Below are positions 1 to 64,000 of a DNA stretch of 64,000 nucleotides, piece by piece. A program made the translations under genes and the position numbers. The notes under the pieces were generated by a model, which worked only from the letters and a program-made list of their open reading frames with translations, was not told the DNA's origin and did not search any database. The DNA lies in contig NZ_CAMLHC010000004.1 of the NCBI RefSeq assembly GCF_946479755.1, positions 266,424-330,423 on the forward strand, given 5' to 3'. Origin of the DNA: an uncultured Chitinophaga sp. (GTDB lineage: Bacteria; Bacteroidota; Bacteroidia; Chitinophagales; Chitinophagaceae). The first letter of the stretch is position 1, and every line of letters begins with the position of its first letter.

Positions 1-723
1 AACCCCTACGATCCGGAAGTATACTACCAGTTCGTACACGCCGTACAAGGCATGGGCGAAGCCTGCCGCAAATTCAACACCCCCGTTACCGGCGGTAACG
101 TGAGCTTCTACAACCAGTCACCCGACGGTGCGGTATATCCTACCCCGACCATCGGTATGGTGGGCCTGCTCGATAGCCTCGATCAGCGCATCACCCTTGA
201 CTTCAAAGAAGCCGGCGACCTCGTATACCTGCTGGGCCGCAGCCGCAATGATATCAACAGCTCCGAATACCTGCACAAAATCATCGGTATCGAATACAGC
301 CCTGCACCGCACTTCGATCTCGAAGAAGAACTGCAACTGCAGAAAGCAGTCGCTAAACTGAACAAAGCCGGCCTGCTCCAGTCCGCGCACGATGTCAGCG
401 AAGGCGGCCTGTTCGTAACCATGATGGAAAGCGCCATGCCTAAAGGCCTGGGCTTTGAACTGCAGCTGAACGAGAAATTCCGTAAAGATGCCTACCTCTT
501 CGGTGAAAGCCAAAGCCGCGTAGTGATCTCCATCAAACCGGAAGACAAAGAGAAATTCGAAGCAGTCATGCACGGTCTGATCGACGCAACAGACGTTTCC
601 GTACGTTACGTGAAAATAGGCGCTGTAACCGGCGATCACGTGAAAGTAGGTGGCGAAGACTGGGGTAAAGTGAGCGACTGGAAACAGATCTACGATACTT
701 CTGTGGAAGACCACTTAAAATAG
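1..723 (+). CDS. purL: Phosphoribosylformylglycinamidine synthase, C-terminal part (truncated by window edge)
   Basis: Converts FGAR, ATP and glutamine-derived ammonia to FGAM in cytoplasmic purine synthesis. The frame is open from base 1, so only the last 240 residues are present; the ATG at 52 is internal. Visible family signatures are TGGNVSFYNQ, typical of the PurL substrate loop, and SAHDVSEGGL in the C-terminal AIRS-like domain. The ending fits the small, single-chain PurL type that works with separate PurQ and PurS, but the N-terminus needed to confirm this is outside the window. It is followed directly by a large hairpin and by a convergent gene. Confidence 0.93.
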   Translation, partial: NPYDPEVYYQFVHAVQGMGEACRKFNTPVTGGNVSFYNQSPDGAVYPTPTIGMVGLLDSLDQRITLDFKEAGDLVYLLGRSRNDINSSEYLHKIIGIEYSPAPHFDLEEELQLQKAVAKLNKAGLLQSAHDVSEGGLFVTMMESAMPKGLGFELQLNEKFRKDAYLFGESQSRVVISIKPEDKEKFEAVMHGLIDATDVSVRYVKIGAVTGDHVKVGGEDWGKVSDWKQIYDTSVEDHLK

Positions 724-886
724 TCACGCAAAGCGCGCAGAGATTTTATAATTTATTAAGCACGCAAAGAAGCGAAGACCACATTCTACTGATGATATTA
801 TTCAGTAAATGTGGTCTTCGCTTTTTAACTACGTTAAATTTCTTTGCGTGCTTAATAAATTATAAAATCTCTGCGCCTTTGCGTGA
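724..886. repeat. Giant intergenic hairpin with CGCAAAG-type repeat, between convergent genes
   Basis: The outer arms, 724-771 and 839-886, are near-perfect inverted copies that contain TCACGCAAAGCGCGCAGAG and AGCACGCAAAG. A second inner stem pairs GCGAAGACCACATT (772-785) with AATGTGGTCTTCGC (808-821). Together they form one cruciform or hairpin of about 160 nt that fills the whole space between the purL stop and the TonB receptor stop. It probably works as a bidirectional terminator or is a non-autonomous repeat. A related element lies at 14051-14252. Confidence 0.85.
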
Positions 887-3211
887 TCAGAAATTATACC
901 GGAAACCGAGGTTAAACCGGGCGCCGCTGCCTTTGATATAGGAATCCGTTCTCACCCGTGCCTGCGACATCACCGGGTAATAATCGGCATTCAGCAGGTT
1001 ATCCACACCCAGCCGGATAGAGGCGGCGGCGTTGAACTGGTAGGCGGTATACAGGTTGACGAGCGAAAAATCACTCACCGGCCCGTTGCCCAGGTCATAC
1101 TCTTTGGTATTGGGATTGGGATCGAAACGTTTCCGTACGCCGGAGTAGATGTAATACACCCCAAGGTCCCACTGTTGCAGCGGAGAATAATTCACATTGA
1201 CGGTCATCTTATCCGGTGTGATGCGGGTGGTAGGCAGCCATGTCTTCACCCCGTTGACGTCCTTTTTACCTTCCACATGGGTGTAAGCTGCATTGGCAGA
1301 GAGATTGGGAAGGAACTGATAACCCGCGGTGACTTCAAAACCCTGTACGCGTTCCGGCGCTCTCTCCGGGACGGCCACGCCGTTCACGTCTTTCAGGCTG
1401 GTACCGAGGTTGGAGGTGCTGATAAAATAAGAACCGGAAGCGTTGAATTTACCGATGTTACTGTTGAAACCCGCTTCGTAGTTATTGGTAATGATCGCTT
1501 TGGTTTCGATGGTATTGATGCTGGTGGCGCCATTGCTGACGGCCTTGGCCAGCCGAAGGGTACGGCCCAGGTCATACAGGGAGAAGCTCTGGGAATAGCT
1601 GACGAACGGGTTGAACGCCGGGAACCGGGTATACCGCAGCCCGGCATTGAACACCAGTGCTTCGTAAGGCAGATTGCCGCCCTTTACGAACACACCGCCG
1701 GCATAGTTACCAAACTTGATGGTAGTATAGTCAGGAATATCGAGCCGGATGTTTTCGTAACGCAGGCCTGCTTTCACGAGGAAGTCCCTGAACAGGTAGG
1801 TTTTCAGCTGTGCATAAGGCGCCAGGTTCTTCATGTTCATTTCCGGTACGAAAGGACGTCCGTCCGTGAGTGGCTGGGCTGTTTTATCGTTCAGTACGTC
1901 AACACCCCAGGTAACGTCGCCATGCAGGTTTGGATGGAAATTGAACAGCGTATTGAAGTTCACGCGGGCGCCCATTTTTTTGGAGGTAATGGCGGAATTG
2001 CCCGGTGGCGCATAGAAATCAGAATATTCAAAGACGGTGTAAAAGTCCTGGTAGTAGAGGTTTACGTTCAGCGATGTATTACGGAAGATATTTTTACTGG
2101 TAAAATTCACATAGGCGTTGTGGTTATAGGGCGTGCCTTGCTTGTCGCCCGGATTGGTGCCGATGATACCAACGATGGGCCGTTGCCCGAATTTACCTCC
2201 GGAGTCAACATAGCTGCTGTTCTGCATGGTCCGGTAATAGTTGTACATCACTTCCAGGCGGTTGTTGTCGTTGAAGTTGTATCCCAGTTTGGCGAACAGG
2301 TTTACGTTTTCGTTCTGGCTGAGCGACTGGAAAGGGGCTATCACCTGGCCTCCGGCGTCTTTGTTGACACCGGTTTGCTCGTAGGTACCGGCCACCACGT
2401 AGTCGAATTTATTGAGGCGGCCGCTGAACTGCTGCGCCACGCGTGCGCCGAGGCTGTTGGCCGCACTGGTGAGCGAGCCGCTGGCGCTGATGTCGGTGCT
2501 GCCGCTGAAACGTTTATTGGGATTGGCTTTGATGGTGATGAAATTGATGATACCGCCGTCGGCGCCGTTGCCATAAATGGCGGTGGAACCTTTGATCACT
2601 TCTACTCTTTCAATGACAGACACGTCGATGCTGCGCATGTCTTTATCGCCGTTGCGCAGCGGGGTGGATTGCGGGATACCGTCAATCATGATTAACATAC
2701 CGCGGCCACGCAAGGTTTGCCCCTTGTTGGTAGACGTATTGGTGCCCAGCGTAAGGCCCGGCACGTTCATGCTCAGCAGCTGGTTGATGTCGGTGGTGAT
2801 GGCGCTTTGTTCCCGCAGTTGTTTGCCGCTGATGATCGTGATGGAAGACGGGACGGTGCCGAGTGTTTCCCGGTTACGGCTGGCGGTGACTACTACTTCG
2901 TTCAGGCCTACGTCTGACGGTTGTATGGTAAGCGTCAGGGTGGTGATACTATCGGTGATGGTGACCGGCTGTTCCAGTGTGTTGTAGCCGATGCCGGTAG
3001 CAATCAGTTTGTAGCTGCCGGGTTTTATGTTGTTGATACTAAAGGTGCCGTCTGGACCGGAGAGCGCATGTTTCTGCGTTCCTGCGAGGTAGATGCGCAG
3101 CATTGGCACGGCTGTTTGCGCCGTGTCGCGGATGGTGCCCGTGAGTTTTTGTGCGCTTGTCTGTAAAGTAGCCAGGAGTGCTATAAAGCACAGTGCCAGG
3201 TATGGTTTCAT
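887..3211 (-). CDS. TonB-dependent outer-membrane receptor, probably iron/siderophore
   Basis: Energy-coupled outer-membrane importer of 774 residues. It has a signal peptide (about residues 1-20, ending before AQKLTG), a carboxypeptidase-regulatory-like domain (about 22-100), a plug domain starting near VVVTASRNRETLG, then a 22-strand barrel ending in an aromatic residue (NLGFRYNF). The ATG at 3211 is chosen over an in-frame TTG at 3217 because it lies 2 nt after the upstream stop (TGA-AA-ATG), which implies translational coupling to the PepSY gene. The pairing with a PepSY membrane protein is typical of ferric-siderophore uptake loci. The substrate cannot be read from sequence. It is not a SusC-type receptor and has no SusD partner. 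Confidence 0.9.
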   Translation of the reverse strand: MKPYLALCFIALLATLQTSAQKLTGTIRDTAQTAVPMLRIYLAGTQKHALSGPDGTFSINNIKPGSYKLIATGIGYNTLEQPVTITDSITTLTLTIQPSDVGLNEVVVTASRNRETLGTVPSSITIISGKQLREQSAITTDINQLLSMNVPGLTLGTNTSTNKGQTLRGRGMLIMIDGIPQSTPLRNGDKDMRSIDVSVIERVEVIKGSTAIYGNGADGGIINFITIKANPNKRFSGSTDISASGSLTSAANSLGARVAQQFSGRLNKFDYVVAGTYEQTGVNKDAGGQVIAPFQSLSQNENVNLFAKLGYNFNDNNRLEVMYNYYRTMQNSSYVDSGGKFGQRPIVGIIGTNPGDKQGTPYNHNAYVNFTSKNIFRNTSLNVNLYYQDFYTVFEYSDFYAPPGNSAITSKKMGARVNFNTLFNFHPNLHGDVTWGVDVLNDKTAQPLTDGRPFVPEMNMKNLAPYAQLKTYLFRDFLVKAGLRYENIRLDIPDYTTIKFGNYAGGVFVKGGNLPYEALVFNAGLRYTRFPAFNPFVSYSQSFSLYDLGRTLRLAKAVSNGATSINTIETKAIITNNYEAGFNSNIGKFNASGSYFISTSNLGTSLKDVNGVAVPERAPERVQGFEVTAGYQFLPNLSANAAYTHVEGKKDVNGVKTWLPTTRITPDKMTVNVNYSPLQQWDLGVYYIYSGVRKRFDPNPNTKEYDLGNGPVSDFSLVNLYTAYQFNAAASIRLGVDNLLNADYYPVMSQARVRTDSYIKGSGARFNLGFRYNF

Positions 3212-3213
3212 TT

Positions 3214-4290
3214 TCAAAGCTGATGTTTTTTAATGATGTACTTCCGGCGGTACCATATCAGGAAACCGGATATGGACAGGATGCCAGGTGCAAGGCCCAG
3301 AAGGGCGTACAGTATTTTAACAGGAATACCGCCATAGTTGCCGAAGTGCAGGGGCGCCATGGCGGCGTTGAATTTATCGCCGAAGGCGGCGTTGCTGAAA
3401 TTGATTGTCTTTTTTACCTGCCCGTTGACGTCGAAATGCACGGAGGAGCTATAGCGGCCCCAGATAGGTGCTTCGTAGGCATGCCCCAGGATGCGGACCG
3501 GGTCACCGGCTTTTTTAGGCGGACGGATGCCCATGGCTTCAAACCCGGGAATTTGCGCCGCGGCCTTGGTCAGCAGCGCTTCGTAGTCAATCGGAAGGGG
3601 AGCGCCTACATTGGGAAAAGGACCGGTGGTTTTCCGGTTCTCCAGTACTTTCAATTGCATCATGAAGCCGGTGAAGGCAATGAGGAGGTTAAAAAGCAGT
3701 GCCCAGACGCCCACAATGCGGTGCAGGTTGCGCCAGCGCCGGGTGCGGCTGCCCCATTCGGGCTTCAGGCGGAAGGTGAGCACTTTGTAGATTGACTTCC
3801 GGTATACCCAGATACCGGTGAGGAGGGAGGTAAACAGCAGGATGCTGACCACCAGCATTACTTTGGCGCCTGTTTTCCCGCTCAGCAGGGAGAAGTGCAG
3901 GTAGATCAGAAAACCCGAAAAATAGCCGGTATTGGAATGTTGGTGGATGACTTCCCCCGTGTAGGGGTTTAGGAAAAGATATACTTTATGATCGGGGCCA
4001 TATTCGGCCCTGACGATGGCTGGTTCTTCCGGTGTTTGCGGTAGCCGGGAGAAGAAGAGGTAGGGCGTGCCGGTTGGGAGTGACTTACCTGCTTGTTGCA
4101 ACAGTTCAAACAGCGGTTTCCGTTGTGTGCCTGGTGCGATGTGGTAGGTTTCATGATGCAGCGCTTCGTCTATTTCTTCGCTGAAAACCAGCAGGGTGCC
4201 TGTTATGCTGGCAAAAAGCAGCATAATGCCTACGATGAGGCCGGTAATGCGGTGAACAGTGAAAAGCTGTTTATGCCAGTATTGTTTCAA
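3214..4290 (-). CDS. PepSY-associated transmembrane protein (siderophore-locus type)
   Basis: Inner-membrane protein of 358 residues. Hydrophobic segments are near residues 15-38 (GLIVGIMLLFASITGTLLVF), about 140-160, about 190-215 and at the C-terminus, with PepSY-like extracytoplasmic stretches between them. Members of this family sit beside TonB receptors and are proposed to reduce iron or process siderophores in the periplasm. The N-terminal HKQLFTVHRITGL matches the usual start of the family, which supports the TTG start at 4290, preceded by AAGGAAA. First gene of a two-gene operon with the receptor. Confidence 0.85.
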   Translation of the reverse strand: MKQYWHKQLFTVHRITGLIVGIMLLFASITGTLLVFSEEIDEALHHETYHIAPGTQRKPLFELLQQAGKSLPTGTPYLFFSRLPQTPEEPAIVRAEYGPDHKVYLFLNPYTGEVIHQHSNTGYFSGFLIYLHFSLLSGKTGAKVMLVVSILLFTSLLTGIWVYRKSIYKVLTFRLKPEWGSRTRRWRNLHRIVGVWALLFNLLIAFTGFMMQLKVLENRKTTGPFPNVGAPLPIDYEALLTKAAAQIPGFEAMGIRPPKKAGDPVRILGHAYEAPIWGRYSSSVHFDVNGQVKKTINFSNAAFGDKFNAAMAPLHFGNYGGIPVKILYALLGLAPGILSISGFLIWYRRKYIIKKHQL

Positions 4291-4321
4291 TTTCCTTATT
4301 AGTTTTTACTTGCTGCCTGAT

Positions 4322-4421
4322 GCTGGTTGACAGGGGTGGGCACGAAAGTGCTATGTCCCGGCGGTTGACTGTAATCAGTTATCTGTTACACCAGCTATTT
4401 GCAGTCGTGGCTGCAAAGGTA
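4322..4421 (-). promoter_or_regulatory. Promoter and possible structured RNA leader of the PepSY/TonB operon
   Basis: On the minus strand a TACCTTTG box (plus-strand 4414-4421) matches the Bacteroidota -7 consensus; no convincing -33 box is seen. The predicted leader could close with GCTGG (4395-4391) against CCAGC (4326-4322). It would enclose two small hairpins, ACTG-ATTA-CAGT (4379-4368) and GCAC-TTTC-GTGC (4351-4340). The layout resembles a multibranch cis-regulatory RNA, but it matches no riboswitch class I can name. The open frame on the plus strand here has no support as a gene. Confidence 0.4.
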
Positions 4422-4543
4422 CTGCTGTACTGCCGGAAGCGTTTACGCAATCGGGAAAATTATTTGAAGGCAGGGGTTAAAAACGGTGATTTTGACAGTT
4501 AGCTGATTTATTGTTGCAGTCTCATACTTTAACAAGCTATTAA

Positions 4544-4717
4544 CAAAATACCACATTGGTGTTATATGATACTGGGAAAACTACTCTATTTTTGAAATGT
4601 AGCAATGATACAACGCTAAATACAGAAAAAGATATTTATATAAAATACTTGGAATCACTTGGTTATTCCAAATTCTATGAAGACCATATATTCTACCATG
4701 TCCTGATGAAAATTTAG
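4544..4717 (+). pseudogene. Possible gene remnant in the 4291-4844 gap
   Basis: A 57-codon open stretch without a convincing start codon reads as protein-like sequence, for example LVLYDTGKTTLFLKC and YIKYLESLGYSKFYEDHIFY, before a TAG. The region is AT-rich, so chance is a real possibility. A terminator-type hairpin follows at 4754. I recognise no family. The rest of the 554-base gap holds the operon leader (4322-4421) and otherwise nothing I can identify. Confidence 0.2.
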
Positions 4718-4753
4718 TGAAATTTTACACCTAGTGAAAGAACGATTTGAGTA

Positions 4754-4777
4754 GGGCTGAGGAAACTCAGCCCTTTT
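4754..4777 (+). terminator. Rho-independent terminator
   Basis: An 8-bp stem GGGCTGAG/CTCAGCCC with a GAAA loop, followed by TTTT. It stands alone in the intergenic region. It would end a transcript of the possible remnant at 4544-4717 and insulate the next gene. Confidence 0.7.
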
Positions 4778-4844
4778 GTATTTTGATAGTTAGCCCTCCA
4801 AATATTTTGTTTGTGTAGTTTTGCATTAGCGATCTCATCAATGC

Positions 4845-5423
4845 TTGACGTTCAACCCGAAAAATAATGCACCTGTGAAATTTTATGTCCGCTTTATAGT
4901 TGTGAAAAGATATGTTCCCAGGATGGTAAAGGCTTTGTGGCTTTTGATCATCGCTGGTTCGGTTATTTTTATAGCTGCCTCGTTTATAGCTGCTATTAAG
5001 TTTTTATTACCCTATGCTTTAGGTGGTTGTGTGTTGGGAACAGTGGCGCAGAATTTTTTCGATCGATATAAAGAAACAGGAGCATGTGCTCTGACTGACC
5101 AGGAGATTATTGTCGCATCGGGGGAGGAAATAACAAAGTATCCGCTTTCCGCTATAACGGACCTTAAGCTGCATTTTTTGGGTTATTGGGGAATGGAGCT
5201 GAAACCAACCCGCATGCGTGGAGGGGATATGCCGAATTATAGTGATGGGGCCATGAACAGCCTTGTCTTTCGGTATAAAGGAGAGGAGGTTAAGATTGGA
5301 CTTATGTTTTACCGCCAACATCTTAGCGCGATGAATACACTTCTTACGATGTGGGAGGAGCAGGGGATAACCTGCGAATTGTATGGCAGAAAGAATGTGG
5401 AGAGAAGGCGGTTCAGGATTTAA
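4845..5423 (+). CDS. Unknown two-helix membrane protein with a probable 5' frameshift
   Basis: I do not recognise this protein. Two adjacent hydrophobic segments lie at about residues 30-66 (VKALWLLIIAGSVIFIAASF and LLPYALGGCVLGTVA). They are followed by a soluble domain of about 120 residues beginning ALTDQEIIVASGEEITKYPL, which resembles the bacterial PH-like layout only loosely. No good start exists in this frame: TTG at 4845 or GTG at 4875. An ATG at 4841 in another frame gives MLDVQPEK and then stops in GAAAAATAA. Removing one A from this run would join the two frames as MLDVQPENNAPVKFYVRF. A frameshift or sequencing slip in the A run is likely. A TAGTTTTG -7-like box sits at 4816-4823. 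Confidence 0.65.
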   Translation: MTFNPKNNAPVKFYVRFIVVKRYVPRMVKALWLLIIAGSVIFIAASFIAAIKFLLPYALGGCVLGTVAQNFFDRYKETGACALTDQEIIVASGEEITKYPLSAITDLKLHFLGYWGMELKPTRMRGGDMPNYSDGAMNSLVFRYKGEEVKIGLMFYRQHLSAMNTLLTMWEEQGITCELYGRKNVERRRFRI

Positions 5424-5448
5424 TTACTCACAGAAATGCATCGATAAA

Positions 5449-5477
5449 AAAGCCTTCCTGCAATACAGGAAGGCTTT
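5449..5477. terminator. Bidirectional terminator
   Basis: A 12-bp perfect stem, AAAGCCTTCCTG/CAGGAAGGCTTT, with a 5-nt loop and A/T runs on both sides, between two convergent genes. Confidence 0.92.
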
Positions 5478-5501
5478 TTATATAAATAGTTTGCAGATGG
5501 C

Positions 5502-6743
5502 TTACACCATTGGAATTTCTGCCACCTGGTAAACTTTCTCGTCAAGCTTCGCTTTGGTTTCGCTGAAAGCTTTCAGTGTCAGTTCAATATCCTCGTCTGT
5601 GTGAGCAGCGGTGGGGATAAGGCGATAGATGATCTGGCCTTTAGGAATAACGGGGTATACCACGATAGAGCAGAAGATATTGTAGTTTTCGCGGAGGTCC
5701 AGGCACATGGCGGTGGCTTCCGGAATATCGCCCTGCAGGTAGATCGGGGTAACGGGGGAGTTGGTTTTACCGATGTTGAAACCGCGGGCTTTGAGGCCGT
5801 TCTGCAGTTTATTCACATTTTCCCACAGTTTTGCTTTCATTTCCGGGTGTTTGCGCATCAGTTCCACTCTTTTCAGGTGGCCGATAACGATAGGCAGCGG
5901 AATAGATTTGGCAAATATCTGGGAGCGCATGTTATAGCGCAGGTAGTTGATGATTGCTTTTTCGCCGCTGATGAAAGCGCCGATGGAAGCGCCGGATTTA
6001 GCGAAGGTGTTGAACAGGAGATCGATTTTATCCTGAACGCCTTGTTCTTCGCCGGTACCGGCACCGGTTTTACCCATGGTACCGAAGCCGTGGGCGTCGT
6101 CTACCAGCAGGCGGAATTCAAATTTATCTTTCAGGGCAGCGATTTCTTTCAGTTTACCCTGATCGCCGGCCATGCCGAAAACGCCTTCTGTTACTACCAG
6201 GATACCGCCGCCTTGTGCGTTGGCCAGTTCAGTAGCACGTCTCAGTTGTTTTTCACAATCTTCGATGTCGTTGTGTTTGAACACATAACGTTTGCCGGGG
6301 TGGAGGCGTAAGCCGTCCAGGATGCTGGCGTGGCATTCTGCATCGTACACAATAACGTCCCTGCGGCCGCAAACAGCATCGATGGCACTCATGATGCCCT
6401 GGTAGCCGTAGTTGAGCAGGGTGGTATCTTCTTTTCCCATGTAATCGGACAGTTCGCGCTCGAGCTGCTCGTGATAGTTGGTGTTACCGCTCATCATGCG
6501 GGCGCCCATCGGCGCCGCCAGGCCGTAGTCGGCTGCTGCCTTTGCGTCGGTAGCCCGTACTTCCGGATGATTGGCCAGCCCCAGGTAGTTGTTGAGGCTC
6601 CAAACTATTTTTTCATTGCCCCGGAATTTCATGCGGGGGCCTATTTCTCCTTCCAGTTTAGGAAAGGCGAAATAGCCATGGGCTCTGTCTGAATGCTCCC
6701 CAATGGGGCCCATGTGTTTCAGCAGTTTCTCGAAAATATCCAT
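5502..6743 (-). CDS. Alpha-oxoamine synthase (serine palmitoyltransferase / cysteate acyltransferase type)
   Basis: PLP-dependent fold-type I enzyme of 413 residues that condenses an amino acid with an acyl thioester and releases CO2. The PLP lysine is K249 in NTFAKSGASIGAF. H138 (DAECHAS) and the VDDAHG motif (214-219) stack on and anchor the cofactor. In Bacteroidota such genes make the long-chain base of sphingolipids, or of sulfonolipids when the substrate is cysteate. Sequence reading alone cannot separate these two, nor fully exclude 2-amino-3-ketobutyrate ligase or BioF. The 413-residue length and N-terminal extension fit the lipid enzymes better. It is a single gene with its own promoter, divergent from pafA. 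Confidence 0.8.
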   Translation of the reverse strand: MDIFEKLLKHMGPIGEHSDRAHGYFAFPKLEGEIGPRMKFRGNEKIVWSLNNYLGLANHPEVRATDAKAAADYGLAAPMGARMMSGNTNYHEQLERELSDYMGKEDTTLLNYGYQGIMSAIDAVCGRRDVIVYDAECHASILDGLRLHPGKRYVFKHNDIEDCEKQLRRATELANAQGGGILVVTEGVFGMAGDQGKLKEIAALKDKFEFRLLVDDAHGFGTMGKTGAGTGEEQGVQDKIDLLFNTFAKSGASIGAFISGEKAIINYLRYNMRSQIFAKSIPLPIVIGHLKRVELMRKHPEMKAKLWENVNKLQNGLKARGFNIGKTNSPVTPIYLQGDIPEATAMCLDLRENYNIFCSIVVYPVIPKGQIIYRLIPTAAHTDEDIELTLKAFSETKAKLDEKVYQVAEIPMV

Positions 6744-6788
6744 ACGCTATATTATGTAATAGTTAAATGCTTTGGTAAAAAGAGGACA

Positions 6789-6818
6789 CAAAGGTATTAA
6801 AATATTGCTTTTTCTAAA
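6789..6818 (-). promoter_or_regulatory. Promoter of the alpha-oxoamine synthase gene
   Basis: On the minus strand TTTA (6818-6815), an 18-nt spacer and TACCTTTG (6796-6789). This fits the Bacteroidota -33/-7 pattern about 45 nt before the start codon. Confidence 0.65.
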
Positions 6819-6833
6819 CTTCGATTACTTTTG
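6805..6833 (+). promoter_or_regulatory. Promoter of pafA
   Basis: TTG (6805-6807), an 18-nt spacer and TACTTTTG (6826-6833). It overlaps the divergent promoter on the other strand, so the two start sites share one narrow region. Confidence 0.6.
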
Positions 6834-6914
6834 CCAGCGTCATTTTTAATGCAACAATGTTGCCGGACTCTGCCGGTAAATGTACGTTTATCTTATAAAA
6901 AGTAATAATATCTA

Positions 6915-8585
6915 ATGAAAAGGATTTCCCTGCTTGCCTTTACCCTGGTCATCGCCACTATAGGCACCCGGGCGCAGAAGGCCACCTCACCAAAACCTTT
7001 CAATCATCTGGCGGCAGCCAAAAACAGCAAAACAGCTGCCAGACCTAAACTGATCGTAGGCATGGTCGTAGACCAGATGCGCTGGGACTACCTGTACCGC
7101 TACAGCAACAGGTACAGCGCCGGAGGCTTTAAAAGGTTGCTGCATGACGGGTTTTCCTGCGAAAATACGCTGATCAACTATACCCCCACCATCACCGCCT
7201 GTGGTCATACCTGCGTGTATACCGGTTCCGTACCTGCCATACACGGCATTATCGGCAACACCTGGTACAGTCCCGAAATAGGCCGTACCATGTACTGTGC
7301 GGAAGATACTACCATGACCACCGTTGGCAGCGCCTCCGCCGCCGGTAAAATGAGCCCGCGCAATATGCTGGTGACTACCATCGGTGATGAGTTGCGCCTG
7401 TCCAACCAGTTCCAGAGCAAAGTAGTGGGCGTGGCCATCAAAGACCGCGGCGCCATCCTGCCCGCAGGCCACAGCGCCAACGCCGCTTTCTGGTACGACG
7501 GCAGCACCGGCAACTGGGTAACCAGCTCCTACTATATGAACGAACTGCCATCCTGGGCACAACAGTTCAACAGCGAAAAATGGCCGCAGCAATACCTGTC
7601 CAAACCCTGGAACACGCTGTATCCCATATCTACCTATACCCTCAGCACCGCGGATGAAAAAGCGTATGAAGGCAAGTATAAAAACAGCACTACCGGCACC
7701 TCTTTCCCGCACGACCTGAGCAGCATCGCGAACGGTTCCATCGCCGCTTCTCCTTTCGGCAATACAATGACGCTGGAGTTTGCCAAAAAAGCCATGGAAG
7801 CGTATAACATGGGTAAGGGCGCTGTGACCGATTTCCTCGCCATCAGCCTGTCTTCCCCGGATTATGTGGGTCACCAGTTCGGTCCCAACTCTATCGAAGC
7901 AGAAGACACTTACCTGCGCCTGGACCACGATCTGGCTACTTTCTTCCAGTACCTGGACGCTAACATCGGTAAGGGACAGTATCTCTTCTTTATCACCGCC
8001 GATCACGGCGTAGCGCATGTGCCGGGGTTCCTGGAAGAAAACAGGCTGCCCGGTGGCACCTGGGACGACCGTGCCGCCATGAAAGACCTGAATGAGAAGC
8101 TGGCCGCGAAATTCGGTGTAAAAGACGTCATCAAAGCGGTAGACAATTACCAGCTGTGGCTGAACCACGACGTGCTGGAAGCTTCCGGCAAAAACTACAA
8201 CGACATTCAGCAGTTCATCATTACCACCCTGCAGAAATCACCGGCCGTTGCCAAAGTTTTCCCGATAAAGGACCTGATGATAACAGTGTTGCCCGAACCG
8301 ATGCGGACCATGATGACCAACGGTTACAATACCAAGCGCAGCGGCGATATCCAGATCGTGCTGTCCCCCGCTTATATTGACGGCGGCAAAACCGGCACCA
8401 CACACGGTTTATGGTATCCTTACGACGCACACATCCCGCTGGTATGGATGGGATGGGGTGTGAAGCCTGGTAAAACCAACCGTACCGTGGGAATGACGGA
8501 TATTGCGCCTACCCTGGCCGCCCTGTTGCGTATCCAGATGCCCAGTGGCAACGTAGGACAAGTGATCCAGGAGATTACTCATTAA
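6915..8585 (+). CDS. pafA: Alkaline phosphatase PafA
   Basis: Periplasmic phosphate monoesterase of the alkaline phosphatase superfamily, 556 residues. The signal peptide covers about 1-20 (ending TRAQ). The first metal-site aspartate is in GMVVDQMRWDY (D53). PTITACGH (91-98) carries the threonine nucleophile, likely T94. AIKDRGAI holds the Lys-Arg phosphate clamp known from Elizabethkingia PafA. LDHD and ITADHGVAH supply further zinc ligands. Phosphate starvation often induces such enzymes, but no Pho-type site could be read here. A stem-loop at 8613-8649 follows the stop. Confidence 0.93.
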   Translation: MKRISLLAFTLVIATIGTRAQKATSPKPFNHLAAAKNSKTAARPKLIVGMVVDQMRWDYLYRYSNRYSAGGFKRLLHDGFSCENTLINYTPTITACGHTCVYTGSVPAIHGIIGNTWYSPEIGRTMYCAEDTTMTTVGSASAAGKMSPRNMLVTTIGDELRLSNQFQSKVVGVAIKDRGAILPAGHSANAAFWYDGSTGNWVTSSYYMNELPSWAQQFNSEKWPQQYLSKPWNTLYPISTYTLSTADEKAYEGKYKNSTTGTSFPHDLSSIANGSIAASPFGNTMTLEFAKKAMEAYNMGKGAVTDFLAISLSSPDYVGHQFGPNSIEAEDTYLRLDHDLATFFQYLDANIGKGQYLFFITADHGVAHVPGFLEENRLPGGTWDDRAAMKDLNEKLAAKFGVKDVIKAVDNYQLWLNHDVLEASGKNYNDIQQFIITTLQKSPAVAKVFPIKDLMITVLPEPMRTMMTNGYNTKRSGDIQIVLSPAYIDGGKTGTTHGLWYPYDAHIPLVWMGWGVKPGKTNRTVGMTDIAPTLAALLRIQMPSGNVGQVIQEITH

Positions 8586-8612
8586 AAGTTTATTCCTTAT
8601 ATTGCTCATGGA

Positions 8613-8649
8613 AGTACGGATGGTACCACCCCTGGTGGCCATCCGTACT
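8613..8649. repeat. Intergenic stem-loop between pafA and the enoyl-CoA hydratase gene
   Basis: AGTACGGATGG-T-ACCACC pairs with GGTGG-CCATCCGTACT around a short loop. The stem is strong but no T run follows, so it may stabilise the pafA 3' end or weaken read-through rather than be a classic terminator. Confidence 0.6.
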
Positions 8650-8666
8650 ACGTAATTCTTTACCAT

Positions 8667-9446
8667 ATGGAATTCAACTTGTTGCAATATGAGGTGGCGT
8701 CCCGTGTCGCCACGATCACGCTGAACCGGCCCGACAAGCGGAATGCGCTGAACGGCCAGCTGGTAGCGGAGCTTCGGCAGGCATTTGCCCGGGCTGCTGC
8801 CGCAGACGACGTGAAAGTGATTATTTTGAAAGGCAATGGAGAAGCTTTCTGTGCCGGGGCAGACCTGGAATACCTGCAGCAGTTGCAGCAAAATACCTAT
8901 GATGAAAACCTGGCTGATTCGCGGGAGCTGATGCAACTGTTCCACGAGATTTACCAGCTCGATAAAGTGGTGATAGCACAGGTAGAAGGCCATGCCGTAG
9001 CCGGTGGATGTGGCCTGGTGACCGTCTGCGACCTGAGTTATGCCGTACCCGAAGCCATGATGGGCTATACCGAAGTGAAAATAGGCTTTATTCCTGCCCT
9101 GGTGGCTGTTTTCCTCGTCCGTAAAATAGGAGAGGGAAGGGCCCGCGAGTTGCTGCTGACCGGCCGGCTGGTGACCGCCGAAAAAGCCGCCCGCGACGGG
9201 CTGATCACCGCCGTTGTACCTGCCGGAGAAATGAAGGAATATGTGGCCAAAGTGGCTGCCAGTCTATGTAACGACGCATCCGGCAACTCCCTGAAGGTGA
9301 CAAAAAAATTGATTGGCACAGTGTTGGACTTACCTATACAAGACGGGCTGGAGCATGCAGCTGAATTAAATGCCGCCACCCGTGGACATGAAGATTGTAA
9401 ACGCGGGATAGCTGCGTTTCTGCATAAAGAAAAGCTGGTATGGTAA
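8667..9446 (+). CDS. Enoyl-CoA hydratase/isomerase family protein
   Basis: Crotonase-fold cytosolic enzyme of 259 residues, the usual family length. NRPDKRNALN (about 19-28) and GEAFCAGADLEYL (about 57-69) form the CoA pocket and first oxyanion-hole strand. EGHAVAGGCGL supplies the second. Both acidic residues needed for hydration seem present: the Glu of AVPEAMMGY and the Glu of GRARELLLTG. This favours a hydratase over a simple isomerase. The substrate is not readable; methylglutaconyl-CoA hydratase is one possibility. It runs in the same direction as the next gene, 38 nt apart. Confidence 0.85.
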   Translation: MEFNLLQYEVASRVATITLNRPDKRNALNGQLVAELRQAFARAAAADDVKVIILKGNGEAFCAGADLEYLQQLQQNTYDENLADSRELMQLFHEIYQLDKVVIAQVEGHAVAGGCGLVTVCDLSYAVPEAMMGYTEVKIGFIPALVAVFLVRKIGEGRARELLLTGRLVTAEKAARDGLITAVVPAGEMKEYVAKVAASLCNDASGNSLKVTKKLIGTVLDLPIQDGLEHAAELNAATRGHEDCKRGIAAFLHKEKLVW

Positions 9447-9484
9447 AACCTACCGGCTGTCAACCACTCACCAACACCACGACT

Positions 9485-10138
9485 ATGTCATACCGGTTGT
9501 TTTTAACATATTTCCTGCTCTTTATCACCAGCCCTATACTGGCACAGCGCGTCATTTCCGACGCCAAGATCGTTTACAAGATAGACCTGCCACCTGAGCG
9601 GGCGCAGATGGACGCTATGCAGGAGGGCAGCACCCTTACGCAGTACATGCGGGGGCAGTTGAGCAGGATAGACATGGACTTCAACATTGTCAAATACACC
9701 TACCTGATCAACAGCAAGGAGGAAACGCTGACCACGCTGATAGACCAGCATGGCAACAAGTACCTGATCCGGGCCAGCAAGGGGCAGTACGAAAAGGAGC
9801 TGAAGCAGTATGAGAATGTACAGTTTAAGGACCAGCCAGAGACCCGGCAGATTGCAGGCTATACCTGTAAAAAGACTATTGGCACTATGCCGGACGGGGT
9901 GACCACCTTCGAAGTATATTACACACCCGACCTGGTGCCCGAAAACAGGCATTATAACCGCCGTTTTGCCAATCTGAAAGGGATACCCCTGGAATTCGAG
10001 ATCGTGACCAAAACCGGCTCCAAAATGCGGGTAATTGCCACCAAAGTGGAATTGTATCCTATCCCTGCTTCTTATTTTGATGTACCGAAGACCGGTTATA
10101 AGGTCGTAAGCCCGGAAGAGCTGAAGAATATGCAGTAA
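9485..10138 (+). CDS. Secreted GLPGLI/DUF4412-like protein
   Basis: Exported protein of 217 residues and unknown function. The ATG at 9485 is preferred to an earlier one overlapping the hydratase gene because it begins a clean signal peptide (MSYRLFLTYFLLFITSPILA). The mature part is rich in beta strand. It contains IAGYTCKKTIGTMPDG and NLKGIPLEFEI, which match the pattern of Bacteroidota GLPGLI-type proteins in which a tyrosine/lysine-rich repeat precedes a G-[IL]-P-L-E-[FY] element. The role is unknown; an outer-surface or periplasmic location is likely. A terminator follows at 10248. Confidence 0.7.
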   Translation: MSYRLFLTYFLLFITSPILAQRVISDAKIVYKIDLPPERAQMDAMQEGSTLTQYMRGQLSRIDMDFNIVKYTYLINSKEETLTTLIDQHGNKYLIRASKGQYEKELKQYENVQFKDQPETRQIAGYTCKKTIGTMPDGVTTFEVYYTPDLVPENRHYNRRFANLKGIPLEFEIVTKTGSKMRVIATKVELYPIPASYFDVPKTGYKVVSPEELKNMQ

Positions 10139-10247
10139 TGTGATCGCCGGAGCGCCCGGCCCGGAGGGGTTGCAGGGGTGTTCTGGCAGGCAGAAGCTGA
10201 TCAGACGAGGGCGTAGCCATCTCCCGAAACAAATATAAAAGTAAAAA

Positions 10248-10283
10248 GGCCTATCAAGAAGTCGTTAAACTTGTTGATAGGCC
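10248..10283. terminator. Bidirectional terminator
   Basis: GGCCTATCAA pairs with TTGATAGGCC around a 16-nt loop, between two convergent genes, with an A-rich run on the left. Confidence 0.75.
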
Positions 10284-10310
10284 CGTATTTGTATTGAAGA
10301 AACGTTAAGG

Positions 10311-10703
10311 TCAGCCTTTCTTAAGCGGCAGGATAATCTGCAGTTTTTGAAAGTTCATGTTGCTGGGCTGCTGTATGGGTTGTACAGTGTAAGGCACCAC
10401 GTATGTCATATTACCTTTGGTATAGGTCATGACAGATTGAAAATTAATCACATTGGTATTGGTGAACTTAAAATTCGAATTGTAGCTGCCTGTGAATCTG
10501 TAACCGGCGTCCAGGGCCAGGTTAGTTTTGGGCATGGCGGTATTCAACACGAAATGGACGTTATCGGTCTTTTTCGCCTTTTCTTTTTCATTATCGGTGG
10601 GCAAAAGGGTATTTGCCACTGCGCTAATGGCAAACAGAGCCATAGCGCCTGCTAACAAACAGGACAATGAAAAAGTCTTTGATATGTGGATTTTCGTTTT
10701 CAT
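10311..10703 (-). CDS. Small secreted protein of unknown function
   Basis: 130 residues beginning MKTKIHISKTFSLSC. A hydrophobic export signal runs to about residue 30 (MALFAISAVAN). The rest is mostly beta strand, with YRFTGSYNSNFKFTN and a hydrophobic C-terminal strand LQIILPLKKG. I recognise no family. The start at 10703 is chosen over an in-frame one at 10721 because it directly precedes the signal sequence. Single gene, convergent with the GLPGLI-like gene. Confidence 0.6.
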   Translation of the reverse strand: MKTKIHISKTFSLSCLLAGAMALFAISAVANTLLPTDNEKEKAKKTDNVHFVLNTAMPKTNLALDAGYRFTGSYNSNFKFTNTNVINFQSVMTYTKGNMTYVVPYTVQPIQQPSNMNFQKLQIILPLKKG

Positions 10704-10818
10704 TGTAACACAAATATACAAACTTATTGGATCTGTTATATAACAAATCCTTAACGCAAATTACAACAAATTCTTAATAAAATGTTAAAAAGTTTATAAA
10801 CGGTTTTAAATGCTGCGA

Positions 10819-10848
10819 TTTGGTGGATACAGAAATGTCTTATATTTA
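10819..10848 (+). promoter_or_regulatory. Promoter of the TPR gene, predicting an almost leaderless mRNA
   Basis: TTTG (10819-10822), an 18-nt spacer and TATATTTA (10841-10848), seven of eight matches to the -7 consensus. The ATG follows only 5 nt later, so transcription should start at or next to the start codon. Confidence 0.6.
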
Positions 10849-10853
10849 CATTA

Positions 10854-12275
10854 ATGAGTAAAGATTTTTCTTTTTTAAACGAGGATTTTGATGATCTGAG
10901 AGACTTGTTGCAGCAGTTTGAAAATCTGAGGGCGGGCAAATCTCACTCTTTTCTGGACGAGGACTCATTTGAGCAGATCATAGACTACTATGACGAGCAG
11001 GACGAAATGCCGACCGCATTACAAGCCGCCGAAATAGCCATAGCGCAGTTCCCCTATTCCTCTACACTCCTTCTGAAAAAGGCCAACTTACTGATAGAAA
11101 CCAAGAAGTACAAAGAAGCCCTTCATTTACTGGACAAAGCCGCTTTGCTGGACCGCAACGATATCAACCTATATATCCTGCAGACCGACGTATACCTGGC
11201 GCTGAACCAGCATCAGAAGGCGGCGGACGTGCTGAATGAGCAGATTGACCAGTTTGAGGGGGAGGACAAGACGGAATTATTACTGGAACTGGCCGACGTA
11301 TATGATGACTGGGAGGAGTTTGAGAAGGTGTTCGACTGCCTGAAAATGGCGCTGGAGCATGAGCCCAACAACGAGGAAGCGCTGCACAAGATCTGTTTCT
11401 GGACGGAGTTTACCGGCAGAAACGAGGAAAGTATCCGGTTACATACCTGGATCATCGACGAGCATCCGTTTAACCAGCTGGCCTGGTTTAACCTCGGCAC
11501 CGCTTACCAGGGGTTGAAACTGTATGAAAAAGCCATTGACGCTTATCAGTACGCCGTAGCCATCGACGAGAAATTTGATTATGCCTACCGTAACATGGGC
11601 GACGCCTATATCCGCCTGCGTAAGTACGCCGATGCGATCGAAGTATTACAGAAGCACCTGGAGATTGCCAAACCCGAAGACGTGATCTATGAGGCCATCG
11701 GCCACTGTTATGAGCGGCAGCGTAAGTATACCCAGGCCCGTTATTACTACCGGAAAGCTTCCCACCTGAGCCCTAACGACGATAAGTTGTTTTACAAGAT
11801 CGCCGTGGCCTACATGATGGAGGAAAACTGGGACAATGCCGCCAAATCACTGCTTAACGCACTGAAAATAAACAAACAAAGCGCTGAATACAACATGAGC
11901 CTCGGCGAATGTTACCTGCAGATGGGCAAGGAAAAAGAAGCGCTGCTTTATTTCGTGAACGCCGTGCGTATCCGCCCGAAGAGCATACAGCCCTGGCAGG
12001 AGCTGGTAAAAGGCCTGTATGTGTTTGGTTTCCTGGAGGAAGCGCTCGAGCAACTGGCCGCTGCTGAAGAAAAAGCCGGCCGTAAACCGGTATTCCAATA
12101 TTACCGGGCCGCCATCCTGATAGCCCAGGGTAAAACAAAAGAAGGATTGCTGCACCTGGAAACCGCGCTGCAGCAGGCTCCCAAGGCCCTTAAAAAACTG
12201 GTGGAGCTGGACCCAGCCATTTTACAGCATGTGAGTGTGGTAGACCTGATCGCTCAATACCGCAGGAAACGTTAA
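10854..12275 (+). CDS. Tetratricopeptide repeat protein
   Basis: 473-residue, acidic, probably cytoplasmic TPR scaffold with no signal peptide. Repeats run through most of the chain: about residues 59-92, 93-126, 161-195 and then continuously from about 197 to 385, for example AWFNLGTAYQGLKLYEKAID and DYAYRNMGDAYIRLRKYADA. The N-terminal block FSFLNEDFDDLRDLLQQFEN precedes the repeats. Such proteins are widespread in Bacteroidota, but the binding partner is unknown. Single-gene unit with its own promoter. Confidence 0.85.
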   Translation: MSKDFSFLNEDFDDLRDLLQQFENLRAGKSHSFLDEDSFEQIIDYYDEQDEMPTALQAAEIAIAQFPYSSTLLLKKANLLIETKKYKEALHLLDKAALLDRNDINLYILQTDVYLALNQHQKAADVLNEQIDQFEGEDKTELLLELADVYDDWEEFEKVFDCLKMALEHEPNNEEALHKICFWTEFTGRNEESIRLHTWIIDEHPFNQLAWFNLGTAYQGLKLYEKAIDAYQYAVAIDEKFDYAYRNMGDAYIRLRKYADAIEVLQKHLEIAKPEDVIYEAIGHCYERQRKYTQARYYYRKASHLSPNDDKLFYKIAVAYMMEENWDNAAKSLLNALKINKQSAEYNMSLGECYLQMGKEKEALLYFVNAVRIRPKSIQPWQELVKGLYVFGFLEEALEQLAAAEEKAGRKPVFQYYRAAILIAQGKTKEGLLHLETALQQAPKALKKLVELDPAILQHVSVVDLIAQYRRKR

Positions 12276-12313
12276 CCAATGTTATTTACTTTTAAAATAA
12301 AGTATAGTCTTCT

Positions 12314-12321
12314 TATTTTTG
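12314..12321 (+). promoter_or_regulatory. Possible -7 box upstream of phosphosulfolactate synthase
   Basis: TATTTTTG matches the Bacteroidota -7 consensus. TTTT about 20 nt upstream is a weak -33. The resulting leader would be about 130 nt. Confidence 0.4.
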
Positions 12322-12456
12322 CGCCGGCTTTTTAAATTGTCATGGACATAAGCCATTGTATTTCCGGTTACTAAAATTGCAGCTAAACTATCCCAACTTG
12401 CCAGGTGAAAAATAGTGTATGTTTTACTGACCAATAAGAAGATAAAAATATTTCAA

Positions 12457-13221
12457 ATGAATTTTAATCTGACACAAATCCCGGAAAGGACGCAGAAACC
12501 CCGCACCCATGGGCTTACCATGGTGATGGACAAGGGGCTTAGTTTGGAAGAAGCAAGAAATTTTTTATCGGCGTCGGGACCTCACGTGGATATCCTGAAG
12601 CTCGGCTTTGGTACTGCGTTTGTCACGCCCAACCTGCGCGCGAAAATTGAGCTTTACCAGTCGGCCAACATTCCGGTATATTTTGGCGGTACTTTGTTTG
12701 AAGCATTTCTGATCCGTAACCAATTTGATGAATACGTGAAACTGGTGAAGGATTACGGTATTAGTTACATGGAAGTGTCTGATGGCTCTATCATCATCCC
12801 GCATGCTGAAAAATGCGGCTACATCGAAAAACTGTCCAAAATTGGTCTGGTATTGAGTGAAGTAGGCTCCAAAGATGCGGAGCATATTATCCCTCCTTAT
12901 AAATGGATCGAATTAATGAGAGCGGAACTGTCTGCCGGCGCCACCTACGTGATCGCAGAAGCCCGCGAAAGCGGTAACGTAGGCATCTACCGCGGCACCG
13001 GTGAAGTACGTGAAGGCCTGGTACAGGAAATCCTGACCCAGATCCCCGCTGAAAAAATCATCTGGGAAGCGCCACAGAAAGCACAACAGCTGTACTTCCT
13101 CGAACTGGTAGGCTGCAACGCCAACCTCGGCAACCTCGCCCCGCATGAGGTGATCTCCCTCGAAGCCATGCGCGTAGGCCTGAGAGGCGATACCTTCCAC
13201 CTGTTTCTCGACAAAGAATAA
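12457..13221 (+). CDS. Phosphosulfolactate synthase family protein (ComA-like)
   Basis: TIM-barrel enzyme of 254 residues. The family adds sulfite to phosphoenolpyruvate to form phosphosulfolactate; in archaea this leads to coenzyme M. Recognisable stretches are HGLTMVMDKGLSLEEA, DILKLGFGT, YMEVSDGSIIIP and VIAEARESGNVGIYRG. The C-terminal HEVISLEAMRVGLRGDT is typical of the family. The ATG at 12457 is chosen; an upstream frame from 12415 adds 14 lysine-rich residues that look untranslated. No coenzyme M genes are nearby, so a sulfonate product such as a sulfonolipid precursor is an inference only. A terminator follows at 13248. Confidence 0.82.
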   Translation: MNFNLTQIPERTQKPRTHGLTMVMDKGLSLEEARNFLSASGPHVDILKLGFGTAFVTPNLRAKIELYQSANIPVYFGGTLFEAFLIRNQFDEYVKLVKDYGISYMEVSDGSIIIPHAEKCGYIEKLSKIGLVLSEVGSKDAEHIIPPYKWIELMRAELSAGATYVIAEARESGNVGIYRGTGEVREGLVQEILTQIPAEKIIWEAPQKAQQLYFLELVGCNANLGNLAPHEVISLEAMRVGLRGDTFHLFLDKE

Positions 13222-13247
13222 TTATTCCGTAAAGGAATGATATATTG

Positions 13248-13300
13248 GGACCTGATTATTTATAATGCAACAAAACATTCTAAATAATCAGGTCCTTTTC
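13248..13300 (+). terminator. Rho-independent terminator
   Basis: A 15-bp perfect stem, GGACCTGATTATTTA/TAAATAATCAGGTCC, with an 18-nt loop and a TTTTC tract, between phosphosulfolactate synthase and aroE. Confidence 0.9.
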
Positions 13301-13318
13301 TGTTTTAAATCATCACGC

Positions 13319-14050
13319 ATGAAAACATACGGTCTTATTGGTTATCCGCTCAGCCACTCTTTTTCCAAAGGTTTTTTTACCCGGAAATTTGAAGAGGAGC
13401 ACATCGCCGGATGTCAGTATGAAACCTTCCCCATACCCGCCATCACCGAATTGCCGGCACTGCTGGCGCAGCATCCGGACCTGTGCGGACTGAATGTCAC
13501 CATTCCCTACAAAGAACAGGTGATCCCGTATCTCGATGAACTGAGCGAAGCCGCCGCCAATATCGGCGCGGTCAACTGCATCCGCCTGAAGGACGGCAAA
13601 AAGAAAGGCTTTAACACGGACGTAATCGGGTTCCGTCAATCCCTGCAGCCTTTGCTGCAACCGCATCACAACCGGGCCCTCGTACTGGGCACCGGCGGCG
13701 CCGCCAAAGCGGTCATGTATGCCCTGCAGGAAATGAACATCCCTTACACAGTGGCCAGCCGTACACCCGGTAACGGCACCGTGGCCTACAGCTCGCTGGA
13801 CCAGGCCGCCATGGAAGCCCATACGCTGATCATCAACACTACGCCACTGGGCATGTACCCTAACGTAGACGCCTGTCCGGATATTCCGTACGCCTCTATC
13901 ACTTCCCGGCATCTGTTGTACGACCTGGTATACAACCCGGCAGAAACCCTGTTCCTGCAAAAAGGCGCTGCGCAGGGAGCCGTCATCAAAAATGGCCATG
14001 AGATGCTGATATTGCAGGCGGAAGCGTCGTGGGACATCTGGAACGGGTAG
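13319..14050 (+). CDS. aroE: Shikimate dehydrogenase
   Basis: NADPH-dependent reduction of 3-dehydroshikimate to shikimate in aromatic amino-acid synthesis. 243 residues, slightly short for the family (about 270). YPLSHSFSKGFF (8-19) binds shikimate. NVTIPYKEQV carries the catalytic lysine and NTDVIGF the partner aspartate. VLGTGGAAKAV is the dinucleotide loop, and NTTPLGMYPN and NGHEMLILQA complete the family pattern. The ATG at 13319 is preferred because the upstream extension from 13265 overlaps the terminator stem. Confidence 0.93.
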   Translation: MKTYGLIGYPLSHSFSKGFFTRKFEEEHIAGCQYETFPIPAITELPALLAQHPDLCGLNVTIPYKEQVIPYLDELSEAAANIGAVNCIRLKDGKKKGFNTDVIGFRQSLQPLLQPHHNRALVLGTGGAAKAVMYALQEMNIPYTVASRTPGNGTVAYSSLDQAAMEAHTLIINTTPLGMYPNVDACPDIPYASITSRHLLYDLVYNPAETLFLQKGAAQGAVIKNGHEMLILQAEASWDIWNG

Positions 14051-14252
14051 TTTCACGCAAAGCGCGCGGAGTTCACGCAAAGCACGCAAAGGAGCAAAGA
14101 GCGCAAAGATTATATAAGCGAGCAGAGAAAGCAAAGGAGCGAAGATCAAATCGAATTGATCTTCGCTCCTTTGCTTTCTTATTTAAACTTAAAAAAATCT
14201 TTGCGCTCTTTGCTCCTTTGCGTGCTTTGCGAGAACCTCCGCGAGCCTGCGA
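14051..14252. repeat. Second giant intergenic hairpin of the CGCAAAG type
   Basis: The left arm has multiple CGCAAAG and GCAAAGGAGC units (TTCACGCAAAGCGCGCGGAG, CACGCAAAGGAGCAAAGAGC). The right arm holds their complements (GCTCTTTGCTCCTTTGCGTG). The centre pairs AAGCAAAGGAGCGAAGATCAA with its complement around TCGAA. It fills the gap between the aroE stop and a convergent methyltransferase stop, the same position as the element at 724-886. The opening bases TCACGCAAAGCGCGC are shared with that copy, but the inner sequence differs. Confidence 0.82.
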
Positions 14253-14255
14253 GTA

Positions 14256-15053
14256 TTATATAGGTTTGATCATATAATACATACATGTGGTCACAAAATC
14301 GCGCACATATGGGATCGCTGCTACCGGTTTCCACTGTTCGCGGGCGCTGACATTGAACTTGTATTTGTAAATGGGATTGATCAGGTAAAACCGGCGCTGC
14401 GTGATTTTATAGCCCTGCCGTTTGACGATCCGCTCAAACCGCTCAATGGAAATACCGGTAGACTTCACGTCCATCAGTTCGGACACGATATCATTTTCTT
14501 CACCGAACATCCGCAGTACACCACGATAAACCGGCCGGGGCAGCAGGTGGATATAAGGCACCATGCTCAGGAACTTATTATGACAGATCTGCTGGTGGCC
14601 GCCGTGCGGCATGTACCAGGGCGGAAAACCAAAGTACACCTGTCCGCGTGGCGTAAGCAGCTGTTTCAGATGACCCACGATTTTCTCCTGGTCCGGTATA
14701 TGTTCAATGGCATCTTTCAGGATGATCACATCGAAGGAGTTACGGAATTCTCCCAGGAAATCGACATCATAAATATTTTTGGCGATCAGCTTCAGTTGCC
14801 CGGTGGTTTCGTATTTCCCCAGAAAACTTCTGGCCAGTTCTATCCTGGCAGGCGCCAGGTCTACTCCCACACAGTGGCAGCCTTTCTCCAGCAACGGCGT
14901 CAGCACGCCGCCCTCGCCGCAGCCTACTTCCATGACGCGCAGGCCCTCCAGCTGCGGAAACTCCTGCTGGATAAACGGCACCACGTAATCGCGGGAGTTG
15001 TCTACCTGCTGCTGATAACGGAGCGTTGCATTCTTATGGTGTTCTAATGACAT
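14256..15053 (-). CDS. Class I SAM-dependent methyltransferase
   Basis: 265 residues. SAM motif I is VMEVGCGEGG (40-49). GVDLAPARIELAR is the ribose-binding acidic strand and IILKDAIEHI a post-III motif. PWYMPHGGHQQICHN in the C-terminal half resembles lipid- or glycan-modifying methyltransferases, but the substrate cannot be assigned. Single gene. A CAATTTTG near-match to the -7 box (plus-strand 15059-15066) lies 5 nt before the ATG, hinting at a leaderless message. Confidence 0.8.
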   Translation of the reverse strand: MSLEHHKNATLRYQQQVDNSRDYVVPFIQQEFPQLEGLRVMEVGCGEGGVLTPLLEKGCHCVGVDLAPARIELARSFLGKYETTGQLKLIAKNIYDVDFLGEFRNSFDVIILKDAIEHIPDQEKIVGHLKQLLTPRGQVYFGFPPWYMPHGGHQQICHNKFLSMVPYIHLLPRPVYRGVLRMFGEENDIVSELMDVKSTGISIERFERIVKRQGYKITQRRFYLINPIYKYKFNVSAREQWKPVAAIPYVRDFVTTCMYYMIKPI

Positions 15054-15171
15054 GTTAGCAAAATTGCGTGAATTTATGCAAAAGCTTCTAGCTTTTAGTA
15101 GTTATTGGTTACAATATTTTACTATATAACCAGTAGTTATACAGGATATGGTCCGCTAAACGTGATTTAGC

Positions 15172-15179
15172 TATCTTTG
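15172..15179 (+). promoter_or_regulatory. -7 box of truB, 4 nt from the start codon
   Basis: TATCTTTG is a perfect match to TAnnTTTG and ends 4 nt before ATG 15184. No clear -33 is seen. It predicts a leaderless truB message. Confidence 0.5.
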
Positions 15180-15183
15180 CGGG

Positions 15184-15879
15184 ATGCAAACAACCGATAA
15201 GACGAAATACCAGGAAGGAGCTGTAATACTGGTTAATAAACCGCTGACATGGACTTCCTTTGATGTAGTACGCAAAATAAGAAATTTAACGAAAGCCAAA
15301 ATAGGTCATGCCGGCACGCTGGACCCGCTGGCTACCGGGCTGTTGATCTGCTGCACCGGAAAAATGACCAAAAAAATAAACGAATACCAGGCTCAGGAGA
15401 AAGAATATACAGGCACTTTTACCCTTGGCGCCACCACACCTACTTTCGACATGGAATCGGAGCCGGAAAATTTCAAAGACATCGCCGGTATTGATGAAGC
15501 TACCCTGAAAGCCGCTACGGAAGGGTTCTTAGGCGAACTTATGCAGCTGCCGCCCATTCACTCCGCGATCAAACAAAACGGTAAACCGATCTACCTGCTG
15601 GCCAGAAAAGGGGTGGATGTGAAAGTAGAACCGCGTAAGATCACCATTTCGGAGTTTGAGATTACCAAAATAGAACTGCCTGTTGTGCATTTCCGCGTGG
15701 TATGTAGCACGGGCACGTATATACGCTCTCTTGCCAACGATTATGGCGCTGCTTTAGGCTGTGGCGCTTATTTGAGCAGTTTGTGCCGTACCCGTATCGG
15801 TGCATTCAGGCTGGAAGAAGCGGTGGATATGGAAACTTTTATAGCTGCCAACAGCGCTCCTAAAACGGATAACCAATAG
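15184..15879 (+). CDS. truB: tRNA pseudouridine(55) synthase
   Basis: Isomerises U55 in the T-loop of tRNAs. 231 residues, the short bacterial form without a PUA domain. The catalytic aspartate is D47 in HAGTLDPLATG. Other family elements are GAVILVNKPLTWTSFDV (12-28), QLPPIHSAIKQNGKPIY and CSTGTYIRSLANDYG. The last 20 nt overlap the 3' end of the convergent tamL gene. Confidence 0.95.
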   Translation: MQTTDKTKYQEGAVILVNKPLTWTSFDVVRKIRNLTKAKIGHAGTLDPLATGLLICCTGKMTKKINEYQAQEKEYTGTFTLGATTPTFDMESEPENFKDIAGIDEATLKAATEGFLGELMQLPPIHSAIKQNGKPIYLLARKGVDVKVEPRKITISEFEITKIELPVVHFRVVCSTGTYIRSLANDYGAALGCGAYLSSLCRTRIGAFRLEEAVDMETFIAANSAPKTDNQ

Positions 15880-18295
15880 CGATATTCCAGATAATATTAT
15901 CTCTGCGCCATTTGCCGCTTCCCAGGTTCCACTCGCTGAGATACCAGCCGTTGTTGCTGTCTGCATAATAAGGCACTTTCACCGGGATGCCCCAGTCGAG
16001 CCGGATCAGGAAGAAAGAGAAATCCAGTCTCAGGCCGGCGCCGGTGCCAATGGCCAGATCGTGATAGAGCTGGTCAAAACGGAATTCGGAGCCGGGCCTT
16101 GTCAGGTCCTTCTTGATCATCCAGATATTACCCATATCCAGGAAGGTAGCGCCTTTGAGATTGATGGTGCCGCCAAACATCCGCAGCAGGTCAAAGCGGT
16201 ATTCCACATTGCCTTCCAGCTTCATATCACCGGTTTGGTCCGGGAAGATCTGGGCGCTGGCAGAAGTATCTTTATAAGAACCGGGACCCAGCGTGCGCAA
16301 ACGGAATGCGCGGATACTGTTAGGGCCGCCGGAAGTGAACTGCCTCACATAAGGCAGCACGGAGGAAGTGCTGTAAGGAATACCCACCCCTGCATAGATC
16401 CTCGTCGCCAGCCCGCTATGAACGCCCAGTCGCCAGTAGTGGCGGTAGTCGGCCTCCATCTTCACAAAATTGGAAATATTTACTTTGGTGAGGGACTCGA
16501 TATTTGATCTCTTGCCGGTAGCCATATCCACCAGGCTGTTGATACCATTCAGCCACAACCCCGATTCTTCGATGTTTGCCCGGAAATAACTGTAATGCCG
16601 CTGGTGCAGCAGGTCATTGTTGCTGTAAATGAATGAAACGCTTTCCCCGCCTATCAGCGCCGGCTCGAAGCTGCGCTTCAGGTAAGGGTTGGGGTCCACT
16701 GTCTGTGCCTTGAAAGTAGGATCGAGGTTCACCCCCACATAGTTGAGGGTAAAAGGTTTTACAATCCAGCGTTTGTACAGGCTTTCGTTCCAGTCGTAGC
16801 CATAGGAGAGGTTGATACTGGTGATGTCGAACTTCTCGATACGCGACAGGTAGTTGGCGCCGAAAGTGAGCCTGGTTTTCACATTGGACCGGGCGGCCTG
16901 CCGGATATTGAACGGCAGCGCGAAACGGGGCCAGGTAAAGCCCACCTCACCGCCAAACTCCCTCGATTGCAGCACCCATCCTTCCTTTTGTCTGTTTACC
17001 AGCTCAATACCGGTGTTGAGGCTCATACTCAGCTGGGTAGCGCTTTTAGCGAGATTGATATGCCGGTAGTTGAGGCTGACGCCGGAACCCAGCGTATAGT
17101 CGGAACTGTTGCTCACCTCGAAGTTGACACCCAGCTCCTGCCGGCGGCGGGGGGTAAGGAAGAGATAGGCGTCCAGTCCGTGCGCGGTGTCTTTGTTTTC
17201 CTTGTATTGAAGGGTGACGAACTGCCATACGCCGAGGTCATAGAGTTTGTTGACCGTATTATTGTACTGCTGCAGCGAATAGGTTTCCCCGGGTCTGAGC
17301 AGGATGGATTTAGACAATGTTTTTGGTTTCAGGATGTCCTGGTGGGAGCGGATGGTAATGTATTTACGGTTGTCCTGCCGAAGGGTGGAATCGTTGGGAT
17401 TGCCGTTCAGCGGGAAGTCCGGGTATGCATATATTTTACTGATATGATAGCGCTGCCAGGTGGCGTTGGCGGAATCTTCCGGGTTTTTGATCCTCACTTC
17501 CACGTCCATCGTCGGTTTTTCGCGGCCTTTGTTTTCTGTGAAGATGTTCACAAATCCTTCGAAGGGATTGAGGGAGTTACGGAACAGCGCTTTGTTGAGG
17601 GTGTCGACTTCAAACTCAATAGCGTCGCGGCCGAATTTATAGTAACCGGCGTCGCGGATAATGCGGGTGAGCCGCTCCCTTTCAGACGACAGGGTGGCCG
17701 ACTTGTAAGCCACGCCTTTTTTCAGGGGGGACAGGTTCTGATTGGCCTGTACCACGGCGAGGATGTTGGAATCGGGCACCTCGTAGGTAATTTTATCCAG
17801 TACGAAGTTGCGGCCGGTATTTACTTTATAGGTAATGCTGGTCTTGCGGCGTTTGTCGCTGGCGTCGGCTTCTACGGTAGCATAGAAAAAACCCTGGTTA
17901 TGCAGGTAGCTGGTCATGCGGGCCATAGACTCCCTGGTTTTAGCGGAGTCGTAAACCACCGGTTCTTCCATGTTTCTTTTGGAGAGCACCATATTCCAGA
18001 ACCAGCTGGATTTTTTCTCGTTATATTTCTGATTGTACAGCCATACCTTAATACGGGTAGCCAGCAGTTTTTTGTTGGGCTGCTGGGTCATCAGGGATTT
18101 GGAAGAGAGGGAGCTGCGGATATCCTGTTTTTCGGAGTTGAGGATGTCCCCATTTACATCTACCGTGCTGCTGACGTATAAGGTCTGGTTCTGTTGCAGG
18201 TATTTGGTGTTGGAACATGCGCCCAAAGCCAGTATGCCAACCAGTAGCAGCAAATATCTCAGCAAAGAAATTCTCGAATTGGGTGGCGGCTGCAT
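15860..18295 (-). CDS. tamL: Omp85-family outer-membrane lipoprotein (TamL-like)
   Basis: 811 residues. The lipobox LALGAC places the acylated cysteine at C27. POTRA-like segments fill the first half (for example GRNFVLDKITYEV and LRPGETYSLQQYNNTVNKL). A 16-strand barrel follows, containing the Omp85 signature FTSGGPNSIRAFR and ending IAIGYPF. Bacteroidota use this lipid-anchored TamA relative for outer-membrane protein assembly. The ATG at 18295 is taken rather than the adjacent GTG. It is divergent from a SpoU-type methylase and overlaps truB at the 3' end. Confidence 0.87.
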   Translation of the reverse strand: MQPPPNSRISLLRYLLLLVGILALGACSNTKYLQQNQTLYVSSTVDVNGDILNSEKQDIRSSLSSKSLMTQQPNKKLLATRIKVWLYNQKYNEKKSSWFWNMVLSKRNMEEPVVYDSAKTRESMARMTSYLHNQGFFYATVEADASDKRRKTSITYKVNTGRNFVLDKITYEVPDSNILAVVQANQNLSPLKKGVAYKSATLSSERERLTRIIRDAGYYKFGRDAIEFEVDTLNKALFRNSLNPFEGFVNIFTENKGREKPTMDVEVRIKNPEDSANATWQRYHISKIYAYPDFPLNGNPNDSTLRQDNRKYITIRSHQDILKPKTLSKSILLRPGETYSLQQYNNTVNKLYDLGVWQFVTLQYKENKDTAHGLDAYLFLTPRRRQELGVNFEVSNSSDYTLGSGVSLNYRHINLAKSATQLSMSLNTGIELVNRQKEGWVLQSREFGGEVGFTWPRFALPFNIRQAARSNVKTRLTFGANYLSRIEKFDITSINLSYGYDWNESLYKRWIVKPFTLNYVGVNLDPTFKAQTVDPNPYLKRSFEPALIGGESVSFIYSNNDLLHQRHYSYFRANIEESGLWLNGINSLVDMATGKRSNIESLTKVNISNFVKMEADYRHYWRLGVHSGLATRIYAGVGIPYSTSSVLPYVRQFTSGGPNSIRAFRLRTLGPGSYKDTSASAQIFPDQTGDMKLEGNVEYRFDLLRMFGGTINLKGATFLDMGNIWMIKKDLTRPGSEFRFDQLYHDLAIGTGAGLRLDFSFFLIRLDWGIPVKVPYYADSNNGWYLSEWNLGSGKWRRDNIIWNIAIGYPF

Positions 18296-18361
18296 CACGG
18301 GCGAAAACGTTATAATATTTTAAATGGTAATACTGAACCCTACCTCCTGCCAGCCTGTTTC

Positions 18362-18392
18362 TTGGCTGATTAAAAGAAATCGTGTAGGTTTG
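18362..18392 (+). promoter_or_regulatory. Promoter of the SpoU methylase, almost leaderless
   Basis: TTG (18362-18364), a 20-nt spacer and TAGGTTTG (18385-18392), 5 nt before ATG 18398. Confidence 0.55.
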
Positions 18393-18397
18393 GCCTC

Positions 18398-19138
18398 ATG
18401 TTGTCAAAGGCGCAAATTAAATATATTCAATCATTACAGCACAAAAAAAACCGTCAAAAATCCAGCCAGTATATTGCGGAGGGGGATAAGATCGTACAGG
18501 AGCTACTACAGGCGGGCATGCCCGTGAAAGCGGTATATGCCACCAGTGCATGGCTGCTTCAGCACCGGGAGGCGGTGGACCGTTTGCCGGCGGATGCTGT
18601 AAAGGAAGTGGATAATGCAGTCCTGAAACAACTGTCGGCGCTGACCACGCCCAACAATGCCATGGCGCTGCTGGACATGCCGGCAGCCGATACCGGTCTC
18701 CCTCCGGAAGGAGCGGTCGTACTGGCGCTCGAAGCTATCCAGGATCCGGGCAACATGGGCACGCTGATTCGTATAGCCGACTGGTTTGGTATCCGTCAGC
18801 TGATCGTTTCCCCCGACTGTGTGGATGTGTACAATCCCAAAACCATACAGGCTACCATGGGCAGCATTGCCCGGGTACAGGTGAAGGAAATGGATATCCT
18901 GCAGTTGCTGGAAGAAAGTAAGCTGCCTTCCTATGCAGCCACCCTGCATGGGGAAGACATCACCCGCTTTACCACCCTCCGCGAAGGGATCATCCTGATC
19001 GGTAACGAAGGGAGAGGACTGACGGACGATGTCATTGCCCGCGCCACCCACCGGATCACCATCCCGCGCCTTGGAGGCGCAGAATCCCTGAATGCCGCCG
19101 TAGCCGCCGGCGTTATCTGTGGCAGATTATTGATTTAA
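18398..19138 (+). CDS. TrmH/SpoU-family RNA 2'-O-methyltransferase
   Basis: 246 residues with a deep trefoil-knot SAM fold. The N-terminal substrate-binding domain begins MLSKAQIKYIQSLQHKKNR. Motif 1 is DPGNMGTLIRIADWFG (about 117-132), motif 2 LIGNEGRGL, and motif 3 RLGGAESLNAAVAAGVICG. The family methylates rRNA or tRNA; the target nucleotide is not predictable here. The N-terminus matches homologues, which supports the start despite the very close promoter. Confidence 0.9.
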   Translation: MLSKAQIKYIQSLQHKKNRQKSSQYIAEGDKIVQELLQAGMPVKAVYATSAWLLQHREAVDRLPADAVKEVDNAVLKQLSALTTPNNAMALLDMPAADTGLPPEGAVVLALEAIQDPGNMGTLIRIADWFGIRQLIVSPDCVDVYNPKTIQATMGSIARVQVKEMDILQLLEESKLPSYAATLHGEDITRFTTLREGIILIGNEGRGLTDDVIARATHRITIPRLGGAESLNAAVAAGVICGRLLI

Positions 19139-19147
19139 TAGTAAGTG

Positions 19148-20170
19148 ATGCCCCGATATCTTTTTCTGTGTTTGTTGATACTGTGTTTCGCCTGCCAACG
19201 TCCCGCACCGCGACAGGTAACTCCTGCTTTTTACTACTGGAAACAGACATGGACCGGCAATGCCAGCGAAATGCAATATCTGCGCGGACTGCCGGCTAAA
19301 AGACTGTATGTTAAGATGTTTGATACCGACAGGGACCCGGCCACCGGTCAGCCCATGCCGGTAGCCATACTGCGGCAACAGGCGCCCCTGCCTGACAGTG
19401 TGGACATTATCCCGGTGGTATTTATCGTGAACGAAGTGTGGGAGAAGCCGGACACCGCGCTGGCTTTTAATATGAACCGGCTGTTGGAACAGTTGTGCCG
19501 CGACATTCCCGCCGGCCGTATCCCCGAAGTGCAGATGGACTGCGACTGGACCCGCAGTTCCCGGGACGCCTACTTCGCTTTCCTGCAACAGTTGCGGAAA
19601 CAGCCATTCTTCCGTCATCGTACGCTTTCCACCACCATCCGGATGCACCAGGTGAAGTTTGTGACCGCCAGCGGCGTGCCGCCGGTGGATAAAGGCCTGC
19701 TGATGTGTTATAATATGGGCGATCTCCGGAAAATGGGCAGCCACAACTCCATCCTGGATGAAAACACCATGAAATCTTATATCGGCAGTGACAGGGTATC
19801 CGCATATCCGGTACCTTTGGATATCGCTTTGCCGCTGTTCGACTGGTCGGTATTGTTCCGGGATGGCCGTTACGCCGGTATCCTCCGCAGCATAGACGAT
19901 GCCGCGCTGCGCGACACCGCCCTGTTTGCGCCTTCCGGCAATCTCTATACGGTGCGGAAAGACAGTGTGGTAAACGGTTACCTGCTCAAGGCCGGTAACG
20001 TGGTGCGCCGCGAAACCAGCGATCCCGCGGTGCTGGAAAAAGTATCCCGCATGGTGGCCCGGCAACGGCAGGACTATAACCCGGTCGTTATTTTTTATCA
20101 TTTGGATTCAGTAACCCTTCATAATTATCCGTTGGATGAACTACAAAAAATTTATCGTTTTTTCCATTAG
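19148..20170 (+). CDS. Putative lipoprotein of unknown function, possibly TIM-barrel glycosidase-like
   Basis: 340 residues. MPRYLFLCLLILCFAC is a lipoprotein signal with the cysteine near residue 16. FYYWKQTW, IPEVQMDCDWTRSSRDAYFA and MCYNMGDLRKMG are spaced like the strands of DUF3142-type barrels related to glycoside hydrolases, but I am not certain of the family. The ATG at 19148 is used. The 3' end overlaps the next gene by 35 nt, so the two are coupled. Confidence 0.6.
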   Translation: MPRYLFLCLLILCFACQRPAPRQVTPAFYYWKQTWTGNASEMQYLRGLPAKRLYVKMFDTDRDPATGQPMPVAILRQQAPLPDSVDIIPVVFIVNEVWEKPDTALAFNMNRLLEQLCRDIPAGRIPEVQMDCDWTRSSRDAYFAFLQQLRKQPFFRHRTLSTTIRMHQVKFVTASGVPPVDKGLLMCYNMGDLRKMGSHNSILDENTMKSYIGSDRVSAYPVPLDIALPLFDWSVLFRDGRYAGILRSIDDAALRDTALFAPSGNLYTVRKDSVVNGYLLKAGNVVRRETSDPAVLEKVSRMVARQRQDYNPVVIFYHLDSVTLHNYPLDELQKIYRFFH

Positions 20171-22454
20171 CTTCTGTGCTGTGCTGTTCGGCAATGTGAT
20201 CTATACCCTGTCCTGCGGACCGGATGCAGATCCCTATGACTATTACATCTCTTTCTTTAACCCTTATCAGTCAGGGAAAGGATATGAGCCGTTTTATTAT
20301 ACCGGCATGAGCCCTTTTTATGACGAAGCCACATCGCCTTCCGAACTGGAGGAGAATATAAGCGACTGGCAGCGGTTTGCCGGGGATAAGGTAAAAGCGG
20401 CAGATATCCGCCAGTACGTTTACACGTATACGAAAGACCAGATGTCGGCCGTGGTGACCCGCAGCACGGCTGCTTTGCCCGACAGTGTGCGCAGCAACAC
20501 CTTTGCCAGTTTCCTGCAGGAGGGGCGTAACCAGGATGCTGCCCGCTACCTGCTGTTCGCGAAAAGCTGCGAACCGTCTGTGAACGTGGCCGATCGCTGG
20601 ACGCCGCCGGACCGTGACAAGTCCGTGATGGAAGCTTTAAGAAAGGAAGCGGCCGAGCTTTATGAAAAAACCGGTAATAAAGAACTCCGCGAGCGTTATG
20701 CTTTTCAGCAGGTAAGGCTGCTGCATTACAGCGGCCGGTATGAAGACGCCTCCGTTACGTTTGATAAATTATTTAAGAAACCCGGCTCTTCGCTGATGTA
20801 TTACAAAGCACTGGCCCTGAAAGCGGGCGCCGTGCAGCATATGGGCGATTCTGTGCAGGGCGCTTACCTGTTTTCCCGTGTGTTTGACAAAGCGCCTGCC
20901 TTGCGCGTCAGCTGTTATACCAGTATGAAATGGGGCAATGCGCCGGAAGAAGCGGTTTACAATCTTTGTAAAGATAACCGGGAGAAGTCTATGGTGGCGG
21001 CTATCTACGGCATGAGGAAGGACGAGATAACACTGGAGCCGCTGAAGAAAGTATACGATTTTGATCCTGCGTCCCCGGCGCTGACCGTATTAATCGGCCG
21101 TGAGATCAGCAAGCTGGAATCCCGTTTTCTCGACAGGGTTGTTTCCACTTCCACCGATTCGGCGTCTATGGCCAACATCGTGGCGTTGCCGCCGGAGATG
21201 GCCACTATCGCCAATACGAAAATACGGCCGATGATCAGCTGGATGAACAGTGTGATCGACAAAGGAAAGGTGAAAGACCCCGCTTTCTGGCAGGTGAACT
21301 CCGCTTATCTTTCTTACATGTGCCGCGACTACGATGTGGCAAGAGCCCAGCTGAACAAGGTGACCAGCAAAGAGCCGGCTATCCGTAACCAGTGGGAGGT
21401 AGTCAACCTGCTGATCAACATCAACGAACATAAAACCATCGATAAAGCGCTGGAAGATAAATTACTGGGCACCTTTAAATGGCTGGATGGCCAGCTGGGA
21501 GCTGCACCGCGGCCGGAAGACTGGTGGGCGAGCGGCCGTGACAGGTTTTTCAGCAAAACCTACCGCAATCTGCTGGGCGCTATCCTGGCGCCGAAATATC
21601 ATCAGCAGAAAGACTATGCGAAAGAAGCGTTGGTCCGTGGCCGTTGCGACAGCCTGCATGTATATGATTATTTCCTTTCCGGTCAATCCGCTACGGAGCA
21701 GATCCGTGATGAGATGAACACCGCGCAGCTGCTGCAATTGCACAACTTCATGAAGTCCACCGATAAAACGCCTTATGAGGCCTATCTCGCAAGCTTCTTC
21801 CCGAAAACAGTGGATATGAATGCCAGCATCGCAGAAAGTTACCTGCGCGTGCATGATTTTAAAAATGCGCAGCAATGGTTCAGAAAGGCCGGTAATATGG
21901 AAACTTCTTACCTGGTGTTTAAAGAACTGTTCCAGGACTTCGGGTTGGATAGCGCGGAGAAAGCCTATCCCAAAGTGATTACGCAGTTACAGTTTTGCGA
22001 CAGGATGCTGGCCTTGCAGGATAAGATGAAGGTAACGCCGGTGGATGCGAAGGTGTACTATGAATATGCTACCGGCTTGTTTAATATCAGTTACTACGGC
22101 AGAACGTGGAATTTTGTAAGAAGATTCCGTCCTTCCACTCAGTGGTATACTACCGCCTGTGAAAAAGATCCTTTCGAACGGCAGTATTTTGGTACCTATG
22201 CTGCGGAAAGTTACTATCTGAAAGCCGCGCAGGCGGCCACAGATCCTGAGTTCAGGGCAAAATGTTTCTTTATGGCAGCGCGTTGTTACCAGAAACATGT
22301 GCCACCGATGGACGACAGCGATAAATACTACGGAGCGTTGGTGCGTAACCGTTACTTCCCCGTGTTGAAGAGCAACTATTCCCAGACACGGCTGTACCAG
22401 GAGGTATACGGACAATGCAGTTACCTGCGGGATTATATTAAAAGCGGAAAATAA
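20136..22454 (+). CDS. Large secreted helical-repeat protein of unknown function
   Basis: 772 residues. An N-terminal export segment ends near YTLSCGPDADPYDYY, where the cysteine could be lipidated. The rest is alpha-helical and TPR-like in its spacing, for example ARYLLFAKSCEPSV, RYEDASVTFDKLFKKPGS and DFKNAQQWFRKAGNMETSY. I recognise no named family. It starts inside the end of the preceding lipoprotein gene, so both products are probably made together and may act as one envelope complex. Confidence 0.65.
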   Translation: MNYKKFIVFSISFCAVLFGNVIYTLSCGPDADPYDYYISFFNPYQSGKGYEPFYYTGMSPFYDEATSPSELEENISDWQRFAGDKVKAADIRQYVYTYTKDQMSAVVTRSTAALPDSVRSNTFASFLQEGRNQDAARYLLFAKSCEPSVNVADRWTPPDRDKSVMEALRKEAAELYEKTGNKELRERYAFQQVRLLHYSGRYEDASVTFDKLFKKPGSSLMYYKALALKAGAVQHMGDSVQGAYLFSRVFDKAPALRVSCYTSMKWGNAPEEAVYNLCKDNREKSMVAAIYGMRKDEITLEPLKKVYDFDPASPALTVLIGREISKLESRFLDRVVSTSTDSASMANIVALPPEMATIANTKIRPMISWMNSVIDKGKVKDPAFWQVNSAYLSYMCRDYDVARAQLNKVTSKEPAIRNQWEVVNLLININEHKTIDKALEDKLLGTFKWLDGQLGAAPRPEDWWASGRDRFFSKTYRNLLGAILAPKYHQQKDYAKEALVRGRCDSLHVYDYFLSGQSATEQIRDEMNTAQLLQLHNFMKSTDKTPYEAYLASFFPKTVDMNASIAESYLRVHDFKNAQQWFRKAGNMETSYLVFKELFQDFGLDSAEKAYPKVITQLQFCDRMLALQDKMKVTPVDAKVYYEYATGLFNISYYGRTWNFVRRFRPSTQWYTTACEKDPFERQYFGTYAAESYYLKAAQAATDPEFRAKCFFMAARCYQKHVPPMDDSDKYYGALVRNRYFPVLKSNYSQTRLYQEVYGQCSYLRDYIKSGK

Positions 22455-22456
22455 AG

Positions 22457-23692
22457 TTATTTGAACTGGATCGCTTTTACCGGTGTGATCCTCCGGATAA
22501 TAAGCGATGGAATCAGCAGTACCAGCAGGCAGATGGCAAGGGTACCAAGGTTAATCAGCAGTATCTCATGCCATCTGATATCGATAGCGGCCACCGACAT
22601 GTAGTAGGACTCTTCCGGGAGTTTGAAGATGCCGGTGGCCTTTTGCAGAAAAGCCAGTCCGAGCCCGAAAAAGTCGCCGATCAGTACCCCCATGAGGATG
22701 ATGTAACCCGCCTGGAAGACGAATACTTTCTGGATCTGCCAGTCGCGCATGCCCAATGCTTTGAGGATGCCCACCATATTGGTACGTTCCAGTATCAGGA
22801 TGAGGATAGCGGTGATCATGTTGATAACAGCCACGATGGTCATGATCACGATGATGATCAGTTCATTCTGGTTCTGCAGCTGTAGCCAGTCGAAAATATT
22901 GGGGTAGATATCGCGGATGGTGCGGGTAAAGAGTTGATCGGGGAGTACGTTGTTATCGATGATGCGGGCGGTGGTGTCCATCAGGTGATAGTCTGACAGC
23001 ATGATCTCATAACCGCCTATCTGTGTGGGTTCCCAGTCATTGAGCCGGCGAACGAGGTTCAGATCGCCGATGACATAGGTCTTATCATATTCTTCGATGC
23101 CGGTTTTAAAGATGCCTGACACCTGTAATTTGCGGGCGCGGGGTGGCAATCCGCCTCCCTGGATGAAGTAGATGATCACTTTATCATCTACTTTCAATTG
23201 CAGGTCCTGCGCCATGTTGGTGGAAATCATAATTTCCGGTGCGTAGCTGGTATCATTAAAGCGGGGTGGGCGGCCGCTCTGCATAAAACGTTGCAGCTGC
23301 GGCCAGTCGTAACTTTTATCTATTCCTTTGAAGATGATGCCGTTGATTTCCTTTTCGGACTTGATGATGGCCGATTTGGTGGCATAGGGGTTTACCGACT
23401 TCACACCGGGCACTCTTTTGATACTGTCCATCAGGGTGAGGGTGGAGGTAAAGGGTATTTCTTCCGTCAGGGGGCCGGCGTTGGGCTGGTATTGATTGAC
23501 GTGAAGATGGCCCCAGAAACTGAAAATTTTGTCCTGAATGACCTGCTGGAAACCATTGACCAGGGCTGTTGCCAGAATCATGACCGCCACGCTGACTGCG
23601 GTAGCAGCAACAGCGATGTTGATGATGAATTTCGAAAAAGAGGAGGCTTTATTGAAAGCAATCCTTCTGGCAATAAAAGCAGATAATTCCAT
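22457..23692 (-). CDS. FtsX-like ABC permease, LolC/LolE type
   Basis: 411-residue inner-membrane permease. One transmembrane helix lies at about 22-46. A large periplasmic domain (about 50-270) follows, and then three helices (about 277-300, 325-345 and 370-395) in the FtsX domain, with NMVGILKALGMRDWQIQKVF between them. This is the lipoprotein-releasing LolC/E layout. The ATPase partner is not adjacent; the LolD-like ATPase at 39647 is a candidate only by type. Confidence 0.85.
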   Translation of the reverse strand: MELSAFIARRIAFNKASSFSKFIINIAVAATAVSVAVMILATALVNGFQQVIQDKIFSFWGHLHVNQYQPNAGPLTEEIPFTSTLTLMDSIKRVPGVKSVNPYATKSAIIKSEKEINGIIFKGIDKSYDWPQLQRFMQSGRPPRFNDTSYAPEIMISTNMAQDLQLKVDDKVIIYFIQGGGLPPRARKLQVSGIFKTGIEEYDKTYVIGDLNLVRRLNDWEPTQIGGYEIMLSDYHLMDTTARIIDNNVLPDQLFTRTIRDIYPNIFDWLQLQNQNELIIIVIMTIVAVINMITAILILILERTNMVGILKALGMRDWQIQKVFVFQAGYIILMGVLIGDFFGLGLAFLQKATGIFKLPEESYYMSVAAIDIRWHEILLINLGTLAICLLVLLIPSLIIRRITPVKAIQFK

Positions 23693-23712
23693 TGAACTGA
23701 ATTCGATTAGGA

Positions 23713-23745
23713 CAAATGTAGGAAATCAAAAATCAAATCTCTAAA
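23713..23745 (-). promoter_or_regulatory. Promoter of the LolC/E-type permease gene
   Basis: On the minus strand TTTA (23745-23742), a 21-nt spacer and TACATTTG (23720-23713), 20 nt before the start codon. Confidence 0.5.
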
Positions 23746-23786
23746 TAAGCAAATAATCGTAACTTGAATACAACCAAATAGCCAGT

Positions 23787-25079
23787 ATGCGTACAGCAGC
23801 TTTTCTTTTATGGGTGGTCCTGGCCGCCTGTCTGTTTACCGGCAGGGTGATGGCGCAGGCCAATGTCATTACGCCGGACCATGTCTACCACAACAACATC
23901 AGATCCGTCAAATTCAATCAGCTGGGAGATCCCCTGAGTATGCCCATGTATACCATTGGTACCGGGGAGAAGCTGGAGCTGTCTTTCGATGATATGGACA
24001 ATGATGTGAAAAACTACTATTACTCCTTTGTAATGTGTAATGCAGACTGGACGCCCGCACAGGTAAACCAGTTTGATTATATGCGCGGTTTCTCTGAAAC
24101 GAGGATCCTCAACTATAAGATGTCGGCCGTGGCTTTGCAGCGGTATACACATTACAGTGTGCAGCTGCCGGGCACCGGTAGTTACCCGATCAAATCCGGT
24201 AACTATCTGCTGAAGGTGTACCTGGACAGCGACACCACGCAGCTGGCATTTACCCGCCGGATGTATGTGGTGGAATCGAAGGCCGGTATCGCCGGGTTTA
24301 TCCAGCAGCCGGTGTCTCCGAAATTGTTCCGCACGCACCAGAAGATAAATTTTGAGATCAATACCGGCTCGTTGAACATCCAGAACCCTTTTGACCAGAT
24401 CAAAGTGGTGATCCTGCAGAACTACCGCTGGGACAATGCGATTACTAATCTGAAGCCGCAGTTTATCAATGGCAACGTAATCAAATACAATGCGGAGCTG
24501 GATTGTGTGATCCCCGCCGGGAAAGAGTTCCGGTGGATAGACCTGCGGAGTTTACGTTTACAGACGGAAAGGGTCCGGCATTCCGAGTATCACGCCAACA
24601 GTACAGATGTATACGCCGTCACGGATTTTGAGCGGGCGGACAAGCTGTACCAGTTTATCAAAGACGTGAACGGCAAGTATTACCTTGCTACGCTGGATGA
24701 CTATGACCCTAACTTTGAGGGGGATTATGCTTCTGTGCATTTCACTTTTGCGGCTCCTGAGCCTTATGCTGGTTATGACATGTATATTTTCGGGGAGATG
24801 ACCGACTATGAGTTGAACGACAATAGCAGGCTCACTTATAACGCTGCCAGCCGGTCATATGAAGGAACGTTGTTCCTGAAGCAGGGCTACTACAACTATA
24901 TTTACGGGCTGGTGGATAAAACAGTGCCTAACGGTAAATTCAATACGGAGTTAACGGAAGGTAGCTGGTGGGAAACGGAAAATAACTATACGATTTTGTT
25001 GTATTTCCGTCCGCTGGGCGGCCGTGCAGATGAGCTGGTGTCCAGCATTACGCTGAATTCGATCCTGAACCGCAAATAG
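23787..25079 (+). CDS. Type IX secretion system plug-domain protein (DUF5103)
   Basis: 430-residue secreted protein with a signal peptide at about 1-24 (ending RVMAQ). The mature start NVITPDHVYHNNIRSVKFNQ and the block YYYSFVMCNADWTPAQVNQF match the DUF5103 family, whose relatives associate with the SprA translocon pore as a plug. Ig-like beta domains follow. Single gene with a good terminator. It points to a T9SS in the genome, although no core T9SS gene lies in this window. Confidence 0.85.
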   Translation: MRTAAFLLWVVLAACLFTGRVMAQANVITPDHVYHNNIRSVKFNQLGDPLSMPMYTIGTGEKLELSFDDMDNDVKNYYYSFVMCNADWTPAQVNQFDYMRGFSETRILNYKMSAVALQRYTHYSVQLPGTGSYPIKSGNYLLKVYLDSDTTQLAFTRRMYVVESKAGIAGFIQQPVSPKLFRTHQKINFEINTGSLNIQNPFDQIKVVILQNYRWDNAITNLKPQFINGNVIKYNAELDCVIPAGKEFRWIDLRSLRLQTERVRHSEYHANSTDVYAVTDFERADKLYQFIKDVNGKYYLATLDDYDPNFEGDYASVHFTFAAPEPYAGYDMYIFGEMTDYELNDNSRLTYNAASRSYEGTLFLKQGYYNYIYGLVDKTVPNGKFNTELTEGSWWETENNYTILLYFRPLGGRADELVSSITLNSILNRK

Positions 25080-25100
25080 GCGTTTGCGATAAGATAAAAA

Positions 25101-25140
25101 GCAAAGACCTGATGAATTGTTCATCAGGTCTTTTGCATTT
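25101..25140. terminator. Rho-independent terminator
   Basis: GCAAAGACCTGATGAA pairs with TTCATCAGGTCTTTTGC (one bulged T) around a 3-nt loop, with T runs on the right and an A run on the left. It serves both convergent genes. Confidence 0.9.
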
Positions 25141-25190
25141 TTAACAATAAAACACCTATTATATATAACAACAAAACAACCATGTTTGGG

Positions 25191-26504
25191 TCACACGCCT
25201 ACGGTTTGCCGTAGTTTCACGATGTTGGCGGCGCCGCGTTTGATAATGATGCGGGTGCCTCTTTCGTAGGTGAAATAGCGGTAGAACCAGTTGATGAACA
25301 CCACCAGTTTGTTACGGAAGCCGAGCAGGCTCATAAGGTGTACGATCATCCATACGATCCAGGCAAAGTAGCCGCTGAGGCGCATATTGGCGAATTCGGC
25401 GACGGCCCTGTTACGGCCGATGGTGGCCATACTGCCAAGGTCTTTATAATAGAAGCCTTTGAGCGTTTTTTTCTCCAGCATAAGGCGGATGTTGTGCGCC
25501 AGGTTTTTACCCTGCTGGATGGCCACCTGCGCCACCATGGGATACCCTTTCGGGAAGCGCTGGTCGTTGGTCATCTGTGCGATATCGCCGATGGCAAATA
25601 CGTTGTCAAATCCTTTCAGCTGGTTGAACTCGTTGACAATGATACGGCCGTTGGGCAGCAGGATGTCTTTAGGCAGACCTGTTACCGGTACGCCTTTTAC
25701 GCCGGCAGACCAGAGGAGGGATTGTGACTGTATCGTTTCCCCGTTGCTGAGGGTGATGGTGTGACCATCATATTCTTTTACGCCGGTGTTGACCATCACT
25801 CTTACACCCAGTTCCTGCAACGCTTTCATGGTGCGTTCGGATGTTTTTTCGCTGAAAGAAGCCAGCAGTTTGGGGCCTGCTTCTATCAGGTAAACATTCA
25901 TGAGGGATTGGGGCAGATCGGGATAGTCTTTGGGCATGATATATTTCCGCAGTTCAGCAAAGGCGCCTGCCAGTTCCACACCGGTGGGGCCGCCGCCGAC
26001 CATGACAAAGTTGAGTTTAGGTTTTATTTCTTCCGGGTCCTTCAGCAGCAGGCTTTCCTCGAATTGTTTCACTACATAATTTCTGATCTGTACCGCTTCG
26101 ATGAGGGATTTCATGCCGATGGCGTTGTCTTCGATGGCTTTGTTGCCGAAGAAGTTGGTATTGCTGCCGGTGGCGAACACAAGATAGTCGTAGCGAATTT
26201 CACCGATACCTGTTTCCAGTATGTTTTCTGCGGTCCTGATACCGGTCACTTCCGCCATGCGGAAGACGAGGTTTTTCTGTTTTCTGAAGATACCTCTGAG
26301 TGGGAAAGCGATGCTGTCCGGTTCCAGGCCGGCAGTAGATACCTGGTAAAGCAGCGGTTGAAAAAGGTGATAATTGTTTCTGTCGAGCAGTACGATCTGT
26401 ACCGGAGCATGTTTCAATTGCTTGGCCAGGTTTATACCGCCAAATCCTCCTCCTACAATAACTACGCGCGGTTGGGCAGACTCCGGAATGTTAGGCTGGA
26501 TCAT
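25191..26504 (-). CDS. ndh: Type II NADH:quinone oxidoreductase
   Basis: 437-residue membrane-attached flavoprotein that passes electrons from NADH to quinone without pumping protons. The FAD loop is VVIVGGGFGGINLA (13-26) and the NADH loop FVMVGGGPTGVELAGAFAEL. FAIGDIAQM is the second FAD-binding motif, and DRNNYHLFQPLLYQVSTAGL is characteristic. A hydrophobic C-terminal part (FAWIVWMIVHLMSLLGF) probably attaches it to the membrane. A TAACTTTG box (plus-strand 26601-26608) with a weak -33 lies about 100 nt upstream. Confidence 0.92.
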   Translation of the reverse strand: MIQPNIPESAQPRVVIVGGGFGGINLAKQLKHAPVQIVLLDRNNYHLFQPLLYQVSTAGLEPDSIAFPLRGIFRKQKNLVFRMAEVTGIRTAENILETGIGEIRYDYLVFATGSNTNFFGNKAIEDNAIGMKSLIEAVQIRNYVVKQFEESLLLKDPEEIKPKLNFVMVGGGPTGVELAGAFAELRKYIMPKDYPDLPQSLMNVYLIEAGPKLLASFSEKTSERTMKALQELGVRVMVNTGVKEYDGHTITLSNGETIQSQSLLWSAGVKGVPVTGLPKDILLPNGRIIVNEFNQLKGFDNVFAIGDIAQMTNDQRFPKGYPMVAQVAIQQGKNLAHNIRLMLEKKTLKGFYYKDLGSMATIGRNRAVAEFANMRLSGYFAWIVWMIVHLMSLLGFRNKLVVFINWFYRYFTYERGTRIIIKRGAANIVKLRQTVGV

Positions 26505-26639
26505 AATTCATCTGTTTATTTTGTGTTGGATATGGCATACCTCGTTATAACATTCTGATACTACCGGCAGTTCAAACGCCGTACCAGTAGTAATCTTTAT
26601 CAAAGTTACAAAACTTTCAGAAAAAAATGAAAATTAAGG

Positions 26640-27040
26640 ACATGATAAATATCAGGTTTTCAAAAATTTAATGAGGCGTTTTTAGGGTAGTCGTTGCCGT
26701 AAAATGGCTCCGCTTGTGTATGCTGGCGTTGATGGTTAAGGCTGCACAGCGCATTGGACAGGAGAGAAGCTGTGGTTGGGCTGGCATAGGGGAATGCTTC
26801 ATGTTTGGGTGGAAGCCTATGATTATTGTTGTGGTTCTGCTGTGTTTTGATCTGGAAGGTGATATTGCTGGCGATGGATTAGCACTGGTCTGGTTGATAC
26901 AGCTGATGAAGGCTGAAAGTTGTGGTTATACTTAGCGGTTGGCGGAGCTGGCAGGCCATGGTTTCGCGGTTTGCCGGAGTGGGTTGTGATAAAAGGGGAT
27001 GCATCATTGAGCCAGCTGCTGTACAAGGATTCGAACAACA
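26640..27040. other. Gene-poor gap with strong G+T bias on the plus strand
   Basis: Most of the 576-base interval between ndh and glpF is unusually rich in G and T on the plus strand. Short open frames exist on both strands, for example a 73-codon minus-strand frame at 26823-27044 containing NDASPFITTHSGKPRNH. None has a supported start, family or operon context. I see no RNA gene. Confidence 0.35.
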
Positions 27041-27045
27041 ACATA

Positions 27046-27067
27046 GCCCAGGGCTCATGCCCCGGGC
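27046..27067 (-). terminator. Probable terminator of the glycerol operon
   Basis: GCCCAGGG (27046-27053) pairs with CCCCGGGC (27060-27067) with one mismatch. It lies 14 nt after the glpF stop and is followed on the minus strand by a U-rich stretch (TATGTTGTTGTTC). Confidence 0.5.
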
Positions 27068-27080
27068 ATAAAAATGTTTA

Positions 27081-27794
27081 TCAGGAAGCCAGAAAGGCGT
27101 TATATATCAGTGCCGCAGCGACAGCGCCTGCAATTGGCCCTGCGATGGGTATCCATGCGTAGGCCCAGTCGCTGCCGCCTTTACCGGAGATCGGCAGTAT
27201 CGCATGCATTATGCGTGGGCCGAGGTCTCTGGCGGGATTGATGGCGTAGCCGGTAGGACCGCCGAGGGAGAGGCCGATGGCCAGTACCACGAAAGCTACG
27301 GGCAGGGCGTCGAGGGAGCCGATGCCAGTAGCGGGCTTGGTGATATAGAATACAGCCAGTATGAAAACGAGGGTGGCAATAAATTCTGTGAGGAAGTTAT
27401 AGCCGGGTGTTCGTATAGCCGGGATGGTGCAGAACACGCCCAGTTTGCTGGCGGCGTCTGTGGTGGCGTCGAAGTGTTTTTTGTAGCAGAGCCATACGAG
27501 GAGGGCGCCGAGCATGGCGCCCAGCATCTGGGCGGCGATGTAGGCGGGTACGAGTGTCCAGCTGAAGGAGCCTTTCACAGCCAGGGCGATGGTGACGGCG
27601 GGGTTAAGGTGTGCGCCGCTGTACTGTCCGGCGCAGAATACGCCGACAAATACGGCCATGGCCCATCCCATGGTGATGACGATCCAGCCGCCCTGGTTGC
27701 CTTTGGACTTGTTGAGTACTACGTTGGCGACTACGCCGTCGCCGAGGGCGATAATAAAAGCTGTTCCGATAATTTCGGCTAAGAATGGTGACAT
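27081..27794 (-). CDS. glpF: Glycerol facilitator (aquaglyceroporin)
   Basis: 237-residue inner-membrane channel. It has two NPA boxes, N64-P65-A66 in GAHLNPAVTIA and N186-P-A in GYAINPARDLGPR. The aspartate after the second box (NPARD) is the mark of glycerol-conducting members as opposed to pure water channels. Six helices and two half-helices are evident. It starts 11 nt after the glpK stop, so both belong to one operon for glycerol entry and trapping. Confidence 0.92.
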   Translation of the reverse strand: MSPFLAEIIGTAFIIALGDGVVANVVLNKSKGNQGGWIVITMGWAMAVFVGVFCAGQYSGAHLNPAVTIALAVKGSFSWTLVPAYIAAQMLGAMLGALLVWLCYKKHFDATTDAASKLGVFCTIPAIRTPGYNFLTEFIATLVFILAVFYITKPATGIGSLDALPVAFVVLAIGLSLGGPTGYAINPARDLGPRIMHAILPISGKGGSDWAYAWIPIAGPIAGAVAAALIYNAFLAS

Positions 27795-27805
27795 GTGTGG
27801 AATTT

Positions 27806-29302
27806 TTAGTCTTCTGCAGTCCAGGCCTGGGCCGCTCTGATTGCGCGTTTCCAGTCTTTACAAAGTTGTTGGCGTTGTGATGTTTCCATAGTTGGTTCGA
27901 AGGTGGCGTCTACTTTCCATTGGCGGGCGATAGACGGGATGCTGTCCCAGAACCCTACGGCCAGTCCGGCGAGGTAGGCAGCGCCCAGCGCGGTGGTTTC
28001 GGTGATGTGCGGGCGTACCACCTGCACCTGCAGCAGGTCTGACTGGAACTGCATGAGCAGGTTATTGCTGGTGGCGCCGCCATCGACGCGCAGTTCGCTG
28101 ATAGGCATACCGGCGTCGCCTTCCATGGCTTTGAGCACGTCCATGGTCTGGAAGGCGATGCTGTCGAGCGCGGCACGGGCGATGTGGGCGGCGCTGGTGC
28201 CGCGGGTGATGCCCACCATGGTGCCGCGGGCGTGTTGGTTCCAGTAGGGGGCGCCCAGTCCGGCGAATGCCGGTACGAAATATACACCGTCGCTGTGAGG
28301 CACGGTAGCGGCCAGTTTTTCCACGTCGGCGGAGTGGCGGATGATACCGAGGCCGTCGCGCAGCCACTGCACTACGGCGCCGCCGATAAAGATACTGCCT
28401 TCCAGGGCATAGGTGGTTTTACCGTTGATCTGCCAGGCTACGGTGGTGAGCAGGTTGTTTTTGGACGGGATGGGTTTGTCACCGGTATTGAGTACCATAA
28501 AACAGCCGGTGCCATAGGTATTTTTCAGCATACCAGGTTCGGTGCACATTTGTCCGAACAGGGCGGCCTGCTGGTCGCCGGCGATGCCGGCAATAGGAAT
28601 ACGGTAGGGGGTGAGCGTTGCTTCCGAGTAGCCGTACACTTCGCTGGAAGGTTTTACTTCCGGCAGCATGGAGGCCGGGATACCGAAGAGGGAGAGCAGT
28701 TCATCATCCCATTTCATGTCGTGGATATTAAACAACAATGTGCGGGAGGCATTGCTCACATCGGTGATATGCAGCTGTCCGTTGGAGAAGTTCCAGGTGA
28801 GCCAGCTGTCTACCGTGCCGAACGCCAGTTCGCCGGCTTCCGCTTTTTCCCTGACGCCGGGCACATTGTCCAGTATCCATTTTATTTTGGTGGCGGAGAA
28901 GTAGGCGTCTATCCGCAGGCCTGTTTTGTCTTTGATGAGTTGTTCCTTACCTTCTTTGATAAGGCTGTCACAGTAGGCGGCGGTGCGCCGGTCCTGCCAT
29001 ACGATGGCGTGATGAACGGGTTTGCCGGTTTTACGGTCCCATACGATGGTGGTTTCCCGCTGGTTGGTGATACCGATGGCAGCGATGTTATCGCCGGTAA
29101 TGCGTGCTTTGAGCAGTACTTCTGCGGCCACGCTGGCCTGGGAGGTCCATATCTCCATGGCATCGTGTTCCACCCATCCGGGCTGAGGGAATATCTGTTT
29201 GAATTCCTTTTGTGCAGTCGCTTTGATGCTGCCGTCGTGGTCGAAGATAATGGCGCGGGAGCTGGTGGTGCCCTGGTCCAGCGCAAGAATGTATTTCCCC
29301 AT
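27806..29302 (-). CDS. glpK: Glycerol kinase
   Basis: 498-residue FGGY kinase that phosphorylates glycerol to sn-glycerol 3-phosphate. The ATP loop is [15 protein letters not shown] at the N-terminus. [28 protein letters not shown] and [13 protein letters not shown] elements are typical of GlpK, as is [20 protein letters not shown]. The ATG at 29302 is used; the upstream extension to 29377 crosses a terminator. No glycerol-3-phosphate dehydrogenase gene is adjacent. Confidence 0.95.
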
Positions 29303-29334
29303 CCGGTTAATGGTTTTAGTGGTTAACAATTTAC

Positions 29335-29370
29335 AAAAAAAATCCCCGGCGCAAGAACTGCACCGGGGAT
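29335..29370 (-). terminator. Terminator after transaldolase, just before glpK
   Basis: ATCCCCGG (29342-29349) pairs with CCGGGGAT (29363-29370), followed on the minus strand by eight T residues. It lies only about 35 nt before the glpK start, so it either ends the transaldolase message or acts as an attenuator for glpK. Confidence 0.85.
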
Positions 29371-29396
29371 ACACCATCTAAAAAATATCTTTGAAA

Positions 29397-30047
29397 TTAC
29401 ATTTTCTTGGCATCTTCCAGGAACTTGGCGAGACCGATGTCCGTTAACGGATGTTTCAGCAGGCCGAGGATGGAATCTAACGGGCAGGTACATACGTCAG
29501 CACCTACTTCCGCACATTTAACGATGTGGAGTGCGCTGCGGATGGAAGCTGCGAGGATCTCTGTTTTGTAGCCCTGCAGGCTGTAAATCTGCGCGATCTG
29601 TGCAATCAGTTCAACACCGTCCCAGTTGCTGTCATCAATGCGGCCGATGAAGGGAGATACGTAGGCAGCACCTGCTTTGGCAGCCAGGATCGCCTGACCG
29701 GCAGAGAACACCAGGGTGCAGTTGGTACGGATACCATTCTCAGAAAACCATTTGATGGCTTTTACGCCTTCTTTGATCATCGGTACTTTCACCACGATGT
29801 TGGGGTGGATAGCGGCCAGTTTCTTTCCTTCTTCCACGATAGATTTGAAATCGGTAGAGAATACTTCCGCGCTCACGTCACCGTCTACGATTTCGCAGAT
29901 GTCTGCATAATGTTTCAGGATAGCGGCTTCCCCTTTGATGCCTTCCTTGGCCATCAGCGACGGGTTAGTGGTTACACCATCCAGCACGCCGAGATCATGA
30001 GCTTCTCTTATCTGATCGAGATTAGCTGTATCGATAAAGAATTTCAT
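29397..30047 (-). CDS. Transaldolase, short TalC/FSA-family form
   Basis: 216-residue TIM-barrel aldolase forming a Schiff base at K87 (NIVVKVPM). Two positions separate true transaldolases from fructose-6-phosphate aldolase. Here E61 (VSAEVF) and F133 (SPFIGRID) are present where E. coli FSA has Gln and Tyr. The residues therefore favour transaldolase in the pentose phosphate pathway over F6P aldolase. It lies upstream of glpK-glpF but is separated from them by a strong terminator. Confidence 0.88.
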   Translation of the reverse strand: MKFFIDTANLDQIREAHDLGVLDGVTTNPSLMAKEGIKGEAAILKHYADICEIVDGDVSAEVFSTDFKSIVEEGKKLAAIHPNIVVKVPMIKEGVKAIKWFSENGIRTNCTLVFSAGQAILAAKAGAAYVSPFIGRIDDSNWDGVELIAQIAQIYSLQGYKTEILAASIRSALHIVKCAEVGADVCTCPLDSILGLLKHPLTDIGLAKFLEDAKKM

Positions 30048-30101
30048 ACTATTAAGAATTAGTTTGTAAGGACTCGATTTGCGTCATTTGTGGAGTACAC
30101 T

Positions 30102-30161
30102 GTCATTAGTGAAGAGGTGAGCAAATAGTAACCAGATGACTACTGACGAGCGACTAATGAC
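30102..30161. repeat. Inverted repeat between transaldolase and the SRP RNA gene
   Basis: GTCATTAGT (30102-30110) and ACTAATGAC (30153-30161) are perfect inverted copies around 42 nt that carry further GACTACTGAC-type pieces. It could be an operator or folded leader of the transaldolase gene. No clear promoter was found. Confidence 0.35.
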
Positions 30162-30178
30162 CTTTAAAAAAGAAAAAA

Positions 30179-30273
30179 GGCAAGTTACTTATATCGCACC
30201 GCTTCAACCACCTACCCTTGCTACATTCCTGTCCTGGGGGAGTTCAGCAGGAGCTGGTCGTATAAGACTTGCC
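30179..30273 (-). ncRNA. ffs: Signal recognition particle 4.5S RNA
   Basis: Small-type bacterial SRP RNA of about 95 nt. Read on the minus strand, GGCAAGT at the 5' end pairs with ACTTGCC at the 3' end. The apical core has CCCCCAGGACAGGAATG and TAGCAAGGG, which carry the GGAA tetraloop and the asymmetric Ffh-binding loop. The 3' end runs into TTTTTTCTTTTTT. A near-perfect promoter lies just upstream. Ends are estimated to within a few bases. Confidence 0.88.
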
Positions 30274-30278
30274 GGTTG

Positions 30279-30309
30279 CAAAGGTAATGCAATCCACTGA
30301 AAATCCAAA
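30279..30309 (-). promoter_or_regulatory. Promoter of the SRP RNA gene
   Basis: On the minus strand TTTG (30309-30306), a 19-nt spacer and TACCTTTG (30286-30279): the ideal Bacteroidota promoter, 6 nt from the predicted RNA start. Confidence 0.85.
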
Positions 30310-30508
30310 TTTTATAAAAGAAATCTCAAAAAAAATGTTGGATCAGCTCCCTGGCGATGTGATTTTCTGTTTAAAAAATCAACTAAATATGTATTCACTT
30401 CATTTGTTATACTTGAATTTTTATGTATCTTGTTGACGTTTTAATCCCCGGCAGTAAGCTGAACATGTGACAGCCGCTGTCTTATCTTTCATTCAAAACT
30501 ATATTCTT

Positions 30509-30940
30509 ATGGACAACGCCAGTAGTGCGGCCGTTCTCGCCCTAATGCTCCCCTTTATTATCTTCGGGCTTGCGCTCGCCGTCTTCTCGATTATCTGTAT
30601 GTGGAAAGTATACAGGAAAGCGGGTTTTGAAGGCTGGGAGTCTATCATTCCCATCTACAGCACGATCATCCTGCTGAGAATCATCGGCAAACCATGGTGG
30701 TGGCTGCTGCTGTTCTGTATTCCTGTCGTGAACATTATTTTCGCGATCATGGCAATGGACCTGCTCAGCAAAAGTTTTGGAAAAGGCACGGGCTTTACCC
30801 TCGGACTGATCTTCCTGAACTTCATCTTCCTGGCTATCCTGGCATTCGACCGTACCATCGTATACCAGGGCCCGGCAGGCGATCCCAACGCTCCCCGGCC
30901 GCAACAGGACATCAACACAATTGGAAAAAACCTCGTTTAA
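30509..30940 (+). CDS. DUF5684-family membrane protein
   Basis: 143 residues with three or four helices: about 9-34, then IPIYSTIILLRIIGKPWWWL, IPVVNIIFAIMAMDLLSKSF and LGLIFLNFIFLAILAF. The pattern KAGFEGWESIIPIYS ... KPWWWLLL ... SFGKGTGF matches DUF5684. The function is unknown. The ATG at 30509 is preferred over a GTG at 30467. A small RDD protein follows 27 nt later. Confidence 0.75.
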   Translation: MDNASSAAVLALMLPFIIFGLALAVFSIICMWKVYRKAGFEGWESIIPIYSTIILLRIIGKPWWWLLLFCIPVVNIIFAIMAMDLLSKSFGKGTGFTLGLIFLNFIFLAILAFDRTIVYQGPAGDPNAPRPQQDINTIGKNLV

Positions 30941-30967
30941 TTTTTTAACCGCTTTATATTTTAACCT

Positions 30968-31393
30968 ATGGATACAATTAACCAAAACAAAAGTTCCGAC
31001 CTGCTCTCCGACCTGCAGGAAACCGCTAACCTGGAGCACGCCTCCAAAGGCCAGCGTTTTGCTAATCTGCTTATCGACGGCATCATTGTGGGCGTAGCCC
31101 AGAACATCCTTGCCGCGGTACTGACACTCGGGCTTATGGAATCTATTTTGCTCAGCCTGGTCATCAACCTCGCTTATTACACCGTTATGGAAGGCTTTGC
31201 CGGCGGTCGTACCGTTGGCAAAATGGTTACCGGTACGCACGTAGTGAGCACTAACGGTGAACCGCTGACCACCGGCCGTATCATGCTCCGCACCGTTTGC
31301 AGATGGGTGCCTTTCGAACCTTTCAGCATGCTGTTTGGTGATGCTCCCTGGCATGACACCTGGACGGATACCGCTGTAGTAAAAGGCAAATAA
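30968..31393 (+). CDS. Small RDD-family membrane protein
   Basis: 141 residues. QRFANLLIDGIIVG carries the Arg-Asp pattern that names the RDD family. Helices lie near residues 38-60 and 62-75, and EGFAGGRTVGKMVTGTHVV is the conserved loop after the second helix. The C-terminus HDTWTDTAVVKGK is typical. The function is unclear; some RDD proteins act as Na+/H+ antiporters. Probably co-transcribed with the preceding DUF5684 gene. Confidence 0.8.
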   Translation: MDTINQNKSSDLLSDLQETANLEHASKGQRFANLLIDGIIVGVAQNILAAVLTLGLMESILLSLVINLAYYTVMEGFAGGRTVGKMVTGTHVVSTNGEPLTTGRIMLRTVCRWVPFEPFSMLFGDAPWHDTWTDTAVVKGK

Positions 31394-31418
31394 GTCTGCA
31401 CGAAAATTTTTCTTTAAA

Positions 31419-31457
31419 AACAGGAAGGCCGAAGCAATCTGCTTCGGCCTTCCTGTT
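31419..31457. terminator. Bidirectional terminator
   Basis: An 18-bp perfect stem, AACAGGAAGGCCGAAGCA/TGCTTCGGCCTTCCTGTT, with a 3-nt loop, between convergent genes. Confidence 0.92.
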
Positions 31458-31471
31458 ACTTATCATGTATG

Positions 31472-32215
31472 TCAGTTGTCGCGTGTGGTGTAGTAGTTGT
31501 AATCATTCAATACCGTTTCCAGGAAATTGGTATTGGGCAATTCGGATTCAATATGAAGCACCTCCTTTACGCGAAACGCCACCTTGGCCGCCAGCACCTC
31601 ATCACCGGCCTTTAACGCTTTGTCAAGCAAGTCTTTCACCTTGTTCATGTCCCTGTCAGATAACCGCATGATCTGCGGAAACTGCGGCTGGTAGTCGGAG
31701 GCAGACATATCCCGGAAAATAGTTTCTTCAATGCTGCCCTTACGTTTGGTATTGATCACAATAGTGCCGGCCACCAGGTCGCCCAGGCGCTGACTGTAGG
31801 GCGTGCGGGCCATGACTATAATTGGCATGATTACCGGAATAAAGAACAGCCCTGCCATGAGCGGGGATTCTATCATCCGGAATATCCACCGGATCAGGTG
31901 CTGGCTCGCGGTAGGCTGGTTGCCCGTCAGGCTCACCGCTTTTATATGTAATATCTTTTTGCCGGGAGAATAACCACCCATGATGATCTCTGTGACCAGG
32001 AAATACAACATGACAGGTACCATCGCTACCAATATAACCAGTACCATCCGGGCATCGCTGTTTATCTGAAAGGTGGAAATCACCATAAACGCCGCCAGGA
32101 CATATACCCCGCGGATTGCGAAATCAATGAGCCACGCCAGAAAACGCGTCATCGCCTCCGCCGTTTCAAATTCGAGGTCAATGTTGAAGGAAGTTGGTAT
32201 TTTTATGTTGCTCAT
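31472..32215 (-). CDS. RDD-family membrane protein
   Basis: 247 residues. FLAWLIDFAIRGVYVLAAFM gives the RDD signature and first helix. MVLVILVAMVPVMLYFLVTE and GLFFIPVIMPIIVM are later helices. GGYSPGKKILHIKAVS and SQRLGDLVAGTIVI are the conserved loops. A soluble C-terminal tail of about 90 residues follows. It is divergent from the SpoIIM-DUF4129-DUF4350-MoxR-DUF58 operon, the usual neighbourhood of this gene in Bacteroidota. The ATG at 32215 is used. Confidence 0.82.
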   Translation of the reverse strand: MSNIKIPTSFNIDLEFETAEAMTRFLAWLIDFAIRGVYVLAAFMVISTFQINSDARMVLVILVAMVPVMLYFLVTEIIMGGYSPGKKILHIKAVSLTGNQPTASQHLIRWIFRMIESPLMAGLFFIPVIMPIIVMARTPYSQRLGDLVAGTIVINTKRKGSIEETIFRDMSASDYQPQFPQIMRLSDRDMNKVKDLLDKALKAGDEVLAAKVAFRVKEVLHIESELPNTNFLETVLNDYNYYTTRDN

Positions 32216-32235
32216 ACTCAAATTTACATATTAGT

Positions 32236-32267
32236 TTATATATTGTTAAACGATTTAGTATGTTTGC
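32236..32267 (+). promoter_or_regulatory. Promoter of the SpoIIM-MoxR operon
   Basis: TTTA (32236-32239), a 20-nt spacer and TATGTTTG (32260-32267), about 60 nt before the first gene. Confidence 0.6.
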
Positions 32268-32327
32268 CCGATACTCCCCTTGTGCTGTAGGAAGATATCC
32301 GGATTTTAAATGGGAATTTGACTCACT

Positions 32328-33329
32328 ATGAGAGAATCATTGTTTATCAAGAAAAATTTGCCCCGCTGGAAACAAATCCAGGAGGAGCCAACCGAGGACC
32401 CCGACGAAATGGCGGAAAGATTTGTTTCCTTGCTGGATGATCTCTCTTATGCCAAAACATTTTATAGCTTCAGTAAAGTCACCCGATATATCAACGGACT
32501 GGCGGCCGGTATTTACCAGCGTATCTACCAGAACCGCAAAGAAGAAGTAGGCCGTTTTCAGTTGTTCTTCCGGTATGAGCTGCCACTGTTGTTCCGCCAG
32601 TATCACCGGCTGCTGTTGTTTACCCTCTGCTTTTTCCTGCTGTTCTGTATTATCGGCGCTTTTTCATCCGCACATGATGAAACCTTTGTCAGAGGTTTTT
32701 TGGGAGATGAATATGTGAATATGACGGAACGGAACATTGCCAACAATGATCCATTTGGCGTATATAAGCAAGGCAATCCGCTGCTGATGTTCCTGCAGAT
32801 AGCTGTCAACAATATACGGGTATCCCTGATGTGCTACGTGGGCGGTATTTTCCTGGGCGCGGGTTCCCTGTACCTGTTGCTGCACAACGGTATTATGCTC
32901 GGCGTATTCCAGTATATCTTCTTTTCCCATGGCCTCGGCTTCAAATCCATACTGGTGATCTGGATACACGGAACGCTGGAGATTTCCAGCATCGTTATCT
33001 CCGGTTGTGCCGGTATTATTCTCGGAAAAAGCCTGTTGTTCCCCGGCACACGCAAGCGGCTGGACTCCCTGCGCAAAGGCGCGAAAGACGGTATCAAAAC
33101 CATGGTGACGCTGATTCCCGTTTTCCTGGTGGCGGCATTCCTTGAAGGCTTTGTTACCCGGTACACAGAAATGCCGCTGTGGCTTAGTCTTTTTATACTC
33201 GCCGCCTCGCTGTTGTTCATGGTCGGTTACTTTGTCATATACCCGATCCGTTTACACCGTCAGGGATATCGTTTAAGCGAGGCCGGCAAAGTGATCGTCC
33301 CGATGCCCGGTCCAAAGCAGTTAAGTTAA
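32328..33329 (+). CDS. SpoIIM/DUF95-family integral membrane protein
   Basis: 333 residues. A soluble N-terminal helix region (1-90) is followed by about six transmembrane segments, including LLLFTLCFFLLFCIIGAF, SLMCYVGGIFLGAGSLYLLL and WIHGTLEISSIVISGCAGII. The last segment contains the HGTLE motif characteristic of stage II sporulation M relatives. No sporulation role is implied in Bacteroidota. First of five tightly spaced genes (gaps of 1, -4, -1 and 11 nt). Confidence 0.85.
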   Translation: MRESLFIKKNLPRWKQIQEEPTEDPDEMAERFVSLLDDLSYAKTFYSFSKVTRYINGLAAGIYQRIYQNRKEEVGRFQLFFRYELPLLFRQYHRLLLFTLCFFLLFCIIGAFSSAHDETFVRGFLGDEYVNMTERNIANNDPFGVYKQGNPLLMFLQIAVNNIRVSLMCYVGGIFLGAGSLYLLLHNGIMLGVFQYIFFSHGLGFKSILVIWIHGTLEISSIVISGCAGIILGKSLLFPGTRKRLDSLRKGAKDGIKTMVTLIPVFLVAAFLEGFVTRYTEMPLWLSLFILAASLLFMVGYFVIYPIRLHRQGYRLSEAGKVIVPMPGPKQLS

Positions 33330-33330
33330 T

Positions 33331-34176
33331 ATGATGAGAAGAGTTTGCAGAAAATATGGTCAGCGACTGCTGTTGTTATGCCTGCTGAGTGTACCGCTGA
33401 CAGCGATCAGCCAGGATACGCTGCCTCCGTCAGCAGAAGAGCCGCCGCCGCAGGCGCCGGTGGAAGCCGTGCCGGCAATGCCTGTGGAAGAAGATGCTGC
33501 CATGGAAACAACACCGGTACAAACCAGCCCTCTTGTAGATGAATACGGAAACGAAATAGAACTGCCTCCCTTTGATAAACGGGCGGTAGACGCCGGCGTT
33601 GTCGAGAAGCTGAAGGCAGATAAAAACATGCAGTACCGCGACAAGCCCATTGAAAAAGCCAACAGCAAAAGCAATGAACGGTTTGCCGCTTTTATGGCGA
33701 TGGTGCTCTATGTCCTCTGGAAGTTCAGCTGGGTGATCCTCGTGCTGCTGCTGGCGGGCCTCGGTTACCTCTTGTACCGTTTTATGAAAACCAATGGCCT
33801 GAGTGTCTTCCGGAAACCAAAACTGATCGATGGCCTGGAGGAAATACAGGAAGAAGACCTGCAGAGCGCAGGAGAGTACGAACAAAAAATCCGTGTCGCC
33901 ATCGCTGCCGGAGAAATCAGGCAGGCTGTCCGCTGGTGGTACCTGTACACGCTCTTTCAGCTGGCCAGCCGACAGCTGATCACACCCGGAAGGGAAAAAA
34001 CCAACAACGATTATCTCCGCAGCATGCGGAATACACCTTACTATAAAACGTTTTCCACATTAACACTGGATTATGAATACATCTGGTACGGTGGATTTGA
34101 TATCAGTGAAGATAACTTCAGGACCATGGACCAGCAGTTCAGGGATTTTAATCACCAATTAGGCAAAGCTTCGTGA
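33331..34176 (+). CDS. DUF4129-domain membrane protein
   Basis: 281 residues: signal peptide (about 1-28), a Pro/Glu-rich periplasmic segment, one transmembrane helix (WVILVLLLAGLGYLLYRFM, about 130-148) and a cytoplasmic DUF4129 helical domain (IRVAIAAGEIRQAVRWWYLY to the end). The family co-occurs with MoxR/DUF58 genes. The ATG is 1 nt after the SpoIIM stop, and the stop overlaps the next start (GTGA). Confidence 0.8.
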   Translation: MMRRVCRKYGQRLLLLCLLSVPLTAISQDTLPPSAEEPPPQAPVEAVPAMPVEEDAAMETTPVQTSPLVDEYGNEIELPPFDKRAVDAGVVEKLKADKNMQYRDKPIEKANSKSNERFAAFMAMVLYVLWKFSWVILVLLLAGLGYLLYRFMKTNGLSVFRKPKLIDGLEEIQEEDLQSAGEYEQKIRVAIAAGEIRQAVRWWYLYTLFQLASRQLITPGREKTNNDYLRSMRNTPYYKTFSTLTLDYEYIWYGGFDISEDNFRTMDQQFRDFNHQLGKAS

Positions 34177-35402
34177 AAAACAGGATCACCTATATCATCA
34201 TCGGCGTTGTATTGCTGTTGCTAATACTGCTGGCTATCGTCGGCAGAAAGGGCTCCCTGGGCGATGACAAGCTGTCCACCAGGATGGATAAATCATCTTT
34301 CTCCAGCAAAGATAAAAAAGCAGGCGGCGCTTACGTGGCATTCAAAATATTACCGGAACTATTTATCCGCCATTCCATACAGGTGGTGACCAAACCTTTC
34401 GCCACCACTTATGCCAAGGAACCGGAACTGCGTTATTCGGGCAACAACTACATCCTGGTGGCCAACGACCTGTTCACCACAGAGAAAGACGTTGAAGCTA
34501 TGATGGAGTATGTAGCCATCGGCAACTACCTGTTTCTGAGCGTTAACAAAATCGATCCGTTGCTGGCGAAGCAACTGAAATGTGAGGTGATGGCGGGTTC
34601 CAACTATCAGCCCGGTGTCTCTAATAAAGTGCAGCAGTATAAAGATGAAACAGTGCCGCTGGATACGGGCTACAGTTATAACGGGATGATTGCTGCCAGT
34701 CATTTCTCTGCTATCGACAGCGCCTATACGAAAGTGCTGGGCTCCAATTTTAAAGGCAAACCCAATTTTATCCGGGTGGTGCATGGGCGCGGCTGCTTTT
34801 TTATTTCGCTGAACCCTTACACTTTCACCAACTACTTCCTGCTGGAAAAAAATAATATCGCAGCACTGGAAACACAGATGTCCTATATGCCGGATAATGC
34901 ATCCAATATTTACTGGGACGATTTTTACAGTCACCAGTACAGCGCACAGTCGGGCGACTTCAGCGAGTGGCAAGTGCTGATGCGTTATCCTTCCATGCGG
35001 TGGGCTTTATGGCTCGCCGTATTACTGCTGCTGCTGTATGTGCTCTTCGAAGGGAAAAGAAGGCAGCGTATCATCCCGGAGAAACCCGTGCTGGCCAACA
35101 ATTCCCTTGAATTTGTGGATGCCATCGGACAGTTGTATTACCAGCAGCATAACAACTTCAACCTGGCACATAAAATGACGCTGCATCTGCTGGAGTATAT
35201 TCGTACCCGTTATTACCTGAATACCAACCATCTGAACGCGCAGTTCATCGAAGCATTGTCGAAAAAAGCCGCTATGCCGGAAAATGAAATACGGGAACTG
35301 ATCGATATGATTCATAACATACAGCTGGCCGGCACAGTGAGCGACGAACAACTGCAACATTTTTATCAACGCATTCAACATTTTTATTTAAATACGAAAT
35401 AA
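34173..35402 (+). CDS. DUF4350-domain membrane protein
   Basis: 409 residues starting at a GTG that overlaps the previous stop. The N-terminal helix is ITYIIIGVVLLLLILLAIVG. A periplasmic domain of about 250 residues follows, with YILVANDLFTTEKDVEAMMEY. A second helix, WALWLAVLLLLLYVLFEGKR, and a C-terminal cytoplasmic helical domain complete it. This is the usual partner of MoxR and DUF58 proteins. The biochemical role is unknown. Confidence 0.8.
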   Translation: MKNRITYIIIGVVLLLLILLAIVGRKGSLGDDKLSTRMDKSSFSSKDKKAGGAYVAFKILPELFIRHSIQVVTKPFATTYAKEPELRYSGNNYILVANDLFTTEKDVEAMMEYVAIGNYLFLSVNKIDPLLAKQLKCEVMAGSNYQPGVSNKVQQYKDETVPLDTGYSYNGMIAASHFSAIDSAYTKVLGSNFKGKPNFIRVVHGRGCFFISLNPYTFTNYFLLEKNNIAALETQMSYMPDNASNIYWDDFYSHQYSAQSGDFSEWQVLMRYPSMRWALWLAVLLLLLYVLFEGKRRQRIIPEKPVLANNSLEFVDAIGQLYYQQHNNFNLAHKMTLHLLEYIRTRYYLNTNHLNAQFIEALSKKAAMPENEIRELIDMIHNIQLAGTVSDEQLQHFYQRIQHFYLNTK

Positions 35403-36382
35403 TGGATATCAATACCTTTCAACCCAGGACTGATTTTACCACCCTGCATGAAGGCGTGGAAGCTATCAGAGCACAGATTGGTCAAGTAATTGTGGGACAG
35501 CACCAGATGGTGGACCTGCTGATAGCGGGCCTGCTCACACAAGGGCATGTACTGATTGAAGGGGTGCCGGGCGTGGCTAAAACACTGACTGCTAAATTGC
35601 TGGCACAGTGCATCGACGCTGATTTCTCCAGGATACAGTTTACCCCCGACCTGATGCCGGCGGATGTGCTGGGCACGTCTGTATTTAATCCCCAGACACG
35701 GGAGTTTGAATACAAAAAAGGACCTGTTTTCAGCAACCTCGTGTTGATAGATGAAATTAACCGCGCCCCGGCCAAAACACAGTCGGCGCTTTTTGAGGTG
35801 ATGGAAGAAAGACAGATCACCAACGATGGAACGACTTATCAGCTGGACCGTCCGTTTATGGTGATTGCCACCCAGAACCCGATAGAACAGGAAGGTACCT
35901 ACCGTTTGCCCGAAGCGCAGCTGGACCGCTTTCTTTTTAAAGTGGAAGTGAAGTATCCCGACCTGAAAGAGGAAGTGGCGGTGCTGCAAAGCGTGCAGCG
36001 GCTGAACGGCGCCACTGACCTGTCTAAAGTAGTGGCCAAAGTGGTGACTGCCACGCAGGTGATCGAGTTCCAGAACCTGGTACGCCAGGTGAGAATCGAA
36101 GAGAAACTGTTGCACTATATCGCGTCTATTATCCAGGAAACCCGCATGAATGCGTCCCTGTACCTGGGTGCTTCACCGCGTGCGTCCATTGCGGTGATGA
36201 ACTGTGCCAAAGCCATGGCGGCCATGCGCAACCGCGACTTTGTTGTGCCCGATGATATCGTGGAAATGATCCCGCATGTGCTGCGTCATCGTATTATGCT
36301 GACACCGGAAAAAGAAATGGAAGGTATCCGCACCGATGATGTGATCGCACAGATTATCAAGATGGTAGAGGTTCCCAGATAA
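35402..36382 (+). CDS. MoxR-family AAA+ ATPase
   Basis: 326-residue cytoplasmic chaperone-like ATPase. Walker A is GVPGVAKT (54-61), Walker B LVLIDEINRAP, sensor I VIATQNPIEQEGTY and the arginine-finger region PEAQLDRFLFK. MoxR proteins are thought to insert cofactors or remodel VWA-domain partners. The adjacent DUF58 protein is the expected client. The ATG overlaps the DUF4350 stop (TAATG). Confidence 0.93.
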   Translation: MDINTFQPRTDFTTLHEGVEAIRAQIGQVIVGQHQMVDLLIAGLLTQGHVLIEGVPGVAKTLTAKLLAQCIDADFSRIQFTPDLMPADVLGTSVFNPQTREFEYKKGPVFSNLVLIDEINRAPAKTQSALFEVMEERQITNDGTTYQLDRPFMVIATQNPIEQEGTYRLPEAQLDRFLFKVEVKYPDLKEEVAVLQSVQRLNGATDLSKVVAKVVTATQVIEFQNLVRQVRIEEKLLHYIASIIQETRMNASLYLGASPRASIAVMNCAKAMAAMRNRDFVVPDDIVEMIPHVLRHRIMLTPEKEMEGIRTDDVIAQIIKMVEVPR

Positions 36383-36393
36383 GCTGATTATAT

Positions 36394-37746
36394 ATGTCTT
36401 CAACTGTAAAAAACAACTTGTATCAGCAGCTGTTTTTCAGCAATCGCCTGTACATGGGACTGGGTGCCAACATCCTGTTGTTCATCATCTCCTTTTTTGT
36501 ACCGGGGCTGTTCAATGTTGCCATATTAGTTTTCGTGGTGCTGTTGGTGTTGCTGCTGCTCGATATCATACTGCTGGTATTGAGGCCGGCCAATATCCTC
36601 GAAGCGGTACGCACAGCCAGTGCACGTTTCAGTAACGGAGATGAAAACGAGGTGACGGTTACCTGCACCAACCGGTATCCTTTTCCTGTGTTTGTCACCC
36701 TGCTGGAAGAGCTGCCGTTTCAGTTCCAGGACCGTAATTTCTCCATGAAGGCTAAGCTCTCTGCCGGCGAGGAATACGTGTTTAAGTATAAGCTGCGCCC
36801 GGTGGAAAGGGGGGTGTACCAGTTCGGGTATACTTACATTTTTGTACAGAGTGCGCTGGGCATCGTCAATCGTCGTTTTGTTTTTAACACGGAGCAGGAG
36901 GTGCAGGTATATCCCAGCTTTCAGCAGCTGCGGCATTTCTCGCTGTATTCGTATATGAACCGGCTCAATGAGATAGGCGTGCATAAGCGCCGTGTCATCG
37001 GGCACAGTATGGAATTTGATCACATCAAACCCTACACCAAGGGAGATGATGTGCGGATGCTCAACTGGAAAGCGACGGCCCGTTCCGGTAACCTGATGGT
37101 GAATAACTATGTGGAGGAAAAATCGCAGCAGGTATATTGTGTGATTGACAAAGGCCGTAGCATGAAGATGCCTTTTGACGGGCTTACCTTGCTGGACTAC
37201 GCCATCAACGCATCTTTGGTGTTCAGCAATGTGGCGTTGGGCAAAGGCGATAAAGCGGGGCTGGCGGCGTTTAATGAAAGTACGGTGGAGGTATTGCCGG
37301 CGAGCAACAAAAAAGTACAGCTCAACAAGATACTGGAGCAGTTATATGCGCAGGAAACGCAGTGGAAGGAAAGTGATTTTGAAGCGCTGAGCGTGCAGTT
37401 GCGCAGTCATTTGTCTCATCGTTCCCTGTTGATGTTGTTCACGAATTTTGAATCGATGTCCAGTCTGCAGCGGCAGTTGCCTTTTCTGCGAAGGCTGGCG
37501 AAATATCACCTTGTGTTGGTTATCTTCTTTGAAAATACAGAGCTGAAGCGGGTAACAGAGCAGTCGGCGACAGATGTGGAGGCCATTTACAAGCAGACCA
37601 TCGCGCAGAAGTTTGCCTACGATAAAAAGCTGATCGTGAAGGAGCTGGCCAAATATGGCATTATGTCTTTGCTGAGTACGCCGGAGCACCTGACGCTGAA
37701 CGTGGTGAATAAATACCTGGAGCTGAAGGCGCGTACGCTGATTTAA
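36394..37746 (+). CDS. DUF58-domain protein
   Basis: 450 residues. Two N-terminal helices (about 19-60) are followed by a beta-rich domain. The conserved DUF58 core is SMEFDHIKPYTKGDDVRMLN and WKATARSGNLMV. A degenerate VWA fold continues with VIDKGRSM as the MIDAS-like loop. Last gene of the MoxR operon; it ends 2 nt from a convergent gene. Confidence 0.87.
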   Translation: MSSTVKNNLYQQLFFSNRLYMGLGANILLFIISFFVPGLFNVAILVFVVLLVLLLLDIILLVLRPANILEAVRTASARFSNGDENEVTVTCTNRYPFPVFVTLLEELPFQFQDRNFSMKAKLSAGEEYVFKYKLRPVERGVYQFGYTYIFVQSALGIVNRRFVFNTEQEVQVYPSFQQLRHFSLYSYMNRLNEIGVHKRRVIGHSMEFDHIKPYTKGDDVRMLNWKATARSGNLMVNNYVEEKSQQVYCVIDKGRSMKMPFDGLTLLDYAINASLVFSNVALGKGDKAGLAAFNESTVEVLPASNKKVQLNKILEQLYAQETQWKESDFEALSVQLRSHLSHRSLLMLFTNFESMSSLQRQLPFLRRLAKYHLVLVIFFENTELKRVTEQSATDVEAIYKQTIAQKFAYDKKLIVKELAKYGIMSLLSTPEHLTLNVVNKYLELKARTLI

Positions 37747-37748
37747 TA

Positions 37749-38432
37749 TTATTGACGCCGGCCCCGTGATCTTGGCTGGCTTGCCGGTGGTGGCAGATCG
37801 GGGTCGGGCATTATTTTGATAGGTACTTCAGAACGGATGTAGAGGTCCGGGTTGGGTTTGTACCATGCTTCCATGAGCACTGCTTTTGCGGTGTCATTTT
37901 GTTCCACCAGTACATCTTGTCCGATAACAGCGCCGGCAGACGTCCGGAACCGCAGGTGTACGGTATCCAGCGGTAATATACGGCCGCTGCTGAATTTCCC
38001 TTCTACGTTCATATAATAGCGGATGTTGCGTTTGATGCTGTCCGTATAATGATTGAAGCGCATGCCTGTCAGGTAGGGCAGGGTGAGTGTGTTTGAAAGT
38101 GGCGTATTGCCTTCCGTGTTAACGGTGATGGTTACACGATAGTGGTCCTTTACCAGTTGAGGGCGGTTGAAATAAAGGACCCCGTTCTGAATGCTGCCAT
38201 TGGAAGCGCTCACCTGTATTTTATTCCAGCGGAGGTTGCCGCGTAACATGCCGGTGGTTTGGCGGCTGCTGCTGTCGGTGTATACGAGTTCCAGTCCGAG
38301 GGGGACGCGGTCGTAGAGTTCCGCCACGGCGGTGGTATCGTACCATACGTTGATACGTGCCACTTTTGCCTGCTGGGCGTGAGCCAGCAGGCAAAGCAGT
38401 AATGATATGGACAGCAGCAGGTGTTTCTTCAA
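37749..38432 (-). CDS. Secreted protein of unknown function
   Basis: 227 residues with a signal peptide, MKKHLLLSISLLLCLLAHAQ. The mature part is beta-rich (for example INVWYDTTAVAELYDRVPLG and HYRVTITVNTEGNTPLSNTL), and the C-terminal tail is Pro/Arg-rich (PPPASQPRSRGRRQ). I recognise no family. It starts 11 nt after ribE and is probably last in the gatC operon. Confidence 0.6.
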   Translation of the reverse strand: MKKHLLLSISLLLCLLAHAQQAKVARINVWYDTTAVAELYDRVPLGLELVYTDSSSRQTTGMLRGNLRWNKIQVSASNGSIQNGVLYFNRPQLVKDHYRVTITVNTEGNTPLSNTLTLPYLTGMRFNHYTDSIKRNIRYYMNVEGKFSSGRILPLDTVHLRFRTSAGAVIGQDVLVEQNDTAKAVLMEAWYKPNPDLYIRSEVPIKIMPDPDLPPPASQPRSRGRRQ

Positions 38433-38443
38433 AGCCGTATGGT

Positions 38444-39031
38444 TTATCGCACTGCCATTTGCCGGGCTACGTATTTGCCCAGGATATCAAACTCCAGGTT
38501 AACGAGATGTCCCGGATGCATGAATTGTACGTTGGTGAATGCGAACGTATATGGTATGATGGCCACTGAAAATTCTTTTTCGGTGATATCGAACACGGTG
38601 AGGCTGATGCCGTTCATGCAGATGCTTCCTTTTTCCACGATCAGGCCTGCGTTGGCGGTGGGGTAGGTGAAGCGGTACAGCCAGCTGCCGTTCTGTTCTT
38701 CGCGGGCAATGCAGGTACCGGTGCCATCCACGTGACCCTGTACCAGGTGGCCGTCGATGCGGCCATTGAATACCATGGCTCTTTCGAGGTTCACCTTTGC
38801 GCCCGGCACGAGCAGCGACAGATTGGTTTTCTGCAGTGTTTCCGCTACGGCTACGGTCTCGTAGGTATCGCCCTGTATGTTGGTAACGGTCAGGCATACA
38901 CCGTTGTGGGAAACGCTCTGATCTATTTTCAGTTCACCGGCAATAGACGACTTGATATTGATGATGAGATTACCGCCGTCTTTGCGGGTGGATATAACTT
39001 CTCCTGTTGTTTCAATGATTCCTGTGAACAT
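38444..39031 (-). CDS. ribE: Riboflavin synthase, alpha chain
   Basis: Dismutates two 6,7-dimethyl-8-ribityllumazine molecules to riboflavin. 195 residues made of two homologous lumazine-binding barrels, each starting with the family pattern: MFTGIIETTGEV at residue 1 and FNGRIDGHLVQGHVDGTG near the second. SHNGVCLTVT and CMNGISLTVF are the paired substrate-binding stretches. No FMN riboswitch is seen, and the gene sits in a mixed operon 21 nt after the adenosyltransferase gene. Confidence 0.95.
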   Translation of the reverse strand: MFTGIIETTGEVISTRKDGGNLIINIKSSIAGELKIDQSVSHNGVCLTVTNIQGDTYETVAVAETLQKTNLSLLVPGAKVNLERAMVFNGRIDGHLVQGHVDGTGTCIAREEQNGSWLYRFTYPTANAGLIVEKGSICMNGISLTVFDITEKEFSVAIIPYTFAFTNVQFMHPGHLVNLEFDILGKYVARQMAVR

Positions 39032-39052
39032 GCAGCGAATTTAAGAAAAAAA

Positions 39053-39613
39053 CTATACCCTCGGTTTCCAGGGAATTTCTTCGACGCCCAGCTTGTGGCC
39101 GGTCCAGCGGGCCAGCACAAAGAGGTAATCGCTCAGGCGGTTGATATATTTGAGTACCAGCGGTTCGATGAACATTTCCTGTTCCTGCATGCCAACGCAG
39201 AGCCTTTCGGTGCGGCGGCATACGCAGCGGGCAACGTGGCAGGTAGACACGGCTACATGTCCGCCCGGGAGAATGAAGTGTTTCATGGGGGGCAGTTCTT
39301 CATTCATTTTATCGATGCTGGATTCCAGCAACTGAATGTCTGCTTCATGGAGATCGGGGATGCGCATTTTTGTTTCCTTGTCGGGGTCGCAGGCCAGTGC
39401 TGCGCCGACGGTGAACAGGCGGTCCTGTATTTCCTTCAGGAGGGTTTTGGTATCCGGATCTGCCGTGTAGTCGCTGACCAGCCCGATATAGGAGTTCAGT
39501 TCGTCTACTGTGCCATAGGCATCAATGCGGAGATCGCTCTTGGGTACTTTGGTGCCGCCGATCAGGGAGGTTTTGCCTTTATCCCCTGTTTTGGTGTATA
39601 TTTTAAGAGACAT
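39053..39613 (-). CDS. PduO-type cob(I)alamin adenosyltransferase
   Basis: Transfers adenosyl from ATP to cob(I)alamin. 186 residues, a five-helix bundle. The ATP-binding N-terminus is KIYTKTGDKGKTSLIGG (4-20), DAYGTVDELNSYIG contains the conserved Asp/Glu, and CVCRRTERL and YINRLSDYLFVLAR are the C-terminal signatures. No cobalamin riboswitch or other B12 gene is adjacent. Confidence 0.93.
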   Translation of the reverse strand: MSLKIYTKTGDKGKTSLIGGTKVPKSDLRIDAYGTVDELNSYIGLVSDYTADPDTKTLLKEIQDRLFTVGAALACDPDKETKMRIPDLHEADIQLLESSIDKMNEELPPMKHFILPGGHVAVSTCHVARCVCRRTERLCVGMQEQEMFIEPLVLKYINRLSDYLFVLARWTGHKLGVEEIPWKPRV

Positions 39614-39646
39614 GTTTTTTTCTGCAAAATACGAATTACGCAGCGG

Positions 39647-40360
39647 TCATGATTTGAGAAGGGCTTCTTTTTTCTCGTTGACCCTGTCAGACTCGATGAC
39701 GCCGTCTCTCAGCCGGATGATTCTTCTGGCGTGGTCCGCGATGTCTTCCTCGTGGGTTACCAGCACGACGGTGTTGCCGGAAGCGTGGATGGTGCCGAAT
39801 ATTTCCATGATTTCGATGGACGTTTTCGTGTCGAGGTTACCGGTAGGTTCATCGGCCAGGATCAGGGAGGGGTCGTTGACGAGGGCGCGGGCGATGGCCA
39901 CACGCTGGCACTGACCGCCGGAGAGTTCGTTGGGTTTGTGTTTGTAGCGGTCGCCCAGTTTCACTCTTTCCAGCATCATGCGGGCCTTCTCTTCTCTTTC
40001 TTTTTTGCCGATGCCTGCGTAGATCAGGGGTACTGCTACGTTTTCGAGAGCGGTGAGGCGTGGCATGAGGTTGAACTGCTGGAAAACGAAGCCGATTTCT
40101 TTGCCGCGTACGCCGGCGAGGGCGTTGTCTTCCATTTTGCTTACATCGTGGCCGCTCAGGATATATTTACCGCTGGTAGGGGTGTCCAGGCATCCGAGGA
40201 TGTTCATGAGGGTGGATTTGCCGGAGCCGGAAGGTCCCATCAGGGCTACATACTCGTTTTTGAAGATGTCCAGGGATACCCCCTTGAGTACAGGTAGCTC
40301 ATTTTTACCTAAAAAATAGCTTTTTTTGATGTCTTCCAGGTGGATAACGGACTTTTGCAT
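39647..40360 (-). CDS. ABC transporter ATP-binding protein, LolD/MacB type
   Basis: 237 residues. Walker A is GPSGSGKST, signature [15 protein letters not shown], Walker [13 protein letters not shown] and H-loop VLVTHEED. The GNLD sequence after Walker B is typical of the LolD/MacB/FtsE group. No permease is adjacent, so it may work with a permease coded elsewhere, such as the LolC/E-type protein at 22457. Its start is 4 nt after the gatC stop. Confidence 0.9.
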
Positions 40361-40364
40361 GTGG

Positions 40365-40655
40365 TTATTTCTTTATGACTTTTGGTACCTCGAAGTATTC
40401 AGAGGTGGCCGCAGGTGCGTTTTGAAGGCCTTCTTCCCGGGTGATGGTGGTGATTACCTTGTCTTCCCGGAAAACGTTATAGTCAGCAGTTAGGTGCAAC
40501 AACGGTTTTACATGGGTAGTATCCAGTTCATTCAGTTTCTCCACAAAGGTGATCATCCGCTGCAGGTCGCCGCGGATGGCGGTTTTCTCCTGCTCGTTGA
40601 ATTCCAGTCTGGCGAGATCGGCTAACTGTTGTACCAGGGCGTCGTTCACTTCCAT
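40365..40655 (-). CDS. gatC: Aspartyl/glutamyl-tRNA amidotransferase subunit C
   Basis: 96-residue subunit that stabilises GatA in the complex making Gln-tRNA or Asn-tRNA by transamidation. [20 protein letters not shown] and [18 protein letters not shown] match the family, and the C-terminal region FREDKVI is the usual late strand. The ATG at 40655 is used. First gene of a five-gene minus-strand operon (gatC, ABC ATPase, adenosyltransferase, ribE, unknown) with gaps of 4-33 nt. Confidence 0.9.
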
Positions 40656-40686
40656 AATCAAATTAAATCAAAAAATAATAAAATGT

Positions 40687-40766
40687 AATGACCAAAAAGG
40701 ATGGTATCTCAAAAATAGGGATAAACGGAGAGCTTTCAACTGCCTGCCATCGCCTTTTTGGTCATT
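40687..40766. repeat. Long inverted repeat between divergent gatC and trpS, containing the gatC promoter
   Basis: AATGACCAAAAAGGATGG (40687-40704) pairs with CCAT-CG-CCTTTTTGGTCATT (40747-40766) across a 42-nt interior. A minus-strand promoter lies in the interior: TTG (40739-40737), a 19-nt spacer and TATTTTTG (40717-40710). On the plus strand the right arm is followed by a T-rich run, so a trpS-directed transcript from upstream would end here. Confidence 0.6.
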
Positions 40767-40844
40767 TTATGATATTTTTTTTACAGACAGGTGGATAAAG
40801 GAATATCAAAAGCTAACCGCTTATTCTTTAAATTGCGCCCTGTT

Positions 40845-41855
40845 ATGGCTACAGAAAAAGAAATTGTGGTGAGTGGCATACGCCCCACCGGTTATTTGCA
40901 TTTAGGCAATTATTTTGGCGCGATCCGTAATTATATCCGGATGCAGGAAGAGTTTGACTGCTACTTCTTTGTGGCGGACTGGCATTCGCTGACGACCCAT
41001 CCGAACCCGAAAGACCTGCAGGCCAATGTGATGCGGGTACTGGCGGAGAACATCGCTTCCGGGCTGGACCCGGAGAAGGTGACCCTGTACGCGCAAAGCC
41101 ATGTACCGGAAATAGCGGAACTGTACCTGCTCATGAATATGCTGGCTTACAAAGGTGAGCTGGAGAAAGTACCTACGTTTAAAGACAAGGTAAGATTACA
41201 GCCGGAGAACGTAAATGCCGGCCTGCTGACCTACCCCGTGCTCATGAGCGTGGACATCCTGATCCAGCGCGCCGTGAAAGTGCCGGTGGGCAAAGACCAG
41301 GGGCAGCACCTGGAAATGGCCCGTAATTTCGCACAACGTTTCAATAACCGTTATGGTAACCTGTTCCCCGAGCCGGTGGCCTTCAACTATGGCGACAACC
41401 TGGTACGTATCCTGAGCCTCGATGGTAAAGGCGGTAAAATGAGCAAGAGCGAAAACGAGATGTCTACCCTCTACCTGTCTGACAGCGATGACCAGATCCG
41501 CAAAAAGCTGGGGAAAGCAAAAACAGACAGTGGTAGCGGTGTGCCGGGTGAACCCATGCCGGAATCCGTGGCCAACCTGATAGAGATCATGAAACTGGTG
41601 TCTACACCTGATACCGTTCAGTTTTATACAGATGCCTTTAACGCAGGCTCGATCCGTTATGGCGATATGAAAACGCAGCTGGGGGAAGATATGGTGAAAT
41701 TCATCACACCTATCCGCGAAAAAGCCAAAGACCTGCAGGAAAACAGGGCCTATCTGCATAAGATCATGAAGGAGGGTGCTGAAAAAGCGCGGGCAAATGC
41801 GGCACAAACTTTGCAACAGGCGAGAAACCTTATGGGTTTAAACTATTTTGAGTAA
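40845..41855 (+). CDS. trpS: Tryptophanyl-tRNA synthetase
   Basis: Class I aminoacyl-tRNA synthetase, 336 residues. The HIGH-equivalent is HLGN (19-22) in IRPTGYLHLGNYFGA, and the KMSKS loop is GKMSKSEN. The ATG at 40845 is preferred; an upstream frame to 40791 adds 18 residues that no family member shows. A kinase gene follows 45 nt later and is probably co-transcribed. Confidence 0.95.
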   Translation: MATEKEIVVSGIRPTGYLHLGNYFGAIRNYIRMQEEFDCYFFVADWHSLTTHPNPKDLQANVMRVLAENIASGLDPEKVTLYAQSHVPEIAELYLLMNMLAYKGELEKVPTFKDKVRLQPENVNAGLLTYPVLMSVDILIQRAVKVPVGKDQGQHLEMARNFAQRFNNRYGNLFPEPVAFNYGDNLVRILSLDGKGGKMSKSENEMSTLYLSDSDDQIRKKLGKAKTDSGSGVPGEPMPESVANLIEIMKLVSTPDTVQFYTDAFNAGSIRYGDMKTQLGEDMVKFITPIREKAKDLQENRAYLHKIMKEGAEKARANAAQTLQQARNLMGLNYFE

Positions 41856-41900
41856 CCACAGCTGTCAGCAATTTTTCAGTATTCACGACCTTTCATTAGC

Positions 41901-42536
41901 ATGGCAAAACAAAATAAAATCAAACATATCGCGATCGCCGGCAACATCGGCGCGGGTAAAACCACCCTCACCGAAATGCTCTGCCGCCATTATAAATGGC
42001 ATCCGCAGTATGAAGATGTAGAGCACAACCCCTATCTGAATGATTTCTATGAAGATATGCCCCGCTGGTCTTTCAACCTGCAGGTGTACTTTCTGAACGG
42101 CAGGCTGAAACAACTGCTCGAAATCCAGAACGGAAAGGAGACCGTGATACAGGACCGCACCATCTACGAAGATGCGCATATCTTTGCGCCCAACCTGTAT
42201 GAGATGGGGCTGATGACCAAAAGGGACTTCGACAATTATTTCAACTTTTTCCAGACGCTGAAAAGCATGGTGAAGCCGCCGGACCTGCTGATTTACCTGC
42301 AGGCTTCCGTGCCTACGCTGGTAGCGCAGATACAGAAACGGGGAAGGGAATATGAGGAGAATATCCGGCTTGACTATCTCAAACGGCTAAACGAATATTA
42401 CAATAACTGGATTGAGAAGTACGAAGAAGGACCGCTGCTGGTGATTGATATCGATAAAAATAAATTCCCGGAGAGCGATGAAGATCTCGGGGAGATTATT
42501 TCGAAAATAGATTCCCAGTTGTACGGACTTTTCTGA
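41901..42536 (+). CDS. Deoxynucleoside kinase family protein
   Basis: 211-residue P-loop kinase phosphorylating deoxynucleosides in salvage. The P-loop is GNIGAGKTT (14-22). EDVEHNPYLNDFY corresponds to the substrate-base pocket and IQDRTIYEDAHIFA to the DRS/DRT motif with the catalytic Arg. The lid is QKRGREYEENI. Preference among dAdo, dGuo and dCyd cannot be read. Confidence 0.9.
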   Translation: MAKQNKIKHIAIAGNIGAGKTTLTEMLCRHYKWHPQYEDVEHNPYLNDFYEDMPRWSFNLQVYFLNGRLKQLLEIQNGKETVIQDRTIYEDAHIFAPNLYEMGLMTKRDFDNYFNFFQTLKSMVKPPDLLIYLQASVPTLVAQIQKRGREYEENIRLDYLKRLNEYYNNWIEKYEEGPLLVIDIDKNKFPESDEDLGEIISKIDSQLYGLF

Positions 42537-42557
42537 TCCGGTAACAATATTTTATTA

Positions 42558-42596
42558 AAACCCAGTCAGGCTACGGCCTGACTGGGTTTTTGTTTT
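42558..42596 (+). terminator. Rho-independent terminator
   Basis: AAACCCAGTCAGG pairs with CCTGACTGGGTTT around a 6-nt loop, followed by TTTGTTTTTT. It ends the trpS-kinase unit. Confidence 0.93.
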
Positions 42597-42654
42597 TTCA
42601 GGAAATTTTTTCCGGCGTTAAGAAGTAATTAACATTCTTCATTTTTCCCCGTTG

Positions 42655-42662
42655 TATGTTTG
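42655..42662 (+). promoter_or_regulatory. -7 box upstream of the beta-barrel pair
   Basis: TATGTTTG, a perfect -7 match, 31 nt before ATG 42694. No good -33 is visible. Confidence 0.4.
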
Positions 42663-42693
42663 CCGTACCAGAATTGTTTGTTAAACCCTCATC

Positions 42694-43482
42694 ATGAAAC
42701 CAATGTTATTGACCATTGTTTGTGTGCCATACTTTCTCGTAACGTATGCGCAATCTTTTTTGACGCCTGTCGGAAAAGACGCTGCCGCAGGCAGTTACAG
42801 CCGCCGTTTTCAGCAGGTGGCGTCTGCGGCTTATCATCCGGCAGGATTGTCCTGCCTGCACACTTTCACCGCAGGCATTTATGCCGAACAACGTTTTTTA
42901 TTAAAGGAAATACCGTTCTATCAGGCCATGGCAGCTATCCCGGCGGGGGCCGGCGCTTTCGGTGTGCAGCTGGCGCGTTTGGGCAGCAGTGCTTACTACC
43001 GGCAGCTGGCAGGCCTGGCCTATGGGATGCGGCTGGGGCACAGCGTAGGGCTGGGACTACAGGGCAGTTATCTGACGGAGGTAACGCCCGGATACGGCAG
43101 CAGCAGCGGCCTGGCCGTCACCGGTGGACTGCTCTGGCATGTTGGTGGGCAGTGGCATACAGGTATCCGTATCAGCCACTCCCGGCCGGGAACGACGGTA
43201 TACAGCGCCGGTATTGGCTTTGAAGCATCTTCCGCTTTTTTGCTCAGCGCTGAAATAGGAAAAGCCGGCCATGAAACCGCCTGGCTGAGAGCAACAGCCA
43301 GCTACCGGATAGCTCCGCCGCTGGCATTGCAATGGGGATTTGCCACCTGTGCGCCCTTTCAGCATGCCGGTATCACCATTCACTGGCATATGCTGCAGAT
43401 CATGTTTGCAGCGGGCTTTCATCCGCAACTGGGCATCACTCCTTCAACCACTATCATATGGCAGCGGGATGGTGCCGAATAA
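42694..43482 (+). CDS. Putative outer-membrane beta-barrel protein (PorV/FadL-like appearance)
   Basis: 262 residues. The signal peptide runs to about residue 19 (LVTYAQS). The mature chain is a series of alternating amphipathic strands rich in Gly, Ala and aromatics, such as YRQLAGLAYGMRLGHSVGLG and FLLSAEIGKAGHETAWLRAT, with an early SAAYHPAGL. This recalls PorV/PorQ-type barrels in Bacteroidota, but the family is not certain. It overlaps the next gene by 25 nt, which implies coupled expression. Confidence 0.6.
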   Translation: MKPMLLTIVCVPYFLVTYAQSFLTPVGKDAAAGSYSRRFQQVASAAYHPAGLSCLHTFTAGIYAEQRFLLKEIPFYQAMAAIPAGAGAFGVQLARLGSSAYYRQLAGLAYGMRLGHSVGLGLQGSYLTEVTPGYGSSSGLAVTGGLLWHVGGQWHTGIRISHSRPGTTVYSAGIGFEASSAFLLSAEIGKAGHETAWLRATASYRIAPPLALQWGFATCAPFQHAGITIHWHMLQIMFAAGFHPQLGITPSTTIIWQRDGAE

Positions 43483-45524
43483 CCGCGGTGCTGCTGCTGT
43501 TGTGTGGTAGCTGGGAGAAGGCGGCGGCCAGGCAGGAGCCCGAGCTGCCCGCCGTCATGGAAAATGCGCTGGAAAATGAAACGGCCGTGGCGGACGTTCC
43601 TTCAGACGATGATGAAAACTGGCAGCAGCTGGAGGATTTCAGGCGGCACAAAATACAGCTGAATACCGCTGACGAAGCTACGCTGCAATCGTTAGGTATG
43701 CTGACAGATATACAGATCGGCGAACTGCTGACATACCGCCGTCTGCTGGGAGACCTGGTCAGTATCTACGAGTTGCAGGCGGTGCCGGGGTTTGAGCCCG
43801 GACTGATACAGCAGCTGTTGCCCTACGTAAAAGTGGGGAACGACCTGATGCCGCATTATACTTTGCGGGACTATCTGCATAAAGGCGGGCATACGCTGCT
43901 GCTGCGGTACGGCCGGCAGCCTGAAAAGTCACGCGGATACCGGCGCACAGGTGCTGCCGCGACGGCAGCGTACCAGGGGAGCCCGGACAAAGTATTACTG
44001 CGTTACCGGTATAGTTTTCCGCGTTACATCAGCTGGGGCGTTACCATGGAGAAAGATGCAGGCGAACCCTGGAGCGGTTTCCCGCGGCAACGGGGATTTG
44101 ACTATTACAGCGCGCATGTATTTGTCCGCAATACCGCATGGCTCAAGACGATCGCACTGGGCGATTATACGGTGAACTTCGGCCAGGGGCTGCTGCAGTG
44201 GCAGGCGCAGGCCTATGGAAAGGGCGCCGCCCCCATGCAGATTAAAAGGGAGGGCGATATTTTGCGGCCACACACTTCGGCAGGAGAGAACAGTTTTTTC
44301 CGCGGGGCTGCCGCTACCTGGGAGCAGGGAGCGTGGCAGGCTACAGCCTTTGTTTCGTGGCGGCGGCTGGATGGTACACTGGCGCCGTCCGGTGATGAAG
44401 AGGATATCAATGCTACGGCTTTGCAGCGCAGCGGTTATCACCGTACGGTGGCGGAGCTGTCCCGTAAGGGCGCTGTGCAGCAATGGAGCAGCGGGGCCAA
44501 TATCCGCTACCAGTGCCATCGCTGGCAGGTGGGGGCCAATATGACGGCTCACCGGCTTAATCCTGCGCTGCAACGGGAGCTGAAGCCGTACAGCAGTTTT
44601 GAGTTTACCGGCGCGCAGCTGGCCGGCGCCAGTATGGACTATGCGGCCTATTGGAAAAATGTTCACTTATTCGGGGAGCTGGCGGCCAGCGATAACGGCA
44701 AACCTGCTTTTGTACAGGGAGCGCTGGCCAGCGTGGCGCCCACGGTAGATGTGGCGATGGCATGCCGTTATTACGACAAAGCCTACCAGTCTTTTTATGC
44801 CGCCGGTTTCGGCGATGGTTCCCGGACGGTGAATGAACAGGGATGGTATACCGGCATCAGCCTGTTGCTCAGCAGGCGGTGGAAGATAGAAGGCTATGCC
44901 GATTTCTTTCACTTCCCCTGGCTGAAATACCGCGCTGATGCACCATCCAATGGACATGATTTTTCTGCGCAGGCGGTGTATACGCCCGATAAACGCAGAA
45001 AGTGGCTGCTGCGGGTCAGTCAGGCTACACACGCTGAAAACAGCCGGTCGCCCGGCAATGCGTTGAATATATTGTCGGATGTAACGTCAACGCATATACG
45101 TACGCAGGCAGACATCGCCTGCGGCCGGAGCTGGCAGTTTCGCGGAAGAGGGGAGTACAGTATTTACGCCGCTGACAGCGGCAGGAAAACAGGCTGGATG
45201 GGATACCTGGAGGCCGCCTGGCATCCGCGCGCCTGCCCGCTGGCGCTGAATGCAAGGCTTGTCCGCTTTGGAACGGCAGACTACAATTCACGCATATACG
45301 CTTATGAACGCAGTGTGTTATATGATAACGCAGTGTCGCTGTTGTATGGTAATGGTTGGCAATACTACCTGAATATAAAATGGAAGGTAAACCGCCGGTT
45401 GGCTTGCTGGCTGCGGCTGCACCAGGTAATGTATCCCGGGCAGCAGACAATCGGAACAGGGCCTGAAATGGTAGATGGCAGCAAAAAAACGCTGTTTCAG
45501 TTCCAGCTGCTCCGGTCATGGTAA
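43458..45524 (+). CDS. Helix-hairpin-helix plus outer-membrane barrel protein
   Basis: 688 residues from ATG 43458, which begins a signal peptide (CRITAVLLLLCGS, cleaved near ARQEP). An acidic linker is followed by a ComEA-like tandem helix-hairpin-helix region (about 66-125: IQLNTADEATLQSLGML, then VSIYELQAVPGFEPGLIQQL). The remaining 550 residues alternate as beta strands with many Tyr/Trp-girdle positions, ending LFQFQLLRSW. Helix-hairpin-helix motifs usually contact DNA, so an outer-membrane protein with them facing the periplasm suggests DNA handling. That role is inference; proteins of this shape are annotated in Bacteroidota without a known function. Confidence 0.7.
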   Translation: MAAGWCRITAVLLLLCGSWEKAAARQEPELPAVMENALENETAVADVPSDDDENWQQLEDFRRHKIQLNTADEATLQSLGMLTDIQIGELLTYRRLLGDLVSIYELQAVPGFEPGLIQQLLPYVKVGNDLMPHYTLRDYLHKGGHTLLLRYGRQPEKSRGYRRTGAAATAAYQGSPDKVLLRYRYSFPRYISWGVTMEKDAGEPWSGFPRQRGFDYYSAHVFVRNTAWLKTIALGDYTVNFGQGLLQWQAQAYGKGAAPMQIKREGDILRPHTSAGENSFFRGAAATWEQGAWQATAFVSWRRLDGTLAPSGDEEDINATALQRSGYHRTVAELSRKGAVQQWSSGANIRYQCHRWQVGANMTAHRLNPALQRELKPYSSFEFTGAQLAGASMDYAAYWKNVHLFGELAASDNGKPAFVQGALASVAPTVDVAMACRYYDKAYQSFYAAGFGDGSRTVNEQGWYTGISLLLSRRWKIEGYADFFHFPWLKYRADAPSNGHDFSAQAVYTPDKRRKWLLRVSQATHAENSRSPGNALNILSDVTSTHIRTQADIACGRSWQFRGRGEYSIYAADSGRKTGWMGYLEAAWHPRACPLALNARLVRFGTADYNSRIYAYERSVLYDNAVSLLYGNGWQYYLNIKWKVNRRLACWLRLHQVMYPGQQTIGTGPEMVDGSKKTLFQFQLLRSW

Positions 45525-45701
45525 GTATTACAGAATCCTATATTAAATTTATGTCTATTAAGATGTTGATTATTATTTAGTTATGTACTTAGTGTCTTTT
45601 GCTGTTAAAAAAATGTTAAGCGCAAAGGAGCTAGAAAGGTTTTTTTTTATAACTTGGGGATGTTCAACCAAAATCTAAATCCTAAAAAACTAATCAAACC
45701 A

Positions 45702-45797
45702 ATGAGCCGCTTTTACCTTAGAAAAGCTGTGCCCTCTAACGGTGGCTATTCCAACGTATTTATTTGCTTATTTGCTTGTTTGCTTGTGACCTTATAG
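45702..45797 (+). CDS. Short hydrophobic ORF in the susC leader, possible leader peptide or susC relic
   Basis: A 31-codon frame: MSRFYLRKAVPSNGG, then YSNVFICLFACLLVTL and stop. The C-terminal half looks like an export signal and is coded by an 8-bp imperfect tandem repeat, TTATTTGC x2 and TTGTTTGC. It is preceded by TTCAACCAAAATCTAAATC, which nearly repeats the sequence just before the susC start (TTCAACCAAAATTTGAATC at 45941). It may be a regulatory leader peptide or the surviving 5' end of a second receptor gene. Confidence 0.35.
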   Translation: MSRFYLRKAVPSNGGYSNVFICLFACLLVTL

Positions 45798-45864
45798 AAG
45801 TGTTTTTGCTTGTCACACCGTAACGTTTAATCAGCGCCCGATCAGGAGAACTATATGCCGGTAG

Positions 45865-45940
45865 TGGTATATACAATCGCATTGTATATACCAGGTCTAG
45901 GACAACGATATAAAATGTCGGACGTGTGTCCGCTTTCTTT
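45865..45940 (+). promoter_or_regulatory. Two hairpins in the susC leader, the second terminator-like
   Basis: Hairpin A is a perfect 13-bp stem, TGGTATATACAAT/ATTGTATATACCA (45865-45893, CGC loop). Hairpin B is CGGAC-GTGT-GTCCG (45919-45932) followed by CTTTCTTTTT, the form of a weak intrinsic terminator 25-30 nt before the susC start. Together with the upstream short ORF they suggest attenuation-type control. The 440 bases before susC hold nothing else I can identify. Confidence 0.5.
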
Positions 45941-45964
45941 TTCAACCAAAATTTGAATCTTTTT

Positions 45965-48900
45965 ATGAAAAAGGTTTTACTCCTTTTTGCCATGCCTATG
46001 GCAATTGTTAGTCTGGCCTACGCGCAGGAGCGGCAGGTATCAGGCACAGTAAAGGGCAGCGACGGAAGCCCGGTACTAATGGCGACCATACAAATCAAAG
46101 GGACGACCACCGGTACCACTACTGATAAACAAGGAAATTTCCACCTCACCGTTAAAGATGCGAAAACAGTACTGGTAGTAAGGAGCGTAGGCTTCCTTAC
46201 CCGCGAAGTGACGGTAGGAGAGAATACTACATTAGACATCACATTGCCGGTAGATACCAAAGCATTGCAGGAAGTAGTGGTAACGGCCCTGGGCATACGC
46301 CAGGAGAAAAAAGCCCTCGGCTACGCCGCACAGGATGTAAAAGGGGAAGAACTGGTCAGAACAGCTCCCTCCAACCCGCTTAGCTCCCTCTCCGGTAAAG
46401 TAGCAGGCGCCAGTATCGTTACTTCATCCGGTACGCCCGGCGCCCCGGTGAGAGTGCAACTCCGTGGCGCGACTACCATCATGGGCAGCAACCAGCCACT
46501 ATTTGTAATTGATGGTTTACCGGTAGATAACAGCGAATCCAACACCTCCAGTGATGGTGCCGGTACCGCCGGTGTACTGCAATCCAACAGGATGGTGGAC
46601 ATCAACCCTGATGACATCGAAAATATCACTATCCTGAAAGGACCAGCTGCTGCCGCGTTATATGGTAGCATGGCGTCCAACGGCGCAGTGATCATCACTA
46701 CGAAGAAAGGAAAGAGAAACCCTGACGGCAGGTCCTTTAATATCTCCTATGGTATTACCGTCAACTTCGATAAAGTAAGTCAGCTGCCGGACAGGCAAAA
46801 CAAATACGCACAGGGTTACGGCGACCTCTCTCACCCCGGTGATGACGGCGGCCCCAAAGCCTACTCTTTCGGACCAGCCATCGATACCCTCGTATTTGAC
46901 GGCAAACCGTACCTGTGGGACAGAAACGGGATGCTGGTAGGCAAAAGCCAGAACCCCGGCGGAAAAGCGGCGATCGCTTACGACCCTTACGATTTCTTCC
47001 AGACAGGCGTAGGTACACAGAACAACCTGGCTATCAGCGGAGGCACACCCAACCTCACTTACCGCGTGTCTGCCTCTATCTACAATCAGAAGGGCATGAT
47101 CCCGCTCACTGATTTTAAAAAGAATACCATCGCTTTCTCCACAGATTATAAGTTCTCCGATAAATTCACCGTGTTCTCCACCATGAACTACGTGAATTCA
47201 GGCGGCAAACGCGCGCAACAGGGAAGTAACCTGAGCGGCATCATGCTGGGCCTCCTGAGAACAACCCCTACTTTCGATAACTCCAACGGCGTTACAGATC
47301 CCACCGATCCGTCAGCCTATCTCCTGGGCGACAACAGCGGCGATCAGCGCAGCTACCGCGGCAGGGGTATCTATGACAACCCTTACTGGACGGTAAACAT
47401 GAACCCCTACAGGGATAACGTACAACGTTTCTTCGGTACGGTAGGCGCTGTTTACAAACCGTTTGACTGGTTGAGCATCACGGAAAGGTTCGGTGGAGAC
47501 TATTCCCTGGACAACCGTAAGCAGATCTATTCCAAAGGGTCCGGCGGTTTCCCTGACGGCCAGTACTTCGAAGATCAGCTGAGCACAATGGTGATCAACA
47601 ACGACCTGTTTGCCACCTTTACCAAGAAGTCAGGTAAGTTTGACTACTCCTTCCTCGTTGGCCAGAACGTTTACGACTATAAAACCAAATACCTGCACAC
47701 ACAGGGTGATGGCTTGAGTGGTAACGACTTCCAGGGGGTAACCAATACCGGTAGCAACACTTTGTCGATCAGTAACTCCCAGCAGCGCAGGGTCGCTTTT
47801 TATGGTAAAGCAAACGTAGCCTTTAACAATTACCTGTTCCTCGAACTGACAGGCCGTTATGAAGGTAACAGTACGCTGCCGACACAAAACCAGTTCTTCT
47901 TCTATCCTTCCGGTAGCCTTGGTTATGTGTTCACCGAAGGGCTGGGGATCAAAAGCAATATCCTTTCCTATGGTAAGGTGCGTGTGGCTTTCTCCAGCGT
48001 AGGTCGCGGCCTGAATCCATACAGCCTGCAGACATACTACGGCCGCACCGCTCCCGGCGATGGCTGGACCAACGGTATCGTTTTCCCGTATAACGGCCTC
48101 GTAGGTTATTCCAAAAGCGGCACATTGGGTAACCGTAACCTGACAGCGGAAAAAACCAATCAGTTTGAAGCAGGTGCGGAATTGCGCTTCTTCGACAACA
48201 GGGTTACACTGGATTATACCTACTATAACGGTAAAAGTAAAGGCCTGCTGAACCAGGTAAGCATCGCTCCCAGTAGCGGTTACAGCTCTGCGTTCCTGAA
48301 TGCGGCTTCCATGCAGAACCACGGTCATGAAGTAACACTGGGTGTATCTCCCATCCGTAGTAAAGACCTGGACTGGACCGTCACTTTCAACTACGCACAA
48401 AACAGGAACAAAGTGCTGGCGCTGGCAGAAGGTATTGACCGCTTCGACTTCAACGGCTTCACCGGTATTTTCGTTTCCGCGATCGTAGGTAAACAATACG
48501 GTTCCCTCTACGGTACCGGCTATGTGAAAGATGCACAGGGCCGTCTGGTGATCAACGATGAAGGTACGCCCGGCGACGGCTCCTATGGCTACCCGATCGT
48601 ATACGATCCATTGCAATACCTGGGCGATGTAAATCCCAAATGGTCCGGATCTGTAGGCAACACCCTCAATTACAAAGGTGTTATCCTCAGCTTTCTGATT
48701 GAAACCAAACAAGGTCAGAGCATCTGGAATGGTACCTGGGGTGCTATGACCAACTTCGGTACCAGTGCCAATACACTGGCAAGAGGTACACAGACTGTCT
48801 TTGAAGGCGTGAAAGGCCACCTGGACGGTAGCAACAATGTAGTGACCAAAGGAGAGAAAAACGATATCAAAGCAGACCTCAATGCAGACTATTACAGCGG

Positions 48901-49195
48901 CGTGGGCAGCGGCTTTGTGGTAAACGAACCGTTTGTTCAGGACGCCAGCTGGGTAAGGCTGCGTGAAGTATCTATCGGATACAGACTGGCAGGCTCCAAA
49001 GTTTTCAAAAAACAAAAGCCCTGGTTTAATGCAGTAACGCTGACGGCTATTGGAAGAAACCTCTGGTTAAGCACCAAATACACTGGTGTGGACCCGGAAA
49101 CAAGCCTGTTTGGTACCCAGGAAGCACAAGGGTTTGACTACTTCAACAACCCCGGCTCCAAAACCTATGGTTTCAGTGCAAAATTTGAGTTCTAA
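45965..49195 (+). CDS. SusC/RagA-family TonB-linked outer-membrane transporter
   Basis: 1076 residues. The signal peptide ends at about residue 21 (SLAYAQ). A carboxypeptidase-regulatory-like domain starts at RQVSGTVKGSDGSPVLM. The SusC-specific TonB-box region is LQEVVVTALGIRQEKKALGY. The plug contains SGTPGAPVRVQLRGATTIMG and GPAAAALYGSMASNGAVIIT. A long barrel ends GFSAKFEF. There is no N-terminal STN domain, so direct anti-sigma signalling is unlikely. It imports a ligand captured by the SusD partner. No glycan-degrading enzyme genes are adjacent, so the substrate is open. Confidence 0.95.
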   Translation: MKKVLLLFAMPMAIVSLAYAQERQVSGTVKGSDGSPVLMATIQIKGTTTGTTTDKQGNFHLTVKDAKTVLVVRSVGFLTREVTVGENTTLDITLPVDTKALQEVVVTALGIRQEKKALGYAAQDVKGEELVRTAPSNPLSSLSGKVAGASIVTSSGTPGAPVRVQLRGATTIMGSNQPLFVIDGLPVDNSESNTSSDGAGTAGVLQSNRMVDINPDDIENITILKGPAAAALYGSMASNGAVIITTKKGKRNPDGRSFNISYGITVNFDKVSQLPDRQNKYAQGYGDLSHPGDDGGPKAYSFGPAIDTLVFDGKPYLWDRNGMLVGKSQNPGGKAAIAYDPYDFFQTGVGTQNNLAISGGTPNLTYRVSASIYNQKGMIPLTDFKKNTIAFSTDYKFSDKFTVFSTMNYVNSGGKRAQQGSNLSGIMLGLLRTTPTFDNSNGVTDPTDPSAYLLGDNSGDQRSYRGRGIYDNPYWTVNMNPYRDNVQRFFGTVGAVYKPFDWLSITERFGGDYSLDNRKQIYSKGSGGFPDGQYFEDQLSTMVINNDLFATFTKKSGKFDYSFLVGQNVYDYKTKYLHTQGDGLSGNDFQGVTNTGSNTLSISNSQQRRVAFYGKANVAFNNYLFLELTGRYEGNSTLPTQNQFFFYPSGSLGYVFTEGLGIKSNILSYGKVRVAFSSVGRGLNPYSLQTYYGRTAPGDGWTNGIVFPYNGLVGYSKSGTLGNRNLTAEKTNQFEAGAELRFFDNRVTLDYTYYNGKSKGLLNQVSIAPSSGYSSAFLNAASMQNHGHEVTLGVSPIRSKDLDWTVTFNYAQNRNKVLALAEGIDRFDFNGFTGIFVSAIVGKQYGSLYGTGYVKDAQGRLVINDEGTPGDGSYGYPIVYDPLQYLGDVNPKWSGSVGNTLNYKGVILSFLIETKQGQSIWNGTWGAMTNFGTSANTLARGTQTVFEGVKGHLDGSNNVVTKGEKNDIKADLNADYYSGVGSGFVVNEPFVQDASWVRLREVSIGYRLAGSKVFKKQKPWFNAVTLTAIGRNLWLSTKYTGVDPETSLFGTQEAQGFDYFNNPGSKTYGFSAKFEF

Positions 49196-49219
49196 TTGAA
49201 AAATCGTAAAACAGAAGTT

Positions 49220-50557
49220 ATGACTATTCTTAATAAAACACTTGTCGCTGCTGGTTTCGCTGCCCTGCTCACATTGGGTACCGGCTGTAAAAAGTACCTG
49301 GATGTGAATACAGACCCGGACAGACCGGTAGATGCACCGCCTGCCGCGATCCTCACCGGTGCGGAAGTGACTGCAGGCTTTGTGCTCGGCGGCGCTGACG
49401 TAGCCCTTACTTCCAGCCTGCTCTCCAACCAGGTGGATGGCACCAGCCAGCAATTCAAAAACTATCAGCTATACCAGATTGTGGCAGATAACCTTTCCAA
49501 CTGCTGGGGCAGTATTTACCAGGGTACGCTGAATGACCTGGTGGAACTGCGTAAAATGTCAGAACCCAAGAAATGGTATTTCTACAGTGGTGCCAGTAAA
49601 GTGCTGACCGCCTATGTATTGGGAACTACTACAGACCTGTGGGGAGATGTGCCTTACAGCGACGCTTTCCAGGGGCTGGATGCCAAATTCAAGGCTAAGT
49701 ATGATAAACAGGAAGATATCTATAAAACGATCGATGGTTTGCTGACTTCGGCGATCGCTGACCTGAAGCAGCCGCAGCTGGGACCGTTGCCCGGCGCCAA
49801 TGACGTGATCTATGGCGGAGATGCTGATCTCTGGATTAAGTTTGCCAACTCTTTCCGGATGAGGACACTGATCCACCTGACCAAAAAAGATGCTGCTGGT
49901 TATGCCCAGAAGGTCGTGGACGCTTCTAACGCAGCCGGCGGCTTCATTACGAAAGTAGAGGAGCAGGCCGCAGTAGCCTTCCTGAACGATCCCACCAGGG
50001 CTAATCCCATACAGCAGTTCAACGCCCAGCGTCCGGGATACGTTACATATGACGAGTCGTTTATGATCAAACAGATGACTGCGCTGGGAGATCCAAGGGT
50101 AGATGCTTACCTGACCGGCGGTTTCTACGACTCCAAAAATTCACCGGTGTATTTCATGACGGTGTATGAGCTGAATTTTATCCTGGCAGAAGCCCATGCC
50201 CGCCTGGGGCATGATGCGCAGGCGCAGAGCTTCTATGAAGCAGCGGTAAAAGCGTCTTTTGCTTCCGTGAAGCTGGATGCAACCGACTACCTCACCAAAC
50301 CGGAAGTAAAATATAACCCTGCTGCCAGCGCTACTGATAAACTGAAGCTCATCATGACGCAGAAATATTACGCTATGTACCTGCAGTCAGAGAACTTCAC
50401 CGACTGGCGCCGCACAGGCTTCCCGGTGCTGACCTCCAAAAATGCCGGCAAGGAAATTCCCAGGCGTTATCCTTACCCGCAGACAGAGCTTTCCTATAAC
50501 AAAGCGAATGTACCGACCGGTATTTCACTCACCAGCAAGATGTGGTGGGACCAATAA
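49220..50557 (+). CDS. SusD/RagB-family surface lipoprotein (SusD-like 2 group)
   Basis: 445 residues. The lipoprotein signal TLVAAGFAALLTLGTGC ends in the acylated cysteine, followed by KKYLDVNTDPDRP, the usual opening of SusD-like 2 proteins. TPR-type helices follow. YVLGTTTDLWGDVPYSDAF is the conserved family block, and the C-terminus has RRYPYPQTELSYNKANV, another group signature. The start at 49220 is preferred to a TTG directly after the susC stop. It forms the lid of the SusCD complex. Confidence 0.93.
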   Translation: MTILNKTLVAAGFAALLTLGTGCKKYLDVNTDPDRPVDAPPAAILTGAEVTAGFVLGGADVALTSSLLSNQVDGTSQQFKNYQLYQIVADNLSNCWGSIYQGTLNDLVELRKMSEPKKWYFYSGASKVLTAYVLGTTTDLWGDVPYSDAFQGLDAKFKAKYDKQEDIYKTIDGLLTSAIADLKQPQLGPLPGANDVIYGGDADLWIKFANSFRMRTLIHLTKKDAAGYAQKVVDASNAAGGFITKVEEQAAVAFLNDPTRANPIQQFNAQRPGYVTYDESFMIKQMTALGDPRVDAYLTGGFYDSKNSPVYFMTVYELNFILAEAHARLGHDAQAQSFYEAAVKASFASVKLDATDYLTKPEVKYNPAASATDKLKLIMTQKYYAMYLQSENFTDWRRTGFPVLTSKNAGKEIPRRYPYPQTELSYNKANVPTGISLTSKMWWDQ

Positions 50558-50585
50558 AAAAAGCCATTTAACCGCTTTCCATAAA

Positions 50586-50613
50586 AAAAGAGGGCTCATT
50601 GAGCCCTCTTTTT
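50586..50613 (+). terminator. Rho-independent terminator after susD
   Basis: AAAAAGAGGGCTC/GAGCCCTCTTTTT with a 2-nt to 3-nt loop and a T tail. A TATTTTTG -7 box (50615-50622) for the next gene begins right after it. Confidence 0.9.
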
Positions 50614-50642
50614 CTATTTTTGTAGGGCTAAATCATACAGAT

Positions 50643-50957
50643 ATGGAAAATCAGCACGAAGAGCAGAATCAGCTTAACATCGAGTTAAACGAAGAGATTG
50701 CAGAAGGGCAATATGCCAACCTCGCTATAATCACCCATTCCAATGCCGAATTCGTAGTGGATTTTGTAAACGTGATGCCCGGTCTGCCAAAGGCCAAAGT
50801 CAAGTCCCGCATCATTCTCACCCCACAGCATGCCAAGCGCTTCATGAAAGCCTTACAGGATAATATCAAAAAATATGAATCTGTTCACGGCACCATCCAG
50901 GACCAGGAACCGGTTTCTGTACCCATGAACTTTGGTGGTCCCACCGCTCAAGCCTGA
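50643..50957 (+). CDS. DUF3467-family protein
   Basis: 104 residues, cytoplasmic, unknown function. EIAEGQYANLAIITHSNAEF and VVDFVNVMPGLPKAKVKSRI, followed by ILTPQHAKRFMKALQDNIKK, are the conserved DUF3467 core. The ATG at 50643 lies after the susD terminator and a -7 box, so longer forms are excluded. The next gene starts 7 nt after its stop. Confidence 0.85.
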   Translation: MENQHEEQNQLNIELNEEIAEGQYANLAIITHSNAEFVVDFVNVMPGLPKAKVKSRIILTPQHAKRFMKALQDNIKKYESVHGTIQDQEPVSVPMNFGGPTAQA

Positions 50958-50964
50958 TTATACC

Positions 50965-52038
50965 ATGGAACATATTTATTCTTATCATCATCTGACGGAG
51001 TTCACCCGCGAAGTATTTATTCGAATGGGTTGTTCTCAGGAACATGCTATGCTGGCCAGCGAAGTGCTGGTGGCAGCAGATCTTCGCGGAATAGATTCCC
51101 ATGGTGTAGCCCGGCTGTCTGGTTACGTGCGCTTATGGGAAGCCAAAAGGATCAACGCCCGCCCGGATATCCGCATCGTACATGAAACGCCCAGCACCGC
51201 GGTGGTGGACGGTGATGCAGGCCTCGGCCTGGTGGTGGCGCCTTTTGCCATGGAAGTAGCCATCCGGAAAGCAGCAACAGCCGGCACCGGCTGGGTAAGC
51301 GTTAAAAACTCCAACCATTTCGGTATCGCCGGTTATCACGCTATGAAAGCGCTGGACCACGATATGATCGGAATGGCCATGACCAATGCCAGCCCGCTGG
51401 TAGCGCCCACTTTTGCGAAAGAGAGAATGCTGGGCACCAATCCCATTGCAGTAGCCATCCCGGCCAAAGAGCAACCGCCGTTTGTGGCGGATTTTGCCAC
51501 GACGACTGCGGCCAACGGGAAACTGGAAATCCTGCAGCGCAAAAACCTGGAAGCGCCTTACGGCTGGATCCAGGATAAAGATGGCAACCCCAGCACCAAC
51601 CCGCACGAACTCAAGGATGGCGGGGCATTGCTGCCGCTGGGCGGCGACCGTGACCACGGAAGTCATAAAGGGTATTGTTTGGGAGCAATAGTTGATATAT
51701 TTTCGGCCGTCCTTTCAGGGGCCAATTACGGACCATGGGCGCCTCCTTTTGTGAGCTTCCTGCCACTGGCCCCCGATCCGGTAGGAGAGGGACTGGGACA
51801 TTTCTTCGGCGCAATGCGCGTAGATGCGTTCCGTCCGGCCGATGAGTTTAAATCCCATATGGACACCTGGATCAACCGCTTCAGAGCGGCAGTGCCGGTA
51901 GAAGGGAAAGAAGTGCTCATCCCCGGTGATCCTGAAAGGGAAATGCACCGCGACAGGCTGCAGAACGGCATTCCCGTACTGGCGCCGGTGGTGAAGGATA
52001 TGCAGGAGGTAGCTGCTAAGTTCAAATTGAATTTTTAA
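50965..52038 (+). CDS. Ldh-family (malate/lactate/ureidoglycolate-type) NAD(P)-dependent dehydrogenase
   Basis: 357 residues with the type-2 malate/L-lactate dehydrogenase fold, not the Rossmann fold. AADLRGIDSHGVARL holds the conserved Arg and catalytic His. VKNSNHFGIAGY and MTNASPLVAP bind cofactor and substrate. FATTTAANGKLEI and HGSHKGYCLGAIVDIFSAVL are family marks. The substrate within the 2-oxoacid/2-hydroxyacid group is not predictable. Start at 50965, 7 nt after the DUF3467 stop. Confidence 0.88.
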   Translation: MEHIYSYHHLTEFTREVFIRMGCSQEHAMLASEVLVAADLRGIDSHGVARLSGYVRLWEAKRINARPDIRIVHETPSTAVVDGDAGLGLVVAPFAMEVAIRKAATAGTGWVSVKNSNHFGIAGYHAMKALDHDMIGMAMTNASPLVAPTFAKERMLGTNPIAVAIPAKEQPPFVADFATTTAANGKLEILQRKNLEAPYGWIQDKDGNPSTNPHELKDGGALLPLGGDRDHGSHKGYCLGAIVDIFSAVLSGANYGPWAPPFVSFLPLAPDPVGEGLGHFFGAMRVDAFRPADEFKSHMDTWINRFRAAVPVEGKEVLIPGDPEREMHRDRLQNGIPVLAPVVKDMQEVAAKFKLNF

Positions 52039-52118
52039 ATTTCAATCATTCATATAAACCGCCGGAAGACAGGCCCACAGGCTCATCTCCCGGTAACAGG
52101 CAAAAACAATATATTCAG

Positions 52119-53441
52119 ATGAAAGTGTTAAAATTTGGTGGAACCTCCGTGGGAAAACCAGAGCGCATGCATTCAGTAGCGCAACTGATCACAGCAGATA
52201 ATGATCAGAAAATTGTGGTACTGTCTGCCCTGTCAGGCACCACGAACGCACTCGTGGAAATCAGCCAGTCCTTGTCAGAAGGTAAGAAAGCACAGGCGAA
52301 GCAGCAGATAGACAAGCTGGAAAGCCATTACAGGTCTTTTTGCGATGAGCTGGTGAAGCAGGAGGCTGGTCGTGCCAGCGCTAAAGCCATCGTTGATGAA
52401 CACTTCGAATTTCTGAACATCATCCTGAAGATATCTTTCAATGAAGCTTTGAATAAAGATATCCTCGCACAGGGCGAACTGTTGTCCACCCGCCTGTTCT
52501 GCGTATACCTCGAAGAAGCCGGTGTGGCCGCTGTATTGCTGCCGGCGCTCGATTTCATGAGCATCGATGAATACGAAGAACCGGAAATCCCTAAAATCAA
52601 AATCAAACTGGGCAACCTGATCAACCAGCATAAAGGACAATCCGTTTTCATCACACAGGGTTATATCTGCCGCAATGCAAAAGGCGAAGTAGACAACCTG
52701 AAACGTGGTGGCAGCGACTATTCCGCTTCCCTGATCGGCGCAGCTATCCAGGCAGAAGAAATTCAGATCTGGACAGACATCGACGGTATGCATAACAACG
52801 ATCCGCGTGTGGTGAAAAAAACCTTCCCGATCGAGCAACTGTCATTCGACGAAGCTGCCGAGCTGGCTTACTTCGGCGCTAAAATTCTGCACCCTGCGTC
52901 TATCTGGCCCGCCCAGCATTTTAATATCCCGGTGAAGCTGCTCAATACCATGCAGCCGGAAGCGAAAGGTACTATCATCACTGAAATGCCGAATGGCAAC
53001 GGTGCGAAAGCCATCGCAGCGAAAGACGGTATCATCGCTATCAAAATCAAGTCCAGCCGCATGTTGCTGGCTTATGGCTTCCTCCGGAAAATATTCGAAG
53101 TATTTGAAAAATACCGCACCCCGATCGATATGATCACCACTTCCGAAGTGGCCGTATCCCTGACGATCGACAGCCAGACCCATCTGGACCAGATCCTGAA
53201 GGAACTGCAACCGTTTGGTACCGTGGAACTGGATCACCACCAGAGCATTGTTTCTATCGTGGGTAACGAAGTAGCTGCTACGCCTTCTATCATCACCAAA
53301 CTGTTTGATGCCATGGAAGGTATTCCTTTGCGGATGATCTCCTACGGCGGCAGCAGGCATAATATTTCCATCCTGGTCAACGGCCAGTTCAAGGAGAAGA
53401 CACTGCAGGTGCTGAATAAAGGGCTGTTTGGTTTGGAGTAG
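52119..53441 (+). CDS. lysC: Aspartate kinase (monofunctional)
   Basis: First step of Lys/Met/Thr synthesis. 440 residues. KFGGTSVGK (5-13) binds ATP and aspartate. LKRGGSDYSASLIGAAI and WTDIDGMHNNDPRVV are kinase-domain signatures. Two ACT domains fill the C-terminus (from about 305), with MITTSEVAVSLTID and a second fold around SIVGNEVAATPSI. There is no homoserine dehydrogenase fusion. Feedback control through the ACT domains is expected, but the effector is not readable. Confidence 0.93.
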   Translation: MKVLKFGGTSVGKPERMHSVAQLITADNDQKIVVLSALSGTTNALVEISQSLSEGKKAQAKQQIDKLESHYRSFCDELVKQEAGRASAKAIVDEHFEFLNIILKISFNEALNKDILAQGELLSTRLFCVYLEEAGVAAVLLPALDFMSIDEYEEPEIPKIKIKLGNLINQHKGQSVFITQGYICRNAKGEVDNLKRGGSDYSASLIGAAIQAEEIQIWTDIDGMHNNDPRVVKKTFPIEQLSFDEAAELAYFGAKILHPASIWPAQHFNIPVKLLNTMQPEAKGTIITEMPNGNGAKAIAAKDGIIAIKIKSSRMLLAYGFLRKIFEVFEKYRTPIDMITTSEVAVSLTIDSQTHLDQILKELQPFGTVELDHHQSIVSIVGNEVAATPSIITKLFDAMEGIPLRMISYGGSRHNISILVNGQFKEKTLQVLNKGLFGLE

Positions 53442-53468
53442 ACCGCTGCATCCCAACATTACTACATA

Positions 53469-53498
53469 AAAAGGGCGTGCCAACCGGTGCGCCCTTTT
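53469..53498. terminator. Terminator between lysC and the RES toxin gene
   Basis: AAAAGGGCG pairs with CGCCCTTTT around a 12-nt loop; usable from both convergent sides. Confidence 0.85.
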
Positions 53499-53501
53499 CA
53501 T

Positions 53502-53963
53502 TTATACTTTTCTCAGCCGCTGATCAAACATAAATGGCTGGGTGTCCGTAATTGTGATACGACCGGCATCCGGATGCTGCGGATTGATGAGATAGTTATT
53601 TTCTTCGGCAATGACTACGGAAGGAATTCTGAGCACGGCATAACGTGCGGTGTCCACCCATTCGTCGCCGATGGCCTGCAGGGCCGGAAACGGCGCCAGT
53701 GATTGCCAGCCGGAGGGAAGATCTTTTTTTGTAAGGACTTTGATGGCGATATCGTCGGGAATGTGAATGGTGGCGATACAAAAGTCCTGAATGATATTTT
53801 TGAGCGGAATATGCACCAATACTTCCAGCGCTGACAGCGCCCTGCTGCCGGCCGTGTATACGATCGAATGTCCCGTACTGTTCCACCGGCCGCCGTACAA
53901 ACGGGAGCCAGTGCCTGTCAGGTCATTGATATAGGCACATTTGCTGATCCTGTAAACATCCAT
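53502..53963 (-). CDS. RES-domain toxin
   Basis: 153 residues. RES toxins degrade or modify NAD+. The family residues appear as an Arg in MDVYRISKCAY or GGRWNSTG, a Glu in SRALSALEVLVHIP and a Ser in the C-terminal half. GSRLYGGRWNSTGHSIVYTA is the typical N-terminal block. The gene follows its antitoxin by 5 nt, the normal order for this system. Confidence 0.85.
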   Translation of the reverse strand: MDVYRISKCAYINDLTGTGSRLYGGRWNSTGHSIVYTAGSRALSALEVLVHIPLKNIIQDFCIATIHIPDDIAIKVLTKKDLPSGWQSLAPFPALQAIGDEWVDTARYAVLRIPSVVIAEENNYLINPQHPDAGRITITDTQPFMFDQRLRKV

Positions 53964-53968
53964 GATAG

Positions 53969-54421
53969 TTACGCGAATATTCCATGTTCAATGCGTCCCA
54001 GTTCGTCTTCAATCAGCTGGAAGCCGAAAGTGGTGTCTAACAGGGAAATAGGAAGTTGATAGTTGAAGGCGGGAAGCGGCGTGCGCATCCACTCCTTGAA
54101 GTTTTCCAGGCTGCCGAAAACTTCTGTACCCCGCTGGTAGAGCCGGGAAAGGAGGATAGCCCGCTCAGAGGTATCGGCAGACAGTTTGGCGTCGTCTGCA
54201 TAACGTTGCAGCGTTCTTTCCGAAATATGCAGCACCTGCGCCAGCTCTGCCAGTGAAAAAGAAAGCTGCCGGCTGAGGTTTACTAAGGCTCTTTTTAGCA
54301 CCCCACTGCGGGAAAGCTCAATAAAATCATAATATCCACTACCCGAAACGTACGCTGCACCCGGGTCTTCCACAATCATCAGGGTATTTTCCTGTACCTG
54401 ATATTTTCTTGCATGTTTCAT
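53969..54421 (-). CDS. Xre/MbcA/ParS-type antitoxin
   Basis: 150 residues. The helix-turn-helix is SFSLAELAQVLHISERTLQR. The C-terminal toxin-binding domain has AILLSRLYQRGTEVFGSLEN and FKEWMRTPLPAF. It neutralises the RES toxin and should repress the operon by binding the palindrome at 54428-54460. The ATG at 54421 is used. Confidence 0.87.
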   Translation of the reverse strand: MKHARKYQVQENTLMIVEDPGAAYVSGSGYYDFIELSRSGVLKRALVNLSRQLSFSLAELAQVLHISERTLQRYADDAKLSADTSERAILLSRLYQRGTEVFGSLENFKEWMRTPLPAFNYQLPISLLDTTFGFQLIEDELGRIEHGIFA

Positions 54422-54427
54422 AATTCC

Positions 54428-54460
54428 CGACATTTGACACAAAAATACAACAATTTGTCG
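54428..54460 (-). promoter_or_regulatory. Operator/promoter of the RES-Xre operon
   Basis: CGACATTTG (54428-54436) and CAATTTGTCG (54451-54460) form an imperfect inverted repeat flanking a minus-strand TATTTTTG -7 box (54447-54440). An antitoxin bound here would block RNA polymerase, consistent with autoregulation. Confidence 0.6.
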
Positions 54461-54500
54461 TGATTTGCATCTTTTCCGCTTTCTTTAGGAAAACTTAACG

Positions 54501-57449
54501 TTAGAATTTTTTATCCTCGAAATACCCGATTTTTTTCATTTGGTTGATTTCCAGGGTGATAACACCGTATTCAGCGATCGCTTTTCCCTGGAGGATATAA
54601 AAGCCGCCCTTCTGAAAAGGATATTGACGCAAGCTGTCGGGGAAATGAACGGTATCGATAAAATGTCCTTCCCGGTCGAGGAATGTGCCGAAACACATCG
54701 GTTCCCCCTTGGCGGTGCGCATGGGTTTGGTCGTCACCAGGTATCCCAGCGTGGTGACCGGCCGGTTAATATACCGGCCGAACTCACGGGCAGGGATATA
54801 CGCCGACTGGTCATGGTTCAGCACTTCAAAGGGAGATGCCAGCGGGAAGCCCAGAAGGTCTATTTCATCAAAAGCATCTTCGTGCTGATGGTAAGCCAGT
54901 TCCGGCAATTCACAGTTGACAGCGGCGGGTTTGAATAAGGACAGGTTGTGGATGGCGGCGCTTTGCTGACGTACTAAAAGGCTGCTTTTCCACAGCAGTT
55001 CTTTTTTGGTTTGACCGGTAAACTGAAAGCAACCAATCCGGATCAGCAATTCCAGCTGTTCCGCCCCGGGGGAAATGCGGTGGCAGAAATCCTCCAGGTG
55101 CAGGTAGGGCCCGCACAGGCGGCGCTCTTCGAGTATTCTTTCTGCGAGGGCCTGCTCCAGTCCTTCCACATGGATCAGGCCCACATATACGTCCTGTCCT
55201 TTAATATTGGTGGGATAGTCGCTGTTATTGATACAGGGCGGATGAATATGAACGCCGGTTTTTTTCAGTTCCCGGAAATACAGTTCACGGTTATAAAAGC
55301 CGCCGAAATTATTAATCACCGCCACCATAAATTCAGCGGGGAAATAAGTTTTCAGATAGAGGCTCTGATAGCTCTCCACCGCAAAGCTGGCGGAGTGGGC
55401 TTTGGAAAAAGAGAAATTGGCAAAACTGGCGATCTGCCGCCATACTTCCAGGGATACATCATACGGCCGCCCCAGTTGCGCGCAGTTGCTGAAAAAACGT
55501 TCCTGTATTTTTTCAAAGTCTTTCGACCCTCTGTATTTGCCTGCCATAGCGCGCCGCAGGGAGTCTGCATCAGCCAGCTCCATGTTGGCGTATTCATGTG
55601 CTACTTTGATCACATCTTCCTGGTACACCATAATGCCGAAGGTGTCGCTGAGCAACTCCCTGATAACAGGATGCAGGTACGTGACAGTATCGGGATGGCG
55701 GTAGCTGTGGATGTATTGTTTCATCATACCGGATTGCGCCACGCCGGGCCGGATAATAGAGCTGGCGGCCACGAGGGTGAGATAATTGTCGCATTCCAGT
55801 TTTTGCAGCAGCTGCCGCATAGCGGGCGATTCTATGTAGAAGCAGCCAATCGTGTTCACCTTTTTCAGGTTTTCCTTCACCTGCTCATCTACCATAAATG
55901 CTTTTACCTGGTGGATATCGATCTCCACCTGTTTGTTTTTCCGGATGATGTCAATGGCGTCGCGGATATGTCCCAGGCCACGCTGACTGAGGATGTCAAA
56001 TTTATACAGGCCGATGCGGTCTGCCTGGTGCATGTCCAGCTGGGCGGTACTGAATCCTTTGGGCGGCAGGTAGGTAGTGCAGTATCGATGAATGGGCGCA
56101 TCGCTGATGAGGATCCCGCCGGCATGAATGCTGAGGTGGTTGGGAAAAGATTTTTCCTGGTCCATTAGCCGGCTGAAGTGCTGGATCCTGCGCTGGATAT
56201 GGTCTTCATTCAGCTGTATGTTGAAGCCGTTTTCCAGTATCTGATCGATTTCTTTTTTAGGGAGACCATACACTTTGCCCATTTCCCGGATGATCGCATT
56301 GGTTTGAAAGGTAGTGACGGTGCCCAGCAGCGCGGTATGAGCATCCCCGTATTTATCAAACACATACCGGATGATAGCGTCGCGGTCGCGCCAGGAAAAA
56401 TCGATATCGAAATCCGGGGGTGAGGTGCGGTAGGGATTCAGGAAACGCTCAAAAAAGAGATTCAGTTCTATCGGGTCCACATCCGTTATTTTGAGGCAGT
56501 AGGCGATAATGGAGTTGGCGCCGCTGCCGCGTCCCACATAGAAAAATTGCCGTTCCTGCGCGTAGCGGATAATATCCCATGTGATCAGGAAGTACGCTTC
56601 AAATTCCTGTTGAGCTACGATATCCAGCTCTTTCTCAATGCGCCGTGCCGCTTCCGCATGATCTTTTCCGTAGCGGTATTCCATGCCCTGGTAAGCCAGT
56701 TGCCGGAGTAATGCCCGGTCTTCTTCCACGCTGCCCAGGAACGATTTGCGGTTGCGGGGTGTATGCAGTTCCATTTGCACCTCGCAGGTTTCGAGGATGC
56801 GCAGGGTGTTGCCCACAATATGCGGATACTGTTCAAAGTGTTCCACCATTTTGGCCGGATGGATGAACTGGTCGTGGATAGTGCCGGTGGTATGGGGTTC
56901 CAGCTGGGAGATCAGGATGTTCTGATCGATGGCGCGAAGTACGCGATGCAGTTCATAGTGATCATTGTCCTGGAAAGTGACCGGATGCATCACCACCAAC
57001 CGATGATGAATGCTGACGGTGTCTACACGGAAGAGTTTATTGAGGTCGCGTGGTTTGATGCCCAACAGTTCGTGTGGCTGCAGTTGAGCCGGCGCTACAG
57101 CGCCCCAGTTGTAGACAGCCCAGGTGCCGGGCAGGGCGGGGGCCCTGTCGGGGAAAGGTATTTCTTTGCTCAGGTGCTCAGAGAGAAAGCGGTTGATCTG
57201 ATGCCAGCCTTCCTGGTCGCGGGCGAGCAGCAGGTACATGAAAGTAGATTCGTTGCGGCATTCCAGGCCCAGTACAGGTTTTATAAGGTATTTGCGGCAA
57301 AGTTCCACAAATTCCCAGGCGTCGGAGGTGATGTTGATATTGGTGAGGGCCAGCGTGGTGATGCCCAGCTGAGCGGCTTTCCGCACCAGCATTTCGGCGG
57401 GCATGGTGCCATAGCGCAGACTGAAGAATGTTTTGCAGTTCAGGTACAT
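54501..57449 (-). CDS. Error-prone-type DNA polymerase III alpha subunit (DnaE2/ImuC-like)
   Basis: 982 residues, well short of replicative DnaE (about 1160 or more). The polymerase core is intact: VGRGSGANSIIAYCL and PPDFDIDFSW with catalytic D348 and D350, then helix-hairpin-helix and a C-terminal OB-like domain (GYLVTTKPMRTAKGEPMCF). The PHP domain has lost its metal site: the usual HLHxHSxYS start reads YLNCKTFFS. Small size and coupling to dinB (stop-to-ATG gap of 1 nt) point to translesion rather than replicative use. No imuA or imuB is seen beside it. The adjacent LexA-like operator region suggests damage-inducible expression. Confidence 0.85.
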   Translation of the reverse strand: MYLNCKTFFSLRYGTMPAEMLVRKAAQLGITTLALTNINITSDAWEFVELCRKYLIKPVLGLECRNESTFMYLLLARDQEGWHQINRFLSEHLSKEIPFPDRAPALPGTWAVYNWGAVAPAQLQPHELLGIKPRDLNKLFRVDTVSIHHRLVVMHPVTFQDNDHYELHRVLRAIDQNILISQLEPHTTGTIHDQFIHPAKMVEHFEQYPHIVGNTLRILETCEVQMELHTPRNRKSFLGSVEEDRALLRQLAYQGMEYRYGKDHAEAARRIEKELDIVAQQEFEAYFLITWDIIRYAQERQFFYVGRGSGANSIIAYCLKITDVDPIELNLFFERFLNPYRTSPPDFDIDFSWRDRDAIIRYVFDKYGDAHTALLGTVTTFQTNAIIREMGKVYGLPKKEIDQILENGFNIQLNEDHIQRRIQHFSRLMDQEKSFPNHLSIHAGGILISDAPIHRYCTTYLPPKGFSTAQLDMHQADRIGLYKFDILSQRGLGHIRDAIDIIRKNKQVEIDIHQVKAFMVDEQVKENLKKVNTIGCFYIESPAMRQLLQKLECDNYLTLVAASSIIRPGVAQSGMMKQYIHSYRHPDTVTYLHPVIRELLSDTFGIMVYQEDVIKVAHEYANMELADADSLRRAMAGKYRGSKDFEKIQERFFSNCAQLGRPYDVSLEVWRQIASFANFSFSKAHSASFAVESYQSLYLKTYFPAEFMVAVINNFGGFYNRELYFRELKKTGVHIHPPCINNSDYPTNIKGQDVYVGLIHVEGLEQALAERILEERRLCGPYLHLEDFCHRISPGAEQLELLIRIGCFQFTGQTKKELLWKSSLLVRQQSAAIHNLSLFKPAAVNCELPELAYHQHEDAFDEIDLLGFPLASPFEVLNHDQSAYIPAREFGRYINRPVTTLGYLVTTKPMRTAKGEPMCFGTFLDREGHFIDTVHFPDSLRQYPFQKGGFYILQGKAIAEYGVITLEINQMKKIGYFEDKKF

Positions 57450-57450
57450 G

Positions 57451-58665
57451 TTATCCTTTATAGTATGGCATGATGTCTTTTTTCGGTACGGGATGTTTTC
57501 TTTTGTCCGGCGGCACTACGTTGGTGCCTTTCAGGAGCATGTCCCAGCCGAAGCGGTTTTTGATATGATCGATGGCCTGGTAGAGGGAGATCATCTCCTG
57601 GCTGTCATCGAAGAGGTTGATCTGATAGTTGCCCTGTACGAGGTGGCTGAAACGTACGCCGATGAGGCGTACCAGCAGGCGGCGGTCGTATAGTTTTTTA
57701 AACAGGTCTTTTACTTTTTCCAGCAGCACATGATCGGAGCAGCTGTAGGGGATGGTCATTTGTTTGGTGACGGTTTCAAAATCGGAGTACCGTATTTTGA
57801 CGGTCACGCAGCCGGTCAGTTTGTTTTGCTGCCGCAGTTCAAACGCTATTTTTTCCGTCATCCGTACCAGTTCTGCGTGCAGGAATTCCATGTCGATGGT
57901 GTCTGCCGGGAAGGTGCTTTCCGTGGAGATGGATTTCTGTTCATAGTAGGGTACAACGGGGGAATCGTCGATGCCGTTGGCTTTGCGCCAGAGGGAGATG
58001 CCGTTTTTCCCCATCCAGGCTTCCAGCAGGGAAGGGGGTACTTCGCTGAGTATTTTTACGGTTTCCACGCCGCGCCGCCGGAGCTGTGCAGCGGTTTCTT
58101 TGCCTACCATGGGTATTTTCTCGATGGGCATGGGGGCGAGGAAATTTTTTTCAGCGCCGAACGGTATTTCCAGTTGCCCGTTGGGCTTGGCTTCATCGGT
58201 AGCTACTTTAGACACCAGTTTGTTGGAGGCGAGCCCGAAGGAGATGGGTAGTCCGGATTCTTTGATGATGGCTTTCCGCAGTTCCGTGGTCCATTTGAGG
58301 GAGCCGAAGAATTTATCCATGCCGGAGAGGTCGAGATAAAATTCGTCGATGGAGGATTTTTCGTATAGGGGTGCTTTGTCAGCGATGATACTGGTTACTT
58401 CGCGGGATTTCTCGCTGTACCGGTCCATGTCGCCGCTGCGGACGATGGCGTGAGGGCACAGGCGGAGGGCTGTTTTCATGGGCATGGCAGAGTGGATACC
58501 GTAGCGGCGGGCTTCATAGCTGCAGGCCGCTACCACTGCGCGGTCGCTGCTGCCGCCTATCAGCAGCGGCTTGCCTTTCAATTGGCTGTCATGCAGGCAT
58601 TCCACCGACACAAAAAAACAATCCAGATCGAAATGCGCGATCGCTCGCTGTTGTAATGTAATCAT
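57451..58665 (-). CDS. dinB: DNA polymerase IV (Y-family translesion polymerase)
   Basis: 404 residues. Catalytic acids are in FDLDCFFVSVE (Asp near residue 13) and SIDEFYLDLSG (Asp-Glu). ARRYGIHSAMPM is the finger-domain loop. A helix-hairpin-helix thumb (PMVGKETAAQLRRRGVETV) and little finger follow. QINLF near the C-terminus fits the beta-clamp-binding consensus. It is the first gene of a dinB-dnaE operon preceded by a tandem repeat array and a distant operator-covered promoter. Confidence 0.93.
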   Translation of the reverse strand: MITLQQRAIAHFDLDCFFVSVECLHDSQLKGKPLLIGGSSDRAVVAACSYEARRYGIHSAMPMKTALRLCPHAIVRSGDMDRYSEKSREVTSIIADKAPLYEKSSIDEFYLDLSGMDKFFGSLKWTTELRKAIIKESGLPISFGLASNKLVSKVATDEAKPNGQLEIPFGAEKNFLAPMPIEKIPMVGKETAAQLRRRGVETVKILSEVPPSLLEAWMGKNGISLWRKANGIDDSPVVPYYEQKSISTESTFPADTIDMEFLHAELVRMTEKIAFELRQQNKLTGCVTVKIRYSDFETVTKQMTIPYSCSDHVLLEKVKDLFKKLYDRRLLVRLIGVRFSHLVQGNYQINLFDDSQEMISLYQAIDHIKNRFGWDMLLKGTNVVPPDKRKHPVPKKDIMPYYKG

Positions 58666-58675
58666 GCTGCCCTGT

Positions 58676-59020
58676 TTTAAAGTATCGTTGTGCGGTCCTT
58701 CCTATAATATCGTTTATGCGGGCATAGTCAGTCCCGCATGTTTAAAGTGTTGTTATGCGTTCTCCTATAGTATCGTTTATGCCGGCATAATCAGTCCGCA
58801 TGTTTAAAGTGTTGTTATGCGTTCTCCTATAGTATCGTTTATGCCGGCATAATCCGTCCGCATGTTTAAAGTGTTGTTGTGCGTTCTCCTATAATATCGT
58901 TTATGCCGGCATAATCAGTCCGCATGTCTAACATGTCGTTATGCGGTCCTTCCTATAGCATCATTTATGCGGATATAGTTAGCCCTGCATGCTTAATGTA
59001 TCGTTGTGCGGTCCTTTCCC
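58676..59020. repeat. Tandem array of 62-65 bp repeats upstream of dinB
   Basis: Five units run 58676-58740 (65 bp), 58741-58802, 58803-58864, 58865-58926 (62 bp each) and 58927-58991 (65 bp), with a partial sixth from 58992. The three central units are nearly identical; the outer two are more diverged. Each unit begins TTTAAAGTGTTGTTATGCG or a variant. The central units hold the perfect palindrome TTATGCCGGCATAA; the first unit has ATGCGGG/CCCGCAT instead. Unit lengths are not multiples of three and units are directly adjacent, so this is neither a coding repeat nor CRISPR. Confidence 0.9.
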
Positions 59021-59174
59021 CTCCGTTTACCGGAGTAATCTTTTTCCTTGTTTGGGTGCATTACTGCAGTCCTTCGCTCTGTTTACAAGAGCGGTGTCTC
59101 CCTATTCATAAGCGATAAGCGGATGGCAGGCCGGGCGAAGGGTCAGCACGGATAGTGATCAGCAGGGCCTGCCA
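59021..59174. repeat. Stem-loops between the tandem array and the operators
   Basis: CTCCG-TTTAC-CGGAG (59021-59035) is followed on the plus strand by TAATCTTTTTCC. A second inverted pair is TGGCAGGCC (59124-59132) and GGCCTGCCA (59166-59174) with a 33-nt interior. No protein-coding gene is supported from 58666 to 59378. Confidence 0.5.
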
Positions 59175-59197
59175 GCCGTAATCACTTTGATCTGTTG

Positions 59198-59237
59198 TAA
59201 AGATACTAATTTATTTAGTTTTACTAAAATTATTAGC
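59198..59237 (-). promoter_or_regulatory. Twin LexA-like operators over a promoter pointing at dinB
   Basis: Two 15-bp palindromes of form RCTAA-N5-TTAGY lie at 59205-59219 (ACTAATTTATTTAGT) and 59223-59237 (ACTAAAATTATTAGC), centres 18 bp apart. On the minus strand a promoter TTTA (59228-59225), a 19-nt spacer and TATCTTTA (59205-59198) is buried under them. Binding should silence transcription toward dinB-dnaE. The same motif occurs twice at the S24 regulator promoter. Confidence 0.72.
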
Positions 59238-59253
59238 ATTTTTTTATTCAGAT

Positions 59254-59284
59254 TTTATTACCGGTTTCAATTTTCCTAACTTTG
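59254..59284 (+). promoter_or_regulatory. Promoter of the SdpI-like gene
   Basis: TTTA (59254-59257), a 19-nt spacer and TAACTTTG (59277-59284). The leader is about 90 nt. The operator pair lies 17 bp or more upstream and may influence this promoter too. Confidence 0.6.
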
Positions 59285-59378
59285 ATACAACATATCCGGG
59301 GGCCCATCTGTAGTAGATAAGAGAATGGAAATGAAGGTATAAGTAAAGCGTGAATGTTCATCTTTAAACCGTCATCTC

Positions 59379-60044
59379 ATGAAACAGACCAATGCTTCGA
59401 AGGAAATCTTTATCCTGGCTCTGTTACTCTTGCCCATGGCTTATCTGGCCGCTGTGTGGAACTACCTGCCTGCGACTATTCCTACCGATCAGGATGTATC
59501 TGAGCAGACGGAAGGCCGTAATGCATTTCTGTTACTGATGATTTTCCTTTTTGTGACCAATGCGCTGATTTACGCGCTGTTCCGTTTTATTCCCAGAACG
59601 GCGGAGGACAGCCCGGCGCAGGCCAGTGTGGAGCAGCGGGAGTTTTACCGCATCCGTTTCATAATACATACATACCTGGCGATTTTTACCTGTGTTTTTA
59701 TTTTTATGGCGAGCCGGGGAGAGCCTTTTGCGATGGAGCGCTGGGCTTTTGTGGGAGTTGGTTTGCTGATTGCGGCGATAGGACTATATTTGTGGAAGTT
59801 GCAGCTGGAACCGAACCATTATGTGGGTGTCCGTACGCCCTGGACACTGCAAAGCAAGGAGATCTGGCGGGAGACTCACCGTATGGCCGGTACGCTTTGG
59901 GTGAGTGCCGGGGTGGTGATGATGATAGCAGGTTTTTTCCTGTCGCTTGTTACCGGGGTGTTCCTGATCTTTTTTGCGGCGATCGTGCTGGCAGCGTTGC
60001 CGTACATCTATTCGTTCCGGTTATATAACAAGGACAAAGGATAA
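59379..60044 (+). CDS. SdpI-family membrane protein
   Basis: 221 residues, about six helices starting IFILALLLLPMAYLAAVWNY. The diagnostic block is EPNHYVGVRTPWTLQSKEIW followed by RETHRMAG, shared with the SdpI immunity and signalling protein of Bacillus. In Bacteroidota the function is not established. It is divergent from dinB and next to the LexA-like operators, so damage-linked expression is possible. A terminator follows at 60076. Confidence 0.82.
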   Translation: MKQTNASKEIFILALLLLPMAYLAAVWNYLPATIPTDQDVSEQTEGRNAFLLLMIFLFVTNALIYALFRFIPRTAEDSPAQASVEQREFYRIRFIIHTYLAIFTCVFIFMASRGEPFAMERWAFVGVGLLIAAIGLYLWKLQLEPNHYVGVRTPWTLQSKEIWRETHRMAGTLWVSAGVVMMIAGFFLSLVTGVFLIFFAAIVLAALPYIYSFRLYNKDKG

Positions 60045-60075
60045 GTTTATTCATAGTGGTCAATCATAACAAAAG

Positions 60076-60103
60076 AAAATGGCGGTCAACTGACCGCCAT
60101 TTT
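60076..60103. terminator. Bidirectional terminator
   Basis: A 13-bp perfect stem, AAAATGGCGGTCA/TGACCGCCATTTT, with a 2-nt gap at the tip, between convergent genes. Confidence 0.92.
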
Positions 60104-60123
60104 CACGTTAAATAAGTTTGTGC

Positions 60124-60570
60124 TTAGAACCAGTTAGCACCCAGCGCCTGACGGAAAGGCCATGGAATAAGGGCCAGTATCAGGATGAATGCGATCCCGT
60201 AGAATATAAGGGCCAGCTTGTGTTTCTGGGCATCGGAAGTAGCTTTCTTTACTTTGGATTTGCCGATGTGCACCAGGGCAATGGCAATCACGGCCATCAG
60301 GGTATGTTCCACCGTGAAAAAGCGGAGCGCGGAATCTTTCATCGCGGCGCCCATGTTAGCCAGTCCGGCTTTTGCTTTCTCGCTAAATACAAAATATAAC
60401 AGCAGTCCCACCAGCAGCTGAATATCGCAGAAGATCATAAAAAAGAGTCCCGCTTTATTGTCGGCCGCTGTGAATGGGGTTTTTCCGGAAACGCCTTTAA
60501 ATGCGCGGATCACTGCCCAAAGCCCAGCCAATACGATTGCCCATCTCAGAATAGAATGTAGATGTACCAT
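60124..60570 (-). CDS. Four-helix membrane protein of unknown function
   Basis: 148 residues with four predicted helices: LRWAIVLAGLWAVIRAF, AGLFFMIFCDIQLLVGLLLY, TLMAVIAIALVHIG and LALIFYGIAFILILALIPW. Histidines at MVHLHS, VEHT and VHIG lie near helix ends, which recalls small haem-binding cytochrome b-like proteins, but I cannot confirm haem ligation. Single gene, divergent from the S24 regulator with about 110 nt between them. Confidence 0.65.
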   Translation of the reverse strand: MVHLHSILRWAIVLAGLWAVIRAFKGVSGKTPFTAADNKAGLFFMIFCDIQLLVGLLLYFVFSEKAKAGLANMGAAMKDSALRFFTVEHTLMAVIAIALVHIGKSKVKKATSDAQKHKLALIFYGIAFILILALIPWPFRQALGANWF

Positions 60571-60618
60571 AACAAGTTGATTTTACCGGGCAAAAATAAG
60601 CGAAGCGTCTTGAATATA

Positions 60619-60676
60619 TTTGGGATTTTATAAAATTATTTGCTAATTTTGTTAGCAAGGTACTAAATTATTTAGG
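60619..60676 (+). promoter_or_regulatory. Promoter with twin autoregulatory operators of the S24 regulator
   Basis: TTTG (60619-60622), a 21-nt spacer and TAATTTTG (60644-60651). Two RCTAA-N5-TTAG[YG] palindromes sit at 60642-60656 (GCTAATTTTGTTAGC) and 60662-60676 (ACTAAATTATTTAGG), centres 20 bp apart. The first covers the -7 box; the second ends 2 nt before the start codon. This is a classic autorepression layout. Confidence 0.75.
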
Positions 60677-60678
60677 TT

Positions 60679-61431
60679 ATGTCCGTAGTATGCCAGAATT
60701 TAAAATATCTGCGTAAGCAAAAAGGCTGGACGCAACAGGAGTTTGCAGACAAACTGGGTATCAAGCGTTCCCTGCTGGGTGCCTATGAAGAGGAACGTGC
60801 AGAGCCTCGCACGGAAGTGCTGGAACAGGTCAGCGACATGTTCCGGGTTTCCATTGACGACCTGCTCCGCCGGGACCTGGGCTCCCAGAAAGACAGTTTC
60901 CTGGAGAAACGCCGTCAGCAGAAACTGGGCAATGCCCGTCAGGCTATCCAGTTTGTGCCGGTAAAAGCTGCCGCCGGTTACCTGGCCGGTTATAACGATG
61001 ACGAGTTTATCGAGGAACTGAATACGTTTACCCTGCCAATGCTGGGCGCCGGCGACTACCGCGCTTTCGAAATCGCCGGGGATTCCATGCTGCCTGTTCC
61101 TTCCGGCTCTGTGATCGTATGTCACAAAGTAGACGGCTGGGAAGAGATCAAGAACAATGAAACCTATGTGGTGGTGACTTCCCGCGAAGGTATCGTCTTC
61201 AAGAGGGTGCTGAAAAGCAACCGCGCCAAGTCAAGGATCACACTGGTGTCTGATAATCCCCAGTTTGAGCCCTATCCGGTGGAAATGGAAGAGGTACTGG
61301 AACTGTGGCAGTCTGATGCGGTGATCAGCAAATCCAACCAGCAGAGCCGCATGAGCGTTAACCACCTGGCCGACATGGTCAGCCACCTTCAGGACCAGGT
61401 AAGCCTGCTGAAAAAGAAAATCAAGGACTAA
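60679..61431 (+). CDS. LexA-like regulator: XRE helix-turn-helix with S24 self-cleaving domain
   Basis: 250 residues. The N-terminal XRE domain (about 6-62) has GWTQQEFADKLGIKRSLLGA. The C-terminal S24/LexA peptidase has nucleophile S136 (EIAGDSMLPV) and lysine K175 (IVFKRVL). A candidate Ala-Gly scissile bond is A99-G100 (VKAAAGYLAGY). Spacings of 37 and 39 residues closely parallel LexA (35 and 37). A C-terminal helix rich in Gln/Lys could aid oligomerisation. It should repress its own gene and dinB-dnaE and be inactivated through RecA-stimulated autocleavage. The DNA-binding domain is XRE, not the LexA winged helix, which explains an operator unlike known SOS boxes. Confidence 0.85.
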   Translation: MSVVCQNLKYLRKQKGWTQQEFADKLGIKRSLLGAYEEERAEPRTEVLEQVSDMFRVSIDDLLRRDLGSQKDSFLEKRRQQKLGNARQAIQFVPVKAAAGYLAGYNDDEFIEELNTFTLPMLGAGDYRAFEIAGDSMLPVPSGSVIVCHKVDGWEEIKNNETYVVVTSREGIVFKRVLKSNRAKSRITLVSDNPQFEPYPVEMEEVLELWQSDAVISKSNQQSRMSVNHLADMVSHLQDQVSLLKKKIKD

Positions 61432-61811
61432 AGAAGGAGTTGTTTGCAGCAGTGTTGTGCTGGTGGGCATTATTGCCGCAGCGCACAGGTATTGTTGTGG
61501 GCCTGGTAGAAGCGGGTAGGAGTTTGCAGGGGCCTGTACCCTTTTAAACGCTGTTTCATCCACTGCCACCCTCCGGCAGTGCCCGGCGCGCCTCCGTTTG
61601 CTGTTTGGCTACCAATGTACGGTTGGTCTCCATGGTCTTGGTGCCGGGGGCACCTTTGGCTTGCCGGAATGCCGGTAAAACACCCGTATTAAAATGGTAT
61701 TTCTTCGAAAAAAGCCCGGACGCTGAAGGCGCATAAGCGATTCATTTCCGGGGATTTAAGCATAACATAAAAAGGGTGGAAAGAAAAAAAAGACAACAGG
61801 CCGGTTTGGTT
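61432..61811. other. Non-coding gap between the S24 regulator and rpsU
   Basis: About 440 bases precede rpsU, including its promoter. A 7-bp hairpin CACTGCC-ACCCTCC-GGCAGTG sits at 61561-61581 without a T tail. The GC-rich middle leaves two minus-strand frames open, with protein-like runs (NTGVLPAFRQAKGAPGTK; YRPLQTPTRFYQAHNN) that would need a frameshift to join. No start, family or promoter supports a gene; a decayed gene or repeat is possible. Confidence 0.35.
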
Positions 61812-61842
61812 TTTGTTTTTATAAAATGTTGTCTTATCTTTG
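61812..61842 (+). promoter_or_regulatory. Promoter of rpsU
   Basis: TTTG (61812-61815), a 19-nt spacer and TATCTTTG (61835-61842): ideal match, 28 nt before the start codon. Confidence 0.85.
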
Positions 61843-61870
61843 CATTCCTAAAAAATAAGAGGCAAAAATT

Positions 61871-62068
61871 ATGTTGATCATTGATTCTAAAGATTGCGAA
61901 AACATAGACAAGGCGCTTAAAAAATATAAAAAGAAATTTGAGAAAGCACGCATCCTGCTGCAACTCAGATCACGCCAGTCTTTTACTAAACCATCTGTAA
62001 AACGCCGTACACAGGTGTTGAAAGCTGTTTACAAACAACAGCTGGCCAGTGGTAAATTGGAAGCTTAG
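61871..62068 (+). CDS. rpsU: 30S ribosomal protein S21
   Basis: 65-residue basic protein near the 30S platform. KDCENIDKALKKYKKKFEKA and LRSRQSFTKPSVKRR follow the S21 pattern. In several Bacteroidota, S21 with S18 and S6 shields the anti-Shine-Dalgarno tail of 16S rRNA, which agrees with the weak Shine-Dalgarno sites in this window. Strong promoter and terminator make it a single-gene unit. Confidence 0.93.
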   Translation: MLIIDSKDCENIDKALKKYKKKFEKARILLQLRSRQSFTKPSVKRRTQVLKAVYKQQLASGKLEA

Positions 62069-62108
62069 TCTGTTGTAGCCATCACAGGCTTATCAACTCA
62101 AAATATTT

Positions 62109-62154
62109 GATGATTGTAAGGTTATTTAATAACTTTACAATCATCAATCTTTTT
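62109..62154 (+). terminator. rpsU terminator, overlapping the apparent 5' end of the xerC frame
   Basis: GATGATTGTAAGGTTATT (62109-62126) and AATAACTTTACAATCATC (62128-62145) are inverted with one mismatch, followed by AATCTTTTT. Because this stem covers ATG 62110, the recombinase probably starts downstream of it. Confidence 0.8.
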
Positions 62155-62157
62155 GCG

Positions 62158-63096
62158 TTGAACGAAGTATTATATTCCTTAGCCGAGCGATTCATCTCCT
62201 ATATTCAGCTCGAAAAGCGATACTCAGAGCACACCTGCACCGCCTATCGCAATGACCTCCTTCAATTTTTTGACTATACTACGGCTGCCTACGGTCCTGT
62301 GACCATAGGGGACGTTACGCATATCATGGTGCGTAGCTGGCTGGCGAGCCTCATGGAAGATGCCATGACCGCCAAGAGCGTTAACCGCAAGATCTCCACC
62401 CTAAAATCCTTTTTTAAATTCTGTATCCGTCAGGAGCTGCTGCAACAGACGCCGATGGCCAAAGTCGTGGCGCCTAAAATCAGCCGCCGCCTGCCGGGGT
62501 TTATCGACGAGAAAGGGATGAAGGCACTGGAAGATAACCGCAGCCCTGTTTCCGTGACCACCCCCGTTATTTTTGCGGATGATTTCGAAGGAACCACCCA
62601 CCGACTGATCTTTGAGATCTTTTATCAGACCGGTATCCGTTTGTCGGAACTGATCTCTCTGCAGGAGTTCCGGGTAGATAAGAGCAACCTGTCGATAAAA
62701 GTGATGGGTAAAGGAGGGAAGGAGCGGATTATCCCGATCAGCCAGCAGCTGTGCGTGCAGCTCACTGCCTATATGGAGCAGAAGCGGCGTGAACTGGAAG
62801 AATTTGAGCCGGCGGTGTTGCTGGTGCATCCGCACAGCGGTCAGCGGTTGTATCCCAAGTACGTATACCTGATGATACGCAAATACCTGACAGACCATGA
62901 AATTACTACCTACAGGAAAAAAAGTCCGCACTTACTGCGACATACTTTCGCCACGCATCTGACGAATAACGGGGCCGACCTGAAAGCGGTCAAGGACCTG
63001 TTAGGCCACGCCAGTCTTACGTCTACACAGATCTACACACATACTACCATCGAGCAGTTGAAGAAGGTATATCAGCAGGCGCACCCGAAGGCGTAG
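62158..63096 (+). CDS. XerC/XerD-type tyrosine recombinase
   Basis: 312 residues from a TTG at 62158 (an ATG at 62110 lies inside a terminator stem and is less likely). The N-terminal SAM-like DNA-binding domain has RYSEHTCTAYRNDLLQFFDY. The catalytic set is present: Arg in GIRLSELISL, Lys in GKGGKERIIP, His-x-x-Arg in SPHLLRHTFATHL, His in LLGHASLTSTQ and the tyrosine nucleophile in IYTHTT. Length and motifs fit the chromosome-dimer resolvases rather than a phage or integron integrase, and no att-like repeats flank it. Confidence 0.9.
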   Translation: MNEVLYSLAERFISYIQLEKRYSEHTCTAYRNDLLQFFDYTTAAYGPVTIGDVTHIMVRSWLASLMEDAMTAKSVNRKISTLKSFFKFCIRQELLQQTPMAKVVAPKISRRLPGFIDEKGMKALEDNRSPVSVTTPVIFADDFEGTTHRLIFEIFYQTGIRLSELISLQEFRVDKSNLSIKVMGKGGKERIIPISQQLCVQLTAYMEQKRRELEEFEPAVLLVHPHSGQRLYPKYVYLMIRKYLTDHEITTYRKKSPHLLRHTFATHLTNNGADLKAVKDLLGHASLTSTQIYTHTTIEQLKKVYQQAHPKA

Positions 63097-63259
63097 TGCA
63101 TTATTTTTTCATTTTAACAAAATATTACGCATTAGAACAGCATTGCATTACAAAAGTGAGTATATTTAATACAGAAGTTCTTTCACAACTAAGAGAATGC
63201 CTATGACCATGGTTTACACACTATAACCTAGATTGTTAAATATTTAAAAAATTAGTGCT

Positions 63260-63559
63260 ATGAACGTTCAAATTCAAACTGTGCATTTTGATGCTGATTC
63301 AAAACTGATTGATCACGTGAATAAGAAACTGCAGAAACTGAACACTTTTTATGACCGGATTGTCAGTGTGGATGTATTTTTAAAATTGGATAATTTAGCG
63401 CATCAGGTTAAAGATAAAATTGCCGAAATAAGAGTACGAATCCCCCGTCAGGACCTCTTTGTCAAGCATGAATCCAAATCCTTCGAAGAGTCCTTTGATC
63501 TTGCCTTTGATTCCTTAGTCAACCAGGTAAAACGACAAAAGGAAAAGAAATTTCAATAA
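63260..63559 (+). CDS. hpf: Short ribosome hibernation promoting factor (HPF/RaiA/YfiA family)
   Basis: 99 residues. It binds the 30S decoding region in stationary phase. MNVQIQTVHFDADSKLIDHV is the first strand-helix unit, FLKLDNLAHQVKDKIAEIRV the central strands, and EESFDLAFDSLVNQVKRQKE the last helix. It lacks the C-terminal dimerisation domain of long HPF. The next 160 nt hold two promoters leading to the tRNA genes. Confidence 0.87.
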   Translation: MNVQIQTVHFDADSKLIDHVNKKLQKLNTFYDRIVSVDVFLKLDNLAHQVKDKIAEIRVRIPRQDLFVKHESKSFEESFDLAFDSLVNQVKRQKEKKFQ

Positions 63560-63573
63560 TTTTTTAAAATAAT

Positions 63574-63604
63574 TTTGGAAATATTAATCTCTTTGCTACC
63601 TTTG
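63574..63604 (+). promoter_or_regulatory. Promoter downstream of hpf
   Basis: TTTG (63574-63577), a 19-nt spacer and TACCTTTG (63597-63604). The -7 box lies in CTTTGCTACCTTTGCC (63591-63606), which recurs inverted as GGTAAAGGTAGCAAAG (63629-63644), giving a hairpin with 15 of 16 pairs. Confidence 0.6.
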
Positions 63605-63715
63605 CCATCCCGATTCAAAAAGAGGGTCGGTAAAGGTAGCAAAGTTCTTTATGGTAGGGCGTTTTCAGGGAGACAGATAAATTTTTAAATATTTGTAACA
63701 AACTGAAAAAAAGAT

Positions 63716-63745
63716 TTTGAGATTTGAAAAAATCGCTTAATTTTG
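63716..63745 (+). promoter_or_regulatory. tRNA operon promoter
   Basis: TTTG (63716-63719), an 18-nt spacer and TAATTTTG (63738-63745), 49 nt before tRNA-Thr. Confidence 0.8.
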
Positions 63746-63794
63746 CGCTCTCTTTCAACGAGTTACTTTTTTGAAAGAATGTTTTTTGAAAGAT

Positions 63795-63868
63795 GCCAGC
63801 ATAGCTCAGTTGGCCAGAGCTACTGATTTGTAATCAGTGGGTCGGGGGTTCGAATCCCTCTGCTGGCT
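63795..63868 (+). tRNA. tRNA-Thr(TGT)
   Basis: 74 nt. The acceptor stem is GCCAGCA/TGCTGGC. The anticodon arm ACTGA-TTTGTAA-TCAGT has anticodon TGT. The T-loop is GGTTCGAATCC. The CCA end is not encoded. Confidence 0.95.
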
Positions 63869-63941
63869 CAGAAGATTTTAATTTGGCTTTGAAGTTTTAA
63901 GCAACTCGAAGTAACCAGATGTCAAAATCAAAACAAAACTT

Positions 63942-64000
63942 GGGCAGGTTCCAGAGCGGCCAAATGGGGCGGACTGTAAATCCGCTGTCTTTCGACTTCA
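63942..64000 (+). tRNA. tRNA-Tyr(GTA), cut by window end
   Basis: GGGCAGG starts the acceptor stem. The anticodon arm CGGACTGTAAATCCG has anticodon GTA. The long variable arm (CTGTCTTTCGACTTCA) marks a class II tRNA, as expected for bacterial tRNA-Tyr. The T-arm and 3' end lie beyond the window. 73 nt after tRNA-Thr, same operon. Confidence 0.9.

Follow-up and report, generated by a model that had tools for sequence, protein, structure and literature searches.

The closest described counterparts of the locus considered here are the 'non-canonical LexA' repressors of Bacteroidetes, including Chitinophagaceae, whose operator and regulon were reported by Sanchez-Osuna et al. in 2021 (PMC8565304). 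These are S24 repressors with a CI-type HTH, for which gel shifts with mutated sites were presented for P. actiniarum. Their operator, CTAA-N5-TTAG, was found upstream of umuDC, recA, recN, dinB, ruvB and splB, and in several species also before imuA-imuB-dnaE2 and others, with two or more sites in several promoters; induction by mitomycin C was documented in other species, and the regulons are large in Chitinophagaceae (PMC8565304). No further paper on the circuit came to light in the open-access literature searched.

The initial annotation of the window (the whole 64-kb stretch of DNA analysed here) proposed an SOS-type circuit and left open whether its operator had already been described in this phylum; it has, as CTAA-N5-TTAG, and since operator, repressor type and regulon all appear in the text of that paper (PMC8565304), the circuit interpretation is right but not new. 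Judged by sequence comparison, we consider it highly likely that the locus is the Chitinophaga copy of this system, which it matches on the features described. As far as we could see, the novelty lies in the quantitative detail gathered for a single genus and in a candidate element of the leader.

The locus and its described relatives

The features of the locus are as follows (operators are given without strand).

60679..61431, + strand: repressor gene, 250 aa; HTH_3 at residues 8-62, Peptidase S24 at 105-205, A99-G100, S136/K175
60642..60656: regulator operator 1, GCTAATTTTGTTAGC, exact match to RCTAA-N5-TTAGY; contains the -7-like TAATTTTG
60662..60676: regulator operator 2, ACTAAATTATTTAGG, one mismatch to RCTAA-N5-TTAGY (TTAGG end)
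60619..60651, + strand: putative regulator promoter (TTTG, 21 bp, TAATTTTG), conserved in relatives; assigned by what we take to be the consensus
59205..59219: dinB-side operator, promoter-proximal, ACTAATTTATTTAGT, exact match to RCTAA-N5-TTAGY
59223..59237: dinB-side operator, promoter-distal, ACTAAAATTATTAGC, exact match to RCTAA-N5-TTAGY
59198..59205, - strand: -7-like element TATCTTTA of the dinB-dnaE promoter, abutting the operator; assigned by the same presumed consensus
59108..59188, - strand: leader hairpin, a candidate RNA structure
58676..58970, - strand: 62-bp tandem repeat, 4.7 copies, in the dinB leader
57451..58665, - strand: dinB, Y-family polymerase, 404 aa
54501..57449, - strand: dnaE-type DNA polymerase III alpha subunit, 982 aa, 1 bp behind dinB

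Re-reading of the sequence places four 15-bp palindromes in two pairs, as first annotated, and a re-scan agrees that three match exactly while the fourth ends in TTAGG. The CTAA-N5-TTAG core occurs four times in the window, always within the two promoters; shuffled windows held a mean of 0.75 (four were reached by one of 100), and none of 100 shuffles contained a tandem pair, against two in the window. With one mismatch to RCTAA-N5-TTAGY tolerated, the seven occurrences in the window are not above the 5.56 expected by chance, so that the signal is carried by exact matching together with pairing. The core of the motif as first written is thus borne out, whereas its R/Y flanks appear inessential, given that dyad-adjacent substitutions had no effect on binding (PMC8565304).

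Regulator operator 2 ends 2 bp 5' of the ATG at 60679. Further upstream, TTTG at 60619-60622 and TAATTTTG at 60644-60651, the latter inside operator 1, fit what we take to be the Bacteroidetes -33/-7 promoter consensus, and this arrangement, with its 21-bp spacer, is well conserved among relatives. On the other side, the promoter-proximal operator abuts the minus-strand TATCTTTA, so that, under this presumed consensus, the two pairs overlap or abut promoter elements, in line with the initial annotation. In many relatives that operator abuts a TAnnTTTG-like element, unlike the -7 of the window. As operators that overlap or abut -7 elements occupy the usual place for repression, the layout would be compatible with that mode of action.

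The repressor itself matches HTH_3 (PF01381, 1.2e-14) and Peptidase S24 (PF00717, 9.8e-10); PF01726, the winged-helix DNA-binding domain of LexA, is not among its Pfam matches. The initial description of a protein with LexA-like A99-G100, S136 and K175 and an XRE DNA-binding domain therefore holds, with the residues where they were placed and HTH_3 assigned by Pfam. These four residues are kept in 67, 67, 67 and 66 of 68 aligned proteins respectively, and the Ala-Gly bond and Ser-Lys dyad are invariant in an alignment of 21 rows. An AlphaFold2 model of middling quality (mean pLDDT 78.8, pTM 0.50) has as its closest PDB folds the lambda-186 hybrid (best), lambda and LexA repressors, with low full-length TM-scores; by sequence, the PDB yielded matches to the HTH domain only. 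A C-terminal helix is predicted at residues 227-249. Comparison with named relatives puts the window in Chitinophaga, close to C. varians, C. eiseniae and C. fulva, with which the regulator is 99-100% identical over its best segment.

With the non-canonical LexA of Bacteroidetes (Pontibacter actiniarum, WP_025606010.1) the Chitinophaga system shares the operator core, the HTH_3 and S24 domains, the Ala-Gly bond and Ser-Lys dyad, the additional helix at the C terminus that LexA and CI lack (here a prediction), self-regulation, and targets such as dinB, umuD, recA, recN, splB, imuA, SRAP, radC and topoisomerase IV (PMC8565304). Nothing essential sets it apart from the group as described in the text of that paper. 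Among the conserved target promoters scanned in Chitinophaga, almost all have a pair of exact sites spaced by 18-23 bp, and in some clades the leader of dinB contains a conserved hairpin. Neither the spacing rule nor the hairpin was met in the text consulted or elsewhere in the open-access literature searched.

Canonical LexA likewise has the S24 domain, Ala-Gly bond, Ser-Lys dyad, SOS targets and self-regulation; here, a phage-type HTH_3 replaces its winged helix and the operator is another one. The HTH type, the S24 domain and the tandem operators, which lambda also has, recall CI-type phage repressors, from which the Chitinophaga locus differs in being chromosomal and kept genus-wide, with repair genes as its targets. 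HdiR and UmuDAb are also non-LexA S24 regulators of error-prone polymerases, but with minimal regulons, in other bacterial families and of separate origins (PMC8565304).

Targets and conservation within the genus

Single sites proved a poor guide to the regulon. In the nearest genome (G001), RCTAA-N5-TTAGY occurs at 17 places against 25 for a reversed control, which is no excess; nine of the 17 precede genes of the regulon, one of them a topoisomerase-type gyrB/parE, and eight do not precede a recognised repair gene. The single-motif scan was therefore dropped as too weak a test, and a pair pattern was used instead (two exact cores 16-25 bp apart, the reversed pattern serving as control), with gene starts within 700 bp assigned by tblastn. 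In 19 genomes of the genus Chitinophaga this returned 84 pairs and no control match. From the window's own genome, the target promoters covered are those of dinB-dnaE and the regulator.

The regulator or SOS-type and repair genes follow 79 of the 84 pairs, so that the enrichment at repair genes for which the initial annotation had proposed to look is seen in relatives. These 79 pairs divide as follows, with imuA assigned below the NCBIfam cut-off and the TPR-recN order read in G001.

regulator, 19; dinB-like, 18; splB-like radical SAM, 17
imuA, 8; umuD, 7; TPR gene then recN, 7
UDG-linked radical SAM, 2; its DUF4130 partner, 1

Of the other five, one stands before radC, two before a 2'-5' RNA ligase-like gene and one before an unnamed gene; the fifth is the pair in G015 on the side of the sdpI-like gene. 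Spacings were 18 (13 pairs), 19 (8), 20 (13), 21 (24), 22 (4) and 23 bp (22); none of the 84 pairs was spaced by 16, 17, 24 or 25 bp. At recA, an exact core was present in all but one of the 18 loci read (17), accompanied by a one-mismatch site 29-30 bp upstream (21 bp in two genomes); the remaining locus has two one-mismatch sites. Widening the spacing to 26-56 bp gave nine pairs in the 19 genomes against two control matches; seven of the nine, spaced by 55-56 bp, seem to represent a single conserved location. Order-wide, 17 pairs were present in 11 of 79 genomes, a set that includes G001, and five genomes had a control match, which indicates that such dense exact pairing does not extend to the order as a whole. 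PF01726 (LexA_DNA_bind) was found in none of the 19 Chitinophaga-genus genomes, a control search being positive in 10 of 14 genomes.

Some further arrangements were seen in these genomes. The 2'-5' RNA ligase-like gene lies behind a pair in G006 (L212) and G010 (L209) and behind a single site in G001 (L170), and is by its position a possible extra target. In G001, an exact pair of the 55-56 bp type (contig 21, 1509292-1509360, L169) precedes an unnamed 209-aa gene, with similar pairs in G003, G005, G012, G017, G018 and G019. A 165-aa gene without a Pfam match (L166, 3553-4050, - strand) sits between umuD and a SRAP gene, the three apparently forming one operon behind an operator pair; the order is similar in G012.

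Conservation was followed at regulator loci in named genomes, of which 62 were found and 53 counted (51 titled Chitinophaga, one Flavihumibacter MAG and one [Flexibacter]; 1.09 Mb of DNA). The motif is indeed conserved in orthologous promoters, a point on which the first reading of the DNA had been staked: every one of the 53 loci carries an exact regulator pair (sites 20 bp apart in 38, 23 bp in 12, 21 bp in two and 22 bp in one), and 51 carry an exact dinB-side pair (18 bp in 34, 19 bp in 17). Outside both pairs, the same DNA holds five exact cores, against 16 matches to the reversed control pattern. The genes beside the regulator (sdpI-like and 148-aa) are the same throughout. Beyond the 53, L082 and L083 have the exact regulator pair, L085 has exact cores without it, and L087 has none.

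The gene dinB was found at 50 of the 53 loci. Three lack it near the regulator, two of which (L057, L064) keep the dinB-side pair and one (L062) has neither; L077 has dinB and only one exact core. In G015 (L214) the pair is likewise kept, dinB-dnaE was not found beside it, and an sdpI-like gene is adjacent. Such pairs without dinB (L057, L064, L214) may be relics, or may control the neighbouring sdpI-like gene.

Behind dnaE, on the same strand and at 58 bp, lies a RES/Xre toxin-antitoxin pair (53502-54442, - strand), both genes of which are present at 24 of the 53 named loci; a promoter-like TATTTTTG (54440-54447) falls within the gap. From its position the pair may be transcribed by read-through of the SOS transcript, or, given that element, be expressed independently.

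The dinB leader

The dinB start at 58665 is about 540 bp from the nearer operator, against 24-374 bp in 49 relatives measured, and the intervening leader contains the candidate hairpin and the tandem repeat. The repeat is absent from seven of nine other leaders tested; in C. eiseniae (L032) the same place is taken by a 54-bp repeat of unrelated sequence. Hairpins of two main groups occupy this position in relatives.

Group 1, the window and 17 named loci: L031-L036, L038-L041, L043, L044, L047, L048, L055, L066, L084
Group 2, six loci: L049, L050, L052, L053, L056, L060

Group 1 has near-invariant arms and a variable loop, and its covariation is uninformative, since 10 of 11 inner pairs never vary and the observed values were often met by shuffles. 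The group 2 hairpin is different and longer, with six of 30 pairs changed on both sides; its covariation score, from six related sequences only, was reached by none of 500 shuffles. Chosen segments fold with z of -2.64 (window), -3.24 (L038), -6.20 (L049), -8.90 (L053) and -2.16 (L059, a third type). Eleven whole dinB leaders of 87-374 nt ranged from -5.73 to +0.66, four lying above -1, one of these being the full 374-nt G001 leader, in which the hairpin is diluted.

By pattern, the group 1 hairpin occurs in five of 19 genomes, in one copy each and always at dinB, and on that basis was rejected as a dispersed repeat. A covariance model, applied to no more than 150 of the 1257-4170 candidates in each genome, gave further matches on G014 contig 41 (E 4e-4) and weak ones elsewhere (E 0.1-1). 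The group 2 hairpin was found by pattern once, at dinB, in one of the 19 genomes (G011), on which alone its uniqueness rests. Rfam gave no match over 53000-62200.

That such a hairpin might be a general feature of SOS leaders was rejected: none of the seven recN-operon leaders folded better than its shuffled versions (z -0.85 to +1.84), and the same held for the single imuA leader and the single UDG-type leader examined. The unevenness of the whole-leader scores weakens the case for the dinB hairpin too, and 13 loci (L068-L079 and L081), whose leaders measure about 25-35 nt, do without it, so that it cannot be essential to the circuit. We offer only tentatively, and would ourselves sooner doubt than accept, the idea that the polymerase operon is under two layers of control, in which paired repressor dimers about two helical turns apart are joined by a structured 5' leader RNA that adds post-transcriptional control.

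Mode of action and competing readings

We propose that paired CTAA-N5-TTAG sites probably allow a phage-like repressor to silence two error-prone DNA polymerases along with its own gene. The claim with which the analysis began, that a LexA-like repressor controls its own gene and translesion polymerases through an operator type of its own, finds support in conservation across the genus, in the genome-wide targets and in the tested published family. Repressor dimers would bind CTAA-N5-TTAG, two to each tandem pair, covering the -33 to -7 promoter region on the dinB-dnaE side and the -7 element and start-codon region on the regulator side; repression, along with any cooperation between the two dimers, is what we infer for this locus. 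RecA filaments on damaged DNA would then induce the repressor to cut itself at A99-G100 through its S136/K175 dyad, and the resulting loss of dimers would allow expression of the repressor, dinB-dnaE and other repair genes, until newly made repressor restores the off state.

A regulator of the same family could act otherwise here, for instance by activating its targets, or by repressing them without RecA-dependent cleavage. For the published group, activation cannot be excluded without data from a non-cleavable mutant (PMC8565304); set against this, the scissile bond and dyad are kept in 66-67 of 68 proteins and the operators overlap or abut -7 elements, the usual place for repression, so we regard a different mode of action as improbable. 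Less probable by some way is a resident prophage CI-type repressor that lies near dinB by chance, a reading that would account for the phage-repressor-type HTH and for the lambda-186 hybrid repressor as best fold match. It is largely refuted by the identical neighbours of the regulator at all 53 named loci, by the 79 of 84 pairs in relatives that precede the regulator or repair genes, and by the surroundings, in that no phage family appeared among the neighbours examined by Pfam-type domain matches in 52-64 kb of the window.

It might also be argued that the operators are chance AT-rich palindromes in promoters, as the one-mismatch motif in the window and the single sites in G001 are no more frequent than expected. 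Pairs tell otherwise, with two in the window against none in 100 shuffles and 84 against no control match in 19 genomes, and their retention at 51-53 of 53 loci effectively refutes a chance origin, to which we give almost no credence.

Returning to the repressor circuit as the preferred reading, its regular paired-operator layout makes the target genes easy to find by sequence. Should the leader hairpin be functional, it would be an additional means, at the RNA level, of restraining or enhancing mutagenic polymerases. At the scale of the genus, it is very probably a phage-type repressor, and not canonical LexA, that runs the SOS response in this lineage.
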